Source: Pseudobutyrivibrio ruminis
GTDB lineage: Bacteria > Bacillota > Clostridia > Lachnospirales > Lachnospiraceae
Direction: 5' to 3'
DNA length: 64,000 nucleotides
Assembly (NCBI GenBank): GCA_015057305.1
Contig: SVES01000007.1
Location: 32,991 to 96,990 of the forward strand
Positions 1 to 64,000 of this stretch are shown here, one piece after another; position 1 is the first letter of the stretch, and every line of letters begins with the position of its first letter. The translations under genes were made by a program, and so were the position numbers. The notes below the pieces were generated by a model. It had not been told where the DNA came from. It made no database searches and saw only the letters and a list, made by a program, of their open reading frames with translations.

Positions 1-2
1 GC

Positions 3-476
3 TTTGAGAATACTCCTACGCTGGAATTTTTGTATCGCATTGATCAAACTATCAATATTCTTGGGGAGAAGACTACCGAAGCGACCCTGAGAGAAGCTGC
101 AAATAATATGGCGGAAAGTCTATCGATAGAGCTTATAGATTTCAGTGTATATGCAGATATTAAGACCACGCCACATAGATATCAGTATTTTTTAGAAATA
201 GGTAGAAATCCAAAGGGGTATTCAAACGATGTTATAAGAGAGACCCTTGAAAAGGAACTTCTAAAGCTTGCACCGGCGCTGAGAGACTTGGTGGATAGGG
301 GATTATGCCAGGTAATAAAGGTGAATTTTTTGCAACAGGATACATATTTGTTGTGGAGAGATATGGCTATATACAATGGAACGAATTCCAATCAGCTTAA
401 GCCTATACACATAATCAGAAATGAACAACAGAGAAAATTTTTCTTTGGACTGACAGAAAGTAGTAGCGAACCTTAA
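3..476 (+). CDS. GH3-family acyl-adenylating enzyme, C-terminal fragment (5' end outside window)
   Basis: The reading frame is open to the left edge, so the TTG at 30 in the ORF track is not the real start. The first visible residues, ending LEFLYRIDQTINILGEKTTEATL, match the hinge and C-terminal subdomain of the GH3 (auxin-responsive promoter) superfamily, where a pattern of the type FLYR...INI.GEKT.E is conserved. Family members adenylate carboxylic acids and transfer them to amines. Only the C-terminal part is visible here; the ATP-binding half lies upstream. It ends 35 bases before the CapA-like gene and so probably belongs to the same operon. Whether it is fused to a glycosyltransferase, like the GH3-like protein at 15120, cannot be told from this window. 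Confidence 0.75.
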   Translation, partial: FENTPTLEFLYRIDQTINILGEKTTEATLREAANNMAESLSIELIDFSVYADIKTTPHRYQYFLEIGRNPKGYSNDVIRETLEKELLKLAPALRDLVDRGLCQVIKVNFLQQDTYLLWRDMAIYNGTNSNQLKPIHIIRNEQQRKFFFGLTESSSEP

Positions 477-511
477 AGAATCGTAGGGTGTTTTCCTATA
501 GGAGAGTACAG

Positions 512-1639
512 ATGAGTAGAATTATTTTGAGGGCAGTAGGAGATAATCTTATTCAGGAAGCATTATATAAGGCTGCAAAAAATGAGGATGAGTATTTCTT
601 CGAAAATCAGTACTCTGAGATAACGACCCTAATAAAAGAGGCTGATATAGCAATTGTAGATCAGGAAACAATTCTAGTTGAAGATAGAAATGAGATTTCA
701 AATTTTCCCGCCTTTGGTACTCCTTTCGAGGCAGCAGATGCTTTGGTAAATGCAGGCTTTAATGTAATTATGCAGGGTACCAATCATGCATTGGACAAAG
801 GCTTTGATGGGATAACTGGTGATATCAAAATATGGAAGAAATATTTCGATAGGATAAAGCTAGTTGGAATATATGACAATAAGATGTCTGCTAAAGAAAT
901 CCCTATAATTGAAAAAAACGGGATTAAAGTTGCAATACTTAATTACACACAATCTCTTAATTTTCACAGAAAACCGTTTTTTAAATCCTATTGCGTCAAC
1001 ACAATGAAAGCAATAGACAAAGGCAAGATTCGTAGAGAAATTAAAAGGGCGAGAGAGCTTGCAGATGTGGTTGTAATATTACCTCATTGGGGCGTGGAAT
1101 ACCTGTATGAACCAGTACAGAGCCAAATAAAGTGGGCGGAATTTTTTGCAGAATGTGGTGCAGATTTAATTATTGGCACGCATCCTCACGTTCTCCAGTA
1201 TAAGGAAGATATAAAAACAAGTGATGGAAAATATGTGCCTTGCTATTTTTCACTTGGTAATTTTATATCAGCTCATATGAATTTGCGAGGTGTTGTGATA
1301 GGTGGTATGGCAGATGTTGAAATTGAGATGGACGACTCTCATAACATCAGCATTATCAGGAATGACATTATTCCTACAGTTACCCATACAGATAAAGATT
1401 TTAGCTTTTTTAAAGTGATTAAGCTTTCTGATTATACCAATGAATTGGCAGAAGAAAATGGCCTTCTAAAAATTATAAACACTCGATTCAATGACAATGT
1501 AGATGCTGACAAATTGCGTGATATATATAAGGACATTATGGAAAGAAGGGCTCTAGCGAAAAGCATGTTTAAAAGACCGTTAGATGTGACACTCTTTAAT
1601 TATTATATTATGAAACAGTCGCGCAAGAATAACAGTTAG
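512..1639 (+). CDS. CapA-like metallophosphatase (PGA_cap family)
   Basis: This 375-residue protein carries the calcineurin-like signatures of the CapA/PgsA poly-gamma-glutamate capsule family: GDNLIQ near the N-terminus, TNHALD at about residue 90, LPHWGVEYLY, GTHPHVLQ and YFSLGNFIS. These supply the metal-binding Asp, Asn and His residues. The usual acidic N.E motif appears as IVDQET, a mild divergence. I chose the ATG at 512 because AGGAG at 500-505 is correctly spaced from it; the ORF-track GTG at 488 lies upstream of that site. No signal peptide is visible, so it is probably cytoplasmic, unlike typical CapA. Within an NRPS cluster it may hydrolyse a phosphate ester or anhydride on an intermediate; this is inference. 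Confidence 0.8.
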   Translation: MSRIILRAVGDNLIQEALYKAAKNEDEYFFENQYSEITTLIKEADIAIVDQETILVEDRNEISNFPAFGTPFEAADALVNAGFNVIMQGTNHALDKGFDGITGDIKIWKKYFDRIKLVGIYDNKMSAKEIPIIEKNGIKVAILNYTQSLNFHRKPFFKSYCVNTMKAIDKGKIRREIKRARELADVVVILPHWGVEYLYEPVQSQIKWAEFFAECGADLIIGTHPHVLQYKEDIKTSDGKYVPCYFSLGNFISAHMNLRGVVIGGMADVEIEMDDSHNISIIRNDIIPTVTHTDKDFSFFKVIKLSDYTNELAEENGLLKIINTRFNDNVDADKLRDIYKDIMERRALAKSMFKRPLDVTLFNYYIMKQSRKNNS

Positions 1640-1659
1640 TTTATCAGAAGGAGTAAGGT

Positions 1660-2751
1660 ATGGATTATAAGGTATCAGTTATTGTTCCAATGTATAAAGC
1701 TGAAAGGTTTATAGAACCAGCTATTAATGGTCTTTTAAATCAGACATTAAAGGAGTTAGAGGTTGTAGTTGTAAATGATTGCTCCCCAGATAATAGTCTA
1801 GAAATTTGTCAGAGGCTTTTTGGGGATAATGAAAGAGTTCAAATCCTTACTCAGTCTAAAAACATGGGTCCAGGAGAAGCCAGAAATACTGGAATAAAAG
1901 CTGCAAGAGGTGAATATATTGCCTTTGCAGATATTGATGATGGAGTTCTAAGGAATGCCTATGAGGAATTATATAGTTTGGCAAAAGAGAATGGAGATGC
2001 AGATGTAATTCACTCCACTGGGAACATTTTGCCTTTGGATAATAGTGACCCAGATGATATTTACACCGTTGATGAAAAATACTATTTACCTATTCCTAAT
2101 GATAGATTCGATGTTGCAACAGAAGTTAGAGTGCTTTCTGATGATTTGAATGAGAGATACGAAAAATGGAAGAATCATGCATATCATTGGAATTTAGGAA
2201 CAAAGCTTTTTAGAACACAGTTTTTAAGAGACAATGATATCCACTTTGGTGAAATAAGATTGTCCGAAGATATGGCATTTTGTTTTGAGGCGTTGTTTTT
2301 GGCAAAGACATATGTACTTAGTCCGAATAAATATTATTTGTATCGTATAAGCAACGTATCTATTTCAAGACGTGGATATACCACTGCATTTTTCAAAACC
2401 TCATGTCATGCTCTTTTTAACGTTTGTTCAATAGTCAAAAGGACAATGAAAAAAATAGATTATTTTAAAGAAAATCCTAAGAGCATGCAGGGTGTCTTTG
2501 AATATATGCTAGAAATTTTGGAGCAGGAATTTGTTATCCCTGTATATCAAAGTCTTGGCGAGGAAACAATACTTTCAGATGGACTATTTACAGAATTAAT
2601 GAAGGAACAATTTAAGGATAATGCCGACTATATGATGTACGCATTTTTTGAGCAGCATAGAAAATATCCACCAACAGTTAGTTCTGTGAGTCAGCTTACT
2701 GTGGATAATGTAAAAGCAATGATGGAAAAGAGAAAAGCGGACAGCAAATAA
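1660..2751 (+). CDS. GT2-family glycosyltransferase
   Basis: This 363-residue protein begins with a classic GT-A nucleotide-sugar fold: VSVIVPMYKAERFI, then VVVNDCSPDNS around residue 42, GEARNTGIKAARGEYIAFADIDDG with the DxD metal site near residue 90, and a later LSEDMAFCFE acceptor-side motif. No membrane segments are evident. It follows the CapA-like gene by 20 bases with an AGGAG site and precedes the ABC exporter pair, so it probably transfers a sugar to the cluster product before export. Donor and acceptor cannot be read from the sequence. Confidence 0.9.
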   Translation: MDYKVSVIVPMYKAERFIEPAINGLLNQTLKELEVVVVNDCSPDNSLEICQRLFGDNERVQILTQSKNMGPGEARNTGIKAARGEYIAFADIDDGVLRNAYEELYSLAKENGDADVIHSTGNILPLDNSDPDDIYTVDEKYYLPIPNDRFDVATEVRVLSDDLNERYEKWKNHAYHWNLGTKLFRTQFLRDNDIHFGEIRLSEDMAFCFEALFLAKTYVLSPNKYYLYRISNVSISRRGYTTAFFKTSCHALFNVCSIVKRTMKKIDYFKENPKSMQGVFEYMLEILEQEFVIPVYQSLGEETILSDGLFTELMKEQFKDNADYMMYAFFEQHRKYPPTVSSVSQLTVDNVKAMMEKRKADSK

Positions 2752-2777
2752 GGAAAGGTTTAATAGAGTATACCTAT

Positions 2778-4532
2778 ATGAAGCTAATAATACGGTGCAT
2801 GAAACAAAAGGACAGAGTAATATCTGCTTTTATAGTATTATTTGTGATTGTTGAGGTCCTTTTGGAAACGAAAATACCAGTTGTCATGGGAGATATTTCT
2901 GCTCTTTTACAAAGCAAAACTATGTCCTTTGAGGATGTAAGAAGTAAAGGGCTTGAGATGATAACTTATGCCCTGTTTTCTTTTGTTGCGTCTTCAGTTG
3001 TGTGCTTTTTGCTTATCGACTTGGCATGTAGAGTAAGTCATGTACTTAGGGTGAAGGTTTTCGAGAAAATACTTGGTTTTTCTCTATCTGAAATATCTTC
3101 CTTTGGAACAGGTACTCTTATTTCCAGATGTAACAATGATATTGATACGGTGCAGGGCTTTGTAACCCAAAACTTTATAAATATTGTAAGGGCTCCAATA
3201 TTATTTATCATTGTTTTCTACAGACTTTCTTCATCTAATGGTGTATGGATTGCTATGTCCCTATTTGCTGTAGCAATTATGATTACACTTGTCTTTTTCA
3301 TGTTTATATCAATCGCCCCTCTTGTGAAAATAGGAAGCATAATAGGGGATAGAATGGTATCTGCTATTCATGAGCATATTTATGGTATTCGCCTTATTCA
3401 TTTAGGTAATAAATTTTCTTCCCAGGAAAAAAGCTATAACAAAATAAATAAAGAATCAGCCGATTTTTCAATAAAAGTTAAAAGAATTACCAGCTTTTTT
3501 TCTCCTTTTACAGGGATGATTATTTATGGATTAACTTTAGCAGTATATATATCTGGGGCATTTATAATGCAACATCATGAATTAAGTGACCAAACAGCAG
3601 ATTTTGCAGCTATGGTTTCGTATGTTTCATTTATTACTTTTTTGTTCAATGCCTTGGTAAATATAATACTGGTTGTTATGACCATTCCAAGTCTTTTAAA
3701 TGCGCAGAGACGACTTATTGAAGTTCTAGATCAAGAGAATTCTATTGTTGATGGTAGTTTTGAGGGAATACCCGACAGCGAAGGCAGTGTGGAATTTAGA
3801 AATGTTTCTTTTACATATCCAAGCTCAAGAGCGGATGCTATCAGTGACATTAGCTTCAAAGTAAAAAAAGGACAGACTGTTGCTATTATCGGAGGAACAG
3901 GATCAGGAAAGACTACCGTTTTAAATCTAATACTTAGGCTTTATGAGGCCACAAAGGGAGAAATACTTGTTGATGGAATCCCTGTTAAGGATTATAAACT
4001 AAAGGATTTAAGGAATAGAATAGGCTATGTGCCACAGCAAAACTATCTGTTTTCTGGGACAATTGCTGAAAATATAGGCTATGGGGAAAATGGTAGATTT
4101 AAGGCCACTATAGAGGAAATTGTAAAAGCAGCCCAAGTAGGTCAGGCAGATGCTTTTATTAGGGCCAAGGAAAAGGGCTACTATGAAGGTGTTCAAGCAG
4201 GCGGAACTAATTTTTCAGGAGGACAGAGACAACGACTTACTATATCACGAGCGCTGTGCCGTGATCCTGAAATATATGTATTTGATGATTCCTTTTCTGC
4301 TCTTGATTTTGAGACTGATGCCAAGCTAAGAAAGGCTTTAAAAAAGACCACAGCAGGGGCAACAGTAATAATGGTATCCCAGCGCATTGCAAGTGTAAGG
4401 GATGCAGATTTGATTCTTGTTATGGACAATGGCAGGATTGTAGGTTCGGGAACTCATGAGCAGCTACTTGAAGGATGTAGCGTATATAAAGAGATTGCAA
4501 TATCACAGAATCCTAAGGAGAAGGCTGTATGA
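2778..4532 (+). CDS. ABC exporter half-transporter, subunit 1 (degenerate catalytic site)
   Basis: This 584-residue protein has an N-terminal membrane domain of about six helices (roughly residues 15-310) fused to a nucleotide-binding domain. Walker A is GGTGSGKTT near residue 370, the Q-loop is VPQQNY and the signature FSGGQRQR is canonical. The residue after Walker B is Asp rather than Glu (VFDDSFSALD), and the H-loop His is Gln (VSQRIAS). These are the changes expected on the non-hydrolysing site of a heterodimeric exporter of the TM287/TM288 type. The stop codon overlaps the start of the partner gene. The ribosome site AGGAAAGG lies about 19 bases upstream of the ATG, farther than usual. 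It probably exports the NRPS product. Confidence 0.9.
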   Translation: MKLIIRCMKQKDRVISAFIVLFVIVEVLLETKIPVVMGDISALLQSKTMSFEDVRSKGLEMITYALFSFVASSVVCFLLIDLACRVSHVLRVKVFEKILGFSLSEISSFGTGTLISRCNNDIDTVQGFVTQNFINIVRAPILFIIVFYRLSSSNGVWIAMSLFAVAIMITLVFFMFISIAPLVKIGSIIGDRMVSAIHEHIYGIRLIHLGNKFSSQEKSYNKINKESADFSIKVKRITSFFSPFTGMIIYGLTLAVYISGAFIMQHHELSDQTADFAAMVSYVSFITFLFNALVNIILVVMTIPSLLNAQRRLIEVLDQENSIVDGSFEGIPDSEGSVEFRNVSFTYPSSRADAISDISFKVKKGQTVAIIGGTGSGKTTVLNLILRLYEATKGEILVDGIPVKDYKLKDLRNRIGYVPQQNYLFSGTIAENIGYGENGRFKATIEEIVKAAQVGQADAFIRAKEKGYYEGVQAGGTNFSGGQRQRLTISRALCRDPEIYVFDDSFSALDFETDAKLRKALKKTTAGATVIMVSQRIASVRDADLILVMDNGRIVGSGTHEQLLEGCSVYKEIAISQNPKEKAV

Positions 4533-6280
4533 AAGATAAAGCAATTTATATTGTAAGTAGAATGAAGGTTTTTTTTAAGCCATATTTCATTAAGTTTCTT
4601 GCTGTAATGATTATTGGAGGTTTGGGAGCCTTTTGTAACATTCTTCTTCCAAGTCAAATTGAAAAAATATCAGGAATAATCGAAAGCCAGATAGGACATG
4701 AATTAAATATGAATCTGCTTTTAAGATCTGGGATTACATGTGGTTTTATTATTATTGGAATGTTTATATGTAACTATGTATTTGGGTTCGGCATGGAGGT
4801 TTGCTCCCAGAGAATATCTGCAGATATTAGAAGCGCAATAAATACAAAGATTAATAAGATTTCCATGAAGCAGTTAGATCAGATGTCTGCTGGAGATTTG
4901 ATAGCTAATATGACTACAGATGTTAATACCATAAGCATAGCTATTTCACAATCATTAGGATTGTTATTTGCCAATGCTGTTATTTTAATCGGGGCAATAG
5001 TAGCCATGCTTTTAAAAAGTGTGCCGCTTGCAATATGTGTAATATCATTCACAGTATTAGGAGTTGTAATTAGTACCTTGGTTTCAGGAAGAACCATTTC
5101 AATGCGAGATGCACTTAGAAGGGAACAGGCAAACATTAACGGAATGGTGGATGAGTCCTTAAATGGATTCATGGTAATTCGTGCATATAATTCTGAGGAT
5201 GATATAATCGACACCTTTAGGTCTACAAGCGAAAGATACATGCTAAACCTTAAAAGGAGTCAATTTGTTACAGAAGAACTAACTCCAATTATGACAATGC
5301 TAAATAATCTAACCTATGTTGTTGTCTGCATAGTTGGAGCATACTTGATGGTTAGCGGCAGTAAAACAGTAACAATAGGTGTTATGATTGCATTTTTGTT
5401 ATATGCAAGAATGTTGGCAAATCCACTTACCTTTTTTGCTAGTGTCATAAATATGCTGGCTCTTACCATGGTTAATTGTCAAAAGATAATAAACGTACTT
5501 GATATGCCAGAAAATACTGATGAAGGTGTTGATGAAATATCAGGTGAACCTGGAGGTGTGGAATTCAAGGACGTGAGGTTTGGATACACCGATGACAAGG
5601 AAGTTATTCACGGATTTAATGCCGACATAAAGCCTGGAATGAAGGTGGCTATTGTTGGACAAACAGGAGCAGGAAAGACCACACTTGTAAATTTGCTTAT
5701 GCGTTTTTATGAGACGAACAGCGGGCAGATTTGTATAGATGGAACCAATATAAAGGACATTCCACGTGAGAGATTACATCAAATACTTGGAATGGTTATG
5801 CAGGAAAACTACCTTTTTAATATAAGCATCAGAGACAACATTAAATATTTTGCACCAGATGCCACTGAGGAGGAGCTTCAATCAGTTGTGGAAAAATGTT
5901 CTCTTGGACATTTTATAGAAACCTTGCCTAAGGGAATTGATACGATTTTATCAGAAGAGCTGGCGGTATCTTCTGGACAAAAACAGCTTATTTCAATTGC
6001 ACGAACCATGATAAAAAAGCCTAAGATACTGATTCTTGATGAAGCAACATCTTCAGTAGATACTAGAACGGAGCTTATGATACAAAAAGCCCTAGATGAG
6101 CTTTCAAAAGACCGCACAAGCTTTGTAATTGCTCACAGGCTTTCTACCATTAGAAATGCTGATGTTATATTCGTAATGCAGGATGGAGATATTGTTGAGA
6201 CTGGAAATCATGAACAGCTGCTAGCGAAAAATGGTATATATACAAGAATTTATAATAGTCAGTTTGAGACTGCATCTTAA
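4529..6280 (+). CDS. ABC exporter half-transporter, subunit 2
   Basis: This 583-residue membrane-plus-NBD protein starts at an ATGA overlap with the previous gene, implying translational coupling. Walker A is GQTGAGKTT near residue 376, Walker B is ILILDEATSSVD with the catalytic Glu present, and the H-loop is IAHRLST. The signature motif is degenerate: VSSGQKQ instead of LSGGQ. The degeneracy complements subunit 1, so the obligate heterodimer should have one functional and one degenerate ATP site. The 3' end lies 32 bases before the first NRPS gene. The substrate is presumed to be the cluster product; a self-resistance role is equally possible. Confidence 0.9.
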   Translation: MKDKAIYIVSRMKVFFKPYFIKFLAVMIIGGLGAFCNILLPSQIEKISGIIESQIGHELNMNLLLRSGITCGFIIIGMFICNYVFGFGMEVCSQRISADIRSAINTKINKISMKQLDQMSAGDLIANMTTDVNTISIAISQSLGLLFANAVILIGAIVAMLLKSVPLAICVISFTVLGVVISTLVSGRTISMRDALRREQANINGMVDESLNGFMVIRAYNSEDDIIDTFRSTSERYMLNLKRSQFVTEELTPIMTMLNNLTYVVVCIVGAYLMVSGSKTVTIGVMIAFLLYARMLANPLTFFASVINMLALTMVNCQKIINVLDMPENTDEGVDEISGEPGGVEFKDVRFGYTDDKEVIHGFNADIKPGMKVAIVGQTGAGKTTLVNLLMRFYETNSGQICIDGTNIKDIPRERLHQILGMVMQENYLFNISIRDNIKYFAPDATEEELQSVVEKCSLGHFIETLPKGIDTILSEELAVSSGQKQLISIARTMIKKPKILILDEATSSVDTRTELMIQKALDELSKDRTSFVIAHRLSTIRNADVIFVMQDGDIVETGNHEQLLAKNGIYTRIYNSQFETAS

Positions 6281-6312
6281 TAACTTTTATAAAGGGAAAG
6301 GAGAAATGCATT

Positions 6313-9207
6313 TTGTTTTTTCTGGATGAATTTGAAAAACAGGTAATTACAAAAAAGGATTTCAAAGCCCTTACAGATGATTACGGGAAAAGAAGTGTGA
6401 CGTATAAACAGCTTGATAATCTTTCCAATAAAGTAGCCAACAAGCTTGTTTCAATGGGAGTAAAAAAGGGATCTTCCGTAATAATTATTCTCCCAAGAAT
6501 TGCTGAATATGTTGCTTGTGAAATTGCAATTTTTAAAATAGGCGCTGTTGTTGTTCCTCTTATTCCTGAGTATCCCAAGGATAGAGTGGAATTCATTGAA
6601 AAAGACAGTGATGCAGTGATTGTTATAAGGGAAAGCTTTTTTGATGGAATAGAGCTCTTTTCAGACGAGGAGGTAGTATGTGCTGATGCCAGTGATTCTG
6701 ATAGAGGAATGATTCTATATACATCAGGTTCTACAGGCAAGCCTAAGGGTGTGGTTTATACAAGATGCAATATAGATGCTCAGGTAATAAGAAAACTAGA
6801 AAATGTGAGAGATATTTCCCCACTTGTTTTTGCAGCCTCTGCAACTATGTCATTTTGCGTAACTGTGACAGAGTATTTTAGGACGCTAGCTATAGGAGGA
6901 CATGTACATATTATTTCTGACGAAGTTAGATCTGATTCTAGTAAGCTTTCAGACTACTATAAAGAAAATAATATCACCGCAGGATTTATTAGTCCGAGGA
7001 TACTTAAAAATTTTATATGTAAAAGTGAATGCTTAAAGCGAGTTTTTACTGCCAGCGAAAAAGTTGTAAATATTTATTCTCCTGATTTTGAAATAGTAAA
7101 CGCCTACGGACAAAGTGAAACAGTAGGTACTATTACTGAGTTTTTGATAGACAAAACCTATGACAATACCCCAATAGGGAAACCATTAAAAGGGATTGAG
7201 GCTATTGTTGTCAATCAGGAGGAAGAAGAGGTTTTAGATGGAGAGGAAGGCGAGATTTGTATTATTGGAAATTTGCCTTGTGAGTATAATAATCTGCCTG
7301 ACCAGACCAACCAGGTATTTAAAAAGCTTCCTGATGGTAGAGTTTTGATTCGTTCCGGTGATATAGGAAAAAAATTGCCTGACGGTAATTTGTTATATCT
7401 TAACAGAAATGACTGGATGATTAAGATTCACGGTCAAAGAGTAGAGCCAGGTGAAATAGAAACGGTTATGAATACTGTAGAAGGCATTACTGGTTCTATT
7501 GTGAAGGCCTTTGAAAATGAAGACGGAACGATGCTTTTATGTGGCTTTTTTACAGAGGCAAAGGCTGTAAGTCACGAAAACATAAAGGAAAAGCTAAAGT
7601 CAGCTCTTCCAGATTATATGATTCCTGGAGTCTTTGTAAAGATGGATGGTTTTCCTGTTAATGCCAACGGCAAAATTGCCAGAAAGGAAATTCAAAAGCC
7701 TGATTTAAGCACGCTCACTGTAGACTATGAAAAACCAGTAGGTGAAATAGAGGAAGCTTTATGTAATGCAATGGAGCAGCTTTTAAATATAAAAAGGATT
7801 GGACGAAACGACAATTTCCTAGAGCTTGGTGGCAATTCGTTAAATGCTGTTGCACTATGCTCACTTTGCAAAATAGAGTCTCTTGCTCCTCAAATTGTAA
7901 TGCTGGGGCAGACTCCTAAGAAAATAGCGGAGCTTTTAGCAGAAAATAGCTTTTATCCAAAGCCTAAGCTTACGGTTTCAAAGGAACTAAAAAAGGAATA
8001 TCCACTTTCTCATTCTCAGAAGTATCAGTATGAATTATGTAAAAAAAATGGAAAATCTATCGATTGTATTGATACAGTATATTTCTTTAAGCTGGACGAG
8101 GATGTTGATATTAAAAAGCTTAAAGCGTCAGTTGAAGCTACTGTAGATGCTCACACAATCTACAAATCACATATTGATATAGATAATAATAAGCTTATAG
8201 TAGATGAAGCTGTTTTCAAGGTAGAGGATGTAGCTATAAAGGGGCAAGATTTTGAGGAGTATAGAAAAAATATTTATAAAAGAAAGCGTAATCTAAAGAC
8301 TGATCCATTACTTGAAGCAAAGCTGCTTCATATAGACGATGGAAGAATCTACCTTTATATGAACCTGTGTCATCTTGTATATGATGGAAAAACTGTAAAC
8401 AACCTGCTTAAAGAGATTTCAAAAAGGTATAATAATGAACCTTATGAAACGGAGCGGGCCACAATATTTGACCTTATTGATAACGAATGTAGTATCAGTG
8501 AGGACAAGAAGCTTATAGAAGAAGCAAAAAAAGTATTTGCATCTTATTATGAGGGAGTGAAGCCTGCCTCGGTGTTTGAAGATGGAAAGAAATATGAGAC
8601 TGCATTTACAGTGAAGATTTTAGAAAAGGAAAGTCAAAGTGAAATAGATGATTTTCTTAAGAAAAACAGTATTTCTATTTTGACGCTGTTTCAGGCAGCA
8701 GCAGAAATTACCATAAGAAAAATGTTTAACCTGGAGGATTTCTGCTACATGAATGTTCATGATGGAAGAGGTAATCAGATTCTTGATAACAGTCATGGAG
8801 TTTTTGCCAAATCTGTATTTATACATTCTGGACAGGTAGAATACGACAAATTAAGTAGGTATTTCAAAGAAATAGAAAAGCAATATCAAAAGCTTGTGTA
8901 TTATGACATTGTTGACACATTTGAATTAGCATCAGAATATCCTCAAGTGATGTCAGGAATAACTCTAAATCTAAGGGACATAGGTGGGCTTTTCATTACT
9001 CTTGACGGGAAAAGGTTTTTTTCTGAATTTCTTGAAGAGATAAGTGAAGCGTACAAACCATTTACGGACTTTGATTTTATTATTAATAGATTTCCAAAGG
9101 GGTACGGATTTCTTGTTATTATCGCATCTACAAAGGTATCAAAGTCCTTTGCCGAGGAGTTTGTAAAGTGTTTTGAAGAAACAGTGCTTCATATTTTATT
9201 CAAATAG
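6313..9207 (+). CDS. Nonribosomal peptide synthetase, starter protein (A-T-C)
   Basis: This 964-residue protein has an adenylation domain (A3 YTSGSTGKPKG near residue 135, A5 NAYGQSET, A7/A8 GDIGKKLPDG...NDWMIKIHGQRVEPGEIE, A10 NGKIARKEI), a carrier domain (FLELGGNSLNAV with the pantetheine Ser near residue 512), and a condensation domain with CHLVYDG near residue 688, which keeps the catalytic second His of HHxxxDG. There is no N-terminal C domain, so this is the loading module. The pocket position that is Asp235 in PheA reads Cys (SFCVTVTEYF against SFDASVWEMF), arguing against a standard alpha-amino acid. The TTG start at 6313 is supported by AAAGGAG about nine bases upstream; the nearby ATG at 6306 is out of frame. 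Confidence 0.92.
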   Translation: MFFLDEFEKQVITKKDFKALTDDYGKRSVTYKQLDNLSNKVANKLVSMGVKKGSSVIIILPRIAEYVACEIAIFKIGAVVVPLIPEYPKDRVEFIEKDSDAVIVIRESFFDGIELFSDEEVVCADASDSDRGMILYTSGSTGKPKGVVYTRCNIDAQVIRKLENVRDISPLVFAASATMSFCVTVTEYFRTLAIGGHVHIISDEVRSDSSKLSDYYKENNITAGFISPRILKNFICKSECLKRVFTASEKVVNIYSPDFEIVNAYGQSETVGTITEFLIDKTYDNTPIGKPLKGIEAIVVNQEEEEVLDGEEGEICIIGNLPCEYNNLPDQTNQVFKKLPDGRVLIRSGDIGKKLPDGNLLYLNRNDWMIKIHGQRVEPGEIETVMNTVEGITGSIVKAFENEDGTMLLCGFFTEAKAVSHENIKEKLKSALPDYMIPGVFVKMDGFPVNANGKIARKEIQKPDLSTLTVDYEKPVGEIEEALCNAMEQLLNIKRIGRNDNFLELGGNSLNAVALCSLCKIESLAPQIVMLGQTPKKIAELLAENSFYPKPKLTVSKELKKEYPLSHSQKYQYELCKKNGKSIDCIDTVYFFKLDEDVDIKKLKASVEATVDAHTIYKSHIDIDNNKLIVDEAVFKVEDVAIKGQDFEEYRKNIYKRKRNLKTDPLLEAKLLHIDDGRIYLYMNLCHLVYDGKTVNNLLKEISKRYNNEPYETERATIFDLIDNECSISEDKKLIEEAKKVFASYYEGVKPASVFEDGKKYETAFTVKILEKESQSEIDDFLKKNSISILTLFQAAAEITIRKMFNLEDFCYMNVHDGRGNQILDNSHGVFAKSVFIHSGQVEYDKLSRYFKEIEKQYQKLVYYDIVDTFELASEYPQVMSGITLNLRDIGGLFITLDGKRFFSEFLEEISEAYKPFTDFDFIINRFPKGYGFLVIIASTKVSKSFAEEFVKCFEETVLHILFK

Positions 9208-9219
9208 AGGAGAGGGAAT

Positions 9220-12200
9220 ATGCAAAAGAAACCAAACACATTCAGAACAGCATTTGAAGAAAATGTAATTAAATACAAAGACAAAATTGCAGTGATAGAC
9301 CCTGATACCGGTGTAAGCCTTACTTATGAGCAGCTTGATATAGAGTCTCGTAGAATTGCTGCGAAGCTTAAGGAAGCAGGAGTAAAAAAGGGTGATGCCG
9401 TGGCGATTGTGCTACCACACAGTCTGGAATTCATTATGTCTATGCTGGCAGTAGCGAAGCTTGGAGCCGCATTTGCACCATTAAATGCAGCATATCCTAA
9501 GGATAGACTTCAGTACATTTACAATGATTGCAAGGCAAAGGTTATAATTACTCCAGATTATCTGAAGGATGTATCAGAATATACACCGATTTCGGAGAAC
9601 ACACCAATTGAGCCAAGTGATCCAGCGGTTTTAGTGTACACATCTGGTTCTACAGGAAACCCTAAGGGAGTGCTCCTTGATCACGATGCAATATTCGATA
9701 ATGCTGTTAGAAATCTGGACTTTGGTAACTTTAAAGAGACGGAAGTGGTTGGCCTTGGAGCACCGTTTTTCTTCATTGCAGGAGCAACCTTTATTTTCGG
9801 TGGATTGGTCTTTGGTGCAACCCATGTTCTCATTTCTATGGCTGCCATGCGTGATCCAGTCCGCCTTGCAACTCTTTTGGCAGAACAGAAGGTAACATAT
9901 ACGTTTATTAGTCCTAAGATGCTTAAGTATTTTAAGACAGCTCCTGGGTCAGTCTTAAGACTTGTTATGGCTGGTAGTGAACGCCTCTCAGGATTTTATT
10001 CAGATGAATTTGAGATTATAAATTGCTATGGAATGACAGAAACTTGCGGTGGCTGTCTGTCATTCTACTTAGATAAGGCTTATGACAATACACCAGTAGG
10101 TAAACCTTTGGGCGATATGAGGGCTTATGTTCTTGATGAAAATGGAAATGAGGTGGAGGAAGGAGAGCTTTGTCTGACAGGTAAGGTTGCAACCTGTTAT
10201 ATTAACAGACCTGAGGAAACAGCCAAAACCTTTGTTGAAAATCCTTTTATTGAAAAAGACGGTAATCCAAGAATGCTAAAAACTGGAGATTTGGTACGTC
10301 GGCTTCCTGATGGAAATATTCTTTATGTTAATCGTAAGGATTGGATGATTAAGATTAATGGTCAGCGTGTTGAGCCTGGAGAGATTGAAATCAAAGTTAG
10401 AGAAATAGAAGGAGTTAAAGATGCAGCTGTAAAGGACTTTACTGATAATACAGGTCAAACCTTTATTGTGGCTTATTACGTTGCTGACTCTCAGATGGAT
10501 GATGAAGTAATAAGAAAGGAATTAAGTAATAAGCTACCTGATTACATGGTACCTTCATTTTATGTATGGCTTGAAAGACTGCCAATTAATGCAAATGGTA
10601 AGCTTGACAGAAATGCACTAAAAAATCCTGATACTTCCGCAAAAAAAGCATCTTATGTGGCACCGGAAAATGAGCTTCAGGAAAAAATTGTAAAAGCTTA
10701 TGAGAAGGTTTTATTGCTTTCAAAAATAGGTATCGATGATGATTTTTTCTCTTTAGGTGGAGATTCCATTAGAGTAGTCATGCTGCAAAAGGCATTAAAG
10801 GATGAAGGAATTACTGTTGCAGCAAGTGATATTTTTGCAACACATACTCCAAGGGCTCTTTCGGCTGTAACTGGACAGCAATCAAAACTTGCAGCTTATA
10901 AAGGACATGATGCTGATTCATATCCTCTGACTCATGCTCAAATGAGTATTTATATGGATTGTCAGATGCCAGGTAAGGATACTGCCTACAATAATACAAT
11001 TGGATTGTTCTTACCTAACGAAAAAGATGGAACCAGGCTTTTAAATGCAGCTGATAAAGTGCTTAATAGTTATCCTGTTTTTATGTCAGCAGCAAGGCTT
11101 GTGAATGGGGTACCATCTTTAGTGCTACTTAAGGGTGAAAAGATTCAAGTTAAGCAGGTGTCAAGTGATGAGACAGATAGAAATAAACTTGTGGAAAGTG
11201 TCAATACACCATTTTCTTTAGAGGATGGTCCTCTTTGTCGAGGAGCAGTATTTACTACACCTGAAGGTTTGTTTTTAGTTTGCGTGGCACATCATATTGT
11301 AAGTGATGGTACTTCTATGTCTATTTTGGCAAATAATATTGCCGCAGCCTATAACGGTAAAGAGCTTGAAAGCGAGGATATGAGCAATTTCACACTGTCT
11401 CTTTATGAAGCTGAGCATAAAGAGGAGATGAAGGCCGATGAAGATATTTACCGAAAGATGTTAGAAACACTAGATGGAAACACCTCTCTGTTTGAAGATG
11501 AAGGCATTATATGTGAGGAAAATACTAATAGCTTAGGTGTATATCATACTACAGTATTTTCTCATAAGAGTGAGCTTTCAGGAGTACTTACAGATTCCCT
11601 GACTAAAAATGGTGTAACGGAATCAAGTCTTTTTATGACAGCTTATGCTTACACATTAGGACTACTGTGTGGTCAGAAGGATGTAGTATTCTTTGCAGGA
11701 GAAAATGGCCGTCATGACCCTGTGCTTATGAATACAGTAGGCATGCTTGTGCACAATATTCCTGTTTGTGTACACCTTGATGAAAAGAAGATAGGAATGG
11801 TTTTGGCAAAGGAAATACAGGAGCTTTTCCATGAGCTTGTTAGCCATGACAATGTGGATTATGCTTCTCTACTTAGTGAGTATTCTGTTAGCTCAGATAA
11901 TTTCTTTGTTTATCAAGGAGAAATGTTTGCAGGTGTTTCAATGGATGGCAAGAATATCCCTATGGAGCTCTTTGCTCCAAAGGATGCTATGAATCCATTA
12001 ACTTTACATGTAATCAAACAGGCAGATGGAGATTATTTCCTTGCTTTTGATTATGATGCAAGAAAATATAAAGAAGACACAATAAAGCGCATGGCTTCTT
12101 TGTTCATTCAGGTTGTGGAAGGCTTATGTAAGGAAGAAAAGCTTTCAGATATCAGACTTACAACTGATGATAATATTTTGGAAATGGATAATCTCAATGA

Positions 12201-15096
12201 TACAAAAAAGGATTATCCTGTTACCGATATAATTTCAATGTATAGAGAGGCAGTAGAAAACTATCCTGATAACAAGGCAGTTGTTTTTGGGGACAAGATT
12301 TTAACCTACCGACAGCTTGATGAAATAACAGAACGCCTTGCTGGATATTTGTGTTCAAAGGGCATAGGTAGAGGAAAGGTTGTTTCAATTCTTATACCAC
12401 GTTGTGAGTATATGCCAATAACTGCTATAGGTGTTCTTAAGACAGGTGCTGCCTACCAACCACTTGATTCAACCTATCCAACAGATCGTTTGACACTAAT
12501 GATGGAAGATGCAAATTGTGATTTGCTTATAGCTGAAGAAAGTTTACTGGAAAAAGTGCCTAATTATAAGGGGGATATACTGCTTATTAAAGATATCGAG
12601 ACGCTCCCAGCCTGCGACAGAATAAAGCCAAATCCTTCTCCAGAGGACTTGTTTATCTTGCTTTATACCTCTGGCTCCACTGGCGTGCCAAAGGGCGTAA
12701 TGCTTGAGCATAGAAACCTGGCTAACTTTGTGTGCTGGTATCAGGATTACTATGGATTTGATGCCACCTGTCGTATGGCCGCATACGCAAGCTTTGGCTT
12801 TGATGCTTGTATGATGGATATGTATGTTCCACTTACCGTAGGCGGTATGCTAATGATAGTGGAAGAAGATGTACGTTTGGATTTAAAGGCTATTGAGAAG
12901 CTATTTATAAAATGGGAAATTACTCACGCCTTTATGACTACTCAAGTAGGACGTCAGTTCTATTCAACTGCGAAGGTACCTTCCCTAAGATACCTTTCAA
13001 CAGGTGGAGAAAAGCTTGCAGCACTTACACTTAGACCGGAGGTTAATACCAAGCTTTGTAATGTCTATGGACCTACAGAGTGTTCAATTTTTACTACACT
13101 TGAACCTATCGAAAAGAATTATGAAAGAATTCCAATTGGTGGACCTATTTCAAATTACAAGTGTTATGTTGTGGATGAAAATATGCGACGCCTGCCACCT
13201 ATGGTTCCAGGAGAGCTTTTGATTGCAGGACGTGGTGTATCAAGAGGCTATTTAAATAGAGAAGACCTGACAGATAAAGCATTTGTGCCTAATCCATTTT
13301 CAAATGAAAAGAATTACCTACGAGTATATCATACAGGTGATGTTGTGCGGTTACTTCCAGATGGAAGCTATGACTTCGTTGGCAGAAACGACAGTCAGGT
13401 TAAAATTAGAGGTTTTAGAATTGAACTAAGTGAAATTGAAGCTGTAATACGTGAGTATCCAGATATTAAAGATGTTACCGTGCAAGCATTTGATAATGAG
13501 GGCGGTAGTGGAAAATTTATTGCAGCCTATATTGTTTCAGATAAAGAAATAGATATTACTTCTCTTCATGAGTTTATTGGTCAGCAAAAGCCTTATTATA
13601 TGATACCTGCAGTAACTATGCAGATTGATAGTATTCCGCTTAATCAGAACCAAAAGGTAAATAAGAAGGAATTACCAAAGCCAGTGAGAAAGGCCGTTGA
13701 AATTGTGCCTCCAGCAAGTGATATGGAACAATCTCTTTATGACATCTGTTCTGAAATCGTTAATTATGAAGAATTTGGAGTAACAGCTCCGCTTGAAGAA
13801 ATTGGCTTTACATCTTTGTCATACATAGAGCTGGCATCAAAGGTAATAGATGTGCTAGGAGTAGAATTAAAGCTTTCTGATTTGATGGCAGGAGGAACCA
13901 CAATACGAAGCTTAGCTGAGCTTGTGAGCAAAACTGAAACGGTATCAAAGAAAAAGACTGCCCATAAGGAGCGTTATCCGCTGGCTCCTCAGCAGTATTC
14001 GCTTACAGTTCCTAGTCCTACTGCTGATATGTACAGGGAATTTATCTTTACAGACCAGTGGCAAGATGCTGTTGCAATAAGAAGAACATTTGTAAATATT
14101 ATAAACAGCTTCCCATATCTATATACAACCTTTAGATTTGAGGATGGACAGTGGTATCAAATACCATATAAGGGTGAACTAATCACTGAAAGTGATATTC
14201 AAATTATTGAAAAGGAGCCTACAGAAAAAGAAATAGATGATTTCTGCTATTCATATGATATTAAAACAGCTGATAGACTGTTTGATTTGAACGTATATAA
14301 AGGTGAGAAGATTGTTGTATTACTTCATGTACACCATATTCTTATGGATCATGTATTTGTTGAAAAGTTTGTTTCTTACATAAGTAAGGCTTTAAGGGAC
14401 CCTGATTTTGCCCCAGCAGAACAGTCAGATTACTTTGAATACGCTGAAGAAAATGCTGTTACTCCAAAACCAGTAGAGGGTAAAGAACTTCATAGGGTGG
14501 AAAAAACTGAACTTGTACAGGGCGGTGTGGACATTAAGAAAATGAAGCCTGTAATGGATAAGTATAAGCTTCAGCCTGCAGAATATTTATTTGCTGTTTT
14601 AAGTCAGGCATATCTGGATGTGATGGGGCTTGACGTGGCTGTAATCCGCAATATATTTGGTGGTCGAAACGATGCCAGATATTTTGATACAGCAGGATAT
14701 TTCCCAATGGCCATTCCGGTTCCAGTAAAGAAGGATTCAGATATACTATCTCATGTGAAACATGATATTGTAAGCTCTATTGCACGAAGTCAACCTAAGG
14801 ATGACTATGGGTACAATGCACTTGTTAATCATGATTATGAGTGGCCATATATTACATTTAACTGCATGGAATATATTTCCCAGACAAAAGACTTCGAATT
14901 GATATCACTTTTAGATAAAAATCCAGTGGCTTCAGAGGAAATCAAGACTTTGACAAATCATATTAACTTTTTATGTTTCGTGGTTCCTGAAAAGGGAGCA
15001 GTTATAAATCTTAATTACGATCCGTCTACAATTGATGCAAAGAAAGCCCAGTCTATACTTGACAGGGTAATAGAAATTGCAAATTACTGGAACTAA
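9220..15096 (+). CDS. Nonribosomal peptide synthetase, two modules plus terminal C (A-T-C-A-T-C)
   Basis: This 1958-residue protein reads in order: A1 (YTSGSTGNPKG near residue 143, CYGMTET, NRKDWMIKINGQRVEPGEIE, NGKLDRN), T1 (FFSLGGDSIRVV), C1 with canonical HHIVSDG near residue 690, A2 (LYTSGSTGVPKG near 1149, VYGPTECS, GRNDSQVKIRGFRIELSEIE, NQKVNKKEL), T2 (IGFTSLSYIEL), and a final condensation-type domain with HHILMDH near 1703. A1 has Ile in place of PheA Asp235 (FFIAGATF, reminiscent of acyl-CoA ligases), while A2 keeps Asp (GFDACMMD). No thioesterase or reductase follows. With the upstream protein it makes a line A-T, C-A-T, C-A-T, C, predicting a three-unit product. Release presumably uses the terminal C domain or a separate enzyme. 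Confidence 0.93.
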   Translation: MQKKPNTFRTAFEENVIKYKDKIAVIDPDTGVSLTYEQLDIESRRIAAKLKEAGVKKGDAVAIVLPHSLEFIMSMLAVAKLGAAFAPLNAAYPKDRLQYIYNDCKAKVIITPDYLKDVSEYTPISENTPIEPSDPAVLVYTSGSTGNPKGVLLDHDAIFDNAVRNLDFGNFKETEVVGLGAPFFFIAGATFIFGGLVFGATHVLISMAAMRDPVRLATLLAEQKVTYTFISPKMLKYFKTAPGSVLRLVMAGSERLSGFYSDEFEIINCYGMTETCGGCLSFYLDKAYDNTPVGKPLGDMRAYVLDENGNEVEEGELCLTGKVATCYINRPEETAKTFVENPFIEKDGNPRMLKTGDLVRRLPDGNILYVNRKDWMIKINGQRVEPGEIEIKVREIEGVKDAAVKDFTDNTGQTFIVAYYVADSQMDDEVIRKELSNKLPDYMVPSFYVWLERLPINANGKLDRNALKNPDTSAKKASYVAPENELQEKIVKAYEKVLLLSKIGIDDDFFSLGGDSIRVVMLQKALKDEGITVAASDIFATHTPRALSAVTGQQSKLAAYKGHDADSYPLTHAQMSIYMDCQMPGKDTAYNNTIGLFLPNEKDGTRLLNAADKVLNSYPVFMSAARLVNGVPSLVLLKGEKIQVKQVSSDETDRNKLVESVNTPFSLEDGPLCRGAVFTTPEGLFLVCVAHHIVSDGTSMSILANNIAAAYNGKELESEDMSNFTLSLYEAEHKEEMKADEDIYRKMLETLDGNTSLFEDEGIICEENTNSLGVYHTTVFSHKSELSGVLTDSLTKNGVTESSLFMTAYAYTLGLLCGQKDVVFFAGENGRHDPVLMNTVGMLVHNIPVCVHLDEKKIGMVLAKEIQELFHELVSHDNVDYASLLSEYSVSSDNFFVYQGEMFAGVSMDGKNIPMELFAPKDAMNPLTLHVIKQADGDYFLAFDYDARKYKEDTIKRMASLFIQVVEGLCKEEKLSDIRLTTDDNILEMDNLNDTKKDYPVTDIISMYREAVENYPDNKAVVFGDKILTYRQLDEITERLAGYLCSKGIGRGKVVSILIPRCEYMPITAIGVLKTGAAYQPLDSTYPTDRLTLMMEDANCDLLIAEESLLEKVPNYKGDILLIKDIETLPACDRIKPNPSPEDLFILLYTSGSTGVPKGVMLEHRNLANFVCWYQDYYGFDATCRMAAYASFGFDACMMDMYVPLTVGGMLMIVEEDVRLDLKAIEKLFIKWEITHAFMTTQVGRQFYSTAKVPSLRYLSTGGEKLAALTLRPEVNTKLCNVYGPTECSIFTTLEPIEKNYERIPIGGPISNYKCYVVDENMRRLPPMVPGELLIAGRGVSRGYLNREDLTDKAFVPNPFSNEKNYLRVYHTGDVVRLLPDGSYDFVGRNDSQVKIRGFRIELSEIEAVIREYPDIKDVTVQAFDNEGGSGKFIAAYIVSDKEIDITSLHEFIGQQKPYYMIPAVTMQIDSIPLNQNQKVNKKELPKPVRKAVEIVPPASDMEQSLYDICSEIVNYEEFGVTAPLEEIGFTSLSYIELASKVIDVLGVELKLSDLMAGGTTIRSLAELVSKTETVSKKKTAHKERYPLAPQQYSLTVPSPTADMYREFIFTDQWQDAVAIRRTFVNIINSFPYLYTTFRFEDGQWYQIPYKGELITESDIQIIEKEPTEKEIDDFCYSYDIKTADRLFDLNVYKGEKIVVLLHVHHILMDHVFVEKFVSYISKALRDPDFAPAEQSDYFEYAEENAVTPKPVEGKELHRVEKTELVQGGVDIKKMKPVMDKYKLQPAEYLFAVLSQAYLDVMGLDVAVIRNIFGGRNDARYFDTAGYFPMAIPVPVKKDSDILSHVKHDIVSSIARSQPKDDYGYNALVNHDYEWPYITFNCMEYISQTKDFELISLLDKNPVASEEIKTLTNHINFLCFVVPEKGAVINLNYDPSTIDAKKAQSILDRVIEIANYWN

Positions 15097-15119
15097 CTAA
15101 GGTGCTGAAAGGGTAAACT

Positions 15120-17153
15120 ATGAAGAATTATGAATTGTCAGTAATAATACCTTTACATAATACAGACCTTACCATGTTTGCAAATTGTGTAAAGTCTCTT
15201 AAAAATCAGGAGCTTGGATTTGATAAAATTGAGCTTATTGTTGTGATGCATAACTGTAATGCTGAGACATTTGAAGGGGTGAGAAACCTACTTTCTGGCC
15301 CCGAAAATGTCATGCTTCTAGAGCTTAACAATGAGGTCCGCTCGCCATCAAGTCCTAGAAACTATGGTATAGATAAGGCAACAGGAGATTACATTACATT
15401 TTTGGATGCAGATGATATGCTTACCCCTGAATGCTTAAGGCTTTCCCTTAAGTATATAAAGGAATCTGGTGCTGATGTTTGCCATTTTAGAAAAAAGCTT
15501 TTGTTTGAGACTGAGAATCCTGTTTTTGTTAATGAACTTGAACTTTGGGATCACACTCAGGAAACCATAGTGGTGGATCGCAATACCTGGAATGAGCATG
15601 AGCTTTTTGCAGGCGCATGGGGTATGTCCACAGGAAGACTATACAGAAGAAAGCTTCTTATTGATAACAATCTAAAATTCGATGAGAGTATAAAGTTTGC
15701 TGAGGATTATCATTTTGTAATTGGCGTGTATGCTAAGGCAGATAAAATCTGTCTTGCACCTCAGCTTATTGGTTACATCTACTATGTAAATGGCGGTTCT
15801 TTAGTACAGACAACATCCATAACAGAAGAACGCTTGCTTGACTATGTTTCAGGCTTTAAGAAGGTATTTGACCGAGGTTTAGAAGCTGGATTCTGGATGA
15901 GTGAAACAATGGGTTCCCTAATGCTTATCATCATCAACTGGATGTTCGGCTGTAAGGATTTATCAGATGAAGGAAGAAAAAAACTAAAGGAGCTTATGGA
16001 ACCATACATCCGAAGCTTTTCACCAATACCTCCTTCAAAGCAATATACAGGTGGCAGAAATGACAGAATAAACACCATGTTAATTAAGTATATCTTAAGG
16101 GAAGAACCTCCTATATATACTTTTATAGAAAGAGGAGATGAGGGCGAAGGACATACTGCTATTGATAAACAAAAGGATGCGCTTGCAAGAATTATGCGAA
16201 ATGGAATCAAAAGCGACTATTCAAGGCATTATGGCTTTACGGAAATTGCCACTATTGAGGAGTATCAAAAGAGACTGCCAGTTTCAAACTATGAATCCTA
16301 TTATCCTATGATACGACTTACTTTTGAGATGGCAGAAAGGGGAATCTTTACTGACAATGATATTATTTCCTATGCTGTTATAGATGAAAAGAATAATCGC
16401 ATCCCTATTACATATAAGGCAATAGTGCCATATATTCATGGTTTAAGACGGCTACTTGGCTGTTGTAAGACATTTGTTTTGTCAGAGGCACTTCCTTTTG
16501 AAGGCTCAAAACTTACCTTGGATAACAAATACACTAATTCAATTTTTGGCATAATGCTAAAGGAATATTTGGCAGAGGCTGAAAGCTTCGGTTGTGGTTA
16601 TTCCAGCTTTACAACACCTAAGGAATATTTATTTCCAGAGAAGGTCTGTGATATGACTATTATGCGGTGGGTATTTGCTTTAAAGGATAGGGATGTAGAA
16701 ACCATATTTTCACCTGATAGCAAGACCCTTTCACTTAGAAAAAAAGAGCTTAAGGATAATTGGCAGGCTATATGCAAGGAAATAGAAAAGTCCGATGTAG
16801 AAAGGGCTAATGAACTAAGAAAGATATTTGAATCTCAGGAAGATATTTCATTTAATATGCTTTGGCATAAGCTTAAAAGGGAAATTTGCTGGGATATGGA
16901 ATACTATTTTGATGAGTACGCTCTTTATGGAAAAATCAATGAAGATGGCTACATTGTACTTGATCTGGATAATGTTTTTTATGAGTTTTATAAGCCGGGG
17001 GAGGATGTATTTTACACAGTGGCAGGTATTTCGAAAGAAGAGGAGTATCATGTGCTAATAAGTAATCTATGTGGACTTTACCGGTTTGATACAGGTTTAT
17101 CTGTAAGATGTTTTGATGTTAACGACCAAAGTGTGGTTGTAAAAATAATCTAA
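15120..17153 (+). CDS. GT2 glycosyltransferase fused to a degenerate GH3-like domain
   Basis: Residues 1 to about 320 form a GT-A glycosyltransferase: YELSVIIPLHNTD, FLDADDM near residue 97 with the DxDD metal site, and FAEDYHFVIGVYAKA. Residues from about 330 onward resemble the large domain of GH3 adenylating enzymes, from YSRHYGFTEIATIEEYQKRLPVSNYESYYP through to GLYRFDTGLSVRCF. The ATP P-loop (SSGTTGG...K..P) reads SYAVIDEKNNRIPIT without glycines, the YRxGD motif reads YRFDTG, and the C-terminal GEK subdomain is absent. The GH3 half is therefore probably non-catalytic. It sits between the NRPS and the ATP-grasp genes and may recruit an acyl or peptidyl substrate to the glycosyltransferase; this is inference. 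Confidence 0.8.
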   Translation: MKNYELSVIIPLHNTDLTMFANCVKSLKNQELGFDKIELIVVMHNCNAETFEGVRNLLSGPENVMLLELNNEVRSPSSPRNYGIDKATGDYITFLDADDMLTPECLRLSLKYIKESGADVCHFRKKLLFETENPVFVNELELWDHTQETIVVDRNTWNEHELFAGAWGMSTGRLYRRKLLIDNNLKFDESIKFAEDYHFVIGVYAKADKICLAPQLIGYIYYVNGGSLVQTTSITEERLLDYVSGFKKVFDRGLEAGFWMSETMGSLMLIIINWMFGCKDLSDEGRKKLKELMEPYIRSFSPIPPSKQYTGGRNDRINTMLIKYILREEPPIYTFIERGDEGEGHTAIDKQKDALARIMRNGIKSDYSRHYGFTEIATIEEYQKRLPVSNYESYYPMIRLTFEMAERGIFTDNDIISYAVIDEKNNRIPITYKAIVPYIHGLRRLLGCCKTFVLSEALPFEGSKLTLDNKYTNSIFGIMLKEYLAEAESFGCGYSSFTTPKEYLFPEKVCDMTIMRWVFALKDRDVETIFSPDSKTLSLRKKELKDNWQAICKEIEKSDVERANELRKIFESQEDISFNMLWHKLKREICWDMEYYFDEYALYGKINEDGYIVLDLDNVFYEFYKPGEDVFYTVAGISKEEEYHVLISNLCGLYRFDTGLSVRCFDVNDQSVVVKII

Positions 17154-17168
17154 TTGGAGGGATTTACA

Positions 17169-18521
17169 ATGAAGGTAGTAGTGTATGGCACAAGCTCATC
17201 AGTGGGCTTTATAAGATTTGTAAATGAGTTTACAGCTATTCCAAACATGAATGAACAGTGGCAGAGGATACGCAAACATTTTGATGGCTATGAATTTACT
17301 ATTGTCACAACTATGGGGGCTGCATCACATTTAGTTGACTATGATGAAAATAAAAAAGAAATTGCACCAGATGGTGTTAAGCTGATTGTTCTTCCACCTA
17401 CTGCTGACACAGATACTTATGTTGAAACCATTAGAAAGGAAGCTCCATCCATAGCAATCGCTGCCTCATATTTTGGCGGGTCTGTGGACTGGGAGACATT
17501 AAAGGACGCTCTTATTGCCGAGGAATTAAAAAAGGTTGGAATAAAAGCTGTTAGCAATTCTTTGTTTGCGGCAGAAACCTTTTTTGATAAATGGACTACT
17601 CATAATGTACTTAGGGAAAAGGGATTTCCAGTTGCAAAAGCTACCCATATTCCTGCGGTATATCAGAAATTAGCAAAAGAAAATCCGGCACTTTTTTCTA
17701 ATGTGTATTTGGATTTAGCTTTTCACAGGATTAGGGAAATGGAATTTCCAGTAATCGTGAAGGCGGCTGGTGCATCAGGCTCCAGTGGTATATTTGTAGC
17801 AAAGAATTTTGAAGAAGCAAAAGAAGACATTTTATCCCGTGATGACTCTTCAGATTTGATTATTGAGGAGATGCTTAAAGGAGAGCAGTTCGGAACCGAG
17901 ATTCATGGAACAAAAGGCAACTACACTATACTCCCACCGTTTAAATGCAAGCTTGATGAAAGGGGGGTGTTAGATCCGCAAATCAAAGTGAAGATTGGAC
18001 CTATAACAGACGAAAAATATAGAATTGAAGAGCTTCGCTCTATGCTTAGACGACTTGCAGAGGAAATGGGTATAGAAGGCTGTGCACAGGTTGATCTTGC
18101 ATTTGATGGTGATAAATGGAGCATTATTGAAGTTAATCCTAGAATATCTGGAATGACTGCTGCCTCAGCAGCACTTGAAAGTCGCTATGCGCTGGAGGTT
18201 GTTATAGAGTCATGCCTGGATGAAGGGATTAATTATGATATGCCAAAGATTCTAGAAAAATGTATTTCCTTTGGTACTATTATAGAATCATATGATGATA
18301 TAGACAAAATGAAGACAGAACCACATGTAAAATATATGGAAAAAGGTTCGCCGCTGTTCTTAAATTCTGACAAGAAAATATACACAGCGAACATCATTTT
18401 AGGTGGCTTTGAAAATTATGCTGAAATGGCACAAGAAATTGAAAGATTACATAAGTTTTACCCAACAGTTATTAACGAACTAACGGTCCTTTATGCAAAA
18501 GAAATAGCTAATCATAACTAG
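17169..18521 (+). CDS. ATP-grasp carboxylate-amine ligase, copy 1
   Basis: This 450-residue protein belongs to the ATP-grasp superfamily (D-Ala-D-Ala ligase or carbamoyl-phosphate-synthase-like). It has FDKWTTHNVLREKGFPVAKA, FPVIVKAAGASGSSGIFVA (glycine-rich loop and lysine), DLIIEEMLKGEQFGTEIHG, and the metal-binding end CAQVDLAFDGDKWSIIEVNPRISGMTA. ATG 17169 follows GGAGGG by seven bases, whereas the TTG at 17154 overlaps that ribosome site. Family members form an acyl phosphate and transfer it to an amine. Together with copy 2 it may add residues to the NRPS product without a carrier. Confidence 0.85.
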   Translation: MKVVVYGTSSSVGFIRFVNEFTAIPNMNEQWQRIRKHFDGYEFTIVTTMGAASHLVDYDENKKEIAPDGVKLIVLPPTADTDTYVETIRKEAPSIAIAASYFGGSVDWETLKDALIAEELKKVGIKAVSNSLFAAETFFDKWTTHNVLREKGFPVAKATHIPAVYQKLAKENPALFSNVYLDLAFHRIREMEFPVIVKAAGASGSSGIFVAKNFEEAKEDILSRDDSSDLIIEEMLKGEQFGTEIHGTKGNYTILPPFKCKLDERGVLDPQIKVKIGPITDEKYRIEELRSMLRRLAEEMGIEGCAQVDLAFDGDKWSIIEVNPRISGMTAASAALESRYALEVVIESCLDEGINYDMPKILEKCISFGTIIESYDDIDKMKTEPHVKYMEKGSPLFLNSDKKIYTANIILGGFENYAEMAQEIERLHKFYPTVINELTVLYAKEIANHN

Positions 18522-18540
18522 TATTACAGAGGGGCAATCA

Positions 18541-19890
18541 ATGAAAAGAATAGTTTTATTTTCAAGCAATAGTAAGCATAGAGATAAGAGTAGTAATTGT
18601 ACCGTATATCCGAAGTGGGCTAACCAGTGGGATGAGGTGGCTGCTCGATATAGTGACTATGAAATATGGCTTGTAGTGCAACTAAACGGTAGATATTTCT
18701 TAGATATAAATGATGGAGAATTGGTAAAAGAGCCAGAGAAAATCCATTTAAAGATTCTTCCTATGGAGGCTAAGCTAAAGGAGTTTATTCAGGCTATTGC
18801 AGAATTAAAACCAGATATTGCAATAGCTATGCCAGGTCCCGTAAGTGGGTATGACTGGAATGGCATTAGGGATGCAGGAATTGCAGAAGGTCTCAGAAAT
18901 CTGGATATTGAAACTATATGCTATTCTGCTGAGACAGCAATGAATTGCTTTGATAAATGGAGAACACACCAGATTCTAAAGGCAAATGGTTTTAGGATAC
19001 CAAATGCACTATATCTTCAACATGAATTATTTACATCTACTAAGCTTGATGCTGTATCCACAGGGAATGTGTACCAAGAACATATTCTTTGGGAAGTGGA
19101 GAATATGGAGATGCCTGTGGTTATTAAGAGCACTACAGGTTCTTCTTCCATGGGAATCCATGTGGCAAAGGATTTTGAGGATGCAAAAAATTATCTTCTT
19201 TCAGAAGAGCTGGTAGAAGATGTTTTAATTGAGCAATTCTTAGATGGTGAGGAATATGGCGCTGAGGTACATGGTTACAAGGAACATTATGTAGTTTCGC
19301 CACCATATAGAATATTCAATACCGTTAAAGGTCAGCTAAATGATCCTCTTGGTGCCACTACCTTGAAATATGGACCTGTCTTAGATGAAAAACTGCATAT
19401 AGAGGAATTGAGAAGCGAGCTTAAAAGAATGGCTGATATCATGGAATTTGCTGGCATTATGGAAATTGATTTAGTGTTGGTAAAAGGTGAATGGTATATT
19501 CTTGAAATCAACAACAGATGGTCTGGGCTTACAACACTTATTACAGCATCTCAGGATAGATATCCTTACGAAGTTTATATCAATCAGGCAGAGGATGAAT
19601 GTCAGTATCTAAATGATGTCAAGAATCTAAAATATGCTCTTCAATTTAAAATGAAGGAAGCTGATAGAAAAACGTTGGAGAATATTTCTGCTGAACCTGG
19701 TATGAAAAGTGTTATCCAGTATGATGTAAGACTACCGGGAAAAGAACCATTTTCCTTTAACGACGCAGTAATGGGGGGATATGATAGCATTGGTGGTCTT
19801 ATAACAGGATTTGAAGCCTTAGCAAGTAAGTATTCGGCGCAGATACTAGAAGGTCTAGTTCAGGCACTTAAGGAAAAGGAAGGATTATAA
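18541..19890 (+). CDS. ATP-grasp carboxylate-amine ligase, copy 2
   Basis: This 449-residue protein is a clear paralogue of the preceding gene, sharing the spacing of FDKWRTHQILKANGFRIP, MPVVIKSTTGSSSMGIHVAKDFEDAKNYL, DVLIEQFLDGEEYGAEVHG and MEIDLVLVKGEWYILEINNRWSGLTTL. The metal-binding motif EINNRWSG differs from EVNPRISG of copy 1, which suggests a different substrate. It follows copy 1 by 19 bases with AGAGGGG as ribosome site and precedes the phosphatase by four bases. An amino-acid ligase role is expected from the fold; the substrates are unknown. Confidence 0.85.
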   Translation: MKRIVLFSSNSKHRDKSSNCTVYPKWANQWDEVAARYSDYEIWLVVQLNGRYFLDINDGELVKEPEKIHLKILPMEAKLKEFIQAIAELKPDIAIAMPGPVSGYDWNGIRDAGIAEGLRNLDIETICYSAETAMNCFDKWRTHQILKANGFRIPNALYLQHELFTSTKLDAVSTGNVYQEHILWEVENMEMPVVIKSTTGSSSMGIHVAKDFEDAKNYLLSEELVEDVLIEQFLDGEEYGAEVHGYKEHYVVSPPYRIFNTVKGQLNDPLGATTLKYGPVLDEKLHIEELRSELKRMADIMEFAGIMEIDLVLVKGEWYILEINNRWSGLTTLITASQDRYPYEVYINQAEDECQYLNDVKNLKYALQFKMKEADRKTLENISAEPGMKSVIQYDVRLPGKEPFSFNDAVMGGYDSIGGLITGFEALASKYSAQILEGLVQALKEKEGL

Positions 19891-19894
19891 GCTA

Positions 19895-20710
19895 ATGGAT
19901 AATAGCAGGGCAGTTTTATTTGAAAAGGTGCAAAACGCAAGAGACTTGGGAGGTATTATTATCGGTGATAGTCAGATAAAGAGAGGAAAGCTTCTTAGAT
20001 GCGCATCCCTTTCAAATGCTACTGGTGAAGATATTTTAAAGCTTCAAAAGGAATATAACCCTGCTTATGTGGTAGATTTTAGGATGAACCATGAAACAGA
20101 ACAAAGCCCTGATCCTAAGATTCCAGATACATTAAACTATTCTATTCCTGTTTTAGAACTGGAAAATGTACCAGGCCATAAAGCTGACTTCTTTTCACAT
20201 AAAAAAGAAACAAGTGATAGTAGATTACAAAAGCTTATAGAGTTGACAAAATCAGGACTACCAGATGAAAGACTTTACTTATTATTCCTACATTCCGAAA
20301 GGGGAAAGAAGGCTTATACAACTTTTTTCAATTTATTAATACAATTGCCCGAGGATAAGGGTATGGTATGGCATTGTAAGGATGGTAAGGACCGCACAGG
20401 TATAGCTGCCATGCTGTTGCTTTCTGCGCTAGGTGCATCGAATGATGTAATCATGGAGGATTATCTTTTAACCAATAAGCAAAATGAGAAGCCACTATCA
20501 GAATTACGCCATAAGCTTGATGGAGTAGATATTCCAGAAAGTCAGAAGGAAATAATACTATTTATTTCTGGAAGCGTATATGAGCGCTATTTATTATCAG
20601 CCATTAACTGGCTTAAGGAAAATTATGGTGGAGCGTTAGGTTACCTTTCCAAGGAATGCATGGTAGATGAAGCTGCTGTTAGAAAGCTGAAAGAAAAGTT
20701 TCTTGTATAA
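19895..20710 (+). CDS. Tyrosine/dual-specificity-type phosphatase (Y_phosphatase3 family)
   Basis: This 271-residue protein shows the C-X5-R active site HCKDGKDRTG near residue 165, plus the family N-terminal NARDLGG, RGKLLRCASLS and VDFRMNHETEQSPDP motifs. Relatives act as bacterial protein tyrosine phosphatases or lipid and small-molecule phosphatases. No signal peptide is visible. Lying inside the biosynthetic operon next to two ATP-grasp enzymes, with a CapA-like phosphatase at the other end, it may remove a phosphate from an intermediate rather than act in signalling; that is inference from position alone. Confidence 0.85.
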   Translation: MDNSRAVLFEKVQNARDLGGIIIGDSQIKRGKLLRCASLSNATGEDILKLQKEYNPAYVVDFRMNHETEQSPDPKIPDTLNYSIPVLELENVPGHKADFFSHKKETSDSRLQKLIELTKSGLPDERLYLLFLHSERGKKAYTTFFNLLIQLPEDKGMVWHCKDGKDRTGIAAMLLLSALGASNDVIMEDYLLTNKQNEKPLSELRHKLDGVDIPESQKEIILFISGSVYERYLLSAINWLKENYGGALGYLSKECMVDEAAVRKLKEKFLV

Positions 20711-20712
20711 AT

Positions 20713-21333
20713 ATGGACGAAATTATTAGTTTTAAAAACACAAAAGTTAATCTTAAACTTGCTGATGATATAGAGTCTATTACAGAAAAGGATTTTGATG
20801 AAATGCTTGATAGACTGCCAGATTGGCAAAGAAAAAAGGCTCTTTCATATTATTTTTTTCCGGATAGAGTTTTATCTGCAAAATCCTTTTTATTGTTGGA
20901 AGAGCAGTTAAAAGAATGCTATGGGATAACAGGAAATATTGAGTTTGAATACGAACAAAAAGGAAAGCCCATATTAAAAGAAAATCGTGATGTTCATTTT
21001 AATATAAGTCATTGTAAAAAGGCTATTTTAACAACGGTATCTACTACACCTGTGGGGTGTGACATAGAAGAAATCCCAGCTGAATTAAATATGAATATAT
21101 GCAATTATTCTTTTAATGAAAATGAATTAAAGGAAATTTTAAATGGGGATAATCCGTGTGTGGAATTCGCAAGGCTTTGGACAATGAAGGAAGCTTTTGT
21201 AAAACTTACAGGAGAGGGAATAACTGAAAACTTACCTAATCTTTTTAGTGAAGACGTCATTAACCGTATTAGTTTTAAAACTAAGGTTTATGAAGAAAAG
21301 GGTTACGTATATACGGTTTGTGTATGGAGATAG
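20713..21333 (+). CDS. 4'-phosphopantetheinyl transferase (Sfp type), cluster-associated
   Basis: This 206-residue protein carries FNISHCKKAILTTV, VGCDIEEI (Mg-binding Asp and Glu) and LWTMKEAFVKLTGEGI, the WxxKEA signature of Sfp-type enzymes. It transfers phosphopantetheine from CoA to the carrier serines of the NRPS proteins. It starts two bases after the phosphatase stop with little visible ribosome site, implying coupling. It is distinct in sequence from the second transferase at 33162. It is the last intact gene of the cluster. Confidence 0.92.
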   Translation: MDEIISFKNTKVNLKLADDIESITEKDFDEMLDRLPDWQRKKALSYYFFPDRVLSAKSFLLLEEQLKECYGITGNIEFEYEQKGKPILKENRDVHFNISHCKKAILTTVSTTPVGCDIEEIPAELNMNICNYSFNENELKEILNGDNPCVEFARLWTMKEAFVKLTGEGITENLPNLFSEDVINRISFKTKVYEEKGYVYTVCVWR

Positions 21334-21371
21334 TGTAAATTCGATAGTTGTTTCATAAAAAAGGAGGCAAC

Positions 21372-21607
21372 ATGAGAAAAAATTATCTTGATAATATTCG
21401 ATTTTCTACAGTATTTATAGTTTTAATTTATCATGTAATTTATTTTTACAAAACTCTGGACTTCCTGTTTGGCTAATCTACGTGTTGGCAATTGCTGGAA
21501 CGTTTGTACTTTCATTTGCATTATATGAAATTCTACATCGGATTCCGGTGCTGAGATTTATTATCTTTGGAATTAGAAAAAAGAAAATAAAAACAAAAAT
21601 AAAATGA
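21372..21607 (+). pseudogene. Acyltransferase-3 family gene remnant with internal deletion
   Basis: AAGGAGG precedes an ATG at 21372 that opens RKNYLDNIRFSTVFIVLIYHVIYFY, the typical N-terminus of acyltransferase-3 membrane proteins, and then stops at 21474. In the +2 frame, from about 21446 to the TGA at 21605, comes NSGLPVWLIYVLAIAGTFVLSFALYEILHRIPVLRFIIFGIRKKK, the typical C-terminal helix and tail of the same family. About 300 middle residues are missing and the two ends are out of frame, so the gene is a deletion relic. The functional ancestor would have O-acylated a sugar or peptide, fitting the cluster just upstream. Confidence 0.75.
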
Positions 21608-21698
21608 ATATTTTGTGATAATACACACATACTGTAAATGTAGGTATATAATTAGATAGTGAATTCTAATACACAAATTTTTATAGTGGGGTGAAATT

Positions 21699-23555
21699 AT
21701 GAACAGAGAACAAAGAAGAGAAGCTATAAAAGAGCGGTTGGACGAACAATTGACTGATGAACAAAAAGAAAATTTAGGAGCTATTGCAAAGATAGCTGAG
21801 AACAATAAAGGCAATTTTTTTCAGTCAATTTCCTTTCAAAATGGTCTGATTTATGCATTGATTCTTGTTGCTTTCATTATTTATGCCGTAGTAACTAATA
21901 GAGCCATGGCATCTAATGTAGCTACTGCAACAACAGCTAGCACAAATCAATCTGAATTAATGGCAGAAGAATCAGCTTTAAGGCAGGACACCATTGGAGC
22001 TGCAGGTCAGATAAATGCCCTAATCGGAATGGCATCTATTGATTATCAATTCACAGATGATAATTTTGCAGAATTAGATGGATATATTGCTGATATCAGT
22101 TCACATTTGGACTATATAGATGGAAGTATTCTAGTTACACAACTACCTGATGGTCCTCAGCTGGCAGGAGATTTAAGAGCTTCGGTTGAAGCCTGGGTAG
22201 AAAATGTTAAACAGGAAGAGGAATACATTAAATCCCACAATGCAGCAATGGCTCAAAGCTATTGGGCAGCTGATTATACTGAAAACTATAATAACATGGT
22301 GGCTCAATTTGATAATGTAGAGACTGGTATAAATAGTCTTGCAGACGGACTTGGCGCATACTTAGAAAGGCAGGAGTCAGAGGCTGCCAGAACTGGTTAT
22401 ATAATTCTTGTATTAGTAGTAATTATGATAGTTATAAGCTTTTTGCTTAGCTTCTTTAGAATTAATAAGACAATACTTGGCATATCCTATGAGCTACAGG
22501 CAATCATCAATAATATTAATAAAGGTAAGGGTGATTTGACTGCTCGTATTAATACCAAGACTAAAACAGAGCTTGCTATGATTTCAGATTGTATAAATCA
22601 ATTCCTTGGAACCTTGCAGGGGGTTATCAAGGATGTTAAAGAGGGTGCTACAGTTCTTACATCTTCTTCTGATAGTGTTATTATCAAGATTCAAAGCGCA
22701 AGCGACAATGTAACAAACACATCTGCAGCTATGGAGGAGCTTGCAGCTTCTATGGAAAATGTGGCTACAACTGCTGGTGACTTAAACGATAGACTTTCAC
22801 TTGTAAAAGAGGCTACAGATGCCATTGACGAACAGGCCAAGGCTGGCGCTGAAAAAGCAGATGAAATCAAACATGAGGCAGATGCTATAAAGAAGGAAGC
22901 AAATGCCAAGAAAGAAAACACTGGCGCAAAAATGGAAGAACTTTCTAGAGTTCTTGAGGAGTCTGTTAAGGAGTCAGAACAGGTTAATCAAATTAGTGAG
23001 CTTACAAATGATATTCTTGATATTGCAAGCCAAACCAACCTGCTAGCGCTAAATGCTTCTATCGAGGCAGCAAGAGCTGGAGAAGCTGGAAAGGGCTTTG
23101 CAGTAGTTGCAGATGAAATCAGTACACTTGCTGCAAACTCAAGAGATACAGCAGGAAATATTCAGGAGATTTCAGCAAAGGTTACAACTGCTGTTAAATC
23201 ACTTTCGGACAATGCAATTCAAGTTATTGATTTTATCAATCAGAATGTATTAGCTGATTATGATGCATTTGTAGATACTGGTGCCAAATACGAAAATACA
23301 GCCACAATGATAGATGAAATGCTATCAACCTTCACTGATAAGGCTAACAACCTCAATAGTGTAATGACTGAAATGGCTGACAGAATTGAAAGCATTTCAA
23401 ATTCTGTAAATGAAAGCTCAAATGCAATTAGCATGTCGGCTACAGCTACTACGGAGATTGTTGGAGAAATCCAAGGAATCAATGATGCAATGGATCAAAA
23501 CAACAATGTAACCAAGCAGCTTAATGCAAGTACTCAAAAATTTGAGATTGTGTAA
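21699..23555 (+). CDS. Methyl-accepting chemotaxis protein
   Basis: This 618-residue receptor has a cytoplasmic N-terminal tail of about 45 residues, TM1 near residues 49-66, a roughly 165-residue extracellular sensor, TM2 near 232-252, a HAMP-like linker, and a signalling domain with the hairpin tip [34 protein letters not shown]. The sensor is Ala/Asp/Gln-rich and helical, perhaps a four-helix bundle; its ligand cannot be inferred. The long charged tail before TM1 is somewhat unusual. GTGGGGTG precedes the ATG. No flagellar or che genes lie nearby. Confidence 0.93.
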
Positions 23556-23562
23556 ATGATAC

Positions 23563-23653
23563 GCCTCTTGTTACGGCAACAAGCCTTAGTGATTCTTCGC
23601 TCACCTAGAATGGTTCGCTTAAGAATCCTAAGAGCTTGTTTCCTACAAGAGGC
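23563..23653 (-). repeat. ~90-bp structured repeat, copy A (reverse orientation relative to copy B)
   Basis: The segment folds as a long imperfect hairpin: outer arms GCCTCTTGT/ACAAGAGGC, inner arms AACAAGCCTTAG.GATTCTT/AAGAATC.CTAAGAGCTTGTT. Its reverse complement aligns over its whole length with 59981-60073 (about 70% identity by hand), sharing blocks such as CTTAAGCG and CGTAACAAG. Each copy has four CTTGT/ACAAG arms, so it can form either one long or two short hairpins. It lies just downstream of the chemoreceptor gene. Confidence 0.7.
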
Positions 23654-23743
23654 TTAAGTTTTGCCCAATCTTAAGATAGCGTGTTACCTACTTGAGGCTT
23701 AGATTTTGCCAATTTTACGGAAGACTTGTATTTTGCCAAAAAG
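23643..23743 (+). repeat. Degenerate short direct repeats (AGGCTTA..TTTTGCCAA)
   Basis: CTACAAGAGGCTTAAGTTTT at 23643 recurs as CTACTTGAGGCTTAGATTTT at 23688, each followed by GCC(C)AAT, and a third partial copy, ACTTGTATTTTGCCAA, lies near 23724. The last copy contributes the -35 region of the promoter before 23799. The function is unknown; they may be remnants of duplications around the structured repeat. Confidence 0.45.
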
Positions 23744-23754
23744 ACGGCTATAAT
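23726..23754 (+). promoter_or_regulatory. Sigma-A-type promoter for the aldolase gene
   Basis: TTGTAT (23726-23731), a 17-base spacer and a perfect TATAAT (23749-23754) lie 44 bases upstream of the ATG at 23799, which is preceded by CGGAGG. Confidence 0.65.
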
Positions 23755-23798
23755 TTACTTTATCACTTTTAACCACTAAAGTAACGGAGGACATAAAC

Positions 23799-24776
23799 AT
23801 GAAGAAAGAAATATCCAAGCTTTTAGAAGTTAGGGAAAGCGTTAGGGTTGTTGATGCAACCTTGCGTGACGGGGGGTTAGTAAACGATTTTTATTTTACA
23901 GATGAATTTGCAAAGGCTCTCTATTTAACTAATGTAAAGGCTGGGGTTGACTATATGGAAATGGGCTATCGCGCTGACAAAGAGCAGTTCGACGTGGACA
24001 AATTCGGCCCATGGAAATTTTCTTCAGATGAATATATTAGAAAAATTGTTGGCGAAAATGATACCGATTTAAAGCTTGCTATTATGGCTGATGTTGGCAG
24101 ATGTAATTACAAGGAGGATATTCATCCTAAGGCTGAAAGTCCAGTAGATTTAATTCGTGTGGCAACATATCTTCATCAATTGCCAGGAGCAGTTCAGATG
24201 ATTGAGGATGCCTACAAGAAGGGCTACGAAACCACCTGCAACATAATGGCTATTTCCACAGCCTCAATGGAGGACATCAAATCAGCACTGGAAATTGTTT
24301 GTCAAACCCCAATTTCATGTATATATATTGTGGATAGCTATGGCTCTCTTTACCCAGAGCAGACAGAAAGAATTGCAGACATGTATTTTGAAATTGCATC
24401 AAAGCACGGCAAGAGAGTAGGTATGCACGCCCACGACAATCAAAAGCTTGCCTTTGCAAATACAATAGAAGCTGTTGGTGACAATGTGGACTATTTGGAT
24501 GCAACCTATTGCAGCATGGGTAGAGGCGCTGGCAACTGTGCAATGGAACTGCTTTTGGGCTTCCTCAAAAACCCTAAATACAAGGAGAGATACGCTATCA
24601 AGTTTGTAGAAGATTACATGATGCCTCTTAAGGAGCAGGGCGTAGTTTGGGGCTACGATATGCAGTACCTTACAACAGGCTTGCTTAATCAGCATCCTCG
24701 TACTGCAATTGAATTTACAAAGCAGGGCCGCAAGGATTATTTCGCATTTTATCAAGAGATGCAGAATATGGATTAA
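23799..24776 (+). CDS. DRE-TIM metallolyase (HMGL-like aldolase)
   Basis: This 325-residue protein begins its TIM barrel with VRVVDATLRDGGLVNDFYF, where DATLRDGG is the DRE-type metal and catalytic motif, and carries GMHAHDNQKLAFANTIEAVGDNVDYLDATYCSMGRGAGNCAMELLLGFL with the HxH metal ligands and the GxGRGAGN motif. Relatives include 4-hydroxy-2-oxovalerate aldolase and isopropylmalate/homocitrate synthases. It lacks the C-terminal regulatory domain of the synthases, and no acetaldehyde dehydrogenase partner is next to it, so the exact reaction is open. It is a single-gene unit with its own promoter and a terminator about 200 bases downstream. Confidence 0.82.
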   Translation: MKKEISKLLEVRESVRVVDATLRDGGLVNDFYFTDEFAKALYLTNVKAGVDYMEMGYRADKEQFDVDKFGPWKFSSDEYIRKIVGENDTDLKLAIMADVGRCNYKEDIHPKAESPVDLIRVATYLHQLPGAVQMIEDAYKKGYETTCNIMAISTASMEDIKSALEIVCQTPISCIYIVDSYGSLYPEQTERIADMYFEIASKHGKRVGMHAHDNQKLAFANTIEAVGDNVDYLDATYCSMGRGAGNCAMELLLGFLKNPKYKERYAIKFVEDYMMPLKEQGVVWGYDMQYLTTGLLNQHPRTAIEFTKQGRKDYFAFYQEMQNMD

Positions 24777-24870
24777 ATGAATGACTTTGTGTCAAAATTA
24801 TGTTATCATATCTAGGCGAATAATAATTAATTAGGGGGTTGTAACAAATAGTTATGATTAATATAATCTT

Positions 24871-24937
<67 letters not shown>

Positions 24938-24971
24938 TAGCTTAATCTACGGCTATAACTATACATATTTT

Positions 24972-25011
24972 AAGCAACACTTTAGGAATACCCTAAGGTG
25001 TTGCTTTTTTT
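24972..25011 (+). terminator. Rho-independent terminator before the amidase gene
   Basis: AAGCAACACTTTAGG, an AATA loop, CCCTAAGGTGTTGCTT and seven further T form a classic intrinsic terminator. It lies between the GACA tract and the amidase ribosome site, so it either ends the aldolase transcript or attenuates a leader. Confidence 0.88.
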
Positions 25012-25042
25012 GTTACAAAAAAAGGAGTGAAATGTTGTTTCA

Positions 25043-25873
25043 ATGAAAAAGCTATTGAAAATATCCATTAGCATCTCCTTGCTTTGTCTGCTTGCCATAT
25101 TATTTGTATGGATTATTCGCGAAAGTTCTAACAATACAACTGAAATAACATCAGATACAAGTGAAACTATACCTGAAACTATACATGAAGTGTCTACAGA
25201 GACTGAACCTGAAATAGACAATAGTGACTATACAATCGTGATAGATCCAGGTCATCAGGCTGCTGCCAATTGGGAGGAGGAGCCTATAGGACCAGGGGCA
25301 AATGAAACAAAGCCAAAGGTTGCACCAGGAACTAAAGGCGTATCCACAGAAGTCCCTGAGTATCAGCTTACACTTGATATTTCACTAAAATTGCGAGATG
25401 AGCTAGTGGCTAGAGGTTATCAGGTAATCCTGCTTCGTGAAACAAATGAGGTGGATATTCCAAATTCTAAACGGGCAGAGCTTGCAAACCAGGCTAATGC
25501 AGATGCCTTTATTAGAATTCATGCCAATGGTTCGGAAAATAGTGAAGATACAGGCGCTATGACCATATGTCAGACCAGGGATAATCCTTACAATTCTGCT
25601 ATTTATGAACAATGCTACAGCTTATCGGAATGCATTTTGGATGCTTATGTAAAATCCACTGGCTGCAACAGGGAATATGTCTGGGAGACAGACACCATGA
25701 GCGGTATCAACTGGTGCCAGGTGCCAGTTACTATAGTAGAAATGGGATATATGACAAATCCCCAAGAGGATGAAATTATGCAAACTCCTGAATACCAGGA
25801 AAAGATGGTTCAAGGAATTGCTAATGGTATAGAAAATTTTTTCAAAAAGGAGAATGAAAAAAATGGCGACTAA
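25043..25873 (+). CDS. N-acetylmuramoyl-L-alanine amidase (Amidase_3), membrane-anchored
   Basis: This 276-residue protein has an N-terminal signal or anchor helix (LLKISISISLLCLLAILFVWII), a Thr/Glu-rich linker (ETIPETIHEVSTETEPE) and an Amidase_3 domain starting TIVIDPGHQAA. The zinc His of DPGH, RIHANGS and the C-terminal VEMGYMTNPQED Glu are present. It should cleave the MurNAc-L-Ala bond in peptidoglycan outside the membrane. AAAGGAGTG lies about 14 bases before the ATG. The 3' end overlaps the next zinc-ribbon gene, so the two are probably cotranscribed. Confidence 0.92.
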   Translation: MKKLLKISISISLLCLLAILFVWIIRESSNNTTEITSDTSETIPETIHEVSTETEPEIDNSDYTIVIDPGHQAAANWEEEPIGPGANETKPKVAPGTKGVSTEVPEYQLTLDISLKLRDELVARGYQVILLRETNEVDIPNSKRAELANQANADAFIRIHANGSENSEDTGAMTICQTRDNPYNSAIYEQCYSLSECILDAYVKSTGCNREYVWETDTMSGINWCQVPVTIVEMGYMTNPQEDEIMQTPEYQEKMVQGIANGIENFFKKENEKNGD

Positions 25874-26282
25874 TGAATCACAAGTGGCTAGAAAAATTAT
25901 GGAAGGAGAGCAAAGCTTATCTGAAATTGATGCATCAGTAAAGGCACTTGAAACAGCAATTGGGAAAAGATATGTTGAAAAGCATTTAGCTGACGCTACT
26001 GTAGAGGCTGACTATCAGGAAGAAATTACTAGAATCAAGGAACTGCTTACAGAAAAGGAAGAGATAGAAGTCAGGATTCTTGCTTTTAAGGGAAAGAGAA
26101 AATGTGACGCCTGCAAATCTGTTATTGATTTAAGCAGCATGTTTTGTAACAGATGCGGCACAAAGCTGGAACAGGTTGATTTTGAAAGAATTATCGGCGG
26201 ACAGATTTGCCCAAGCTGTGGCAGCATTATTGGAGAGGGGGTTAAGTTCTGCACTAATTGTGGAACTCAGCTTATAAAGTAG
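25863..26282 (+). CDS. Zinc-ribbon protein with N-terminal helical region
   Basis: This 139-residue protein has a predicted coiled or helical first half (residues ~1-75) followed by two four-cysteine zinc ribbons, CDACK...CNRCG and CPSCG...CTNCG. I prefer ATG 25863 because AAAAAGGAG is ten bases upstream; the ORF-track ATG at 25854 sits too close to that site. It overlaps the end of the amidase gene by 11 bases. No membrane segment is visible. Function is not recognised; similar double ribbons serve as protein-protein or nucleic-acid adaptors. Confidence 0.75.
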   Translation: MATNESQVARKIMEGEQSLSEIDASVKALETAIGKRYVEKHLADATVEADYQEEITRIKELLTEKEEIEVRILAFKGKRKCDACKSVIDLSSMFCNRCGTKLEQVDFERIIGGQICPSCGSIIGEGVKFCTNCGTQLIK

Positions 26283-26300
26283 ATTTAAGGAGGATGATAT

Positions 26301-27038
26301 ATGTACTGCGTAGGATGCGGAAAAGAGATTGAGGATGGACTAAAGTTTTGTCCTTACTGCGGAAAGACTCAAATTGATGAAAATGAGGAGAAGAAAACTT
26401 TTGGGAAAGAGCCTGAGGCTAAAGTTAATTTAGATAATTTAACAGGTGCTTTTTCAGAGCTAAAGGTAGGAGAGCCTGATGTTATCGCTAGTGATGATGA
26501 GGTCTTTGTTGATAGTGATGAGGTAAAGATAGAGTCATTAGGTAATGGATGGATTAAAAACCTTGTATTATCACATGGGCTCAATAAAAATGCTATGATT
26601 CTTACGAATAAGAGATTATATTTCCAAGGAAAAGCATTTAAAAAAGGTAGATTTATAAAGACTGAGCAGATTGTTAATGTGGAGGATGTTACTGGAGTTT
26701 CTACGGAATTTATGACCCCGATTGTTGGTTTGATTGTATGTGGACTATTATTAATTATTAATTTTTTATATTTGACGCAATTAGAATTTTATTTATTAGT
26801 GTACTTATTAGGTATGGCAGTAACTTTTAGTAGTTTTATCATAAATGCTTTGAAATTATTATTAATTGCTGTATTCATATTTCTTCTATTAACACGAAAA
26901 GCCTTCCTAAAAATCGACTATGCTGGTGGCTACATTCTATTTGAGCTAAAGAATTCAAATCGTCATAGAGCACCTGGCTTTATCAAGTCGCTAAACAAAG
27001 TAAAGGACAAACGTAAAGCAGAGCTTTCATGTAAATAA
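26301..27038 (+). CDS. Zinc-ribbon, PH-like, membrane protein
   Basis: This 245-residue protein begins MYCVGCGKEIEDGLKFCPYCGK (a zinc ribbon), followed by an acidic linker and a region NAMILTNKRLYFQGKAFKKGRFIKTEQIVNVEDVTGV that resembles bacterial PH or GRAM-like domains. Two or three hydrophobic helices follow (MTPIVGLIVCGLLLIINFLYL and FIINALKLLLIAVFIFLLL), and a basic tail ends it. The 5' context AGGAGGATGATATATGTACTG is nearly identical to that of the next gene, suggesting duplication of the gene head. Function unknown; probably a membrane-anchored adaptor. Confidence 0.75.
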   Translation: MYCVGCGKEIEDGLKFCPYCGKTQIDENEEKKTFGKEPEAKVNLDNLTGAFSELKVGEPDVIASDDEVFVDSDEVKIESLGNGWIKNLVLSHGLNKNAMILTNKRLYFQGKAFKKGRFIKTEQIVNVEDVTGVSTEFMTPIVGLIVCGLLLIINFLYLTQLEFYLLVYLLGMAVTFSSFIINALKLLLIAVFIFLLLTRKAFLKIDYAGGYILFELKNSNRHRAPGFIKSLNKVKDKRKAELSCK

Positions 27039-27056
27039 TATTTTGGAGGATGATAT

Positions 27057-29510
27057 ATGTACTGTAAAAAATGTGGAAAGCAGTATCCAGATGACGTAAA
27101 GTTCTGCGGAGACTGTGGTATTCCATTGGAAAAGGAAGAAGCTTCGCTTTTAAAGCAGCTTCCTCTTAAAATAATAATTCCGGCAGCAGCTGCTGTATTA
27201 GTTGCTGCTTTTGGTGTAGGCGCATTTTTGCTTACAAATAAAAAGGACGAATCTACTGCAAAAAAGGATGACACCAAAACCGAGGCTTCAGTAGAGCAGG
27301 AAATCGATTCTACAACTCAGCTTGCAAACACTATTGCAAGCCTAAACAGCGGTGACTATCAAATGGCTACTATTGATGTGTTTGCTGAAAACTATTCCCC
27401 AGCCCCAAGTGACGAAACTGCCGTTTGGGACAAAACTCTTTTCTATGCTCTAGAAGGCTATGGGGATGAGGGCGGTTACGTAAATAAAAACAATTGTAAC
27501 CTTATTAGAAAGCAGCTAAAAAATGCAGCTACTGGAAATATAATCCAGTATGAGATTTATCTGAACCCTAATTCGGGCAATCCTAATAAAATCGTCAGTA
27601 TTGAAAATGTGGAATCTGGCATAGATGTCATGGAATACTATTATACAGAGGATGGCAAAATCAACTTTATTTTCATGTATTCCACTGACAATTACGTGAC
27701 CACCTATGCTACACCAGACAAGGATGGACAGCGCTTCCTATTTAACAATGATGCGCTCTGCACCTGGCGTTTCATATTAGATGGTGGAATTGCAAACTTT
27801 GTTCATGGTCAAAATGAGGCAGACAGACTAAAGGATAGTTATCATTCTAACGAGATTTTTCTTTATTCAGATTTGAGTGATGAGCAAAAGAATCAGGTCA
27901 ATACATATGAAAAGCAGATGATAAATGCTGCCTACAACACCCTAAATGGAGTAATGGCTGCTGATGGTGTGGCTACTATTTCAGGCTTGGCTGTAGATTC
28001 AAACGGCAATGCTTTACCAAATGCTAAAATCCAGCTCCTTGCAGATGATAAAACAACCGAACTTTTCAGCTGCACTACAGATGATGCTGGGGCATATAAT
28101 ATATTGGTTCCTATTGCAGATTACAACTATAATATTTCCGTAAGCTATGATGGATGCTTGCCTTGCAGCATTTATGACATTCTTATTAATGCTTCAAATA
28201 TTGAGGCTTATCCGGATACTGCCTATATGATTCCTGAAAGCGATTCTGAAGCAGAAGTACAGCTCACTCTTGGTGACGCTGCAAATTATGCTGAGGATGG
28301 GGAGACTCTCAAGCGTTTATCTAATGCAGTTATAAATGTAAGAGCTGGTATCAACAACAAGCTTGGGGATATTCTATACACCTTTAATTCAGACGAAAAT
28401 GGTTACAGCGCAATGTCTGTCAAGGCTGGTGTTTACACTATCGAAGTCCAGGCTACTGGTTACGAGAGCATGTATTACACTGTTGTATCCAATCCTACAG
28501 TTGGTACTTCAAGCTATTCCTTCTATGCAGCTCCGGAGCTTGCCGAAGGACAGCTGGCAGTGGTACTCACCTGGGGCGAGACTCCTAACGATTTGGATTC
28601 TCACCTATTCACCTCATCAGGAAGTGACACTCAGCAGGTTTGGTATTCCAACAGATCCGACGATTATGGCAATTGGCTTGATGTGGATGATACTTCCTCT
28701 TATGGTCCTGAGACAATTACTATCAGCCAGTTTGATGCATCAAAATATTACAAATACTGTGTAGTAGACTTTACAAACTCTGGTGCTGGCAATACCAACT
28801 CTACCGAAATGTCATACTCTGGAGCCAATGTCAGCGTTTACAACAACAATGGACTTATCGCCTCCTACAACATGCCTAAGAACGTAAACGCCCTGGTTTG
28901 GGAGGTTTTCGAAATTCGAAATGGCGTAGTTTCACCTATACAGCGATACTACAATAATAACTCTGTGGAGAATAATTATTGGTGGGACGGTAATAATGAT
29001 TCTGATTGGGCACAGGCGTATTTGGATTTGTTGAATAGTAAGACGGAAGGTGATTTTACAGGTGGTGATGAGAAAGAATTTGTTATGACAAAGTTACTTT
29101 ATTGCTCAAATGATAACCCTCCAGTGTTGTGTATTAATGTATATGATTATGATTATATGCGTGCCTATAGTAATATATATACTCCTAGTGATATCAATAG
29201 CGGTGAACCAAGCTTATATTTAGAAGGTTCGTATATGCATTTCTTTTCAATTAATTGGAATGGGAATGATTATTTTTTGAAAAGCTTTTGTGGACATTCT
29301 TATTCTGCAATTAGTTTATACCAAATTGAAAATGAATCTTTAGTATGTGTTGGGGATGGAGATGGTGATTCAAGTACTTCTGAATATTCTGGAGATTTTT
29401 CGCCATCAGAATTTGAGGAAATTTTAAACTGTGAAATAATAGATAACGAATTTAACAATGAATGTTCAATTGATGAAATGAAGGATTATTTGCGTGGATT
29501 GATAAATTAA
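27057..29510 (+). CDS. Large zinc-ribbon membrane protein with carboxypeptidase-regulatory-like and DUF2135-like domains
   Basis: This 817-residue protein has an N-terminal ribbon CKKCGKQYPDDVKFCGDCG, a single helix LKIIIPAAAAVLVAAFGVGAFLLT near residues 37-60, then a large presumably exported part. That part holds a beta repeat VATISGLAVDSNGNALPNAKIQLL...DDAGAYNILV (carboxypeptidase-regulatory-like), a second similar repeat near residue 420-480, and VVLTWGETPNDLDSHLF, typical of the DUF2135/YfaP fold. The last ~150 residues are encoded by noticeably more AT-rich codons. The ribbon stays inside and the rest outside. Function is not recognised. Confidence 0.75.
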   Translation: MYCKKCGKQYPDDVKFCGDCGIPLEKEEASLLKQLPLKIIIPAAAAVLVAAFGVGAFLLTNKKDESTAKKDDTKTEASVEQEIDSTTQLANTIASLNSGDYQMATIDVFAENYSPAPSDETAVWDKTLFYALEGYGDEGGYVNKNNCNLIRKQLKNAATGNIIQYEIYLNPNSGNPNKIVSIENVESGIDVMEYYYTEDGKINFIFMYSTDNYVTTYATPDKDGQRFLFNNDALCTWRFILDGGIANFVHGQNEADRLKDSYHSNEIFLYSDLSDEQKNQVNTYEKQMINAAYNTLNGVMAADGVATISGLAVDSNGNALPNAKIQLLADDKTTELFSCTTDDAGAYNILVPIADYNYNISVSYDGCLPCSIYDILINASNIEAYPDTAYMIPESDSEAEVQLTLGDAANYAEDGETLKRLSNAVINVRAGINNKLGDILYTFNSDENGYSAMSVKAGVYTIEVQATGYESMYYTVVSNPTVGTSSYSFYAAPELAEGQLAVVLTWGETPNDLDSHLFTSSGSDTQQVWYSNRSDDYGNWLDVDDTSSYGPETITISQFDASKYYKYCVVDFTNSGAGNTNSTEMSYSGANVSVYNNNGLIASYNMPKNVNALVWEVFEIRNGVVSPIQRYYNNNSVENNYWWDGNNDSDWAQAYLDLLNSKTEGDFTGGDEKEFVMTKLLYCSNDNPPVLCINVYDYDYMRAYSNIYTPSDINSGEPSLYLEGSYMHFFSINWNGNDYFLKSFCGHSYSAISLYQIENESLVCVGDGDGDSSTSEYSGDFSPSEFEEILNCEIIDNEFNNECSIDEMKDYLRGLIN

Positions 29511-29723
29511 GTAAGCAATTTAGTATTAAATTATAAAAATTGAATATTACAAATTGATAGAATCAATGCTTAGCTTTAGAAATGATAATTTAGGAAAAAC
29601 AATATCTAACAATATCAAAAATGCCGAAGGAATTATCATAATGAGTATTCCGAATGTGATAAAGAGACTATAGAAAGCATTGCCCGATGCTTAAAGGAAG
29701 ATAGCTATTCAAGTTTAACTGGT

Positions 29724-29984
29724 ATGATTGGGGGTGTATCAATTATAATAGCTATTATTTCGGTATTGATTTCTGTTGTTTCATTGGCCGTTACATTGTT
29801 TAATCCAATTGATAATAGTGTGGCGCGCACTGTGTCAATAATACTAACGATTTCAATGATTGCTTTAGTTGGATTCTTAATAAGACTTACTTTACGAATA
29901 AAAAAAGTGGCAGATGAAAATGCCAAATTACGTAATGAAGAATTGACTGTCATTATTAATGTAGCTCCACAAAATACAAAGTAA
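29724..29984 (+). CDS. Small membrane protein, possibly the 3' part of a frameshifted gene
   Basis: The 86 residues contain two hydrophobic helices (VSIIIAIISVLISVVSLAVTLF and ARTVSIILTISMIALVGFLI) and a charged tail. No ribosome site precedes ATG 29724, and the frame stays open upstream to a stop at 29607, reading ECDKETIESIARCLKEDSYSSLTG. A separate 35-codon ORF with ATG 29566 (LSFRNDNLGKTISNNIKNAEGIII) ends at 29673 in another frame. One explanation is a single gene broken by a frameshift near 29635. No family is recognised. Confidence 0.35.
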   Translation: MIGGVSIIIAIISVLISVVSLAVTLFNPIDNSVARTVSIILTISMIALVGFLIRLTLRIKKVADENAKLRNEELTVIINVAPQNTK

Positions 29985-30035
29985 AATCTATCGTTGGATG
30001 CCATTCTGTTTTTCTTAAACAGGGGCATCCATTTC

Positions 30036-30369
30036 TTTCAACCCTGAATTTGTTGCACTAATGAATTTCATTGAATATAATCAAAGTAGAGGGGATGAAT
30101 CAAGTAATCCAAACCTATCAAAGATTATTAGTCGCGTTTCACAAGTGAAAGCCAGTGAGGAAGTCGGGGTGAAATATATGCAGAAATGGGAAGAAGAAGC
30201 CATCATCAGAGCTGAAGGTAAAGAAGAAGGTAGAGAAGAAGGTAGAGAGGAAAACATGATTAATAGTATTACCCAATTAATGAAAAATCTTAAATGGACT
30301 TCAGACCAAGCCATGGAAGCCCTAGGCATTCCAAAATCAGACTACAAAAAATACGCAGATAAACTTTAA
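30036..30369 (+). pseudogene. 3' remnant of an Rpn-type nuclease gene
   Basis: This stretch is nearly identical to the end of the intact gene at 30555-31418, from the FSPEFVALMNFIEYNQS region to SDYKKYADKL, including most of the downstream untranslated region. It lacks the nuclease core and any upstream ribosome site. The linker differs: EEGREEGREE here against EEGIEKGIQKGIEKGKE in the intact copy. It is best read as a truncated neighbour left by tandem duplication. Confidence 0.75.
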
Positions 30370-30396
30370 TCTACATCATTACACTAAATAAATTTT

Positions 30397-30422
30397 GCCG
30401 CAACGCAGGTTGCGGCTTTTTT
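30397..30422 (+). terminator. Rho-independent terminator after the Rpn remnant
   Basis: GCCGCAAC-GCAG-GTTGCGGC followed by TTTTTT. The homologous hairpin after the intact gene (31446-31465, GCCGCAAC-ATCA-GTTGCGGC) has lost its T-tract. Confidence 0.88.
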
Positions 30423-30482
30423 ATAAGCTCAAATCACCCAAACATTTAATTTCAGACATATATCACATTTTGTTTTTACATA

Positions 30483-30511
30483 TTGACAACATATCCAATG
30501 GTTACTATAAT
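30483..30511 (+). promoter_or_regulatory. Perfect-consensus sigma-A promoter of the Rpn-type gene
   Basis: TTGACA (30483-30488), exactly 17 bases, then TATAAT (30506-30511). The TTG used by the ORF track as a start codon at 30483 is this -35 box, so the coding start must lie downstream, at 30555. Confidence 0.85.
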
Positions 30512-30554
30512 ACATTTCATCAATAAAGTGTGGGAAAAAGATAGAAAAGAGGAT

Positions 30555-31418
30555 ATGAAATTGAAAACCCTACAGGAACTAACACTTTTGGACAAATTTT
30601 TATTTGATGAAGCCATGGAGGACAGAGAAACCTACGAAGCATTACTTAGGATTATTCTAGGAAATGAAGCTTTGACCTTGCTTACAGAATCCCAGACCGA
30701 AAAAGAATTTAGAACAGCCCCATGGTTGCGTTCTATCAGAGTAGATGTTTACACAATGGATGAATCCACCATTTACAGCACTGAGATGCAAAAGGAGTGG
30801 AGAAAAGACTTAATAAAGCGAACTCGCTATTATCAAGCGCTGATAGATTCATCTTTATTAGAACCAGGTGAGATAAATTTCAATTCAATCAAAAATACCA
30901 CAATCATAATGATTATGCCTTTTGATTTGTTTGGACTAGATAAATATGTCTATACCTTTGAGGCAACCTGTGTCGAAGAACCATCTCTTAAGCTTACTGA
31001 CGGAGCAAGGCGAATATTCATAAACACCCATGGAAAAAATGGTGAGGATTTCAGTCCTGAATTTGTTGCACTAATGAATTTCATTGAATATAATCAAAGT
31101 AGAGAGGATGAATCGAGTAATCCAAACCTATCAAAGATTATTAGTCGCGTTTCACAAGTGAAAGCCAGTGAGGAAGTCGGGGTGAAATATATGCAGAAAT
31201 GGGAAGAAGAAGCCATCATCAGAGCTGAAGGTAAAGCAGAAGGCTTTGAGGAAGGCATAGAAAAAGGCATACAAAAAGGCATAGAAAAAGGTAAGGAAAA
31301 TACAATCCTTAATAATATTACCCAATTAATGAACAACTTGAAACTAACCTCAGACCAGGCCATGGAAGCCCTAGGCATTCCAAAATCAGACTACAAAAAA
31401 TACGCAGATAAACTTTAA
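30555..31418 (+). CDS. Rpn-family recombination-promoting nuclease / PD-(D/E)XK transposase-like protein
   Basis: This 287-residue protein begins KLKTLQELTLLDKFLFDEAMED and shows the PD-(D/E)XK nuclease pattern: IRVDVYTMDESTIYSTEMQKEW with the acidic D...E.Q core, then RTRYYQALIDSSLLEPG. A glycine/glutamate/lysine linker with tandem 12-base repeats (EGIEKGIQKGIEKGKE) leads to a C-terminal tail AMEALGIPKSDYKKYADKL. Family members, such as E. coli RpnA, are DNA endonucleases that promote RecA-independent recombination. Start 30555 lies 44 bases after the -10 box, with AGAGG just upstream at short spacing. A truncated copy lies immediately upstream. Confidence 0.82.
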   Translation: MKLKTLQELTLLDKFLFDEAMEDRETYEALLRIILGNEALTLLTESQTEKEFRTAPWLRSIRVDVYTMDESTIYSTEMQKEWRKDLIKRTRYYQALIDSSLLEPGEINFNSIKNTTIIMIMPFDLFGLDKYVYTFEATCVEEPSLKLTDGARRIFINTHGKNGEDFSPEFVALMNFIEYNQSREDESSNPNLSKIISRVSQVKASEEVGVKYMQKWEEEAIIRAEGKAEGFEEGIEKGIQKGIEKGKENTILNNITQLMNNLKLTSDQAMEALGIPKSDYKKYADKL

Positions 31419-31486
31419 TCTACATCATTACACTAAATAAATTTTGCCGCAACATCAGTTGCGGCATTAATAAATTGGTTCAGTTT

Positions 31487-31840
31487 TTAATCAACTTTTA
31501 AATCTAGCAATTTTGTAGCATAAACAGAAATCCTCTTTATCTGGGCATCATCTAAATCAGATAGCCTTTTCACTAAATCAAAAAATGTAGGATTGTTATT
31601 TTTATCTATTACGATTTTATCAGGCGCAATTTCATCAGTTTTTCCAGTAAGATAATCCACTGACGTCCCGAAGCATTGTGCAATAACCTCTAATGTTTGC
31701 ACTGATGGAGTCCTTTCGCCGTATTCATACCTACTGTAGCCGATTTTTGATAAATTCAATCGGCGAGAGGCCTCAGCCTTTGTAATGCCAAGCTGTTCTC
31801 TAGCAGCAGTGATGCGTTCTGAAATAATGTTATCTGACAT
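31487..31840 (-). CDS. XRE-family transcriptional regulator
   Basis: This 117-residue protein has an N-terminal helix-turn-helix of the Cro/CI type: ISERITAAREQLGITKAEASRRLNLSKIGYSRYEYGERTPSVQTLEVIAQCFGTSVDYLTGK. The C-terminal 45 residues (FFDLVKRLSDLDDAQIKRISVYATKLL) are helical and may mediate dimerisation. AGGAG precedes the ATG. It converges with the Rpn gene and lies downstream of the glycosyltransferase gene on the same strand. The target is unknown. Confidence 0.88.
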   Translation of the reverse strand: MSDNIISERITAAREQLGITKAEASRRLNLSKIGYSRYEYGERTPSVQTLEVIAQCFGTSVDYLTGKTDEIAPDKIVIDKNNNPTFFDLVKRLSDLDDAQIKRISVYATKLLDLKVD

Positions 31841-31905
31841 AAATAATCTCCTAATAAACGAAAGATATTTGTTAAGCAGCTTTTGAAAGCTGAATTTATC
31901 AATAG

Positions 31906-33063
31906 CTATTTTACAGCATTTATAATTACATCGGCAATATTAGCCCATGTATGTCGATTTGTTGCAATCTCAAACCCATTTTGGGCTATTTTTTTGAGAT
32001 TGCCAACATCTGAAAGGGCGGAATCAGCTATCTGAGTTACCCCCGCAATGTCCTCTAAATCATAGAATAGTATGTTTTCCATATCTGAATATTCACTACG
32101 TAAAAGCGTAGTAGGATCCGTTAGAGCCACGGCTCCGTTTAGCTGGGCGGAAAAAACTCTGTCATGACTACCCGCTTTAAAATTAGGCATAATATTAACA
32201 CAAATTTTTGCCTTAGAAAAAACTGTAAATGTGAGATTAAAAGGAATTTCCCGGTGGATGGTTGCGTGGTGTAAATCAAGCTCATCCCATAGTCCTCCAA
32301 ATAAATCTAGCTTATGCTCACACTTGTCTAAAGCGCAGATCAGATTCTTTCGATTTACACAACGAACATAAGTATCTGCTAAATAAAATGTTTGTGTGTG
32401 GAGTGGTAAATCTGAATTAATATAATCGTAGATTTCGTTTCTTGCCAGGGCTTCCACTGCATTTTCAATAGTAAGGCTGCTGTCAGCCATCATCATATCG
32501 ATTAATTCTTTAATGTTATCCCTTAGAAAATCCGGTAATTTCATAATAGCAGCTTCGATTCTAGTAGGATCTGTGTAGGTTCCTGTCATAAGAATATCAT
32601 ATGGACGCTTATCAAATGCCTCCCAATCAATTTTGTCCTGTCCAAAGGCAAGCTCGCCTGTCATAGGAGTCACGTTGACGCTTTTAATATGAGGATAGTA
32701 CTTTAGGATATAGTCTTTATGATTAGAATCCAGGCATATTACATGGAAATTGGAAAGCTTGTTTTTCAATGAATCGTGGTGATAAAGTGGATGGTCTAAA
32801 ATAATATCAAAAAATGGGGCATCAATATGGTCAAGAAAAAATGAATCATCATCCATTAATGCCCGTGGAAGGTCAGAGTTAAAATCTATAATTGCATCGA
32901 AATTTTGGCCTATATAGTCCTCTAAATCATCTAGAGAATCCTCATCTACTTTGAAATATTCAACCTCATGTCCAAGCAATCCTAATGCCTTGCCTAAGGA
33001 GTCACCAAAATAAAGATATGAGTTATAGCAAACAGTTTTCATTTCAAATATTAAAAATTTCAT
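31906..33063 (-). CDS. CgeB-like glycosyltransferase
   Basis: This 385-residue protein has a two-Rossmann GT-B-like layout. It begins KFLIFEMKTVCYNSYLYFGDSLGKALGLLGHEVEYF, has a central HVICLDSNHKDYILKYYP and DILMTGTYTDPTRIEAAI, and ends with the donor-side pattern FTVFSKAKICVNIMPNFKAGSHDRVFSAQLNGAVALTDPTTLL, as in CgeB or glycosyl_trans_1_2 proteins of spore and flagellar glycosylation systems. No membrane segments are present. It is monocistronic or leads the XRE gene. Start 33063 has GGGAGGT about six bases upstream on the minus strand. The acceptor is unknown. Confidence 0.72.
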   Translation of the reverse strand: MKFLIFEMKTVCYNSYLYFGDSLGKALGLLGHEVEYFKVDEDSLDDLEDYIGQNFDAIIDFNSDLPRALMDDDSFFLDHIDAPFFDIILDHPLYHHDSLKNKLSNFHVICLDSNHKDYILKYYPHIKSVNVTPMTGELAFGQDKIDWEAFDKRPYDILMTGTYTDPTRIEAAIMKLPDFLRDNIKELIDMMMADSSLTIENAVEALARNEIYDYINSDLPLHTQTFYLADTYVRCVNRKNLICALDKCEHKLDLFGGLWDELDLHHATIHREIPFNLTFTVFSKAKICVNIMPNFKAGSHDRVFSAQLNGAVALTDPTTLLRSEYSDMENILFYDLEDIAGVTQIADSALSDVGNLKKIAQNGFEIATNRHTWANIADVIINAVK

Positions 33064-33161
33064 GTGACCTCCCGCAAATTCAAAGAATCTTCATAAATTA
33101 TTTTAGCATATCAATAGCCTGCTATGTTATACTTTTAAAAAGAGATAACTAGGGGGAGAGC

Positions 33162-33818
33162 ATGATTAAAGCGGCAGCATATAATTGTGAAGCATTACAA
33201 AATCCCTTCATCTTTGATGAAGTGTACAATTTCATTAGCCCTCAGCGCAGGGAGCATGTGGATGAGGCAAAGACTCTCAAGGGAAAGTGTGAGAGGTTAG
33301 GTGCTGCTCATCTTCTTGAAAAGCTTCTTTGGGAAAATCATATTCAAAGGCCTTATGTTTATTCCACCACTTCACAGGGTAAGCCAATTTTTATACAGCC
33401 TAAGAATGTATACTTTAGCATTTCTCATTCAAATTTTTTCGCGGTTGCAGCAATTTCAGATAAACCTGTGGGTATTGATGTGGAGAAAATCCGTCCATAC
33501 GATAGAGATTTGGTGAAACGGTTTTTTACGAAATCTGATTTTGAATATCTTGAGTCAATTAAGAAATCTGAGGTCAATAAAAAATTTACTGAGGTATGGA
33601 CCTTTAAGGAGGCTACCTGCAAAATGATGGATAGACCATTGATGCAGATTTTACAATGGATTGATTACAGTGAATACTGCGATTTTGAAAAGGGCAAGAT
33701 TGATTGGACTAAGCAGGGCTTTGAGTTCAGAGATTTCTACATCACTCTTTGCTATGAGGATAAGAGGCAGCCTATTCAAATGGGACTGTATAATCCGTAT
33801 GATGGCAAGTATTATTAA
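33162..33818 (+). CDS. 4'-phosphopantetheinyl transferase (Sfp type), second copy
   Basis: This 218-residue protein has VYFSISHSNFFAVAAISDKPVGIDVEKIRPYDRDL with the Mg-binding D.E pair and EVWTFKEATCKM, the WxxKEA signature. It differs clearly from the transferase at 20713. GGGGGAG precedes the ATG. It stands alone between the divergent glycosyltransferase and ilvN, so its carrier-protein partner is not indicated; it may serve primary fatty-acid or another carrier protein. Confidence 0.88.
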   Translation: MIKAAAYNCEALQNPFIFDEVYNFISPQRREHVDEAKTLKGKCERLGAAHLLEKLLWENHIQRPYVYSTTSQGKPIFIQPKNVYFSISHSNFFAVAAISDKPVGIDVEKIRPYDRDLVKRFFTKSDFEYLESIKKSEVNKKFTEVWTFKEATCKMMDRPLMQILQWIDYSEYCDFEKGKIDWTKQGFEFRDFYITLCYEDKRQPIQMGLYNPYDGKYY

Positions 33819-33844
33819 ATATAGATTTTAGTGGTTTTTCATCC

Positions 33845-33873
33845 TTGTACTAATAAAAAGATTGTGATAAAAT
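33845..33873 (+). promoter_or_regulatory. Promoter of ilvN-ilvC
   Basis: TTGTAC (33845-33850), 17 bases, TAAAAT (33868-33873), 63 bases before the ilvN ATG. The short leader shows no T-box or leader-peptide attenuator. Confidence 0.6.
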
Positions 33874-33936
33874 CTATTACAGTTTCGTACTTCAAAGTAT
33901 TAAAGTGCTTTGAAAATTTGTTTTTAGGAGAGTTTT

Positions 33937-34437
33937 ATGGAGTCTAAAAAAGTTCTTTCTATTTTAGTAGAGAATACACCAGGTCTTACAAGCCGCATTT
34001 CAGGCTTATTTTCTCGTAGGGGATATAATATTGACAGCTTCTCCGCAGGAGTTACTGCTGATCCAAGATATACCCGAGTGACAATAGTTACCCATGGGGA
34101 TGATATGATTCTAGAGCAAATAGAAAAGCAGGTTTCCAAGCTTACAGAGGTTGTTGATCTTAAGGTATTAGAGCATGGTCTATCTGTAAAGAGAGAACTT
34201 ATGCTTGTGAAAATATCTGCTAGAAACAGCGATAGACAGGATGTTCTCACAATAGTTGAGATTTTCCATGGAAAGGTTGTAGATGTTACACATGATTCCA
34301 TGATTCTGGAAGTTACAGGAAATCAGGATAAGCTTGAAGCATTTATAGATATGCTTGGTGACTACGATATTCTTGAGCTGGCACGTACAGGTCTTACAGG
34401 ACTTACTCGTGGCTCGGAGGATGTAGTTATTTTATAA
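33937..34437 (+). CDS. ilvN: Acetolactate synthase small (regulatory) subunit
   Basis: This 166-residue protein has an N-terminal ACT domain (KVLSILVENTPGLTSRISGLFSRRGYNIDSFSAG, with the valine-binding loop) and the C-terminal regulatory half (ELMLVKISARNSDRQDVLTIVEIFHGKVVDVTHDSMILEVTG). It binds the catalytic subunit, absent from this window, and confers valine feedback in isoleucine/valine synthesis. AGGAGAG precedes the ATG. It is 23 bases from ilvC and shares its promoter. Confidence 0.97.
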   Translation: MESKKVLSILVENTPGLTSRISGLFSRRGYNIDSFSAGVTADPRYTRVTIVTHGDDMILEQIEKQVSKLTEVVDLKVLEHGLSVKRELMLVKISARNSDRQDVLTIVEIFHGKVVDVTHDSMILEVTGNQDKLEAFIDMLGDYDILELARTGLTGLTRGSEDVVIL

Positions 34438-34448
34438 ATTAAAAGTAG

Positions 34449-35489
<1,041 letters not shown>

Positions 35490-35502
35490 GATAATAAAAT
35501 GA

Positions 35503-35548
35503 GCCACCCGTAGCTTCCAGGATTTGAAAGTAGCGGGTGGCGTTTTTT
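35503..35548 (+). terminator. Terminator of ilvNC
   Basis: GCCACCCG at 35503 pairs with CGGGTGGC ending at 35541, followed by G and six T. The T-run reaches the stop codon of the convergent AP2-like gene. Confidence 0.85.
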
Positions 35549-36356
35549 ATGCTTCACGGAAGTTTTTATTACGGAAGAATTTGTATAGGTGAGAGGAAAT
35601 CTTGATTTCTGTATATATATCTGCGTATTCTCGAGGGGTGAATTCGGTAATATAGTTTACAGGAAATGATTTTGTCATTCCACGGGATTTACACAAGTCA
35701 ACAGCCTTGTTGTATGCAATGGCTGCAGTGGCTTCGTTGTTATAACGACCTACTATAAAATCACCATTCAGGTGGATTTTTGCAGCATATACCACCTTGC
35801 CTCTTTTTTCTTCTTTATACACTCCGTGATATTTGTTTACAACTATTATATTGGAATAGCGATAATCGTTCTCATCCCCATTGGCAAATAAATAATCTCG
35901 ACCCTTTACGCTGTAGGACTTAATTCCATATCTGCCTAAGATGTTATACTGCATACCATAGTCTGTAACAAACATGTGGGAGCCACGCATTTGGATTTTG
36001 TGGCTGGAATAATAAAATAGATCATCGTTATCAAATTTCAATATTGTATTTTGGTCTATGTAGTATAAAAAATAGTTTTTTTGAAGGTAGATAGGATTTT
36101 TAATATAGATACGATTATCCCTGAAATTTATTAGTGATACACATTTTTCAAATGATAAATAATTAACTTCCTTTTGACAGGAAAGGATGGTGCTGGAATC
36201 ATCCCTGATAATTTGCCAAGCCTCATTATATGCTGTGGCACATTCATCTTCATTGTCAAAGCTGCCTAAGCTGATGTGTTTTCCGTTGTAGGTTATATTT
36301 CCACGATAATAAACAGTTCCATTTTTTTTAGTTGCTTTGAATACACCAGGTTTCAT
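35547..36356 (-). CDS. Protein with two AP2-like domains and a vestigial HNH-like centre
   Basis: This 269-residue protein has two three-strand-plus-helix AP2-like modules: GVFKATKKNGTVYYRGNITYNGKHISLGSFDNEDECATAYNEA at the N-terminus and GVYKEEKRGKVVYAAKIHLNGDFIVGRYNNEATAAIAYNKAVDLC near residues 195-240. Between them, LFANGDENDYRYSNIIVV resembles the end of HNH homing endonucleases (HxNGDxxDNRxSNL), but the catalytic His residues are not evident. ATG at 36356 follows GGAGG by eight bases; the ORF-track TTG at 36371 overlaps that site. It is probably a DNA-binding protein derived from an AP2-HNH homing endonuclease. Confidence 0.65.
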   Translation of the reverse strand: MKPGVFKATKKNGTVYYRGNITYNGKHISLGSFDNEDECATAYNEAWQIIRDDSSTILSCQKEVNYLSFEKCVSLINFRDNRIYIKNPIYLQKNYFLYYIDQNTILKFDNDDLFYYSSHKIQMRGSHMFVTDYGMQYNILGRYGIKSYSVKGRDYLFANGDENDYRYSNIIVVNKYHGVYKEEKRGKVVYAAKIHLNGDFIVGRYNNEATAAIAYNKAVDLCKSRGMTKSFPVNYITEFTPREYADIYTEIKISSHLYKFFRNKNFREA

Positions 36357-36446
36357 ATATTTTGCCTCCAATTATCCTTACAATGATTATTTTACACTTT
36401 TGAGATGCAAAAAGGTTTGAAAATTTAGTGAATTAAAGGAATAGAT

Positions 36447-37178
36447 ATGAAAGATAAAGAGATAGCTTTTAGTAAAAATATTTTTGTAGAGGGATTACGT
36501 GATGGTTTTCCCATTGGATTAGGATATTTTGCAGTTTCATTTTCCCTTGGAATATTTGCCAAAAAAGTAGGCGCTAATGTGGTTCAGGGAATTGTTAATT
36601 CATTTCTAAATCATGCCAGCGCTGGTGAATATGCAGTATATTCTTTAATAGGGGCAGGAGCTAGTTATATAGAAATGGCTATTATGACCCTTGTGGTTAA
36701 TGCCAGATACTTACTTATGTCTACTGCTTTAAGTCAAAAAATTCATCCAAAGACTCCATTTATTCACAGGCTATTAATTGGATTTCATGTGACCGATGAA
36801 CTTTTTGCAATCTCAATAAAAAGACCAGGTTATGTGAATCCCTTTTATTGCTACGGTGCTTTTCTAATAGCAGTATTAGGCTGGTGCTTAGGTACAGCTG
36901 CTGGAATTGTAGCAGGAGGGGTACTTCCTATTAGGGTTGTCAGTGCCTTTTCTGTTGCCTTATATGGTATGTTTTTAGCTTGCATTATGCCCACTGCCAG
37001 AAAAAACAGGGTGGTTGCATTTGCTATTATAGTATGCTTTGTTATGAGTTATCTGGCATCGGTTCTGCCAGGCATTTCTCAAATTAGCAGCGGAACGAGA
37101 ACCATAATACTTACTGTGGTAATAGCCTCTGTTTTGGCTGTTTTGTTTCCTCATGATGAAAATGTGCAGGAAGAATAG
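36447..37178 (+). CDS. azlC: Branched-chain amino acid exporter large subunit
   Basis: This 243-residue protein contains the AzlC family start FVEGLRDGFPIGLGYFAVSFSLGIFAKKVG and several further hydrophobic helices, with NARYLLMSTALSQK and HVTDELFAIS conserved. AzlC works with AzlD to export branched-chain amino acids or analogues. The azlD gene follows after 15 bases, and ilvNC lies just upstream across the AP2-like gene, consistent with branched-chain metabolism. Confidence 0.93.
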   Translation: MKDKEIAFSKNIFVEGLRDGFPIGLGYFAVSFSLGIFAKKVGANVVQGIVNSFLNHASAGEYAVYSLIGAGASYIEMAIMTLVVNARYLLMSTALSQKIHPKTPFIHRLLIGFHVTDELFAISIKRPGYVNPFYCYGAFLIAVLGWCLGTAAGIVAGGVLPIRVVSAFSVALYGMFLACIMPTARKNRVVAFAIIVCFVMSYLASVLPGISQISSGTRTIILTVVIASVLAVLFPHDENVQEE

Positions 37179-37193
37179 GAAAAGGATAAGAAT

Positions 37194-37502
37194 ATGAATC
37201 ATAATATTTACATTTACATATTAGTGGCTGGGCTGGTGAGCTTTATTATAAGAGCACTTCCAACAACTATTTTCAGAAAGCCAATAAAAAATAAATTCAT
37301 AAAATCTTTTTTGTACTATGTGCCTTTTGTTACCTTGGCGGTAATGACTTTCCCAGCAATTATTGAGGCTACTCAAAGCAAGCTTGCAGGAGTATTGGCT
37401 CTTATTTGCGGAACGATTGCTGCATGGTTTAATCAAAGCTTGTTTAGAGTGGCAGTTATATGCTGTGTTGTTGTATTTGTAGTTGAGCTTGTATTAGTGT
37501 AA
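37194..37502 (+). CDS. azlD: Branched-chain amino acid exporter small subunit
   Basis: This 102-residue protein has three hydrophobic helices and the family pattern LVAGLVSFIIRALPTTIFRKP...FLYYVPFVTLAVMTFPAI. AAAGGATAAG precedes the ATG. It pairs with AzlC in the membrane. Confidence 0.92.
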   Translation: MNHNIYIYILVAGLVSFIIRALPTTIFRKPIKNKFIKSFLYYVPFVTLAVMTFPAIIEATQSKLAGVLALICGTIAAWFNQSLFRVAVICCVVVFVVELVLV

Positions 37503-37540
37503 AATTAATCAGGATTTTATATTTGGGAGAATTAAAAGTA

Positions 37541-38407
37541 ATGATTGAAATAAAACATGAATACAATGCGGCATTAGTACAAAGCATCAAAGCTACCTAT
37601 AAAGGTGTAGGTTTTCCTGATATTGATATGTATGGAAGAAACGATGCCACCAGTATTATCACAATTAAGGATGATACTATTAGAGAAGTTATCAAAAATG
37701 AAGATGGCGTATTTAAGGATGTACAGGTTAGTTTTAGTGACATTAAAAGAACAATTACTAAAGCTGATTTTATGTTTTTAGAAACAGGAGATTATACATT
37801 TGTAGTCTATTTAAATGGCTTTGTTTCTGGAGATGCTGATGCTCTAAAGGAATGTATAAAAAAAGCTGAAAATATTTCAAAAGCTGAAAAGAAAAAATTA
37901 GTTAATTCTGAAAAGGGAGATAGAAAAGAAGCGAAGAACTATTATAAAGAATTAAGAGAAAAGAATGGAAATCATGGCAGAGTACCACTGGGACAACGAT
38001 TTAGAATCCCTATTACCTTTGGACTTGTTGGAATGATTTTTAATCTTATTGATATGCTTGATCCATTGTATGGAGCAGCCTTTTCTCCAAATTTTGGTAT
38101 AAATAGTTTGCTGGGATGTTTGATTAGTGGTTTGGCATTTTTTATTTTCGGATTCTTTTTTATTTTCTTTAGAATATGGTTTGTGAATCAATCTGAAAGA
38201 AAACAAATTATATCAATTGTCTTATTTCCAATTACAGTGGCTGTATTTGCAATTATAGGCATAATAGGGGCATTGCCATATATTATTCATCTTTTTATAT
38301 ATGGGGATGAAAGCTATAGGCTTCCATCAATTATTAATGTAGCAGTTAAAATAGCATTTGTAATAGTTATAGTATTACTGATTGCTTTATTTGCATTTTT
38401 ACTGTAA
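37541..38407 (+). CDS. Hypothetical membrane protein with soluble N-terminal domain
   Basis: The 288-residue protein has a soluble N-terminal half (about 145 residues, beta-rich, ending in a Lys/Glu-rich stretch AENISKAEKKKLVNSEKGDRKEAKNYYKEL) and four C-terminal hydrophobic helices (FGLVGMIFNLIDML, LLGCLISGLAFFIFGFFFIFF, IVLFPITVAVFAIIGIIGALPY, VAVKIAFVIVIVLLIALFAFLL). The first half may be a PH- or YcxB-like domain. I chose ATG 37541 because the ORF-track TTG at 37523 overlaps the GGGAG ribosome site. Function not recognised. Confidence 0.7.
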   Translation: MIEIKHEYNAALVQSIKATYKGVGFPDIDMYGRNDATSIITIKDDTIREVIKNEDGVFKDVQVSFSDIKRTITKADFMFLETGDYTFVVYLNGFVSGDADALKECIKKAENISKAEKKKLVNSEKGDRKEAKNYYKELREKNGNHGRVPLGQRFRIPITFGLVGMIFNLIDMLDPLYGAAFSPNFGINSLLGCLISGLAFFIFGFFFIFFRIWFVNQSERKQIISIVLFPITVAVFAIIGIIGALPYIIHLFIYGDESYRLPSIINVAVKIAFVIVIVLLIALFAFLL

Positions 38408-38511
38408 TTACACTCCAAGCTGTGATAAATAATAGTTGCTAACAATGGCTTTAAAGGTTTATAATCTTTAAAGTCTATTATTATGTAATTTAACACCTTT
38501 GGAGGTTCATC

Positions 38512-39390
38512 TTGCTAGATAAATTAGAGAAAAAAATAGGAAAATACGCTATTCGAAATCTTACCGTTTACTTACTTATAGGATATGCAATTGGATATCT
38601 TTTAGAGTTTGGTCAGAAATATACTGGAGTTCCATATATTAGCTATCTTACACTAGAACCATTTAAGATTATCCATGAACTACAGATATGGAGACTTTTT
38701 ACCTGGGTAGTGATTCCACCTAATGTGAGCATTATTTGGGCACTATTCATGTTTTTATTGTATTATCAATTGGGCGGAAGCTTAGAAAACACCTGGGGTT
38801 CCTTCCGCTTTAATGTCTATATTTTTGGTGGAATTTTGTTCACTATAATTGGAGCATTTTTGACCTATGGATTATATGGATTGCTGTATGGTATATTTCC
38901 AATGGGTATTGGAAGCGTGGTTAGTACCTACTATATTAACCTGTCGATTTTCCTTGCATTTTCCATGTATTTTCCAGATATGCAGTTACTTTTATATTTT
39001 ATAATTCCTGTAAAAATGAAGTGGCTGTCCATATTTTATATTGTAATTATTGGCTATGAAATTTTAGCAGATTTTATCTCTGGCGCTTGGCCGGCAGCAG
39101 TGCCTATTATTGCCTCATTGTTGAATTTTTTGATTTTCTATCTTTCAACAAGAAATTATCGCAGATTTGATCCTAAGGAAATCCATAGGAGAGCAGAATT
39201 CAAACGTCAGGCAACACCGCCTCGCACTCAGTATAGAGATGGCTCACCTATTGCCAGACATAAGTGTGCAGTTTGTGGGCGCACTGAAATTTCAAACCCT
39301 GAGCTTGAGTTTAGGTTCTGTAGTAAATGTAATGGCAATTACGAGTACTGTAGTGATCATTTATTTACACACAGTCATATTAAAAATTAG
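38512..39390 (+). CDS. Rhomboid-like membrane protein with C-terminal zinc ribbon
   Basis: This 292-residue protein has about six membrane helices arranged as in rhomboid/Der1-like proteins, with LQIWRLFTWVVIPPN and ALFMFLLYYQLGGSLENTWGSFRFNVYIFGG resembling the conserved loop region. The GxSG catalytic serine motif is not present where expected (GIGSVVSTYY), so it may be a pseudoprotease. The cytosolic tail carries CAVCGR...FCSKCNGNYEYC plus a DHLFTHSH stretch, a likely zinc site. It starts at TTG 38512 with GGAGG six bases upstream. Confidence 0.65.
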   Translation: MLDKLEKKIGKYAIRNLTVYLLIGYAIGYLLEFGQKYTGVPYISYLTLEPFKIIHELQIWRLFTWVVIPPNVSIIWALFMFLLYYQLGGSLENTWGSFRFNVYIFGGILFTIIGAFLTYGLYGLLYGIFPMGIGSVVSTYYINLSIFLAFSMYFPDMQLLLYFIIPVKMKWLSIFYIVIIGYEILADFISGAWPAAVPIIASLLNFLIFYLSTRNYRRFDPKEIHRRAEFKRQATPPRTQYRDGSPIARHKCAVCGRTEISNPELEFRFCSKCNGNYEYCSDHLFTHSHIKN

Positions 39391-39415
39391 TAGAAATACG
39401 AAGGGATAATTAGAA

Positions 39416-41086
39416 ATGAGCGAAGAAGTTGTAAGCAAAAATTTTATTGAACTTGAAATTGATAAGGATTTAAGAGAGGGTGTATATGATCATGTGTGTA
39501 CCCGTTTTCCACCAGAGCCTAATGGTTATCTACATATAGGTCATGCTAAGTCAATTCTTTTAAACTATGGACTTGCTAAAAAATATAACGGGGAGTTTCA
39601 TATGAGATTTGATGATACAAATCCTACTAAGGAAAAGGTGGAGTTTGTAGATTCAATAAAGGCTGATATTAAGTGGCTTGGTGCTGATTGGGGGGAGCAT
39701 TTGTATTTTGCCTCTAACTACTTCGACAGAATGTATGAAGTAGCTGTTGATCTCATCAAAAAGGGCCTGGCTTATGTTTCAGACCTTTCTGCAGAGGAAA
39801 TGAGACAGTACCGTGGAGATTTTGAGCATCCAGGAAAGGATGACCCTAATCGTAACCGTTCAATTGAAGAAAATCTTCAGATGTTCGAGGACATGAAAAA
39901 TGGTAAATACGAAGATGGTAGCCACACCCTTAGAGCAAAAATAGATATGGCTTCACCTAATATTAATATGAGAGACCCTATTCTCTACAGAGTTGCTCAT
40001 ATGACACATCATAATACAGGGGATAAGTGGTGCATCTACCCAATGTATGACTTTGCACATCCTTTGGAGGACGCCTTTGAAAATATAACACACTCTATCT
40101 GTACACTGGAATTCGAGGATCATAGACCTCTTTACGATTGGGTTGTTAAGTCAGCTGGCTTTGCAAATCCTCCACGTCAGATTGAGTTTGCAAAGATGTA
40201 TCTTACCAATGTTGTTACTGGCAAAAGATACATTAAGAAATTAGTTGAAGATGGTATAGTTGATGGCTGGGACGATCCACGTCTTGTATCTATCGCAGCA
40301 TTACGTAGACGCGGCTTTACTCCAGAATCTATTAGAAAGTTCGTTGAGCTTTCAGGGGTTTCCAAGGCTAATTCTTCATCTGACTATGCAATGCTTGAAT
40401 ATTGCATCAGAGAGGATCTTAAGACCAGCCGCAGTCGTGTAATGGCAGTACTTGATCCAGTTAAGCTTGTTATTGACAACTATGACAGTGATGAGGTTGA
40501 ATGGCTTGATGCTCCAAACAATCTTGAAAACCCTGAGCTTGGCAGCAGAAAGGTTCCATTTGGTAAGGAGCTATATATTGATAGAGAGGACTTCATGGTT
40601 GAACCTCCTAAGAAATATTTTAGATTGTATCCAGGAAACGAAGTTCGCCTTATGAATGCATACTTTGTTACATGTACAAGCTATGAAACAGATGAAGACG
40701 GCAAAGTTACCTGTATCCATTGTACCTATGACCCAGCTACCAAGGGAGGAGATAGCCCTGACGGTCGCAAGGTTAAGGGAACAATCCACTGGGTTGCGGC
40801 TGCTACAGCTGTTAAAGCTGAGGTTCGTCTATATGAAAACATTGTGGATGAAGAAAAAGGAGTGTATAATGAGGATGGTAGTTTAAATCTTAACCCAAAT
40901 TCATTAACAGTTCTAAAGGATTGTCTCGTTGAGCCATCTCTTAAAGATGCTAAGGCATATGATAGCTTCCAGTTTGTTAGACAGGGATTCTTCTGCGTTG
41001 ACGCAAAGGATTCTAAGGAAGGAGCCCTTGTATTTAACAGGATTGTATCCTTAAAGAGCTCATTTAAATTACCTACTAATAACTAA
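39416..41086 (+). CDS. glnS: Glutaminyl-tRNA synthetase
   Basis: This 556-residue class I synthetase has the signature [22 protein letters not shown] (HIGH), [12 protein letters not shown], the catalytic-domain stretch [38 protein letters not shown], and the C-terminal anticodon-binding beta barrels through [10 protein letters not shown]-type ending. Length matches bacterial GlnRS. It charges tRNA-Gln directly. GGGATAATTAGAA precedes the ATG. It is followed 32 bases later by a DUF2225 gene in the same direction. Confidence 0.97.
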
Positions 41087-41117
41087 TAATAGTAACCTAA
41101 CAGAAAAGGATTACATC

Positions 41118-41963
41118 ATGAATTTATTATCAGGAATGGAAAAGTTTGGCTTTTCAATGGATGGAGAGCTAGATATTTTGGCTGATGAGAAGCCTAAAAA
41201 AGATGATTCGGTCGCTAAGAAGGCTGCGCCGGTAGTTAAACAAGAAAAGGATTTTATAATAGATAAAAAGGTCAGATGCCCAGTTTGTGACAAGGAATTT
41301 CCTATAAAGGCGGTTCTTACCACAAAGCTTAAAAGACTTGAACCAGACTTCGATTTGCGTCCAAATTATGAGCATGTTGATAAATGTAAGTACGATTTTA
41401 TGTCTTGCCCAAATTGTGGTTATTCTGCACTTGATACCACTTTTGCCAAGATTGATACTGCTAGAGTGAAGCTTATTCGTGCAGAATTTTGCCCTAGCTT
41501 TAAGCCTCAAAAGGAAGAATTACAGGAGACTTATTCTTACGAGTATTCAATCGAGAAGTTCAAGCTGGCATTGATTTGTACTATGAAAAAGCGTGCCAAA
41601 ATGTCTGAAAAGGCTTATGTTTGTCTCAAGATAGCATGGTTACGTCGTGCACAATTAAAGGAGCTTGAGGGAAATAAGGATGCGGATCCAAAGGTAGTTG
41701 AGCTTGTTAAAAAAGAGTATGATGGCTTTTATGCTCAGGCTTATGAAGGCTTTATGAAGGCTATTTCTCAGGAGACTCCACCATATTGTGGAATGTCTTC
41801 AGAGGCAGTAGAATTCATGTTGGCGAATATGTCTGTATACTACAAGAAATATGATGCTGCTATGAAAATCATTGCAAGACTTATTCAGTCTCCTAGCACA
41901 AACAGAAAGATTAAGGATAAATGTGTAGAGCTTAAGGAACAGATTATAGCAGAGCAAGGCTAA
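41118..41963 (+). CDS. DUF2225 family protein
   Basis: This 281-residue protein has the family zinc-binding head VRCPVCDKEFPIKAVLTTKLKRLEPDFDLRPNYEHVDKCKYDFMSCPNCGYSAL, followed by a helical TPR-like region. The family is common in Firmicutes and has no settled function. A Lys-rich N-terminal linker precedes the ribbon. A strong terminator follows the stop by 11 bases. Confidence 0.85.
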   Translation: MNLLSGMEKFGFSMDGELDILADEKPKKDDSVAKKAAPVVKQEKDFIIDKKVRCPVCDKEFPIKAVLTTKLKRLEPDFDLRPNYEHVDKCKYDFMSCPNCGYSALDTTFAKIDTARVKLIRAEFCPSFKPQKEELQETYSYEYSIEKFKLALICTMKKRAKMSEKAYVCLKIAWLRRAQLKELEGNKDADPKVVELVKKEYDGFYAQAYEGFMKAISQETPPYCGMSSEAVEFMLANMSVYYKKYDAAMKIIARLIQSPSTNRKIKDKCVELKEQIIAEQG

Positions 41964-41973
41964 TTGATTTAAT

Positions 41974-42016
41974 GAACTGCCAATAGGTCAAATCTCCTAC
42001 ATGGCAGTTCTTTTTT
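41974..42016 (+). terminator. Terminator between DUF2225 gene and prmA
   Basis: GAACTGCCA pairs perfectly with TGGCAGTTC across a 19-base loop, followed by six T. The prmA ATG begins only ten bases later, so this may act as an attenuator within the operon. Confidence 0.8.
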
Positions 42017-42025
42017 GAGGTTATT

Positions 42026-42982
42026 ATGAATTGGATAAAATATTCTATAAATACAACAACAGATGCTGAGGATTTTGTCAGCGCAATGTTAATGGAGCTT
42101 GATATTGTTTCAGTTGAAATAGAGAACAATGTTCCTGTTTCTGGTGAAAAACAAGGTGGAGAATTTAAGGAACTTCAGCCAGATTTACCAGAAGATGATG
42201 GTAGCTCAAAGGTTTGCTTTTATCTGGGAGAGGACGAAGACCACGAAAGCAAAATCTCAGAAGTCAAAGCAGCACTTTCAGAGCTTAAAAAAACTATGGA
42301 TATTGGTCTTGGAACAATTGACACATCTATTACAAAGCAGGAGGATTGGATTAATAATTGGAAGCAATTCTTCAAATCCTTCTACATAGATGATATTTTA
42401 ATCAAACCTACATGGGAAGAAATCACAGAAGCTGATAAAGATAGAATAGTAATAGAAATTGACCCAGGTGTATCCTTTGGCACAGGAAAGCATGAGACTA
42501 CTCAGCTATGTATTAGACAGCTAAAGAAATACCTTAAAGAGCAGGACGAAATACTTGATATTGGCTGTGGCTCTGGTATACTTTCTATCATTGCAAATAA
42601 GCTTTTGGACGGAAAATGCCATTTGGTTGGCACAGATATAGATGAAGATTGTATTGCCTCTACCTATGAGAATTTTGCAGTTAATAATATTCCTAATGAT
42701 GCTGGGGATTTTTATGTTGGAAATCTCACAGAGGACAAGGCTTTACAGGATAAAGTAGGATATGGTAAATACGATATTGTAGTTGCTAATATTCTGGCAG
42801 ATATTATAATTGGTATGGCGCCAGCCATTTATCCAACACTAAAAGAAGGCGGAATATTTATTTCATCCGGAATTATTAATTTTAAAGAAGATGAAGTAAA
42901 GCAAGCTCTTGAGAAGGTTGGTCTTACTATTGTAGAAATTAATCATCAGGGAGAGTGGGTGAATATCACCGCTCGTAAATAA
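42026..42982 (+). CDS. prmA: Ribosomal protein L11 methyltransferase
   Basis: This 318-residue protein has the family substrate domain (MNWIKYSINTTTDAEDFVSAMLMELDI) and the SAM-binding core IDPGVSFGTGKHETTQLCIRQL, EILDIGCGSGILSIIANKL and YDIVVANILADIIIGMAP. It methylates ribosomal protein L11. The ribosome site GAGG directly follows the T-run of the upstream hairpin. The rsmE gene starts three bases after its stop, a common prmA-rsmE pairing. Confidence 0.96.
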   Translation: MNWIKYSINTTTDAEDFVSAMLMELDIVSVEIENNVPVSGEKQGGEFKELQPDLPEDDGSSKVCFYLGEDEDHESKISEVKAALSELKKTMDIGLGTIDTSITKQEDWINNWKQFFKSFYIDDILIKPTWEEITEADKDRIVIEIDPGVSFGTGKHETTQLCIRQLKKYLKEQDEILDIGCGSGILSIIANKLLDGKCHLVGTDIDEDCIASTYENFAVNNIPNDAGDFYVGNLTEDKALQDKVGYGKYDIVVANILADIIIGMAPAIYPTLKEGGIFISSGIINFKEDEVKQALEKVGLTIVEINHQGEWVNITARK

Positions 42983-42985
42983 ATT

Positions 42986-43714
42986 ATGCAGCAAATATTT
43001 GTTAATGAAAGTCCAGTAAATGATAGATTCGAGATTTTTGGAGATGACATGCATCATCTTGCCAGGGTGGTGCGCATTAAAAAAGCCGAGATACTTAGAG
43101 TTTCTACCTTGGAAGGCAATAATTATCTTTGTCAGGTAGAGAATATCACCGATGATTCCTTGATTATTAAAATCAATCAAGAAGTTCCTTCTACTGAGCT
43201 TTCTAATAAAATATATCTTTTCCAGGCTGTCCCAAAGGGAGACAAAATGGAAACGATTATTGAAAAATGTGTTGAGCTTGGGGTATATGAAATTATCCCA
43301 GTGGAAATGAAAAATTGTATAGTCAAGCTTGATGATAAGAAAAAGAAATCAAAACTAACACGTTTTCAGACTATTGCAGAGACTGCTGCAAAGCAATCAA
43401 AGCGCTCTATTATTCCACAGGTTCATGAGTTTATGACCTTTAAGGAAGCCTATAATTATGCAATAACACTTGATAAGGTATTGCTTCCATATGAAAGCAA
43501 AAACGGCATGGCTGCTACCTATGAGCTTCTTGATTCTATTGAAAAAGGGGATAGCATAGGGGTTTTTATAGGACCCGAGGGAGGCTTTGATTCATCTGAA
43601 ATCGAAATGGTTAAGGACAGCTGTAGCATCATATCTTTAGGAAGACGTATTTTGCGGACGGAAACAGCTGCCATATGTACACTTAGTATGTTGATGCTTA
43701 AATGCGAGGAATAA
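42986..43714 (+). CDS. rsmE: 16S rRNA m3U1498 methyltransferase
   Basis: This 242-residue SPOUT-family protein has the N-terminal PUA-like part (DMHHLARVVRIKKAEILRV), LFQAVPKGDKMETIIEKCVELGVYEIIPVE, and the knotted cofactor site GVFIGPEGGFDSSEIEM...ISLGRRILRTETAAICTL. It methylates U1498 of 16S rRNA. It is tightly packed between prmA and the cysteine desulfurase gene. Confidence 0.96.
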   Translation: MQQIFVNESPVNDRFEIFGDDMHHLARVVRIKKAEILRVSTLEGNNYLCQVENITDDSLIIKINQEVPSTELSNKIYLFQAVPKGDKMETIIEKCVELGVYEIIPVEMKNCIVKLDDKKKKSKLTRFQTIAETAAKQSKRSIIPQVHEFMTFKEAYNYAITLDKVLLPYESKNGMAATYELLDSIEKGDSIGVFIGPEGGFDSSEIEMVKDSCSIISLGRRILRTETAAICTLSMLMLKCEE

Positions 43715-43715
43715 A

Positions 43716-44870
43716 ATGATTTATTTTGATAATTCTGCTACCACCAGATGCTCTGATGGTGCAATGAAAATAATGCAGGAATGTTTACAGGAAAATTTTG
43801 GCAACCCTTCCTCATTACATAAAATGGGCTTCAAGGGCAAGGATTATTTAAAGGCTTCTAGAGATACCATAGCGGGAATCCTAAAATGCCAACCCAAGGA
43901 AATCTACTTTACAAGCGGAGGTACAGAGGGAAACAATCTTGCTATCAAAGGTGGTGTATATGCAAAAAGGCGTAAGGGCAATCATATAATTACCACCAAA
44001 ATAGAGCATGCCAGTGTTATCAATCCTATTAAGGCACTGGAAAAAGAAGGCTTTGAAGTAACTTATATTGGAACAGATGAATATGGAGTTATAGATTTAG
44101 AACAATTAAAAAGTGCCATTAGAGAAGATACAATTTTCGTTTCTATCATGATGGTGAACAATGAAATTGGAAGTATTCAGCCTGTTGCAAAGGCTGCTGA
44201 AATTGTTAAAAAAGCTAATCCTGATATTTTGTTTCACACAGATTGTATACAGGCCTTTGGCAAAATGGAACTATGCCCTAAAAAATTAGGAGTTGATTTT
44301 CTGACAGTCAGTGGGCACAAAATTCATGGCCCAAAGGGTTCAGGTTTTATTTATATTAAAGAATCTATATTTAATATTATGGTCCCTCAGATTTTAGGTG
44401 GTGGTCATGAGAGAGGTATGCGTTCAGGCACGGAAAATGTCCCTGCTATTGCAGCCCTTGGTGTGGCGGCAAAGGAAGCATACGATAAGCTTGACGTAAA
44501 TAGAAAGCACATGTATGCTATGAGAGCAAGACTTATAGATGGATTGACTGGGATAGATGGTGTCACTGTAAATGGATATCATGATGAAAGTGGTGCTCCT
44601 CACATCGTCAGTGTTTCCATTAAGGGAAATCGCACTAGAGCACAGGTTATACTCAATGCTTTACAGGATGACTACGATATATATGTGTCTGCTGGTTCAG
44701 CTTGTTCATCAAACAAACCAGCCATTAGCGAAACACTTAAAGCTATAGGTCTTGAAAAGGATTTACTAGAAAGAACTATACGATTTAGCTTTTGTCCAGA
44801 AAACACCATAGAGGAAGTTGATGGGGCAATAGCAGCACTTAAGGAACTTGTTCCTAAAATGGTTTTATAA
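43716..44870 (+). CDS. Cysteine desulfurase (NifS/IscS type)
   Basis: This 384-residue PLP enzyme begins MIYFDNSATTRCSDGA and contains TSGGTEGNNLAIKG, HTDCIQAFGKMEL, the PLP lysine in TVSGHKIHGPKGSGFIYI, and the catalytic-cysteine loop SAGSACSSNKPAISETL. It mobilises sulfur from cysteine. It starts one base after rsmE and directly precedes thiI, so it probably supplies persulfide for 4-thiouridine and perhaps thiamine synthesis. Confidence 0.95.
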   Translation: MIYFDNSATTRCSDGAMKIMQECLQENFGNPSSLHKMGFKGKDYLKASRDTIAGILKCQPKEIYFTSGGTEGNNLAIKGGVYAKRRKGNHIITTKIEHASVINPIKALEKEGFEVTYIGTDEYGVIDLEQLKSAIREDTIFVSIMMVNNEIGSIQPVAKAAEIVKKANPDILFHTDCIQAFGKMELCPKKLGVDFLTVSGHKIHGPKGSGFIYIKESIFNIMVPQILGGGHERGMRSGTENVPAIAALGVAAKEAYDKLDVNRKHMYAMRARLIDGLTGIDGVTVNGYHDESGAPHIVSVSIKGNRTRAQVILNALQDDYDIYVSAGSACSSNKPAISETLKAIGLEKDLLERTIRFSFCPENTIEEVDGAIAALKELVPKMVL

Positions 44871-44883
44871 GAAGGAAGATAAT

Positions 44884-46065
44884 ATGACATATCAAGCATT
44901 TTTGATTAAATATTCAGAGATTGGTGTAAAGGGTAAGAATCGATATGTTTTCGAGGACGCTCTTGTTCGCCAGATTAAAAGAGCCCTTGACAGCGTTGAG
45001 GGACATTTTATCGTAAAGAAGCAAAGCGGAAGAATATTTATTTCTGTAGAGGGTGAATACGATTATGATGAAGCTGTAGATGCTCTGCAGCATGTGTTTG
45101 GAATCAGTGCAATTTGCCCTACTGTAGTTGTACCAGATGAAGGCTTTGATAAGCTTGCTGAGGCTGTTATAAAGTATGTGGATGAGGAATTTGAAGACAA
45201 AAATTTCTCTTTCAAGGTTATGGGTCGCCGTGCTAACAAGCAGTATCCTATGACATCTATGGAAGTGGCTTCTGAAATAGGTGCCAGACTTCTAGAGGCT
45301 TTTCCTGAGCTGAGTGTAGATGTACATCATCCAGATAGAATAATCTATGTAGAAGTAAGAGAGAATATGGCTATTTATTCTACTGAAATTCCAGGACCAC
45401 ATGGTATGCCCGTAGGCACAGCTGGTAAGGCTATGTTACTTCTTTCAGGAGGAATCGATTCTCCAGTTGCAGGCTATATGATTTCAAAGCGTGGTGTTAC
45501 ACTTTCAGCTACATATTTCCATGCACCTCCATACACATCAGAGCAGGCAAAGCAAAAGGTTGTGGATTTAGCGAAGCTTGTTGCTAAATATTCTGGTCCT
45601 ATTGATTTACATATTGTTAATTTTACAGATATACAGCTATATATCTATCAGCAATGTGCCCATGAGGAGCTTACAATTATCATGCGCCGTTACATGATGC
45701 GCTTGGCAGAGCATTTTGCAAAGGAAAACGATTGCATTGGGCTTGTAACAGGGGAGTCTATAGGCCAGGTAGCAAGTCAGACAATGCAGTCTCTTAACTG
45801 TACAAATGCTGTATGTTCATTGCCTGTATACAGACCTCTTATTGCATTCGATAAGCAGGATATTGTTGATATTTCTGAAAAAATTGATACCTATGAGACT
45901 TCGATTTTGCCTTACGAAGATTGCTGCACTATATTTGTAGCCAAGCATCCGGTTACAAAACCAAAGCTCGAGGCCATTGAAAAGCATGAGCATCTATTAG
46001 ATGAAAAGATTGACGAATTGATGCAACAGGCTATTGATAGTGTCGAGGTTATAAAAGTAAGATAA
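44884..46065 (+). CDS. thiI: tRNA 4-thiouridine synthetase
   Basis: The 393-residue protein has a THUMP domain (residues ~60-165, with FKVMGRRANKQYPMTSMEVASEIGARLLE), the PP-loop MLLLSGGIDSPVAGYM, and SIGQVASQTMQSLNCTNAVCSLPVYRPLIAFDKQDI. It lacks the C-terminal rhodanese domain of the E. coli enzyme, as in B. subtilis. ATG 44884 follows AAGAAGGAAGAT; the ORF-track start 44848 lies inside the desulfurase gene. The adjacent desulfurase is its likely sulfur donor. Confidence 0.96.
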   Translation: MTYQAFLIKYSEIGVKGKNRYVFEDALVRQIKRALDSVEGHFIVKKQSGRIFISVEGEYDYDEAVDALQHVFGISAICPTVVVPDEGFDKLAEAVIKYVDEEFEDKNFSFKVMGRRANKQYPMTSMEVASEIGARLLEAFPELSVDVHHPDRIIYVEVRENMAIYSTEIPGPHGMPVGTAGKAMLLLSGGIDSPVAGYMISKRGVTLSATYFHAPPYTSEQAKQKVVDLAKLVAKYSGPIDLHIVNFTDIQLYIYQQCAHEELTIIMRRYMMRLAEHFAKENDCIGLVTGESIGQVASQTMQSLNCTNAVCSLPVYRPLIAFDKQDIVDISEKIDTYETSILPYEDCCTIFVAKHPVTKPKLEAIEKHEHLLDEKIDELMQQAIDSVEVIKVR

Positions 46066-46094
46066 AAAATGAGCTTTGCTTTAACGCAAAGCTC
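46063..46094 (-). terminator. Terminator of the HPr-like gene
   Basis: On the minus strand GAGCTTTGC-GTTAAA-GCAAAGCTC is followed by ATTTTTTATC. On the plus strand the hairpin could also mark the thiI end, but without a T-run. Confidence 0.7.
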
Positions 46095-46124
46095 ATAATT
46101 ATTACACCTTTAGAAAGGATTGAA

Positions 46125-46355
46125 TTAAACAATATAATCCTTTAATGTTGACATAACATCCTCAGCATCACCCTCAGCGTGTACTGTAAGGTCGATAGGC
46201 TTAGATAAATCAAGGGAGAAAATACCCATGATAGACTTAGCATCGATTACATAACGTCCGCTAACAAGATCAAAATCATAGTCAAACTGGCTAATTGTGT
46301 TAACAAAAGACTTTACCTTGTCAATTGAGTTAAGAGAAATTTGAACTGTTTTCAT
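46125..46355 (-). CDS. HPr-like protein lacking the phosphorylatable histidine
   Basis: This 76-residue protein fits the HPr fold and size: KTVQISLNSIDKVKSFVNTISQFDYDFDLVSGRYVIDAKSIMGIFSLDLSKPIDLTV. The Ser46 region KSIMGIFSL is conserved, but the active-site segment (GIHARPA in HPr) reads SIDKVKS, so phosphotransfer by His15 is impossible. It resembles a Crh-type regulator more than a PTS carrier. ATG 46355 follows GGAGGAGG by nine bases; the ORF-track TTG 46373 is in that ribosome site. It is divergent from mtaB. Confidence 0.82.
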   Translation of the reverse strand: MKTVQISLNSIDKVKSFVNTISQFDYDFDLVSGRYVIDAKSIMGIFSLDLSKPIDLTVHAEGDAEDVMSTLKDYIV

Positions 46356-46474
46356 TCTGCTTGCCTCCTCCAAAGATTTTTATTTAAAATTATACTAAAA
46401 CAACGGTTGGCAAAAGTCAATAAAGTCTTAGATTTTTCAATATTTTTAAACATATTTTAGAAAGGTTTATATTA

Positions 46475-47794
46475 ATGAAAAAAGCAGCATTACATAATCT
46501 TGGTTGCAAGGTTAATGCATATGAAACTGAAGCAATGGAAGAGCTTCTCAGAAAAGATGGCTTTGAAATAGTAAGCTTTGATGATAAGGCTGATGTTTAT
46601 GTTATAAATACCTGCTCTGTCACAAACATAGCTGATAGGAAATCCCGGCAAATGATTCATAAATGTAAAAAACTTAATCCAAATGCATGCGTTGTTGCCG
46701 CAGGCTGTTATGTTCAGAATTTTGGCAAGGACGTAGCAGATGAGCTGGGAGCAGATATTATTCTTGGAAACAATAAGAAGAATGATTTAGTGCCTAAGGT
46801 TCATGAATTTTTTGCTTCCATAGATAGAGAAAAACCAATACTTGATTGGTATGATATCAATGATGGAAGTGTTGATTATGAGGATATGATAATTGAAAAA
46901 GATTCGGAGCACACTAGAGCTTTTGTAAAGGTTCAGGATGGTTGTAATCAGTTTTGCACATACTGCATTATTCCATTTGCACGAGGAAGAATAAGAAGTC
47001 GCCAAATACCTGATGTTGTAAAGGAAATTACTGGTCTTGCAAAGGCAGGCTATAAAGAGGTGGTAATCACTGGAATTCATCTTAGCTCCTTTGGCAGTGG
47101 CACAGAGTTTAATCTTGCAGATTTATTAGAGGCAGTTGAAAAAATTGACGGTATAGAGCGTATTAGAATGGGTTCATTGGAACCACAAATCGTTACAGAG
47201 GATTTTGCAAAAAGAGTATCGGCTCTTTCAAAGATTTGCCCTCATTTCCATTTATCTCTACAGTCAGGTTGTGACAGCGTGCTTACTCGAATGAACAGAA
47301 AATACACAGCTGCAGAATATACAAAGGGCGTGGAAATTCTTAGAAAATATTTTGATAACCCTGCAATCACAACAGATATTATAGTTGGCTTCCCTGGGGA
47401 GACAGAAGAGGAATATAACACCACATTAGCTTATGTTGATGAAATTAGGTTTGCTGAGCTGCATGTATTTGCATACTCTAAGAGAAAAGGTACTCGAGCA
47501 GCCACAATGCCTAATCAGATTACAAATGCTGTTAAAAAGGAAAGAAGCTCAAAGTTAATTGCTCAGGGCAATAAGGAAAGTGAGCTTTTTAAAAAATCCT
47601 ATATGGGCAAGTGGGTAGAAGTGTTGTTTGAGGAAAAAATCAAGATTGATAATAAGGATTATTACGTAGGCTTTTCTAGAGAATATATTAAATGCATAAT
47701 TCTTGCAGAAGACAAAGATTTATCAAATCAAATATTATCTGTAAAGGTCACAAAATTTACACCAGATTATGAGTACTTGATTGTTGAAATTTAA
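46475..47794 (+). CDS. mtaB: tRNA t6A37 methylthiotransferase
   Basis: This 439-residue protein has the N-terminal MTTase cluster site (LGCKVNAYETEAM, NTCSVT, AAGCYVQ), the radical-SAM CNQFCTYCIIPFARGRIRSR, and LSLQSGCDSVLTRMNRKY, with a TRAM-like C-terminus. It converts t6A37 to ms2t6A37 in tRNA. It is divergent from the HPr-like gene, with a weak AAAGG ribosome site. Confidence 0.95.
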   Translation: MKKAALHNLGCKVNAYETEAMEELLRKDGFEIVSFDDKADVYVINTCSVTNIADRKSRQMIHKCKKLNPNACVVAAGCYVQNFGKDVADELGADIILGNNKKNDLVPKVHEFFASIDREKPILDWYDINDGSVDYEDMIIEKDSEHTRAFVKVQDGCNQFCTYCIIPFARGRIRSRQIPDVVKEITGLAKAGYKEVVITGIHLSSFGSGTEFNLADLLEAVEKIDGIERIRMGSLEPQIVTEDFAKRVSALSKICPHFHLSLQSGCDSVLTRMNRKYTAAEYTKGVEILRKYFDNPAITTDIIVGFPGETEEEYNTTLAYVDEIRFAELHVFAYSKRKGTRAATMPNQITNAVKKERSSKLIAQGNKESELFKKSYMGKWVEVLFEEKIKIDNKDYYVGFSREYIKCIILAEDKDLSNQILSVKVTKFTPDYEYLIVEI

Positions 47795-47862
47795 GCCTTT
47801 GTATATTAATATTAATTTAATAGATTCTTAGTGTGGGATATTTTTATTAATACGAGGTTGAT

Positions 47863-48129
47863 ATGGCAGATTTAAGTAACACACAATATTTTAAAGTTCA
47901 AAAAGAAAATCCCGTTGGGGTTAAGGACGTAATTGAGCAGGTTTATAGTGCTTTATCAGAAAAGGGGTATAATCCTGTTAATCAGATTGTGGGATACATT
48001 ATGTCTGGTGATCCTACTTACATTACTAGTCATAATAATGCTAGAAGTCTTATTATGAAAGTTGAGCGTGATGAACTTGTAGAGGAGCTACTCAAAGAGT
48101 ATATTGAAAGCGAAAGTTGGAATAAATAA
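47863..48129 (+). CDS. ireB: IreB family regulatory phosphoprotein (UPF0297)
   Basis: This 88-residue protein has family features [10 protein letters not shown] at the N-terminus, with the Thr phosphosite region of IreB, and [29 protein letters not shown]. In Enterococcus it is a substrate of the PASTA kinase IreK. ACGAGG precedes the ATG. It overlaps ruvX by one base, a conserved Firmicute arrangement. Confidence 0.93.
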
Positions 48130-48551
48130 TGGGTGGCAGAATACTTGGGCTTGATTATGGCACAAAAACAGTTGGGGTCGCGATTAGTGACCCTTTACTT
48201 TTGACTGCTCAGGAATTGGAAACTATTACTCGAGAAAGGGCTAGCGCCCTTAGACACACCTTAGTTCGAATCAAGGAGTTATGTCAGGAGTATGAAGTAA
48301 GTGAAATCGTCCTTGGTTATCCTAGAAATATGGATGATACAGAGGGCTTTCGTTGCCAGGACACCCTTGAATTTAAGGCTCTACTGGAAAAGCGAGTAGA
48401 CATTCCAATCACTTTAATTGATGAGCAACTTACTACCGTATATGCTGATGAGATTTTAGAGGAATCAGGAGTGGCCAAAAAGGACAGAAAAAAATATATT
48501 GACCAGATTGCTGCTGCCATTATTCTTCAAGAATATCTTGACAACAAATAA
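48129..48551 (+). CDS. ruvX: Putative pre-16S rRNA nuclease / Holliday junction resolvase-like YqgF
   Basis: This 140-residue RNase H-fold protein has RILGLDYGTKTVGVAISDPL, EIVLGYPRNMDD and LIDEQLTTVYADEIL with the catalytic acidic residues. It overlaps the end of ireB by one base. The family member in E. coli processes the 16S rRNA 5' end. Confidence 0.94.
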   Translation: MGGRILGLDYGTKTVGVAISDPLLLTAQELETITRERASALRHTLVRIKELCQEYEVSEIVLGYPRNMDDTEGFRCQDTLEFKALLEKRVDIPITLIDEQLTTVYADEILEESGVAKKDRKKYIDQIAAAIILQEYLDNK

Positions 48552-48590
48552 GATTGATATATGAAAAGCTTAGTTTGATTAGGAGATTTT

Positions 48591-48854
48591 ATGGATTCTA
48601 TTATTTTATCAGGTGCTGATGGCGAAGAGTTAGAGGTTTATATTTTGGAGGAGACCCAGCTTTCAGGAAATAAATATTTACTTGTTTGCGACAGCGAAGA
48701 TGAAAATGAAGATAGCAATGCTTTTATTTTGAAAGAAGTAACTGAGGATGGTTCTGATGTTGTCTACGAAATGGTAGAGGACGACGTAGAATTTGACGCA
48801 GTTGCAAAACTATTTGAAGAGTTAGTTGGCGACGATGCTGACATTGATTATTAA
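48591..48854 (+). CDS. DUF1292 family protein (YrzB-like)
   Basis: The 87-residue acidic protein has the family pattern IILSGADGEELEVYILEETQLSGNKYLLVCD...AFILKEV. It consistently follows ireB-ruvX in Firmicutes and has no settled function. AGGAG precedes the ATG. Confidence 0.9.
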   Translation: MDSIILSGADGEELEVYILEETQLSGNKYLLVCDSEDENEDSNAFILKEVTEDGSDVVYEMVEDDVEFDAVAKLFEELVGDDADIDY

Positions 48855-48875
48855 AAAGATATAGGAGGTTTATTT

Positions 48876-50552
48876 TTGAAAAAGAAAACTGAAAATACGG
48901 CTGAAAGGCTAAAGATAATTCCACTTGGAGGTCTTGAGCAAATCGGCATGAATATTACTGCCTTTGAATACAAGGACAGTATTATTGTGGTGGATTGCGG
49001 ACTTTCATTTCCTGAGGATGATATGCTGGGCGTAGATCTGGTTATTCCAGATATAACATATCTCAAGGAGAATCAAGATAAGTTAAAGGGCTTTTTTATT
49101 ACTCATGGTCATGAGGATCATATAGGAGCAATTCCTTATGTATTTCACGAGCTAAATGTTTGCCCTATTTATTCTACCAAGCTTACAAACGGCTTAATTG
49201 AGCATAAGCTTGAAGAACACAGAATGCTTACAAAGGTTAAGCGTAAGGTTGTTAAATATGGAACACATATTAATGCAGGTGATTTCAGAGTAGAATTTAT
49301 TCGCACAAACCATAGTATTCAAGATGCTGCGGCACTTGCAATATATTCGCCAGCTGGAATTGTTGTGCATACTGGAGATTTTAAAGTTGATTACACTCCA
49401 GTTTATGGTGATCCAATTGATTTACAGCGTCTTGGAGAGATTGGCAAGAAAGGCGTTTTAGCACTTATGTGTGATTCTACAAATGCAGAACGTCCTGGTT
49501 TTACTGCTTCAGAAAAGACAGTAGGTAAAACAATTGATTCTATTTTTGCAGACAATGACAAGACTCGTATTATCATTGCCACCTTTGCATCAAATGTTGA
49601 TAGAGTTCAGCAGATTATTAACTCAGCAGACAAATATGGAAGAAAGGTGTGCGTGGAAGGTCGTTCCATGGTAAATACCATAGAAACTGCATCTAAGCTT
49701 GGATATTTACAAATACCTGACAACACACTTATTGATATTGAGTCACTAAAGTCATATCCAGATGAAAAAATCGTTCTTGTTACAACTGGTTCACAGGGGG
49801 AGTCAATGGCTGCCTTGTCTCGAATGGCAAATGGCACTCACAAGAAGGTTCAGATTAAACCAGGCGATATGATTGTATTTTCATCTCATCCAATTCCTGG
49901 AAACGAAAAGGCTGTATCCAATGTAATCAATGATTTGACCATGCGTGGTGCCCAGATTGTTATGCAGGATGTGCACGTTTCAGGACATGCTTGTGCAGAG
50001 GAAATAAAGCTTATTTATTCTCTTGTTCGTCCACAGTTTGCAATTCCTGTCCATGGTGAATACAAGCATTTGGTTGCCCAGGCCAAGATTGCAGAATCCT
50101 TAGGATGGGATCATGACCATATAAAAATTATTCGCTCAGGTGATGTTTTAGAGCTTGGAGATAATTATTCTAAAATCGCAGGACATGTTCATACTGGAGC
50201 TATCATGGTTGATGGTATTGGTGTCGGTGATGTTGGTAATATCGTTCTTCGTGATAGACAAAAGCTCGCTGAGGATGGAATTATAATTGTTGTACTTACC
50301 TTGGATAGTTCCTCAGGTACTGTTTTAGCTGGACCCGATATCGTTTCAAGAGGTTTTGTATACGTTAGGGATTCAGAGGATTTAATGGAAAGTGCAAGAG
50401 CCGTCCTTAATGATACTGTTCAGAATCTTGAGGAGAAGAGTATTACTGATTGGAATAAGATTAAATCAGATATTAGAGATAATCTTTCTGATTTTGTTTG
50501 GCACGAGACTGGCCGTCGCCCTATGATAATTCCAATTATAATGGAAGTATAA
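48876..50552 (+). CDS. rnj: Ribonuclease J
   Basis: This 558-residue metallo-beta-lactamase-fold enzyme has ITHGHEDHIGAIPYVF (the HxHxDH zinc site), MCDSTNAERPGFT, the beta-CASP stretch RIIIATFASNVDRVQQI and VFSSHPIPGNEKAV, and VHVSGHACAEEIKL. It starts at TTG 48876 with AGGAGG seven bases upstream; no ATG fits. RNase J performs 5'-exonuclease and endonuclease roles in mRNA decay and rRNA maturation in Firmicutes. It is followed one base later by trmR. Confidence 0.96.
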   Translation: MKKKTENTAERLKIIPLGGLEQIGMNITAFEYKDSIIVVDCGLSFPEDDMLGVDLVIPDITYLKENQDKLKGFFITHGHEDHIGAIPYVFHELNVCPIYSTKLTNGLIEHKLEEHRMLTKVKRKVVKYGTHINAGDFRVEFIRTNHSIQDAAALAIYSPAGIVVHTGDFKVDYTPVYGDPIDLQRLGEIGKKGVLALMCDSTNAERPGFTASEKTVGKTIDSIFADNDKTRIIIATFASNVDRVQQIINSADKYGRKVCVEGRSMVNTIETASKLGYLQIPDNTLIDIESLKSYPDEKIVLVTTGSQGESMAALSRMANGTHKKVQIKPGDMIVFSSHPIPGNEKAVSNVINDLTMRGAQIVMQDVHVSGHACAEEIKLIYSLVRPQFAIPVHGEYKHLVAQAKIAESLGWDHDHIKIIRSGDVLELGDNYSKIAGHVHTGAIMVDGIGVGDVGNIVLRDRQKLAEDGIIIVVLTLDSSSGTVLAGPDIVSRGFVYVRDSEDLMESARAVLNDTVQNLEEKSITDWNKIKSDIRDNLSDFVWHETGRRPMIIPIIMEV

Positions 50553-50553
50553 A

Positions 50554-51201
50554 ATGATTGTAGACGAAAGATATACCACATACTTAAATAGTCTGTATCC
50601 TGACCTTTCCCCGGTCTTAAGTGATATCAGGCGGGAGGCATTAGAAGCCTTTGTCCCAATCATCAGAGATGAAACAGTAAATCTGCTTCGGACTTTGATT
50701 AAAATGAATAGGCCTAAGAATATTCTTGAGGTTGGTGCCGCAGTAGGATTTTCATCCTGCATTATGGCTGAAGCAGCTGGAAAAGCTGCAAAAATTACCA
50801 CCATTGAAAACTATGAGCCAAGGATACCAATCGCAATGGCCAATATCAAAAAGGCTGGCAAAGAAAAGCAAATCACTCTTATTGAAGGTGATGCCATTGA
50901 TGTTCTACCAACCTTGCAAGGTCCCTATGATTTTATATTTATGGATGCAGCCAAGGGGCAATACATTAATTTTTGGCCCGATATAAAAAGGCTGATTTCT
51001 GATGGAGGTATTGTAGTTACAGATAATGTGCTACAGGATGGAGATATTATTGAATCTCGTTATGCAATCGTAAGGCGAAATCGTACAATTCATAAAAGGA
51101 TGAGAGACTACCTTTATGAGTTGACTCACGACAAGGATTTTGTTACCACTATATTGCCATTGGGGGATGGAGTTAGTATTAGTGTGAAAGGAATAAAATG
51201 A
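50554..51201 (+). CDS. trmR: tRNA 5-hydroxyuridine methyltransferase
   Basis: This 215-residue class I SAM-dependent O-methyltransferase has ILEVGAAVGFSSCIMAEAA, YDFIFMDAAKGQY and VVTDNVLQDGDI. It matches the YrrM/TrmR family that forms 5-methoxyuridine in tRNA wobble positions. It overlaps the U32 peptidase-like gene by four bases, the same pairing seen with B. subtilis yrrMNO. Confidence 0.88.
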   Translation: MIVDERYTTYLNSLYPDLSPVLSDIRREALEAFVPIIRDETVNLLRTLIKMNRPKNILEVGAAVGFSSCIMAEAAGKAAKITTIENYEPRIPIAMANIKKAGKEKQITLIEGDAIDVLPTLQGPYDFIFMDAAKGQYINFWPDIKRLISDGGIVVTDNVLQDGDIIESRYAIVRRNRTIHKRMRDYLYELTHDKDFVTTILPLGDGVSISVKGIK

Positions 51202-52424
51202 GAGAAACAGAATTACTAGTTCCAGCCAGCAGCCTGGAAGTTTTAAAGGTTGCTGTTATTTATGGAGCTGATGCAGTTTATATTGGTGGTGAAGTTTATG
51301 GGCTTAGAGCAAAGGCTAAGAACTTCTCCAAAGAGGATATGATTGAAGGCATAAGGTTTGCCCATGAACATGGGGTAAAGGTTTATGTTACAGCAAATAT
51401 TCTTGCACACAATGGTGATTTGGAAGGTGTTAAAGAATACTTCAAGGAGCTTAAGGAAATTAAGCCAGATGCTCTTATTATTGCAGACCCTGCAGTTTTC
51501 ATGCTTGCAAAGGAGATTTGCCCAGAAATTGAACGTCATGTTAGCACACAAGCCAACAACACTAACTATGGCACATATAAATTCTGGTATGAGCTTGGAG
51601 CAAAGAGAGTTGTATCTGCAAGAGAGCTTTCTTTAGAGGAAATCAAAGAAATCCGAGCAAATATCCCTGATGATTTGGAGATTGAAACATTTATTCATGG
51701 TGCAATGTGCATTTCATATTCGGGAAGATGCCTGCTTTCTAATTATTTTACAGGTAGAGATGCCAATCAGGGGGCTTGTACACATCCATGCCGTTGGAAG
51801 TATTCAGTTGTTGAGGAACAAAGACCAGGGGAATATCTTCCTGTATACGAAAATGAACGAGGCACATATATTTTCAATTCCAAAGATTTATGTATGATTG
51901 AGCATATTCCAGATTTGCTTTCTTCAGGAATAGATAGCTTTAAAATAGAAGGCCGAATGAAAACCGCTCTCTATGTCGCCACTGTTGCAAGAACATATCG
52001 GAAAGCTATTGATGATTGCAAGGAATCCGAGGAAAAATATTTGGCTAACCTAGCTTGGTACAAGGATCAGATTTCCGCGTGCACTTATCGTCAATTCACC
52101 ACAGGCTTTTTCTATGGCAAACCATCAGAGGAATCTCAGATATATGATAATAATACATATAATATTGGCTACACATATTTGGGAATTGCTGAAAATGTTA
52201 CTTCTGATGGATTTTTCGAAATTGAGCAGAGAAATAAATTTTCAGTTGGCGAAACTATTGAAATTATGAAGCCAAACGGAGATAATATAGAGGTAAAAGT
52301 TCTTGAGATAAAGAATGAAGCTGGGGAGAGCATGGAATCATGTCCTCATCCAAAGCAAAAGCTTTTTATTAAGCTTTCTATTGCACCAACTGATTTCGAT
52401 ATCCTAAGACGTAAGGAAGCATAA
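51198..52424 (+). CDS. U32 peptidase family, probable tRNA uridine hydroxylation protein
   Basis: This 408-residue protein has the family stretches ELLVPASSLEVLKVAVIYGADAVYIGG, ETFIHGAMCISYSGRCLLSNYFTGRDANQGACTHPCRWKY and DSFKIEGRMKT. The cysteine cluster is as in TrhP/YrrO, which acts with prephenate in 5-hydroxyuridine formation. It is coupled to trmR, which supports that role. B. subtilis has two such genes, here only one. Confidence 0.87.
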   Translation: MRETELLVPASSLEVLKVAVIYGADAVYIGGEVYGLRAKAKNFSKEDMIEGIRFAHEHGVKVYVTANILAHNGDLEGVKEYFKELKEIKPDALIIADPAVFMLAKEICPEIERHVSTQANNTNYGTYKFWYELGAKRVVSARELSLEEIKEIRANIPDDLEIETFIHGAMCISYSGRCLLSNYFTGRDANQGACTHPCRWKYSVVEEQRPGEYLPVYENERGTYIFNSKDLCMIEHIPDLLSSGIDSFKIEGRMKTALYVATVARTYRKAIDDCKESEEKYLANLAWYKDQISACTYRQFTTGFFYGKPSEESQIYDNNTYNIGYTYLGIAENVTSDGFFEIEQRNKFSVGETIEIMKPNGDNIEVKVLEIKNEAGESMESCPHPKQKLFIKLSIAPTDFDILRRKEA

Positions 52425-52442
52425 AGTTACGAGGAGAAAACG

Positions 52443-53498
52443 ATGGCAGATAGTAAATATGTGGCTTATGTAGGTACCTACACTCATGAAACTAGTGTTG
52501 GTATATATGTTTATGATGTTAATCCTGACACAGGAGTTTTAGTTGAAAGAAGCGTTGCTCCTATCAATAATCCGTCAGATATTATTAATTCAAAGGATAA
52601 CAAATTCCTTTATTCCATTGCAGATGAGGGTGTTGCCTCTTTCAGGATTCTTGAAAATGGTGACCTTGAAAAGATTAATCAGGAATGGGTTGGCGGCATG
52701 AGAGGTTGTAATCTTTGCGTTGACTCACAAAACAGATTTTTATTTGTAGCTGGATATCATGATGGTCGTGTTACAATGATGAGGCTAAATAAGGATGGCT
52801 CTATTGCAGGTATTGCTGATGGTATATTTCACCAGGGCATTGGTAAGTCGGTGGCTGATAGACCACTATATCCACATTGTACTTGTGTAGAGCTTACCAA
52901 GGACGAGAAATTCCTTTGCGTTGTCGAAAATGGTTTACATCAGATTAAGATATATGAAGTTGACTATGAACTGGGCAAGCTTCGCTTAGTGGATATTGTT
53001 AGATGTTCAATGGGCTCAGCTCCACTGAAAATGAAATTTTCTCAGGATGGCAAGTATGCTTATGTCATAACAGAAATGTCAAATGAGATTTTAGTATATG
53101 ATTATCATATTATTGATGGTCATCCTGATTTTGAAAACATACAAACAGTATCATTGCTGGTAGGCGTTGACGAGGAAATTAGTACTGGTACTAATATAAA
53201 ATTTGGTGAGGATGATAAATTCCTCTATGCCAGTGTGGATGGACTTAATGCAGTTTGTATGTATGAGAGAGACCCTAAGACTGGTAAGATTAAATATTTC
53301 TCACATAGCTTTATCAGCGGAGATTATCCAAAGAGCTTTGCTATTCTTCCAAAGGATAAATATTTTGTTTCATTAAACCATGATACAAATGAAATACGAA
53401 GCTTTACTATTGATAAAAAGGCTGGACATTCTTTGATGCAGAATCCGCCAATCAAAATTGCTAAGCCTAATAGCATTATTATTGTAAAAATAAAGTAA
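52443..53498 (+). CDS. Lactonase family beta-propeller protein (6-phosphogluconolactonase-like)
   Basis: This 351-residue protein has the repeat signatures of the Pgl/YkgB-type seven-blade family: YVAYVGTYTHETSVGIYVYDVNPDTG, GCNLCVDSQNRFLFVAGY, YPHCTCVELTKDEKFLCVVENG and FAILPKDKYFVSLNHD. Whether it hydrolyses 6-phosphogluconolactone is not provable here. Acidic-rich GAGGAGAAAACG precedes the ATG. Confidence 0.82.
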   Translation: MADSKYVAYVGTYTHETSVGIYVYDVNPDTGVLVERSVAPINNPSDIINSKDNKFLYSIADEGVASFRILENGDLEKINQEWVGGMRGCNLCVDSQNRFLFVAGYHDGRVTMMRLNKDGSIAGIADGIFHQGIGKSVADRPLYPHCTCVELTKDEKFLCVVENGLHQIKIYEVDYELGKLRLVDIVRCSMGSAPLKMKFSQDGKYAYVITEMSNEILVYDYHIIDGHPDFENIQTVSLLVGVDEEISTGTNIKFGEDDKFLYASVDGLNAVCMYERDPKTGKIKYFSHSFISGDYPKSFAILPKDKYFVSLNHDTNEIRSFTIDKKAGHSLMQNPPIKIAKPNSIIIVKIK

Positions 53499-53527
53499 CA
53501 GTTTGCTTTGAATATTGTTAGTGATTA

Positions 53528-53556
53528 GGGGCTGCTAAGACAGCCCCATTTTATTT
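53528..53556 (+). terminator. Terminator between lactonase gene and aroC
   Basis: GGGGCTG-CTAAGA-CAGCCCC followed by ATTTTATTT. It ends the long ireB-lactonase block. Confidence 0.8.
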
Positions 53557-53567
53557 AGGAGGATTGT

Positions 53568-54662
53568 ATGGCAGGTTCAACTTTTGGAAACTATATTAAA
53601 ATCACTACTTGGGGAGAATCACATGGCAAGGCACTTGGCGTTGTTATAGATGGTTTTCCAGCAGGCTTGAAGCTTTCCGAACAGGATATACAGCTTTATC
53701 TGGATAGGAGAAAACCAGGACAGTCTAAATTCACTACAGCTAGGGCTGAGGGAGATGAAGTTGTAATTTTATCAGGAGTTTTTAACGGTGTTACAACTGG
53801 TACACCTATATCCTTGATGGTTGAAAACAAAGACCAACATTCTAAGGATTATGGTAATATTGCAACCACCTTTAGGCCTGGTCATGCAGATTATGGTTTC
53901 ATAGAAAAATATGGAATCAGAGACTATAGAGGTGGCGGCAGATCATCTGGAAGAGAGACTATAGGTCGTGTGGCTGCTGGTGCTGTTTGTGCTAAATTAT
54001 TGCAGGAGCTAGGTGTTACTGTATGCGCCTATACAAAATCAATTGGTGATATTAAAATATACGATTTTGATTTATCTGAAAGAGATAACAATCCTTTGTG
54101 CATGCCAGATGCCAATGCAGCTAAGAAAGCAGAGGAATACCTAGAGGCCTGCATGCTTAACAAGGATAGTGCTGGAGGAACAGTGGAGTGTTTGATTTCT
54201 GGTGTTCCAGCAGGTGTAGGAGAGCCAGTTTTTGACAAGCTTGATGCCAAGCTTGCTGGGGCTCTTGTTTCCATTGGAGCTGTTAAAGGCGTGGAGATTG
54301 GCGATGGTTTTGCTGCAGCCAAAACCGTTGGAAGTATTAACAATGACAAGTTTAAAATGGAAAATGGAAATGTTACTAAGCTAACAAATCATAGCGGAGG
54401 AATCTTAGGAGGTATTTCTGACGGTGATGACATAATTGTCAGATGTGCAATTAAGCCAACACCATCTATTTCACAGCCCCAGAAAACTGTTAATGAGCAG
54501 CATGAGGATGTTGAAATAGAGATTCATGGAAGACATGATCCAGTTATTGTGCCTAGGGCTGTAGTTGTTGTTGAGGCTATGTGCGCAATTGCTGTTTGTG
54601 ATGCAATGCTAGGACATATGACCGATAGAGTTGATTATTTAAAGGAGTTTTATAAAAAGTGA
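53568..54662 (+). CDS. aroC: Chorismate synthase
   Basis: This 364-residue protein begins STFGNYIKITTWGESHGKALGVVIDGFPAGL and contains RPGHADYGFIEKYGIRDYRGGGRSSGRETIGRVAAGA and ISQPQKTVNEQHEDVEIEIHGRHDPVIVPRAV, all family hallmarks including the FMN site. It makes chorismate from EPSP. AGGAGG precedes the ATG, and its stop overlaps the tgt start. Confidence 0.98.
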   Translation: MAGSTFGNYIKITTWGESHGKALGVVIDGFPAGLKLSEQDIQLYLDRRKPGQSKFTTARAEGDEVVILSGVFNGVTTGTPISLMVENKDQHSKDYGNIATTFRPGHADYGFIEKYGIRDYRGGGRSSGRETIGRVAAGAVCAKLLQELGVTVCAYTKSIGDIKIYDFDLSERDNNPLCMPDANAAKKAEEYLEACMLNKDSAGGTVECLISGVPAGVGEPVFDKLDAKLAGALVSIGAVKGVEIGDGFAAAKTVGSINNDKFKMENGNVTKLTNHSGGILGGISDGDDIIVRCAIKPTPSISQPQKTVNEQHEDVEIEIHGRHDPVIVPRAVVVVEAMCAIAVCDAMLGHMTDRVDYLKEFYKK

Positions 54663-55795
54663 AGTACGAGTTATTAAAGACTGAGGGCATGGCGAAGCGT
54701 GGTAGATTTCACACGGTTCATGGAGTTATAGAGACTCCAGTATTTATGAATGTAGGTACCGTGGCAGCTATAAAAGGCGCTGTTTCCACTGACGATTTGC
54801 GTCAGATAAAGACCCAGGTAGAGCTTTCTAATACATATCATTTGCATGTTCGTACAGGTGACAAACTAATAAAAGAGCTTGGAGGTCTGCACAAATTTAT
54901 GGCATGGGACAAACCGATTCTTACAGATTCTGGTGGGTTTCAGGTATTCTCATTAGCTGGCATCAGGAAAATAAAAGAAGAGGGCGTCACCTTCAATTCT
55001 CATATTGATGGTCGCAAAATTTTTATGGGGCCAGAGGAATCAATGCAGATTCAATCAAATCTTGGCTCAACAATTGCAATGGCATTTGATGAGTGTCCTC
55101 CAGCACTTGCCGAGCGTAAATATGTAGAAGATTCTGTGGCAAGAACAACTAGATGGCTATATCGCTGCAAGGATGAAATGAATCGCCTTAATTCTTTAGA
55201 AGATACTATTAATAAGGAGCAGCTTTTATTTGGTATAAATCAAGGTGCTATTTATAACGATATCAGAATTGAGCATGCAAAAGCTATATCGGAGCTTGAT
55301 TTGCCAGGCTATGCAGTTGGTGGATTAGCTGTAGGAGAGAGCCATGAGCAGATGTATGATGTGCTTGATAATGTAGTGCCATATTTGCCACAAAACAAAC
55401 CAACTTACCTTATGGGAGTTGGTACACCAGCAAATATTTTAGAGTCTGTAGAGCGTGGTATAGATTTCTTTGATTGTGTTTATCCTAGTAGAAACGGTCG
55501 TCATGGGCATGTCTACACTAACCATGGCAAGCTTAATCTTTTTAACCAAAGGTTTGAAAAGGATATGAGACCAATCGAAGAAGGCTGTGGTTGTCCAACA
55601 TGTCGTACCTATTCAAGAGCTTATGTACGCCATCTCTTAAAAGCAAAAGAAATGCTTGGAATGAGACTTTGTGTACTTCATAATCTTTATTTCTACAACA
55701 CTATGATGGAAGAAATAAGGGATGCTTTAGACGCAGGTGTTTTTGCAACCTACAAGAAGAACAAGCTATCTTCAATGGAGGCTGGTGAAGAATAA
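54659..55795 (+). CDS. tgt: Queuine tRNA-ribosyltransferase
   Basis: This 378-residue TIM-barrel protein has LTDSGGFQVFSLAGIRKIKEEGVTF, DRxxxA-type AFDECPPALAERKY, YAVGGLAVGE, the nucleophile region DFFDCVYPSRNGRHGHVYT and zinc ligands CGCPTCRTYSRAYVRHL. It exchanges G34 for queuine or preQ1. GTG 54659 overlaps the aroC stop, with AAAGGAG upstream. Confidence 0.97.
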   Translation: MKYELLKTEGMAKRGRFHTVHGVIETPVFMNVGTVAAIKGAVSTDDLRQIKTQVELSNTYHLHVRTGDKLIKELGGLHKFMAWDKPILTDSGGFQVFSLAGIRKIKEEGVTFNSHIDGRKIFMGPEESMQIQSNLGSTIAMAFDECPPALAERKYVEDSVARTTRWLYRCKDEMNRLNSLEDTINKEQLLFGINQGAIYNDIRIEHAKAISELDLPGYAVGGLAVGESHEQMYDVLDNVVPYLPQNKPTYLMGVGTPANILESVERGIDFFDCVYPSRNGRHGHVYTNHGKLNLFNQRFEKDMRPIEEGCGCPTCRTYSRAYVRHLLKAKEMLGMRLCVLHNLYFYNTMMEEIRDALDAGVFATYKKNKLSSMEAGEE

Positions 55796-55827
55796 ATCTT
55801 AAATTATTATTAAATGATTTATTTTCC

Positions 55828-55856
55828 TTGCAAGCTATAGATTATTTATGTAAAAT
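55828..55856 (+). promoter_or_regulatory. Promoter of yajC
   Basis: TTGCAA, 17 bases, TAAAAT. Downstream in the leader, TGACC-TATAAC-GGTCA could form a small stem. Confidence 0.55.
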
Positions 55857-55907
55857 ATTTTTCAGTGACTGACCTATAACGGTCAATAATTAGGAGGAAT
55901 AATTTAA

Positions 55908-56219
55908 ATGGAAGCAAATAATTCAATAGTATTAGTAGTATGGGTGGTTGTACTTTTCGCATTCATGTACTTTTTCATGATTCGCCCACAGCAAAAGGAA
56001 CAAAAAGAGAAGTCAGCTATGATGGCTACACTTGCAATTGGTGATACAATTCTTACCACATCAGGATTTTACGGTGTAATCATTGCTATTCAGGATGACA
56101 CAGTAATCGTTGAGTTTGGTAGTGACAAGCATTGTCGTATACCTATGACAAAGGCCTCTATCGCACAGGTTGAAAAGCCTGAGGATGCAGTAAAGGCTAC
56201 AGAAGAAAAAGCAAAATAA
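55908..56219 (+). CDS. yajC: Preprotein translocase subunit YajC
   Basis: The 103-residue protein has one N-terminal helix (SIVLVVWVVVLFAFMYFFMIRPQQKEQKEK) and the conserved MLATLAIGDTILTTSGFYGVI-type domain. It associates with SecDF-YidC at the membrane. It has AGGAGG upstream and its own promoter, and ends at a strong terminator. Confidence 0.95.
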   Translation: MEANNSIVLVVWVVVLFAFMYFFMIRPQQKEQKEKSAMMATLAIGDTILTTSGFYGVIIAIQDDTVIVEFGSDKHCRIPMTKASIAQVEKPEDAVKATEEKAK

Positions 56220-56233
56220 ATAATGAACTATCG

Positions 56234-56260
56234 GGACTGGCTAATGCCAGTCCTTTTTTT
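56234..56260 (+). terminator. Terminator of yajC
   Basis: GGACTGGC-TAAT-GCCAGTCC followed by seven T. Confidence 0.92.
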
Positions 56261-56345
56261 GCCTGAATTCTTTTGTTATTGTAGTAATCTATATGCCAGC
56301 CTTGATCGGAATGAAAAATAAGTCCTTTAACCGAAGGAAATTTTA
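56257..56345 (-). mobile_element. IS3-family transposase relic with internal deletion
   Basis: On the minus strand the frame reads SVKGLIFHSDQGWH directly followed by IDYYNNKRIQAKKG. The first matches the integrase-core catalytic Asp region (FHSDQGxxY) of IS3/IS150-type transposases and the second the C-terminal DYYNNxRIxxKLKGLSP box. The intervening segment with the catalytic Glu is missing. No terminal repeats or start codon are visible, so it is a dead fragment. Confidence 0.7.
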
Positions 56346-56350
56346 TTTTG

Positions 56351-57208
56351 TCAACTACTTCTTTTATTTCGCAAGAACTCTGATCCCTTATCAAGCAGAG
56401 CTTTGGTAGAAGCCACAGGGTGGGTGAATTTTGCAATGTGTCTAAACTGGCCACGCTGAGTCTCGGTTGCATTGAGTATCCATTGCTTAACTGCTTCGGT
56501 AGAAATCTGTTCTTTTATTTCTGCAATCTTTTCAGCTGTCAGCTCTATTTTTACAAAGGCAGCTTCCTTTCGGACGGCGGCCTTCTCAATTTTGGCGACT
56601 TTGGCTTCAACGCGGTTTGCCTGCCAGGTCTCTATTCGCTCGGCCATCTGGTTGTTGATTTGTTCATTAATTCTCTCAAAATCCTTGGCAAAGGTGGTAA
56701 GTGCTGAAACAGTAAGAGCCATATCCATGCCGAATAAAAACATAAATACTAGGGCGATTAATTCTATTAGATTTTGAGGAATGTAGCTAATGGAATTAAC
56801 TATCGGTGGGATAATAAACTGTGTAACAATGATTCCTGCAATGCCAAAGCAGGCAGTAAAAATTAGGCATACACGACCATTAATATTAAGTGGCATGTCT
56901 GAATAATCCCACCATCTGGCGTGAAACTTTTTTTCTAAAATATAAGAAGTGGAATATTCCAGGAAAAAGGAACCAATAGAGCAACCTAAAAATATTGAAA
57001 AATAGGATGCATTTTGTAATGTATCAAATGGCAAATCAATAAATATTATTTGGGCCAATGTGGCTCCAACTCCGTAGAGGGGTATGCAGGGACCGTACAA
57101 AAAACCACGGTTCTGCCAAGACTTTTCCCGGATAGTACAATAACAGGTCTCATATATCCAACCTAAGAAGCTATATATTATGAATAAAACAAAATATTTG
57201 CTAAGCAT
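56351..57208 (-). CDS. CmpB-type putative ABC transporter permease
   Basis: This 285-residue protein has about four or five membrane helices. It starts MLSKYFVLFIIYSFLGWIYETCYCTIREKSWQNRGFLYGPCIPLYGVGATL, the hallmark of the ABC_trans_CmpB family, followed by GCSIGSFFLEYSTSYILEKKFHARWWDYSDMPLNINGRVC. A charged helical tail (EKAAVRKEAAFVKIELTAEKIAEIKEQ) ends it. I chose ATG 57208 because GGGGGAA precedes it. Despite the name, no ABC partner is near and function is unknown. Confidence 0.82.
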   Translation of the reverse strand: MLSKYFVLFIIYSFLGWIYETCYCTIREKSWQNRGFLYGPCIPLYGVGATLAQIIFIDLPFDTLQNASYFSIFLGCSIGSFFLEYSTSYILEKKFHARWWDYSDMPLNINGRVCLIFTACFGIAGIIVTQFIIPPIVNSISYIPQNLIELIALVFMFLFGMDMALTVSALTTFAKDFERINEQINNQMAERIETWQANRVEAKVAKIEKAAVRKEAAFVKIELTAEKIAEIKEQISTEAVKQWILNATETQRGQFRHIAKFTHPVASTKALLDKGSEFLRNKRSS

Positions 57209-57320
57209 AATTATTCCCCCAAACTTAATAAAAATAGTATAATTAAAAAGCAATAATATTAAAAGAGAAGTAATTACCAAATTTTTGAAAAAATGGCTTA
57301 AATAAAGATATTATTTAGGC

Positions 57321-57349
57321 TTGAAAAGGATAAGTAGCTATGATATACT
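57321..57349 (+). promoter_or_regulatory. Promoter of secG
   Basis: TTGAAA (57321-57326), 17 bases, TATACT (57344-57349), about 53 bases before the secG start. Confidence 0.65.
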
Positions 57350-57401
57350 TCAAATGTTGCGAAACATCCTTCGTAAATAAAAAGCCTATATGGGAGGCAT
57401 T

Positions 57402-57644
57402 ATGGAAACATTAAAATTAGTTCTTATAATATTATTGATTATTATATGTGTGGCACTCACAGTTATTATTCTATTCCAAGAGGGAAAGCAGAACGGTTTA
57501 GGTTCTTTATCGGGTCAGCAGTTTGATTCATATTGGAGCCGCAATAAGGGACGTTCTAGAGAGGGCTTACTTGTAAAGCTTACAAGTGTATGTGTTATTC
57601 TTTTCTTTATCCTTTCTGCTGTACTTAATATTGGAAGCTTTTAA
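57402..57644 (+). CDS. secG: Preprotein translocase subunit SecG
   Basis: The 80-residue protein has two membrane helices (LVLIILLIIICVALTVIILFQ and LTSVCVILFFILSAVLNIG) flanking the loop EGKQNGLGSLSGQ, typical of SecG. ATG 57402 follows GGGAGG; the ORF-track ATG 57390 overlaps that site. It precedes rnr, a common Firmicute order. Confidence 0.95.
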   Translation: METLKLVLIILLIIICVALTVIILFQEGKQNGLGSLSGQQFDSYWSRNKGRSREGLLVKLTSVCVILFFILSAVLNIGSF

Positions 57645-57660
57645 TTTAGATTTTAGATTT

Positions 57661-57687
57661 GCCACCCGATAGGGTGGCTATTTTTTT
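57661..57687 (+). terminator. Terminator/attenuator between secG and rnr
   Basis: GCCACCC-GATA-GGGTGGC followed by TATTTTTTT. The rnr start lies ten bases later with its ribosome site right after the T-run, so partial read-through is likely. Confidence 0.8.
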
Positions 57688-57696
57688 AGGAGGTTT

Positions 57697-59952
57697 ATGA
57701 AAGAATTCGATAGACAAAAGCATTTTTTAATGGATGTTTTTAAGAGCCAAGCATATATTCCAATGAAGAAAAAGGATTTGGAAATATTACTTGATGTTGA
57801 AAAGGATAAAAGAGAAGAGTTCGCTCAGGTTTTAAAGGAACTTGTTGAGGAAGGGCAAGTTGAGATTACCAAGCGTGGTAAGTATCAGATTGCTGAGAAT
57901 CGACCTAAGTTTGTTAAGCTAAAGGACCATCGCTCAAAGAAACCTACTAAGGCTGAGACTTCTATTAGAAAGCAGTCTCTTAACGAGGTGGCAAGGAAAG
58001 CAAATAAGCCAAGCAATAAAGACGTTGAGCCAGATATTATTGGGCGTTTTATTTCCCATAAGGATGGTTACGGCTTTATAGAAGTTGAAGGTTCAGAGGA
58101 AGATTATTTTGTTGGCAGGGATAATACAGGCTTTGCCATGCAGGATGATACAGTTGCAGCCGTGCTTACCTTTGGAGCTCCAGGCAAGCGTCAGGAAGCA
58201 AAGGTCATTAGAATAATTACTCATGGCTTTTCTGATGTTGTAGGAACATATGAGAAGAACCCTAGCTTTGGGTTTGTAGTAGCAGATAGCAACAAATTAG
58301 ATAGAGACATCTTCATCCCTGCCGGCAAGGATATGGGAGCTGTGTCTGGACACAAGGTTGTATGCCACATAGAGGATTACGGTGATGATAGTCACAAGCC
58401 TGAGGGAGTTATTACTGAGATTATTGGTCATAAAAATGATCCAGGCGTAGACATTATGTCTATAGTAAAAAGCTTTGGCATAGATACTGAGTTTTCTGAC
58501 AAGGTTTTAAAGCAGGCTACAAATGTTGCTAAGCCAGTATCTGAAGCAGATATGGCGGGACGTAATGATATACGAGAAAAGGTGGTTATCACGATAGATG
58601 GAGAAGACACTAAGGATATTGATGATGGCGTTTCTCTTGAAATGGATGGAGAAAACTATATCTTAGGTGTGCATATTGCTGATGTTACAAATTATGTACA
58701 GGAATCCTCAGCCTTGGATGTGGAAGCATTAAAACGAGGTACATCGGTATATCTTGCTGACAGAGTTATCCCTATGTTGCCCCATACACTTTCAAATGGT
58801 ATGTGTTCCTTGAATGAAGGAGAAGATAGACTGGCTTTATCTTGCATTATGAAGTTTTCACCTAAGGGTGAGCTTATTGATCATGATATTTGCGAATCTG
58901 TAATTAATAGTAATCACCGCATGACTTATACTGATGTCTATGCCATAATGACTGGTGATGAAGCTACAAGAAATCGCTATGCAGATATTTCTGAGATGGT
59001 TGATAATATGTACAAGCTATCCCAGATTCTCAGGGCAAAGAGAAAAAAGAGAGGGGCAATCGACTTTGATTTTCCTGAGACACATATTTTAATAGACGAA
59101 AATGGAAAGGTGGCAGGTCTTGTTCCATATGAGAGAAATGATGCTCATAAGCTTATAGAGGATTTTATGCTTGCAGCTAATGAGACTGTTGCAGAGCATT
59201 TTTCACTTATGGAATCTCCATTTGTGTATCGTGTTCATGGGGCACCAGATCCAGAAAAAATACAAGGTTTGGCTAGATTTTTGGGAGCATGTGGCTATAG
59301 CTTAAAGGGAAATAAAGATAGTATTCATCCAAAGGAGATTCAAAAGATGCTAGAATCACTTGCAGGCCATGAGGATGAAGCAGTTATTACCAAAATGACA
59401 CTACGTAGCATGCAACAGGCTAAATATGATACTGAATGTAAGGGACACTTTGGACTTGCGGCTGAATACTACTGTCATTTCACTTCTCCAATTAGAAGGT
59501 ATCCTGATTTGCAGATACACCGCATTATTAAGGACCACTTGCGAGGACGTATGAATGAGAGAAAAATTTCTCATTACGAAAGTATTTTGCCTCAGGTGGC
59601 TATGGAGACAAGTAAGCTTGAACGGAGAGCAGAAGAGTGTGAGCGTGAGGTTGATAAGCTGAAAATTGTTCAATACATGCGTCAGTATATTGGACAACAG
59701 TTTGAGGGAAGTATTTCATCCATTACTGGTTGGGGAATGTATGTAGAGCTTGAAAATACAGTAGAAGGACTTGTTCATGTATCCACTCTTTATGATGACC
59801 ATTACGATTTCATTGAAGAGAATCTTACCCTGGTAGGAGAGCGTACAGGCCGTACATTTAAACTGGGTCAACCTGTTACCGTAATCCTGGATTCCGTAGA
59901 TGAAAACGCCCGAACAATCGATTTCGTTTTAGAAGAGTTTCAACGTTTCTAA
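57697..59952 (+). CDS. rnr: Ribonuclease R
   Basis: This 751-residue RNase II-superfamily exonuclease has an N-terminal winged-helix part, cold-shock domains (GRFISHKDGYGFIEVEG), the RNB catalytic centre VITIDGEDTKDIDDGVSLEMDGENYILGVHIADVTNYV, RVHGAPDPEKIQ, YCHFTSPIRRYPDLQIHRI and a C-terminal S1 domain GSISSITGWGMYVELENTVEGLVHVSTL. It degrades structured RNA 3' to 5', partners with SmpB/tmRNA in trans-translation, and is followed by smpB. Confidence 0.97.
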   Translation: MKEFDRQKHFLMDVFKSQAYIPMKKKDLEILLDVEKDKREEFAQVLKELVEEGQVEITKRGKYQIAENRPKFVKLKDHRSKKPTKAETSIRKQSLNEVARKANKPSNKDVEPDIIGRFISHKDGYGFIEVEGSEEDYFVGRDNTGFAMQDDTVAAVLTFGAPGKRQEAKVIRIITHGFSDVVGTYEKNPSFGFVVADSNKLDRDIFIPAGKDMGAVSGHKVVCHIEDYGDDSHKPEGVITEIIGHKNDPGVDIMSIVKSFGIDTEFSDKVLKQATNVAKPVSEADMAGRNDIREKVVITIDGEDTKDIDDGVSLEMDGENYILGVHIADVTNYVQESSALDVEALKRGTSVYLADRVIPMLPHTLSNGMCSLNEGEDRLALSCIMKFSPKGELIDHDICESVINSNHRMTYTDVYAIMTGDEATRNRYADISEMVDNMYKLSQILRAKRKKRGAIDFDFPETHILIDENGKVAGLVPYERNDAHKLIEDFMLAANETVAEHFSLMESPFVYRVHGAPDPEKIQGLARFLGACGYSLKGNKDSIHPKEIQKMLESLAGHEDEAVITKMTLRSMQQAKYDTECKGHFGLAAEYYCHFTSPIRRYPDLQIHRIIKDHLRGRMNERKISHYESILPQVAMETSKLERRAEECEREVDKLKIVQYMRQYIGQQFEGSISSITGWGMYVELENTVEGLVHVSTLYDDHYDFIEENLTLVGERTGRTFKLGQPVTVILDSVDENARTIDFVLEEFQRF

Positions 59953-59980
59953 CGTATATGAGATATTCAAAGAAGTAAAA

Positions 59981-60073
59981 ATAGCTTGTAGTTGACAAGC
60001 TATTATATTTCTTAAGCGGAGCTTTTTATGCGGAGCGTAGAAATCATAATGCTTGTCAGCGTAACAAGCGAGC
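59981..60073 (+). repeat. ~90-bp structured repeat, copy B
   Basis: This copy lies between rnr and smpB. TGACAAGCTATTATATTTCT pairs imperfectly with AGAAATCATAATGCTTGTCA around a CTTAAGCGGAGC-containing loop. Alternative short hairpins GCTTGT-AGTTG-ACAAGC and GCTTGT-CAGCGTA-ACAAGC are possible. It aligns with the reverse complement of 23563-23653. It may act as terminator, processing site or mobile REP-like element. Confidence 0.7.
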
Positions 60074-60097
60074 GAAAGACTAGGAGATTATTTGATT

Positions 60098-60565
60098 ATG
60101 AATAAAGAAGGACGTAAATTAATTGCTAATAATAAAAAAGCTTATCATGAATATTTCATGGAAGAGGAGTACGAGGCAGGCATAGAGTTACACGGAACAG
60201 AAGTAAAGTCTATGCGAATGGGCCAGTGCTCCATTAAAGAAGCTTTCGTGCGTATAGATAATGGCGAGATGTTTATTTATCAGATGCATGTAAATCCTTA
60301 TGAGAAAGGGAATATTTTTAATCGTGATCCACTTCGTCCACGTAAGCTTTTGTTACACAAATCAGAGATTAACCGCCTTTTAAGTAAGATTAAAGAAAGT
60401 GGATATACTATTGTTCCTCTTGAGGTTTATCTTAACAATGGTCTTGTTAAGGTAAAGATTGCCCTTGCAAAAGGTAAAAAGCTTTATGATAAGAGAGCAG
60501 ATATTCAGAAAAAGGATTTAAAAAGAGAAGCGGAAAGAGACTTTAAGGTAAGGAATTTGCGATAA
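60098..60565 (+). CDS. smpB: SsrA-binding protein
   Basis: This 155-residue protein has LIANNKKAYHEYFMEEEYEAGIELHGTEVKSMRMG, VNPYEKGN and the basic tail GKKLYDKRADIQKKDLKREAERD. It delivers tmRNA to stalled ribosomes. ATG 60098 is preferred over TTG 60092 because TAGGAG is better spaced. The tmRNA gene lies one gene downstream. Confidence 0.97.
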   Translation: MNKEGRKLIANNKKAYHEYFMEEEYEAGIELHGTEVKSMRMGQCSIKEAFVRIDNGEMFIYQMHVNPYEKGNIFNRDPLRPRKLLLHKSEINRLLSKIKESGYTIVPLEVYLNNGLVKVKIALAKGKKLYDKRADIQKKDLKREAERDFKVRNLR

Positions 60566-61119
60566 TGAAAATAATACTTGCATCAAACTCGCCACGTAGG
60601 AAAGAACTGTTAGAGCAGGTGGGAATTGAATTTGAGGTAATGTCCTCAGATGTGGATGAGATAACAGATAAGACAGCACCAGCAGATGTTGTTATGGATT
60701 TAAGCCGTATAAAGGCTGAAGCAATTGCAAGAAATAATAAAGGTGTTGTAGTTCTTGCGGCTGATACAGTAGTAGCTTATAACGGACAGATTCTTGGAAA
60801 ACCAAAGGGGGAAGCTGATGCCTTTAAAATGCTAAAGCTTCTTTCAGGAAAAGCACATCAGGTATTTACAGGTGTGACTATTGTGGATGAAGCTGGTGAA
60901 AGTAATTCGTTTTTTGAGTCCACGGATGTTTTAATGTATGAAAACTCTGACGAACTACTCAAAAAATATATTGCTACTGGTGAACCTATGGATAAAGCTG
61001 GAGCTTATGGAATCCAGGGTAAGGGGGCAGTCCTTGTAAAAGAAATAAAGGGGGACTACAATAATGTTGTAGGGTTACCTTTATCAAGGGTTTGCAAAGA
61101 GTTAAATTTTGAACTGTAA
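60565..61119 (+). CDS. maf: Maf-type nucleotide pyrophosphatase
   Basis: This 184-residue protein has ILASNSPRRKELLEQVGIEFEVM, VLAADTVVAYNGQILGKPKGEADAFKMLKLLSGKAHQVFTGV and GAYGIQGKGAVLVKEIKGDYNNVVGLPL, family motifs for hydrolysis of modified or canonical dTTP/UTP. It overlaps the smpB stop by one base. Confidence 0.96.
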   Translation: MKIILASNSPRRKELLEQVGIEFEVMSSDVDEITDKTAPADVVMDLSRIKAEAIARNNKGVVVLAADTVVAYNGQILGKPKGEADAFKMLKLLSGKAHQVFTGVTIVDEAGESNSFFESTDVLMYENSDELLKKYIATGEPMDKAGAYGIQGKGAVLVKEIKGDYNNVVGLPLSRVCKELNFEL

Positions 61120-61124
61120 GTTCA

Positions 61125-61152
61125 TTGATTTTTATTGAGAAACCTTTATAAT
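61125..61152 (+). promoter_or_regulatory. Probable ssrA promoter
   Basis: TTGATT, 16 bases, TATAAT (61147-61152), about 20 bases before the mature tmRNA 5' end. Confidence 0.5.
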
Positions 61153-61171
61153 AATATATGCTTTTGATTAT

Positions 61172-61510
61172 GGGCCTGTCATGGTTTCGACAGGGGTCAT
61201 GCAGCGGAAGAAGCGAGTCCCACGGTAATGGGTTAAATGGCCAAAATTAAAATTAAACGCTGAAGATAATTTAGCATACGCTGCCTAGTTGCGGCAGTCT
61301 GACCTAGGGCACCTACACCTTAGGACCCAGACTTCGACTCTGTAGGAAACGACACTATCAAAGCTTTGAGATGGTGGGCGTATCATGAAGCTACTAAAGC
61401 ATGTATCTTGTTTGTAAGAGCCATGTGGAGGGAATGTTAAATTACAAACTACACTCGTAGAAGGGCCGGGAATTGGCTTTTGGACACGGGTTCGACTCCC
61501 GTCAGGTCCA
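61172..61510 (+). ncRNA. ssrA: Transfer-messenger RNA
   Basis: The 5' end GGGCCTGTCATGGTTTCGACAGG and 3' end GGGTTCGACTCCCGTCAGGTCCA are the conserved tRNA-like halves; GGGCCTG pairs with CAGGTCC as acceptor stem, with one G-U pair. CCA is not encoded. The tag frame reads AAC GCT GAA GAT AAT TTA GCA TAC GCT GCC TAG, giving a peptide ending AEDNLAYAA; the exact resume codon is uncertain. It rescues stalled ribosomes with SmpB, encoded just upstream. Confidence 0.97.
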
Positions 61511-61532
61511 CTATTTATTAAGGGGGGAGATT

Positions 61533-62630
61533 ATGAATAAAAAAGTATTTGCTTTATTTGCTAGTTCTTTGATTCTTTTATCTGCATGTGGTACTAATAA
61601 TACTGCAGCTTCTAATTCAGTTGAGCTTTCAAACAATAATGAGACAACTGAAAAAGCTGAGGATGCTAGTACACAGGCGGATATAGAAATTTCCAATAGT
61701 CTATTTTCTATTACAATTCCAGCAGAGTTTCAGGATATTTATGATTCAGAAGTTACTGATGACAAAATAACTATTTATCATAAGGAATATAAGGAAGCAG
61801 GCTTTGGTGGCATGGCATTTACTATTTGGGCAAGACCTTTTCCTTCAGAGATGGCTGGTGGCCCATATGTAAAGCAAGGAGAGCTTACAGATGCTGATGG
61901 AAATAAGTATGAAGTGATGCTTGGTTTTGCTACTGAGCTTCAGTGGGATATGGAAGAATCAGAAGAAATGCCAGAGGATTTTGCTAAGCTTTCAGGTATA
62001 GGCTATGAGGTTGCTGAAAATATTACTGGTGTTAATGGTGCAACCTATGTCTATGGCGCTGGAACTTCAGGCGAAGACTTATATAGCGATATAGTGGATT
62101 TATACAAAAAAGCAATAGATGAGGGCTGGGATGCTTCTAAATACGAAGAAAATAACATGAGCCCTGAATTTTATAATCTATCTTTGGAGGGGGCAAATAA
62201 TATTGGCTTTGCATATTATGATACTGATAAAGATGGAATAGATGAGCTTTTTGTTGGCACAATCAAGGATGATGAGCTTAATGGTGCAATATATGATATT
62301 TACACTATGGTGGATGGTGTCCCTACACACGTAGTCTCAGGAACGGCACGTGACAGATATTTTGTTTATATGGGTAGCTTCATTGTAAATGAGTATTCAG
62401 GTGGTGCCATGGAAAATGGCAAAGTTGTTTATGCCTTAGAATCAAACTCAACCGATATGGTATATCAGTGGGCTACAAAATATGATGCATATGAAAATGA
62501 AGAAGAACCATGGTTCATTAGTTACACTGAAGATGAATGGGAAAATGTTACTGAGGATGAATATCTTAGTAGAGAAGCCCCAGCTGAAGATTACACTCAG
62601 TTAACTTTTACTTCTTTAGCTGATTTATAA
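61533..62630 (+). CDS. Lipoprotein of unknown function
   Basis: This 365-residue protein has a lipoprotein signal: KKVFALFASSLILLSACGTNN with the lipobox LSAC. A Ser/Asn/Thr-rich linker and an acidic extracellular part follow. The region YYDTDKDGIDELFVGT resembles a calcium-binding DxDxDG loop. ATG 61533 has GGGGGGAG upstream; the ORF-track start 61473 lies within the tmRNA gene. Function not recognised. It ends before a strong terminator. Confidence 0.85.
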   Translation: MNKKVFALFASSLILLSACGTNNTAASNSVELSNNNETTEKAEDASTQADIEISNSLFSITIPAEFQDIYDSEVTDDKITIYHKEYKEAGFGGMAFTIWARPFPSEMAGGPYVKQGELTDADGNKYEVMLGFATELQWDMEESEEMPEDFAKLSGIGYEVAENITGVNGATYVYGAGTSGEDLYSDIVDLYKKAIDEGWDASKYEENNMSPEFYNLSLEGANNIGFAYYDTDKDGIDELFVGTIKDDELNGAIYDIYTMVDGVPTHVVSGTARDRYFVYMGSFIVNEYSGGAMENGKVVYALESNSTDMVYQWATKYDAYENEEEPWFISYTEDEWENVTEDEYLSREAPAEDYTQLTFTSLADL

Positions 62631-62670
62631 ATTTTGAAATATAAATTAATAACTTTCGTTATATTTAACA

Positions 62671-62704
62671 AAAATTCCGTTCTGAATTGAACGGAATTTT
62701 TTTT
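62671..62704 (+). terminator. Terminator of the lipoprotein gene
   Basis: AAAATTCCGTTC-TGAATT-GAACGGAATTTT extending into eight T. It overlaps the ORF-track start of the next gene, supporting the later start at 62747. Confidence 0.9.
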
Positions 62705-62746
62705 AATGATAAAATTTTTTTTAAAAGTAGGGAGACTAATTTCATT

Positions 62747-63883
62747 ATGGGTAAATATAGAAGAAACATGTCTGAAAGTGAGCGCAGAGCATATCGTAAG
62801 CGCAAAAGACTTCTTAGAAAAATCCAAGTATATTCTGAAATAGGAATTATATCTATTGCAATAATTGTAGCTGGGGCGTTAATCCTTTCCCATGGTAAAG
62901 GAAAGGATAATTCTATTACTGTAGCTGCTGAGGAACAGGCTAATACTGAGCAGGAAGCAGAAAGTGAAGATGCTCAGGAGGAAAGCAAGGGCTTAAAAAT
63001 ATCATCTTCAAAATCCCAGGCTGAGGAAACCGAGACAGAAGATGCTTCAGCGGCAGAACAGGAAGCTACTGCAACATACTCTGCAAAAGAGGCTGAAAGT
63101 GTAACAGAAATAAGTGGTGATGTAGTCAGCTCCAATGCCATATTAATTAATAATGATACTAAGGAAATTGTTGCAACAAGAAATGCATATGACAAAATCG
63201 TGCCAGCTTCAATGACTAAGGTAATGACCATACTAGTAGCAGCAAATCATATTACTGAAGAACAACTGGACGAGGTCATACCATTGTCCCATGAAGCAGT
63301 GGATTATTCATATGCTGGTGGTGGCTCTACCTCTGGTTTTGTGGAAGACGAGCAGGTGACTATCAGGGATCTTTTCTATGGGACGATTCTGCCGTCAGGT
63401 GGTGATGCGGCGGCGCAGCTTGCAATATATTTGGCAGGGGATGTAGATAGCTTTGTTGAAATGATGAATGAAGAAGTGTCTGCCCTTGGTTTGACAAATA
63501 CTCATTTTACAAACCCTGTGGGCTTTTATGATGATAATCACTACAGCACACCATATGAAATTTCGATTATTATGATGGCTGCACTGGATAATGAACTTTG
63601 TAAAGAGGTGCTAACCACAAAGGTATACAATTCATCAGCGACAGATGTTAATCCAGAGGGAATTACTATATCTAACTGGTTTCTTAGAAAAATTGAAGAT
63701 AAAGATATCGGTGGCGAAATCGGCGGAGCTAAAACAGGATTTGTCAATGAGTCTGGAAACTGCGCTGTTAGCTCTATGGTATCGACTTCAGGCACAGAAT
63801 ACATATGTTGCACTGCCAATTCAACCTCATCCTGGAGATGTATTTACGACCATGTAGATATTTATAAAGCCTATACCAATTAA
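62747..63883 (+). CDS. D-alanyl-D-alanine carboxypeptidase (PBP5-like serine hydrolase)
   Basis: The 378-residue protein has a basic cytoplasmic tail (RRAYRKRKRLLRK), one membrane helix (GIISIAIIVAGALILS), an acidic linker rich in Glu/Ala/Ser, and a penicillin-binding domain with PASMTKVMT (SxxK), LPSGGDAAAQLA at the SxN position, where Gly replaces Asn, and GGAKTGFVNESG (KTG). It lacks the C-terminal PBP5 domain. It should trim peptidoglycan stem peptides outside the membrane. ATG 62747 is preceded by AGGGAGA. Confidence 0.9.
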   Translation: MGKYRRNMSESERRAYRKRKRLLRKIQVYSEIGIISIAIIVAGALILSHGKGKDNSITVAAEEQANTEQEAESEDAQEESKGLKISSSKSQAEETETEDASAAEQEATATYSAKEAESVTEISGDVVSSNAILINNDTKEIVATRNAYDKIVPASMTKVMTILVAANHITEEQLDEVIPLSHEAVDYSYAGGGSTSGFVEDEQVTIRDLFYGTILPSGGDAAAQLAIYLAGDVDSFVEMMNEEVSALGLTNTHFTNPVGFYDDNHYSTPYEISIIMMAALDNELCKEVLTTKVYNSSATDVNPEGITISNWFLRKIEDKDIGGEIGGAKTGFVNESGNCAVSSMVSTSGTEYICCTANSTSSWRCIYDHVDIYKAYTN

Positions 63884-63894
63884 ATAAATCAGAC

Positions 63895-63926
63895 ATAAAA
63901 AAATCCCTTGTTAATTACAAGGGATT
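63895..63926 (-). terminator. Hairpin with minus-strand T-run
   Basis: AATCCCTTGT-TAATT-ACAAGGGATT preceded by seven A on the plus strand, so it would terminate transcription arriving from the right on the minus strand; it may also help end the carboxypeptidase gene. Confidence 0.6.
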
Positions 63927-63944
63927 CAGAGTGTAGACAAAGAA

Positions 63945-63985
63945 GATGCTGCAAAACTAAGTTTTGCAGCATCATTTCCTTTTTT
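63945..63985 (+). terminator. Strong terminator at the window end
   Basis: GATGCTGCAAAAC-TAA-GTTTTGCAGCATC, a perfect 13-bp stem, followed by ATTTCCTTTTTT. Confidence 0.85.
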
Positions 63986-64000
63986 CTAAGATTATATTTT

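Follow-up and report, generated by a model that had tools for sequence, protein, structure and literature searches.

A Short-Loop HPr Paralogue of Clostridia That Keeps the HPr Kinase Serine Block and Lacks the Phosphotransfer Site

Introduction

Is an HPr-like protein that lacks His15 and keeps the Ser46 region, when it is met in a clostridial genome, a Crh, or does it belong to a type of its own? The question is raised by a small gene in a 64,000-nucleotide stretch of Pseudobutyrivibrio ruminis DNA (the whole of that stretch is called the window here), the product of which an earlier note had described as a Crh-like regulator. For the Clostridia that dominate gut and rumen, current accounts of catabolite control proceed by analogy with Bacillus, that is, from HPr kinase (HPrK), HPr or Crh, and CcpA. 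A clostridial Crh is not new, because HPr, HPrK, Crh, and CcpA orthologues have been reported in Thermoanaerobacterium (PMC3526391). No mention of a loop-deleted, class-wide HPr subfamily, independent of the phosphotransferase system (PTS) and encoded next to mtaB, turned up in the open-access literature searched. We refer to the P. ruminis protein as the short-loop HPr.

Results

The short-loop HPr gene (positions 46125 to 46355 of the window, minus strand, stop codon included) starts with an ATG at 46355 and encodes an HPr-fold protein of 76 residues, which begins with MKTVQISLNSIDKVKSFVN and carries the segment DAKSIMGIFSLDL further on. A strong ribosome-binding site, GGAGGAGG (46364 to 46371, minus strand), precedes the ATG with a spacer of 8 nt. 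Downstream, a terminator hairpin (46069 to 46096, minus strand; 11-bp stem, −17 kcal/mol, z −8.2) lies between the gene and the convergent thiI gene for tRNA 4-thiouridine synthase (44881 to 46065, plus strand), and on the other side mtaB, for the tRNA t6A37 methylthiotransferase (46475 to 47794, plus strand), is transcribed divergently. Identical short-loop HPr proteins are present in P. ruminis DSM 9787 and in other Pseudobutyrivibrio records.

Both profile score and fold place the protein in the PTS-HPr superfamily. The Pfam PTS-HPr profile (PF00381; cut-off, 23 bits) matched with 36.1 bits (E 6.8e-9), over residues 16 to 75 only, so that the His15 segment was left unmatched. Scores were far under the cut-offs of both the HPr and the Crh-type NCBIfam models (28.9 bits versus 47.9 for TIGR01003 and 33 bits versus 123 for NF010354 [PRK13782]). 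An AlphaFold2 model, computed from an alignment of 55 orthologues, had the HPr fold (pLDDT 92.5). Its best matches among solved structures were HPrs, including the HPr of the HPrK complex 1kkl, with a Foldseek E value of 1e-5 and a TM score of about 0.7 against the closest; Crh stood lower in the list.

When the protein was aligned with HPr and Crh of B. subtilis (sequences identical to the PDB chains), its beta1-alpha1 loop fell short of theirs by about 3 residues, and His15, Arg17, and Pro18 were all gone. Residues 7 to 19 (SLNSIDKVKSFVN; 46299 to 46337, minus strand) comprise the remnant of the active-site loop and the start of helix 1. The Ser46 block is intact (DAKSIMGIFSL), and the serine in it, Ser41 in the protein's own numbering (codon TCT, 46233 to 46235, minus strand), corresponds to HPr Ser46 and is the predicted site of phosphorylation by HPrK. 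What the earlier note had read from the letters, an HPr-like protein with SIDKVKS in place of the His15 segment and with a conserved KSIMGIFSL, was therefore borne out as quoted. Since the short-loop HPr is without His15, Arg17, and the full loop, it cannot carry phosphate for the PTS, and its identification as an ordinary PTS HPr was rejected.

The same combination of losses and retention was seen throughout the group. Among 156 sampled HPr-like proteins, 64 were of the short-loop type; none of these had His15 or Arg17, and all 64 had Ser46, while Ser46 was lost in 5 of the 65 HPrs that bear the histidine. Across 78 close orthologues, Ser41 was invariant, as was the block DAKSIMGIFSLDL, apart from a single conservative substitution in its final position; DAKSIMGIFSLD, K15, F17, V18, N19, D29, S32, R34, and Y35 were also invariant. 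The codons of the Ser block vary synonymously among these orthologues, and because its residues are fixed while the codons differ freely, the constraint acts on the protein. A pseudogene or frameshifted HPr was rejected on these grounds, the reading frame being intact and near-universal. Within the same genomes, the mean identity of the short-loop HPr was 53%, compared to 40% for a His-less paralogue with a full loop, and the short-loop protein had the higher value in 42 of 45 genome pairs. Conservation that extends beyond the Ser block, and exceeds that of the full-loop paralogue, suggests a second binding face or a partner besides HPrK. Diverged second short-loop copies within one genome were observed at eight loci; all keep the serine and are much changed elsewhere.

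The distribution of the protein was then considered at three taxonomic levels. A match was present in 197 of 200 Lachnospiraceae genomes, nearly all of different genera, with those listed mostly at 70 to 99% identity; a chance reading frame was rejected on this count, together with the conserved Ser block and the predicted HPr fold. Orthologues were present in 101 of 146 genomes of the order (E under about 1e-11) and in 143 of 245 genomes of the class (E under 1e-12). The short-loop HPr belongs to the ancient core of proteins of this class and is not an oddity of a single clostridial genome. The earlier note had set a type mainly described in Bacilli against its appearance here in a clostridial genome; almost all members of the family carry the protein, and it is common in the class as a whole. 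In a sample of the phylum, only two families outside the class had it, with four loci each; these proteins branch within those of the class, as expected of transfer or of a misplaced lineage.

The earlier note had tied its reading to an HPr kinase in the genome, and one is present (PF07475, 238.8 bits; contig C41, 12085 to 12588), as a complete open frame with the Walker A motif GESGIGKS. In the class sample of 245 genomes, 135 had both proteins, 8 had the short-loop HPr only, 59 had HPrK only, and 43 had neither (odds ratio, 12; Fisher p 3e-12), a test that counts genomes and not independent events and ignores kinship. Co-occurrence was weak in the smaller sample of the order (96, 5, 37, and 8 genomes, respectively; p 0.02). 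Of the 8 genomes with the short-loop HPr only, 7 belong to families represented in the sample by another genome that does have HPrK, and the remaining one is 62% complete. HPrK itself does not need the short-loop HPr, because 59 of 194 HPrK genomes are without it. Enzyme I was not found above the cut-off in 15 of 28 genomes carrying the short-loop HPr. The short-loop HPr follows HPrK and is independent of enzyme I and phosphotransfer. In genomes in which enzyme I was not found, four HPrs with an intact GLHARPA were also observed.

The Pseudobutyrivibrio genome has three further HPr genes (L001, L002, and L003). L001 (contig C46, 1489 to 1746) encodes a protein with His15 and with Lys at position 46, and an enzyme I match lies nearby on the same contig; it is a PTS HPr that HPrK presumably cannot switch. 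Four other HPrs without Ser46 resemble it. L002, with both His15 and Ser46, follows a GlmM-like reading frame for a phosphoglucosamine mutase. L003 (contig C57, 1498 to 1746) has no His15, keeps Ser46, and has a full loop (SMEATPIA); it lies directly behind a WhiA-like frame, which itself follows a RapZ-like C terminus. We take these gene names, and the match to the B. subtilis crh locus, from a reading of the proteins and from general knowledge. The positional counterpart of Crh in this genome, if there is one, would be L003. In related Lachnospirales, the counterpart of L003 mostly reads GLEARP, with Glu15.

A quick tree of 87 columns resolved the short-loop proteins as a single branch (SH-aLRT 99) in which the P. 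ruminis protein groups with 63 others; the loop deletion itself also marks this group. B. subtilis Crh and L003 both fall outside the branch, at places different from each other. The short-loop HPr and the full-loop, His-less HPr of the clostridial hprK/whiA locus (L003; the Glu15 type in most Lachnospirales) reside together in the same genomes. They share the lack of His15, the presence of Ser46, and an HPrK genome but differ in loop length, branch, and degree of conservation, and the full-loop protein alone has a Crh-type locus.

Compared to Crh of B. subtilis (PDB 2rlz, 1mu4, and 1zvv), the short-loop HPr has the same fold, likewise has no His15, has Ser46 in KSIMG.(M/F)SL, and occurs in an organism with HPrK. 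Crh, however, keeps a loop of full length with Arg17 and Pro18 (QARPA) and is encoded behind whiA, whereas the short-loop HPr has a shortened loop without Arg17 and is encoded between thiI and mtaB. With the separation in the tree and a locus that is not rapZ-glmR-whiA-crh, orthology to Crh was rejected. The term "Crh-like" in the earlier note applies loosely, to an HPr of the HPrK-only type, and does not extend to the protein being a Crh. Its relation to HPr (PtsH) is similarly mixed: the fold, the Ser46 block, and the closest solved structures are shared, but His15, Arg17, and the full loop are not, and the short-loop HPr occurs in genomes without enzyme I.

Next, the CcpA side of the Bacillus pathway was examined. 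Among the CcpA-like proteins encoded in the genome, the top score was 192.6 bits, versus a cut-off of 442, a strict threshold that was reached in 0 of 40 genomes. The arginine of the YDIG..AMR stretch is, by our own placement, presumably R304 of B. subtilis CcpA, and this motif was absent from the nine LacI-family proteins tested (taken as stretches, from an assembly that is 89% complete). As a control, the top CcpA-like proteins of sampled genomes were compared: of 7 genomes lacking the short-loop HPr, 6 had YD(I/M/L)G...R in this protein, and of 6 genomes carrying the short-loop HPr, none did. This small comparison of top homologues covers 13 genomes, one at 89% completeness, and is confounded by phylogeny. 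CcpA makes its key contact with HPr-Ser46-P through R304 (PMC4591507). The motif contrast speaks against a plain co-repressor role of the Bacillus type. Twelve loci listed from this comparison cover genomes without the short-loop HPr, mostly with a motif-bearing CcpA-like protein, and genomes with it, without such a protein.

Discussion

On the sequence comparisons above, the short-loop HPr is probably a dedicated substrate of HPrK that, once phosphorylated, targets something other than classical CcpA. In such a scheme, an HPr paralogue would have shed the site of PTS phosphate transfer (His15, Arg17, and the carrying loop) and kept the block that HPrK recognizes. High levels of ATP and glycolytic intermediates would lead HPrK to phosphorylate Ser41, and the phosphate would be removed as these levels fall; the Ser41-phosphate form would bind and regulate its partner and so report carbon and energy supply. 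We infer that HPrK phosphorylates the protein, which way the signal runs, and that a partner exists, along with what it may be. A CcpA of the Bacillus type is an improbable partner in this lineage; Crh of B. subtilis has targets besides CcpA, and by analogy a metabolic enzyme or a different member of the LacI family may be bound here. A point against the substrate model is that the kinase may recognize loop residues now missing from the short-loop HPr, and the model offers no explanation for the linkage to mtaB.

The short-loop HPr does not look like a Crh copied from Bacillus; it looks like a dedicated protein for signalling carbon status, of a kind so far undescribed. We advance more tentatively, as a possibility that falls somewhat short of an even chance, a class-wide and PTS-independent output branch of HPrK (in Lachnospiraceae, other families of the order, and many of the class), in which the short-loop HPr and a conserved partner of its own replace the HPr-Ser-P/CcpA pair of Bacilli and classical clostridia. 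If a dedicated short-loop HPr does operate without classical CcpA, the analogy with Bacillus is wrong at the output step, and a protein placed with the phosphocarriers by profile searches is a regulator without carrier function. It would then offer a small, near-universal handle (one serine and one partner) on carbon sensing by fibre-degrading gut bacteria.

The protein could instead be a Crh in function, its phosphorylated form serving as a co-repressor with CcpA on cre sites, as in Bacillus, alongside phospho-HPr. The HPr fold, the absence of His15, a KSIMG.FSL segment almost as in Crh and HPr, the HPrK gene, and an abundance of LacI-family proteins in the genome are all as such a role would have them. 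We nevertheless regard it as unlikely: unphosphorylated His15 itself adds to HPr-CcpA binding (PMC3526391), and it is missing here along with Arg17 and the loop; the low CcpA score and the lack of YDIG..AMR in the LacI-family proteins point the same way, as do tree and locus; and the promoter region between the divergent genes had no cre-like operator at ≤2 mismatches. Another role within reach of HPrK would be that of a decoy or competitor, which occupies the kinase and tunes phosphorylation of the true HPr without a partner of its own. Retention of the kinase-binding face alone, the strong co-occurrence with HPrK, and the invariant Ser block would suit it, but tuning the PTS is pointless in the genomes without enzyme I, and residues beyond the Ser block are also extremely conserved (K15, N19, D29, S32, R34, Y35, and D49), which points to a further interface, so that this role seems a poor prospect.

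A dedicated HPrK substrate also has to be weighed against a function untied to HPrK, in which the Ser41 region is kept for the fold or for another interaction, for example in translation or tRNA modification, and the co-occurrence is phylogenetic. The co-occurrence is indeed uncorrected for phylogeny, and the tRNA-modification neighbours are conserved: mtaB is divergent to the short-loop HPr gene in 69 of 78 orthologous loci, and the thiI family stands tail to tail with it in 49 of 78. Divergent transcription, however, leaves no operon with mtaB, and an operon tie between the two was rejected. All 64 short-loop proteins, diverged copies included, have the serine, and class genomes without HPrK are mostly without the short-loop HPr as well (43 of 51). 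We consider a function of this kind improbable.

Another small phospho-signalling protein is encoded nearby, in that a gene for an IreB-family regulatory phosphoprotein (positions 47863 to 48129 of the window) lies just downstream of mtaB.
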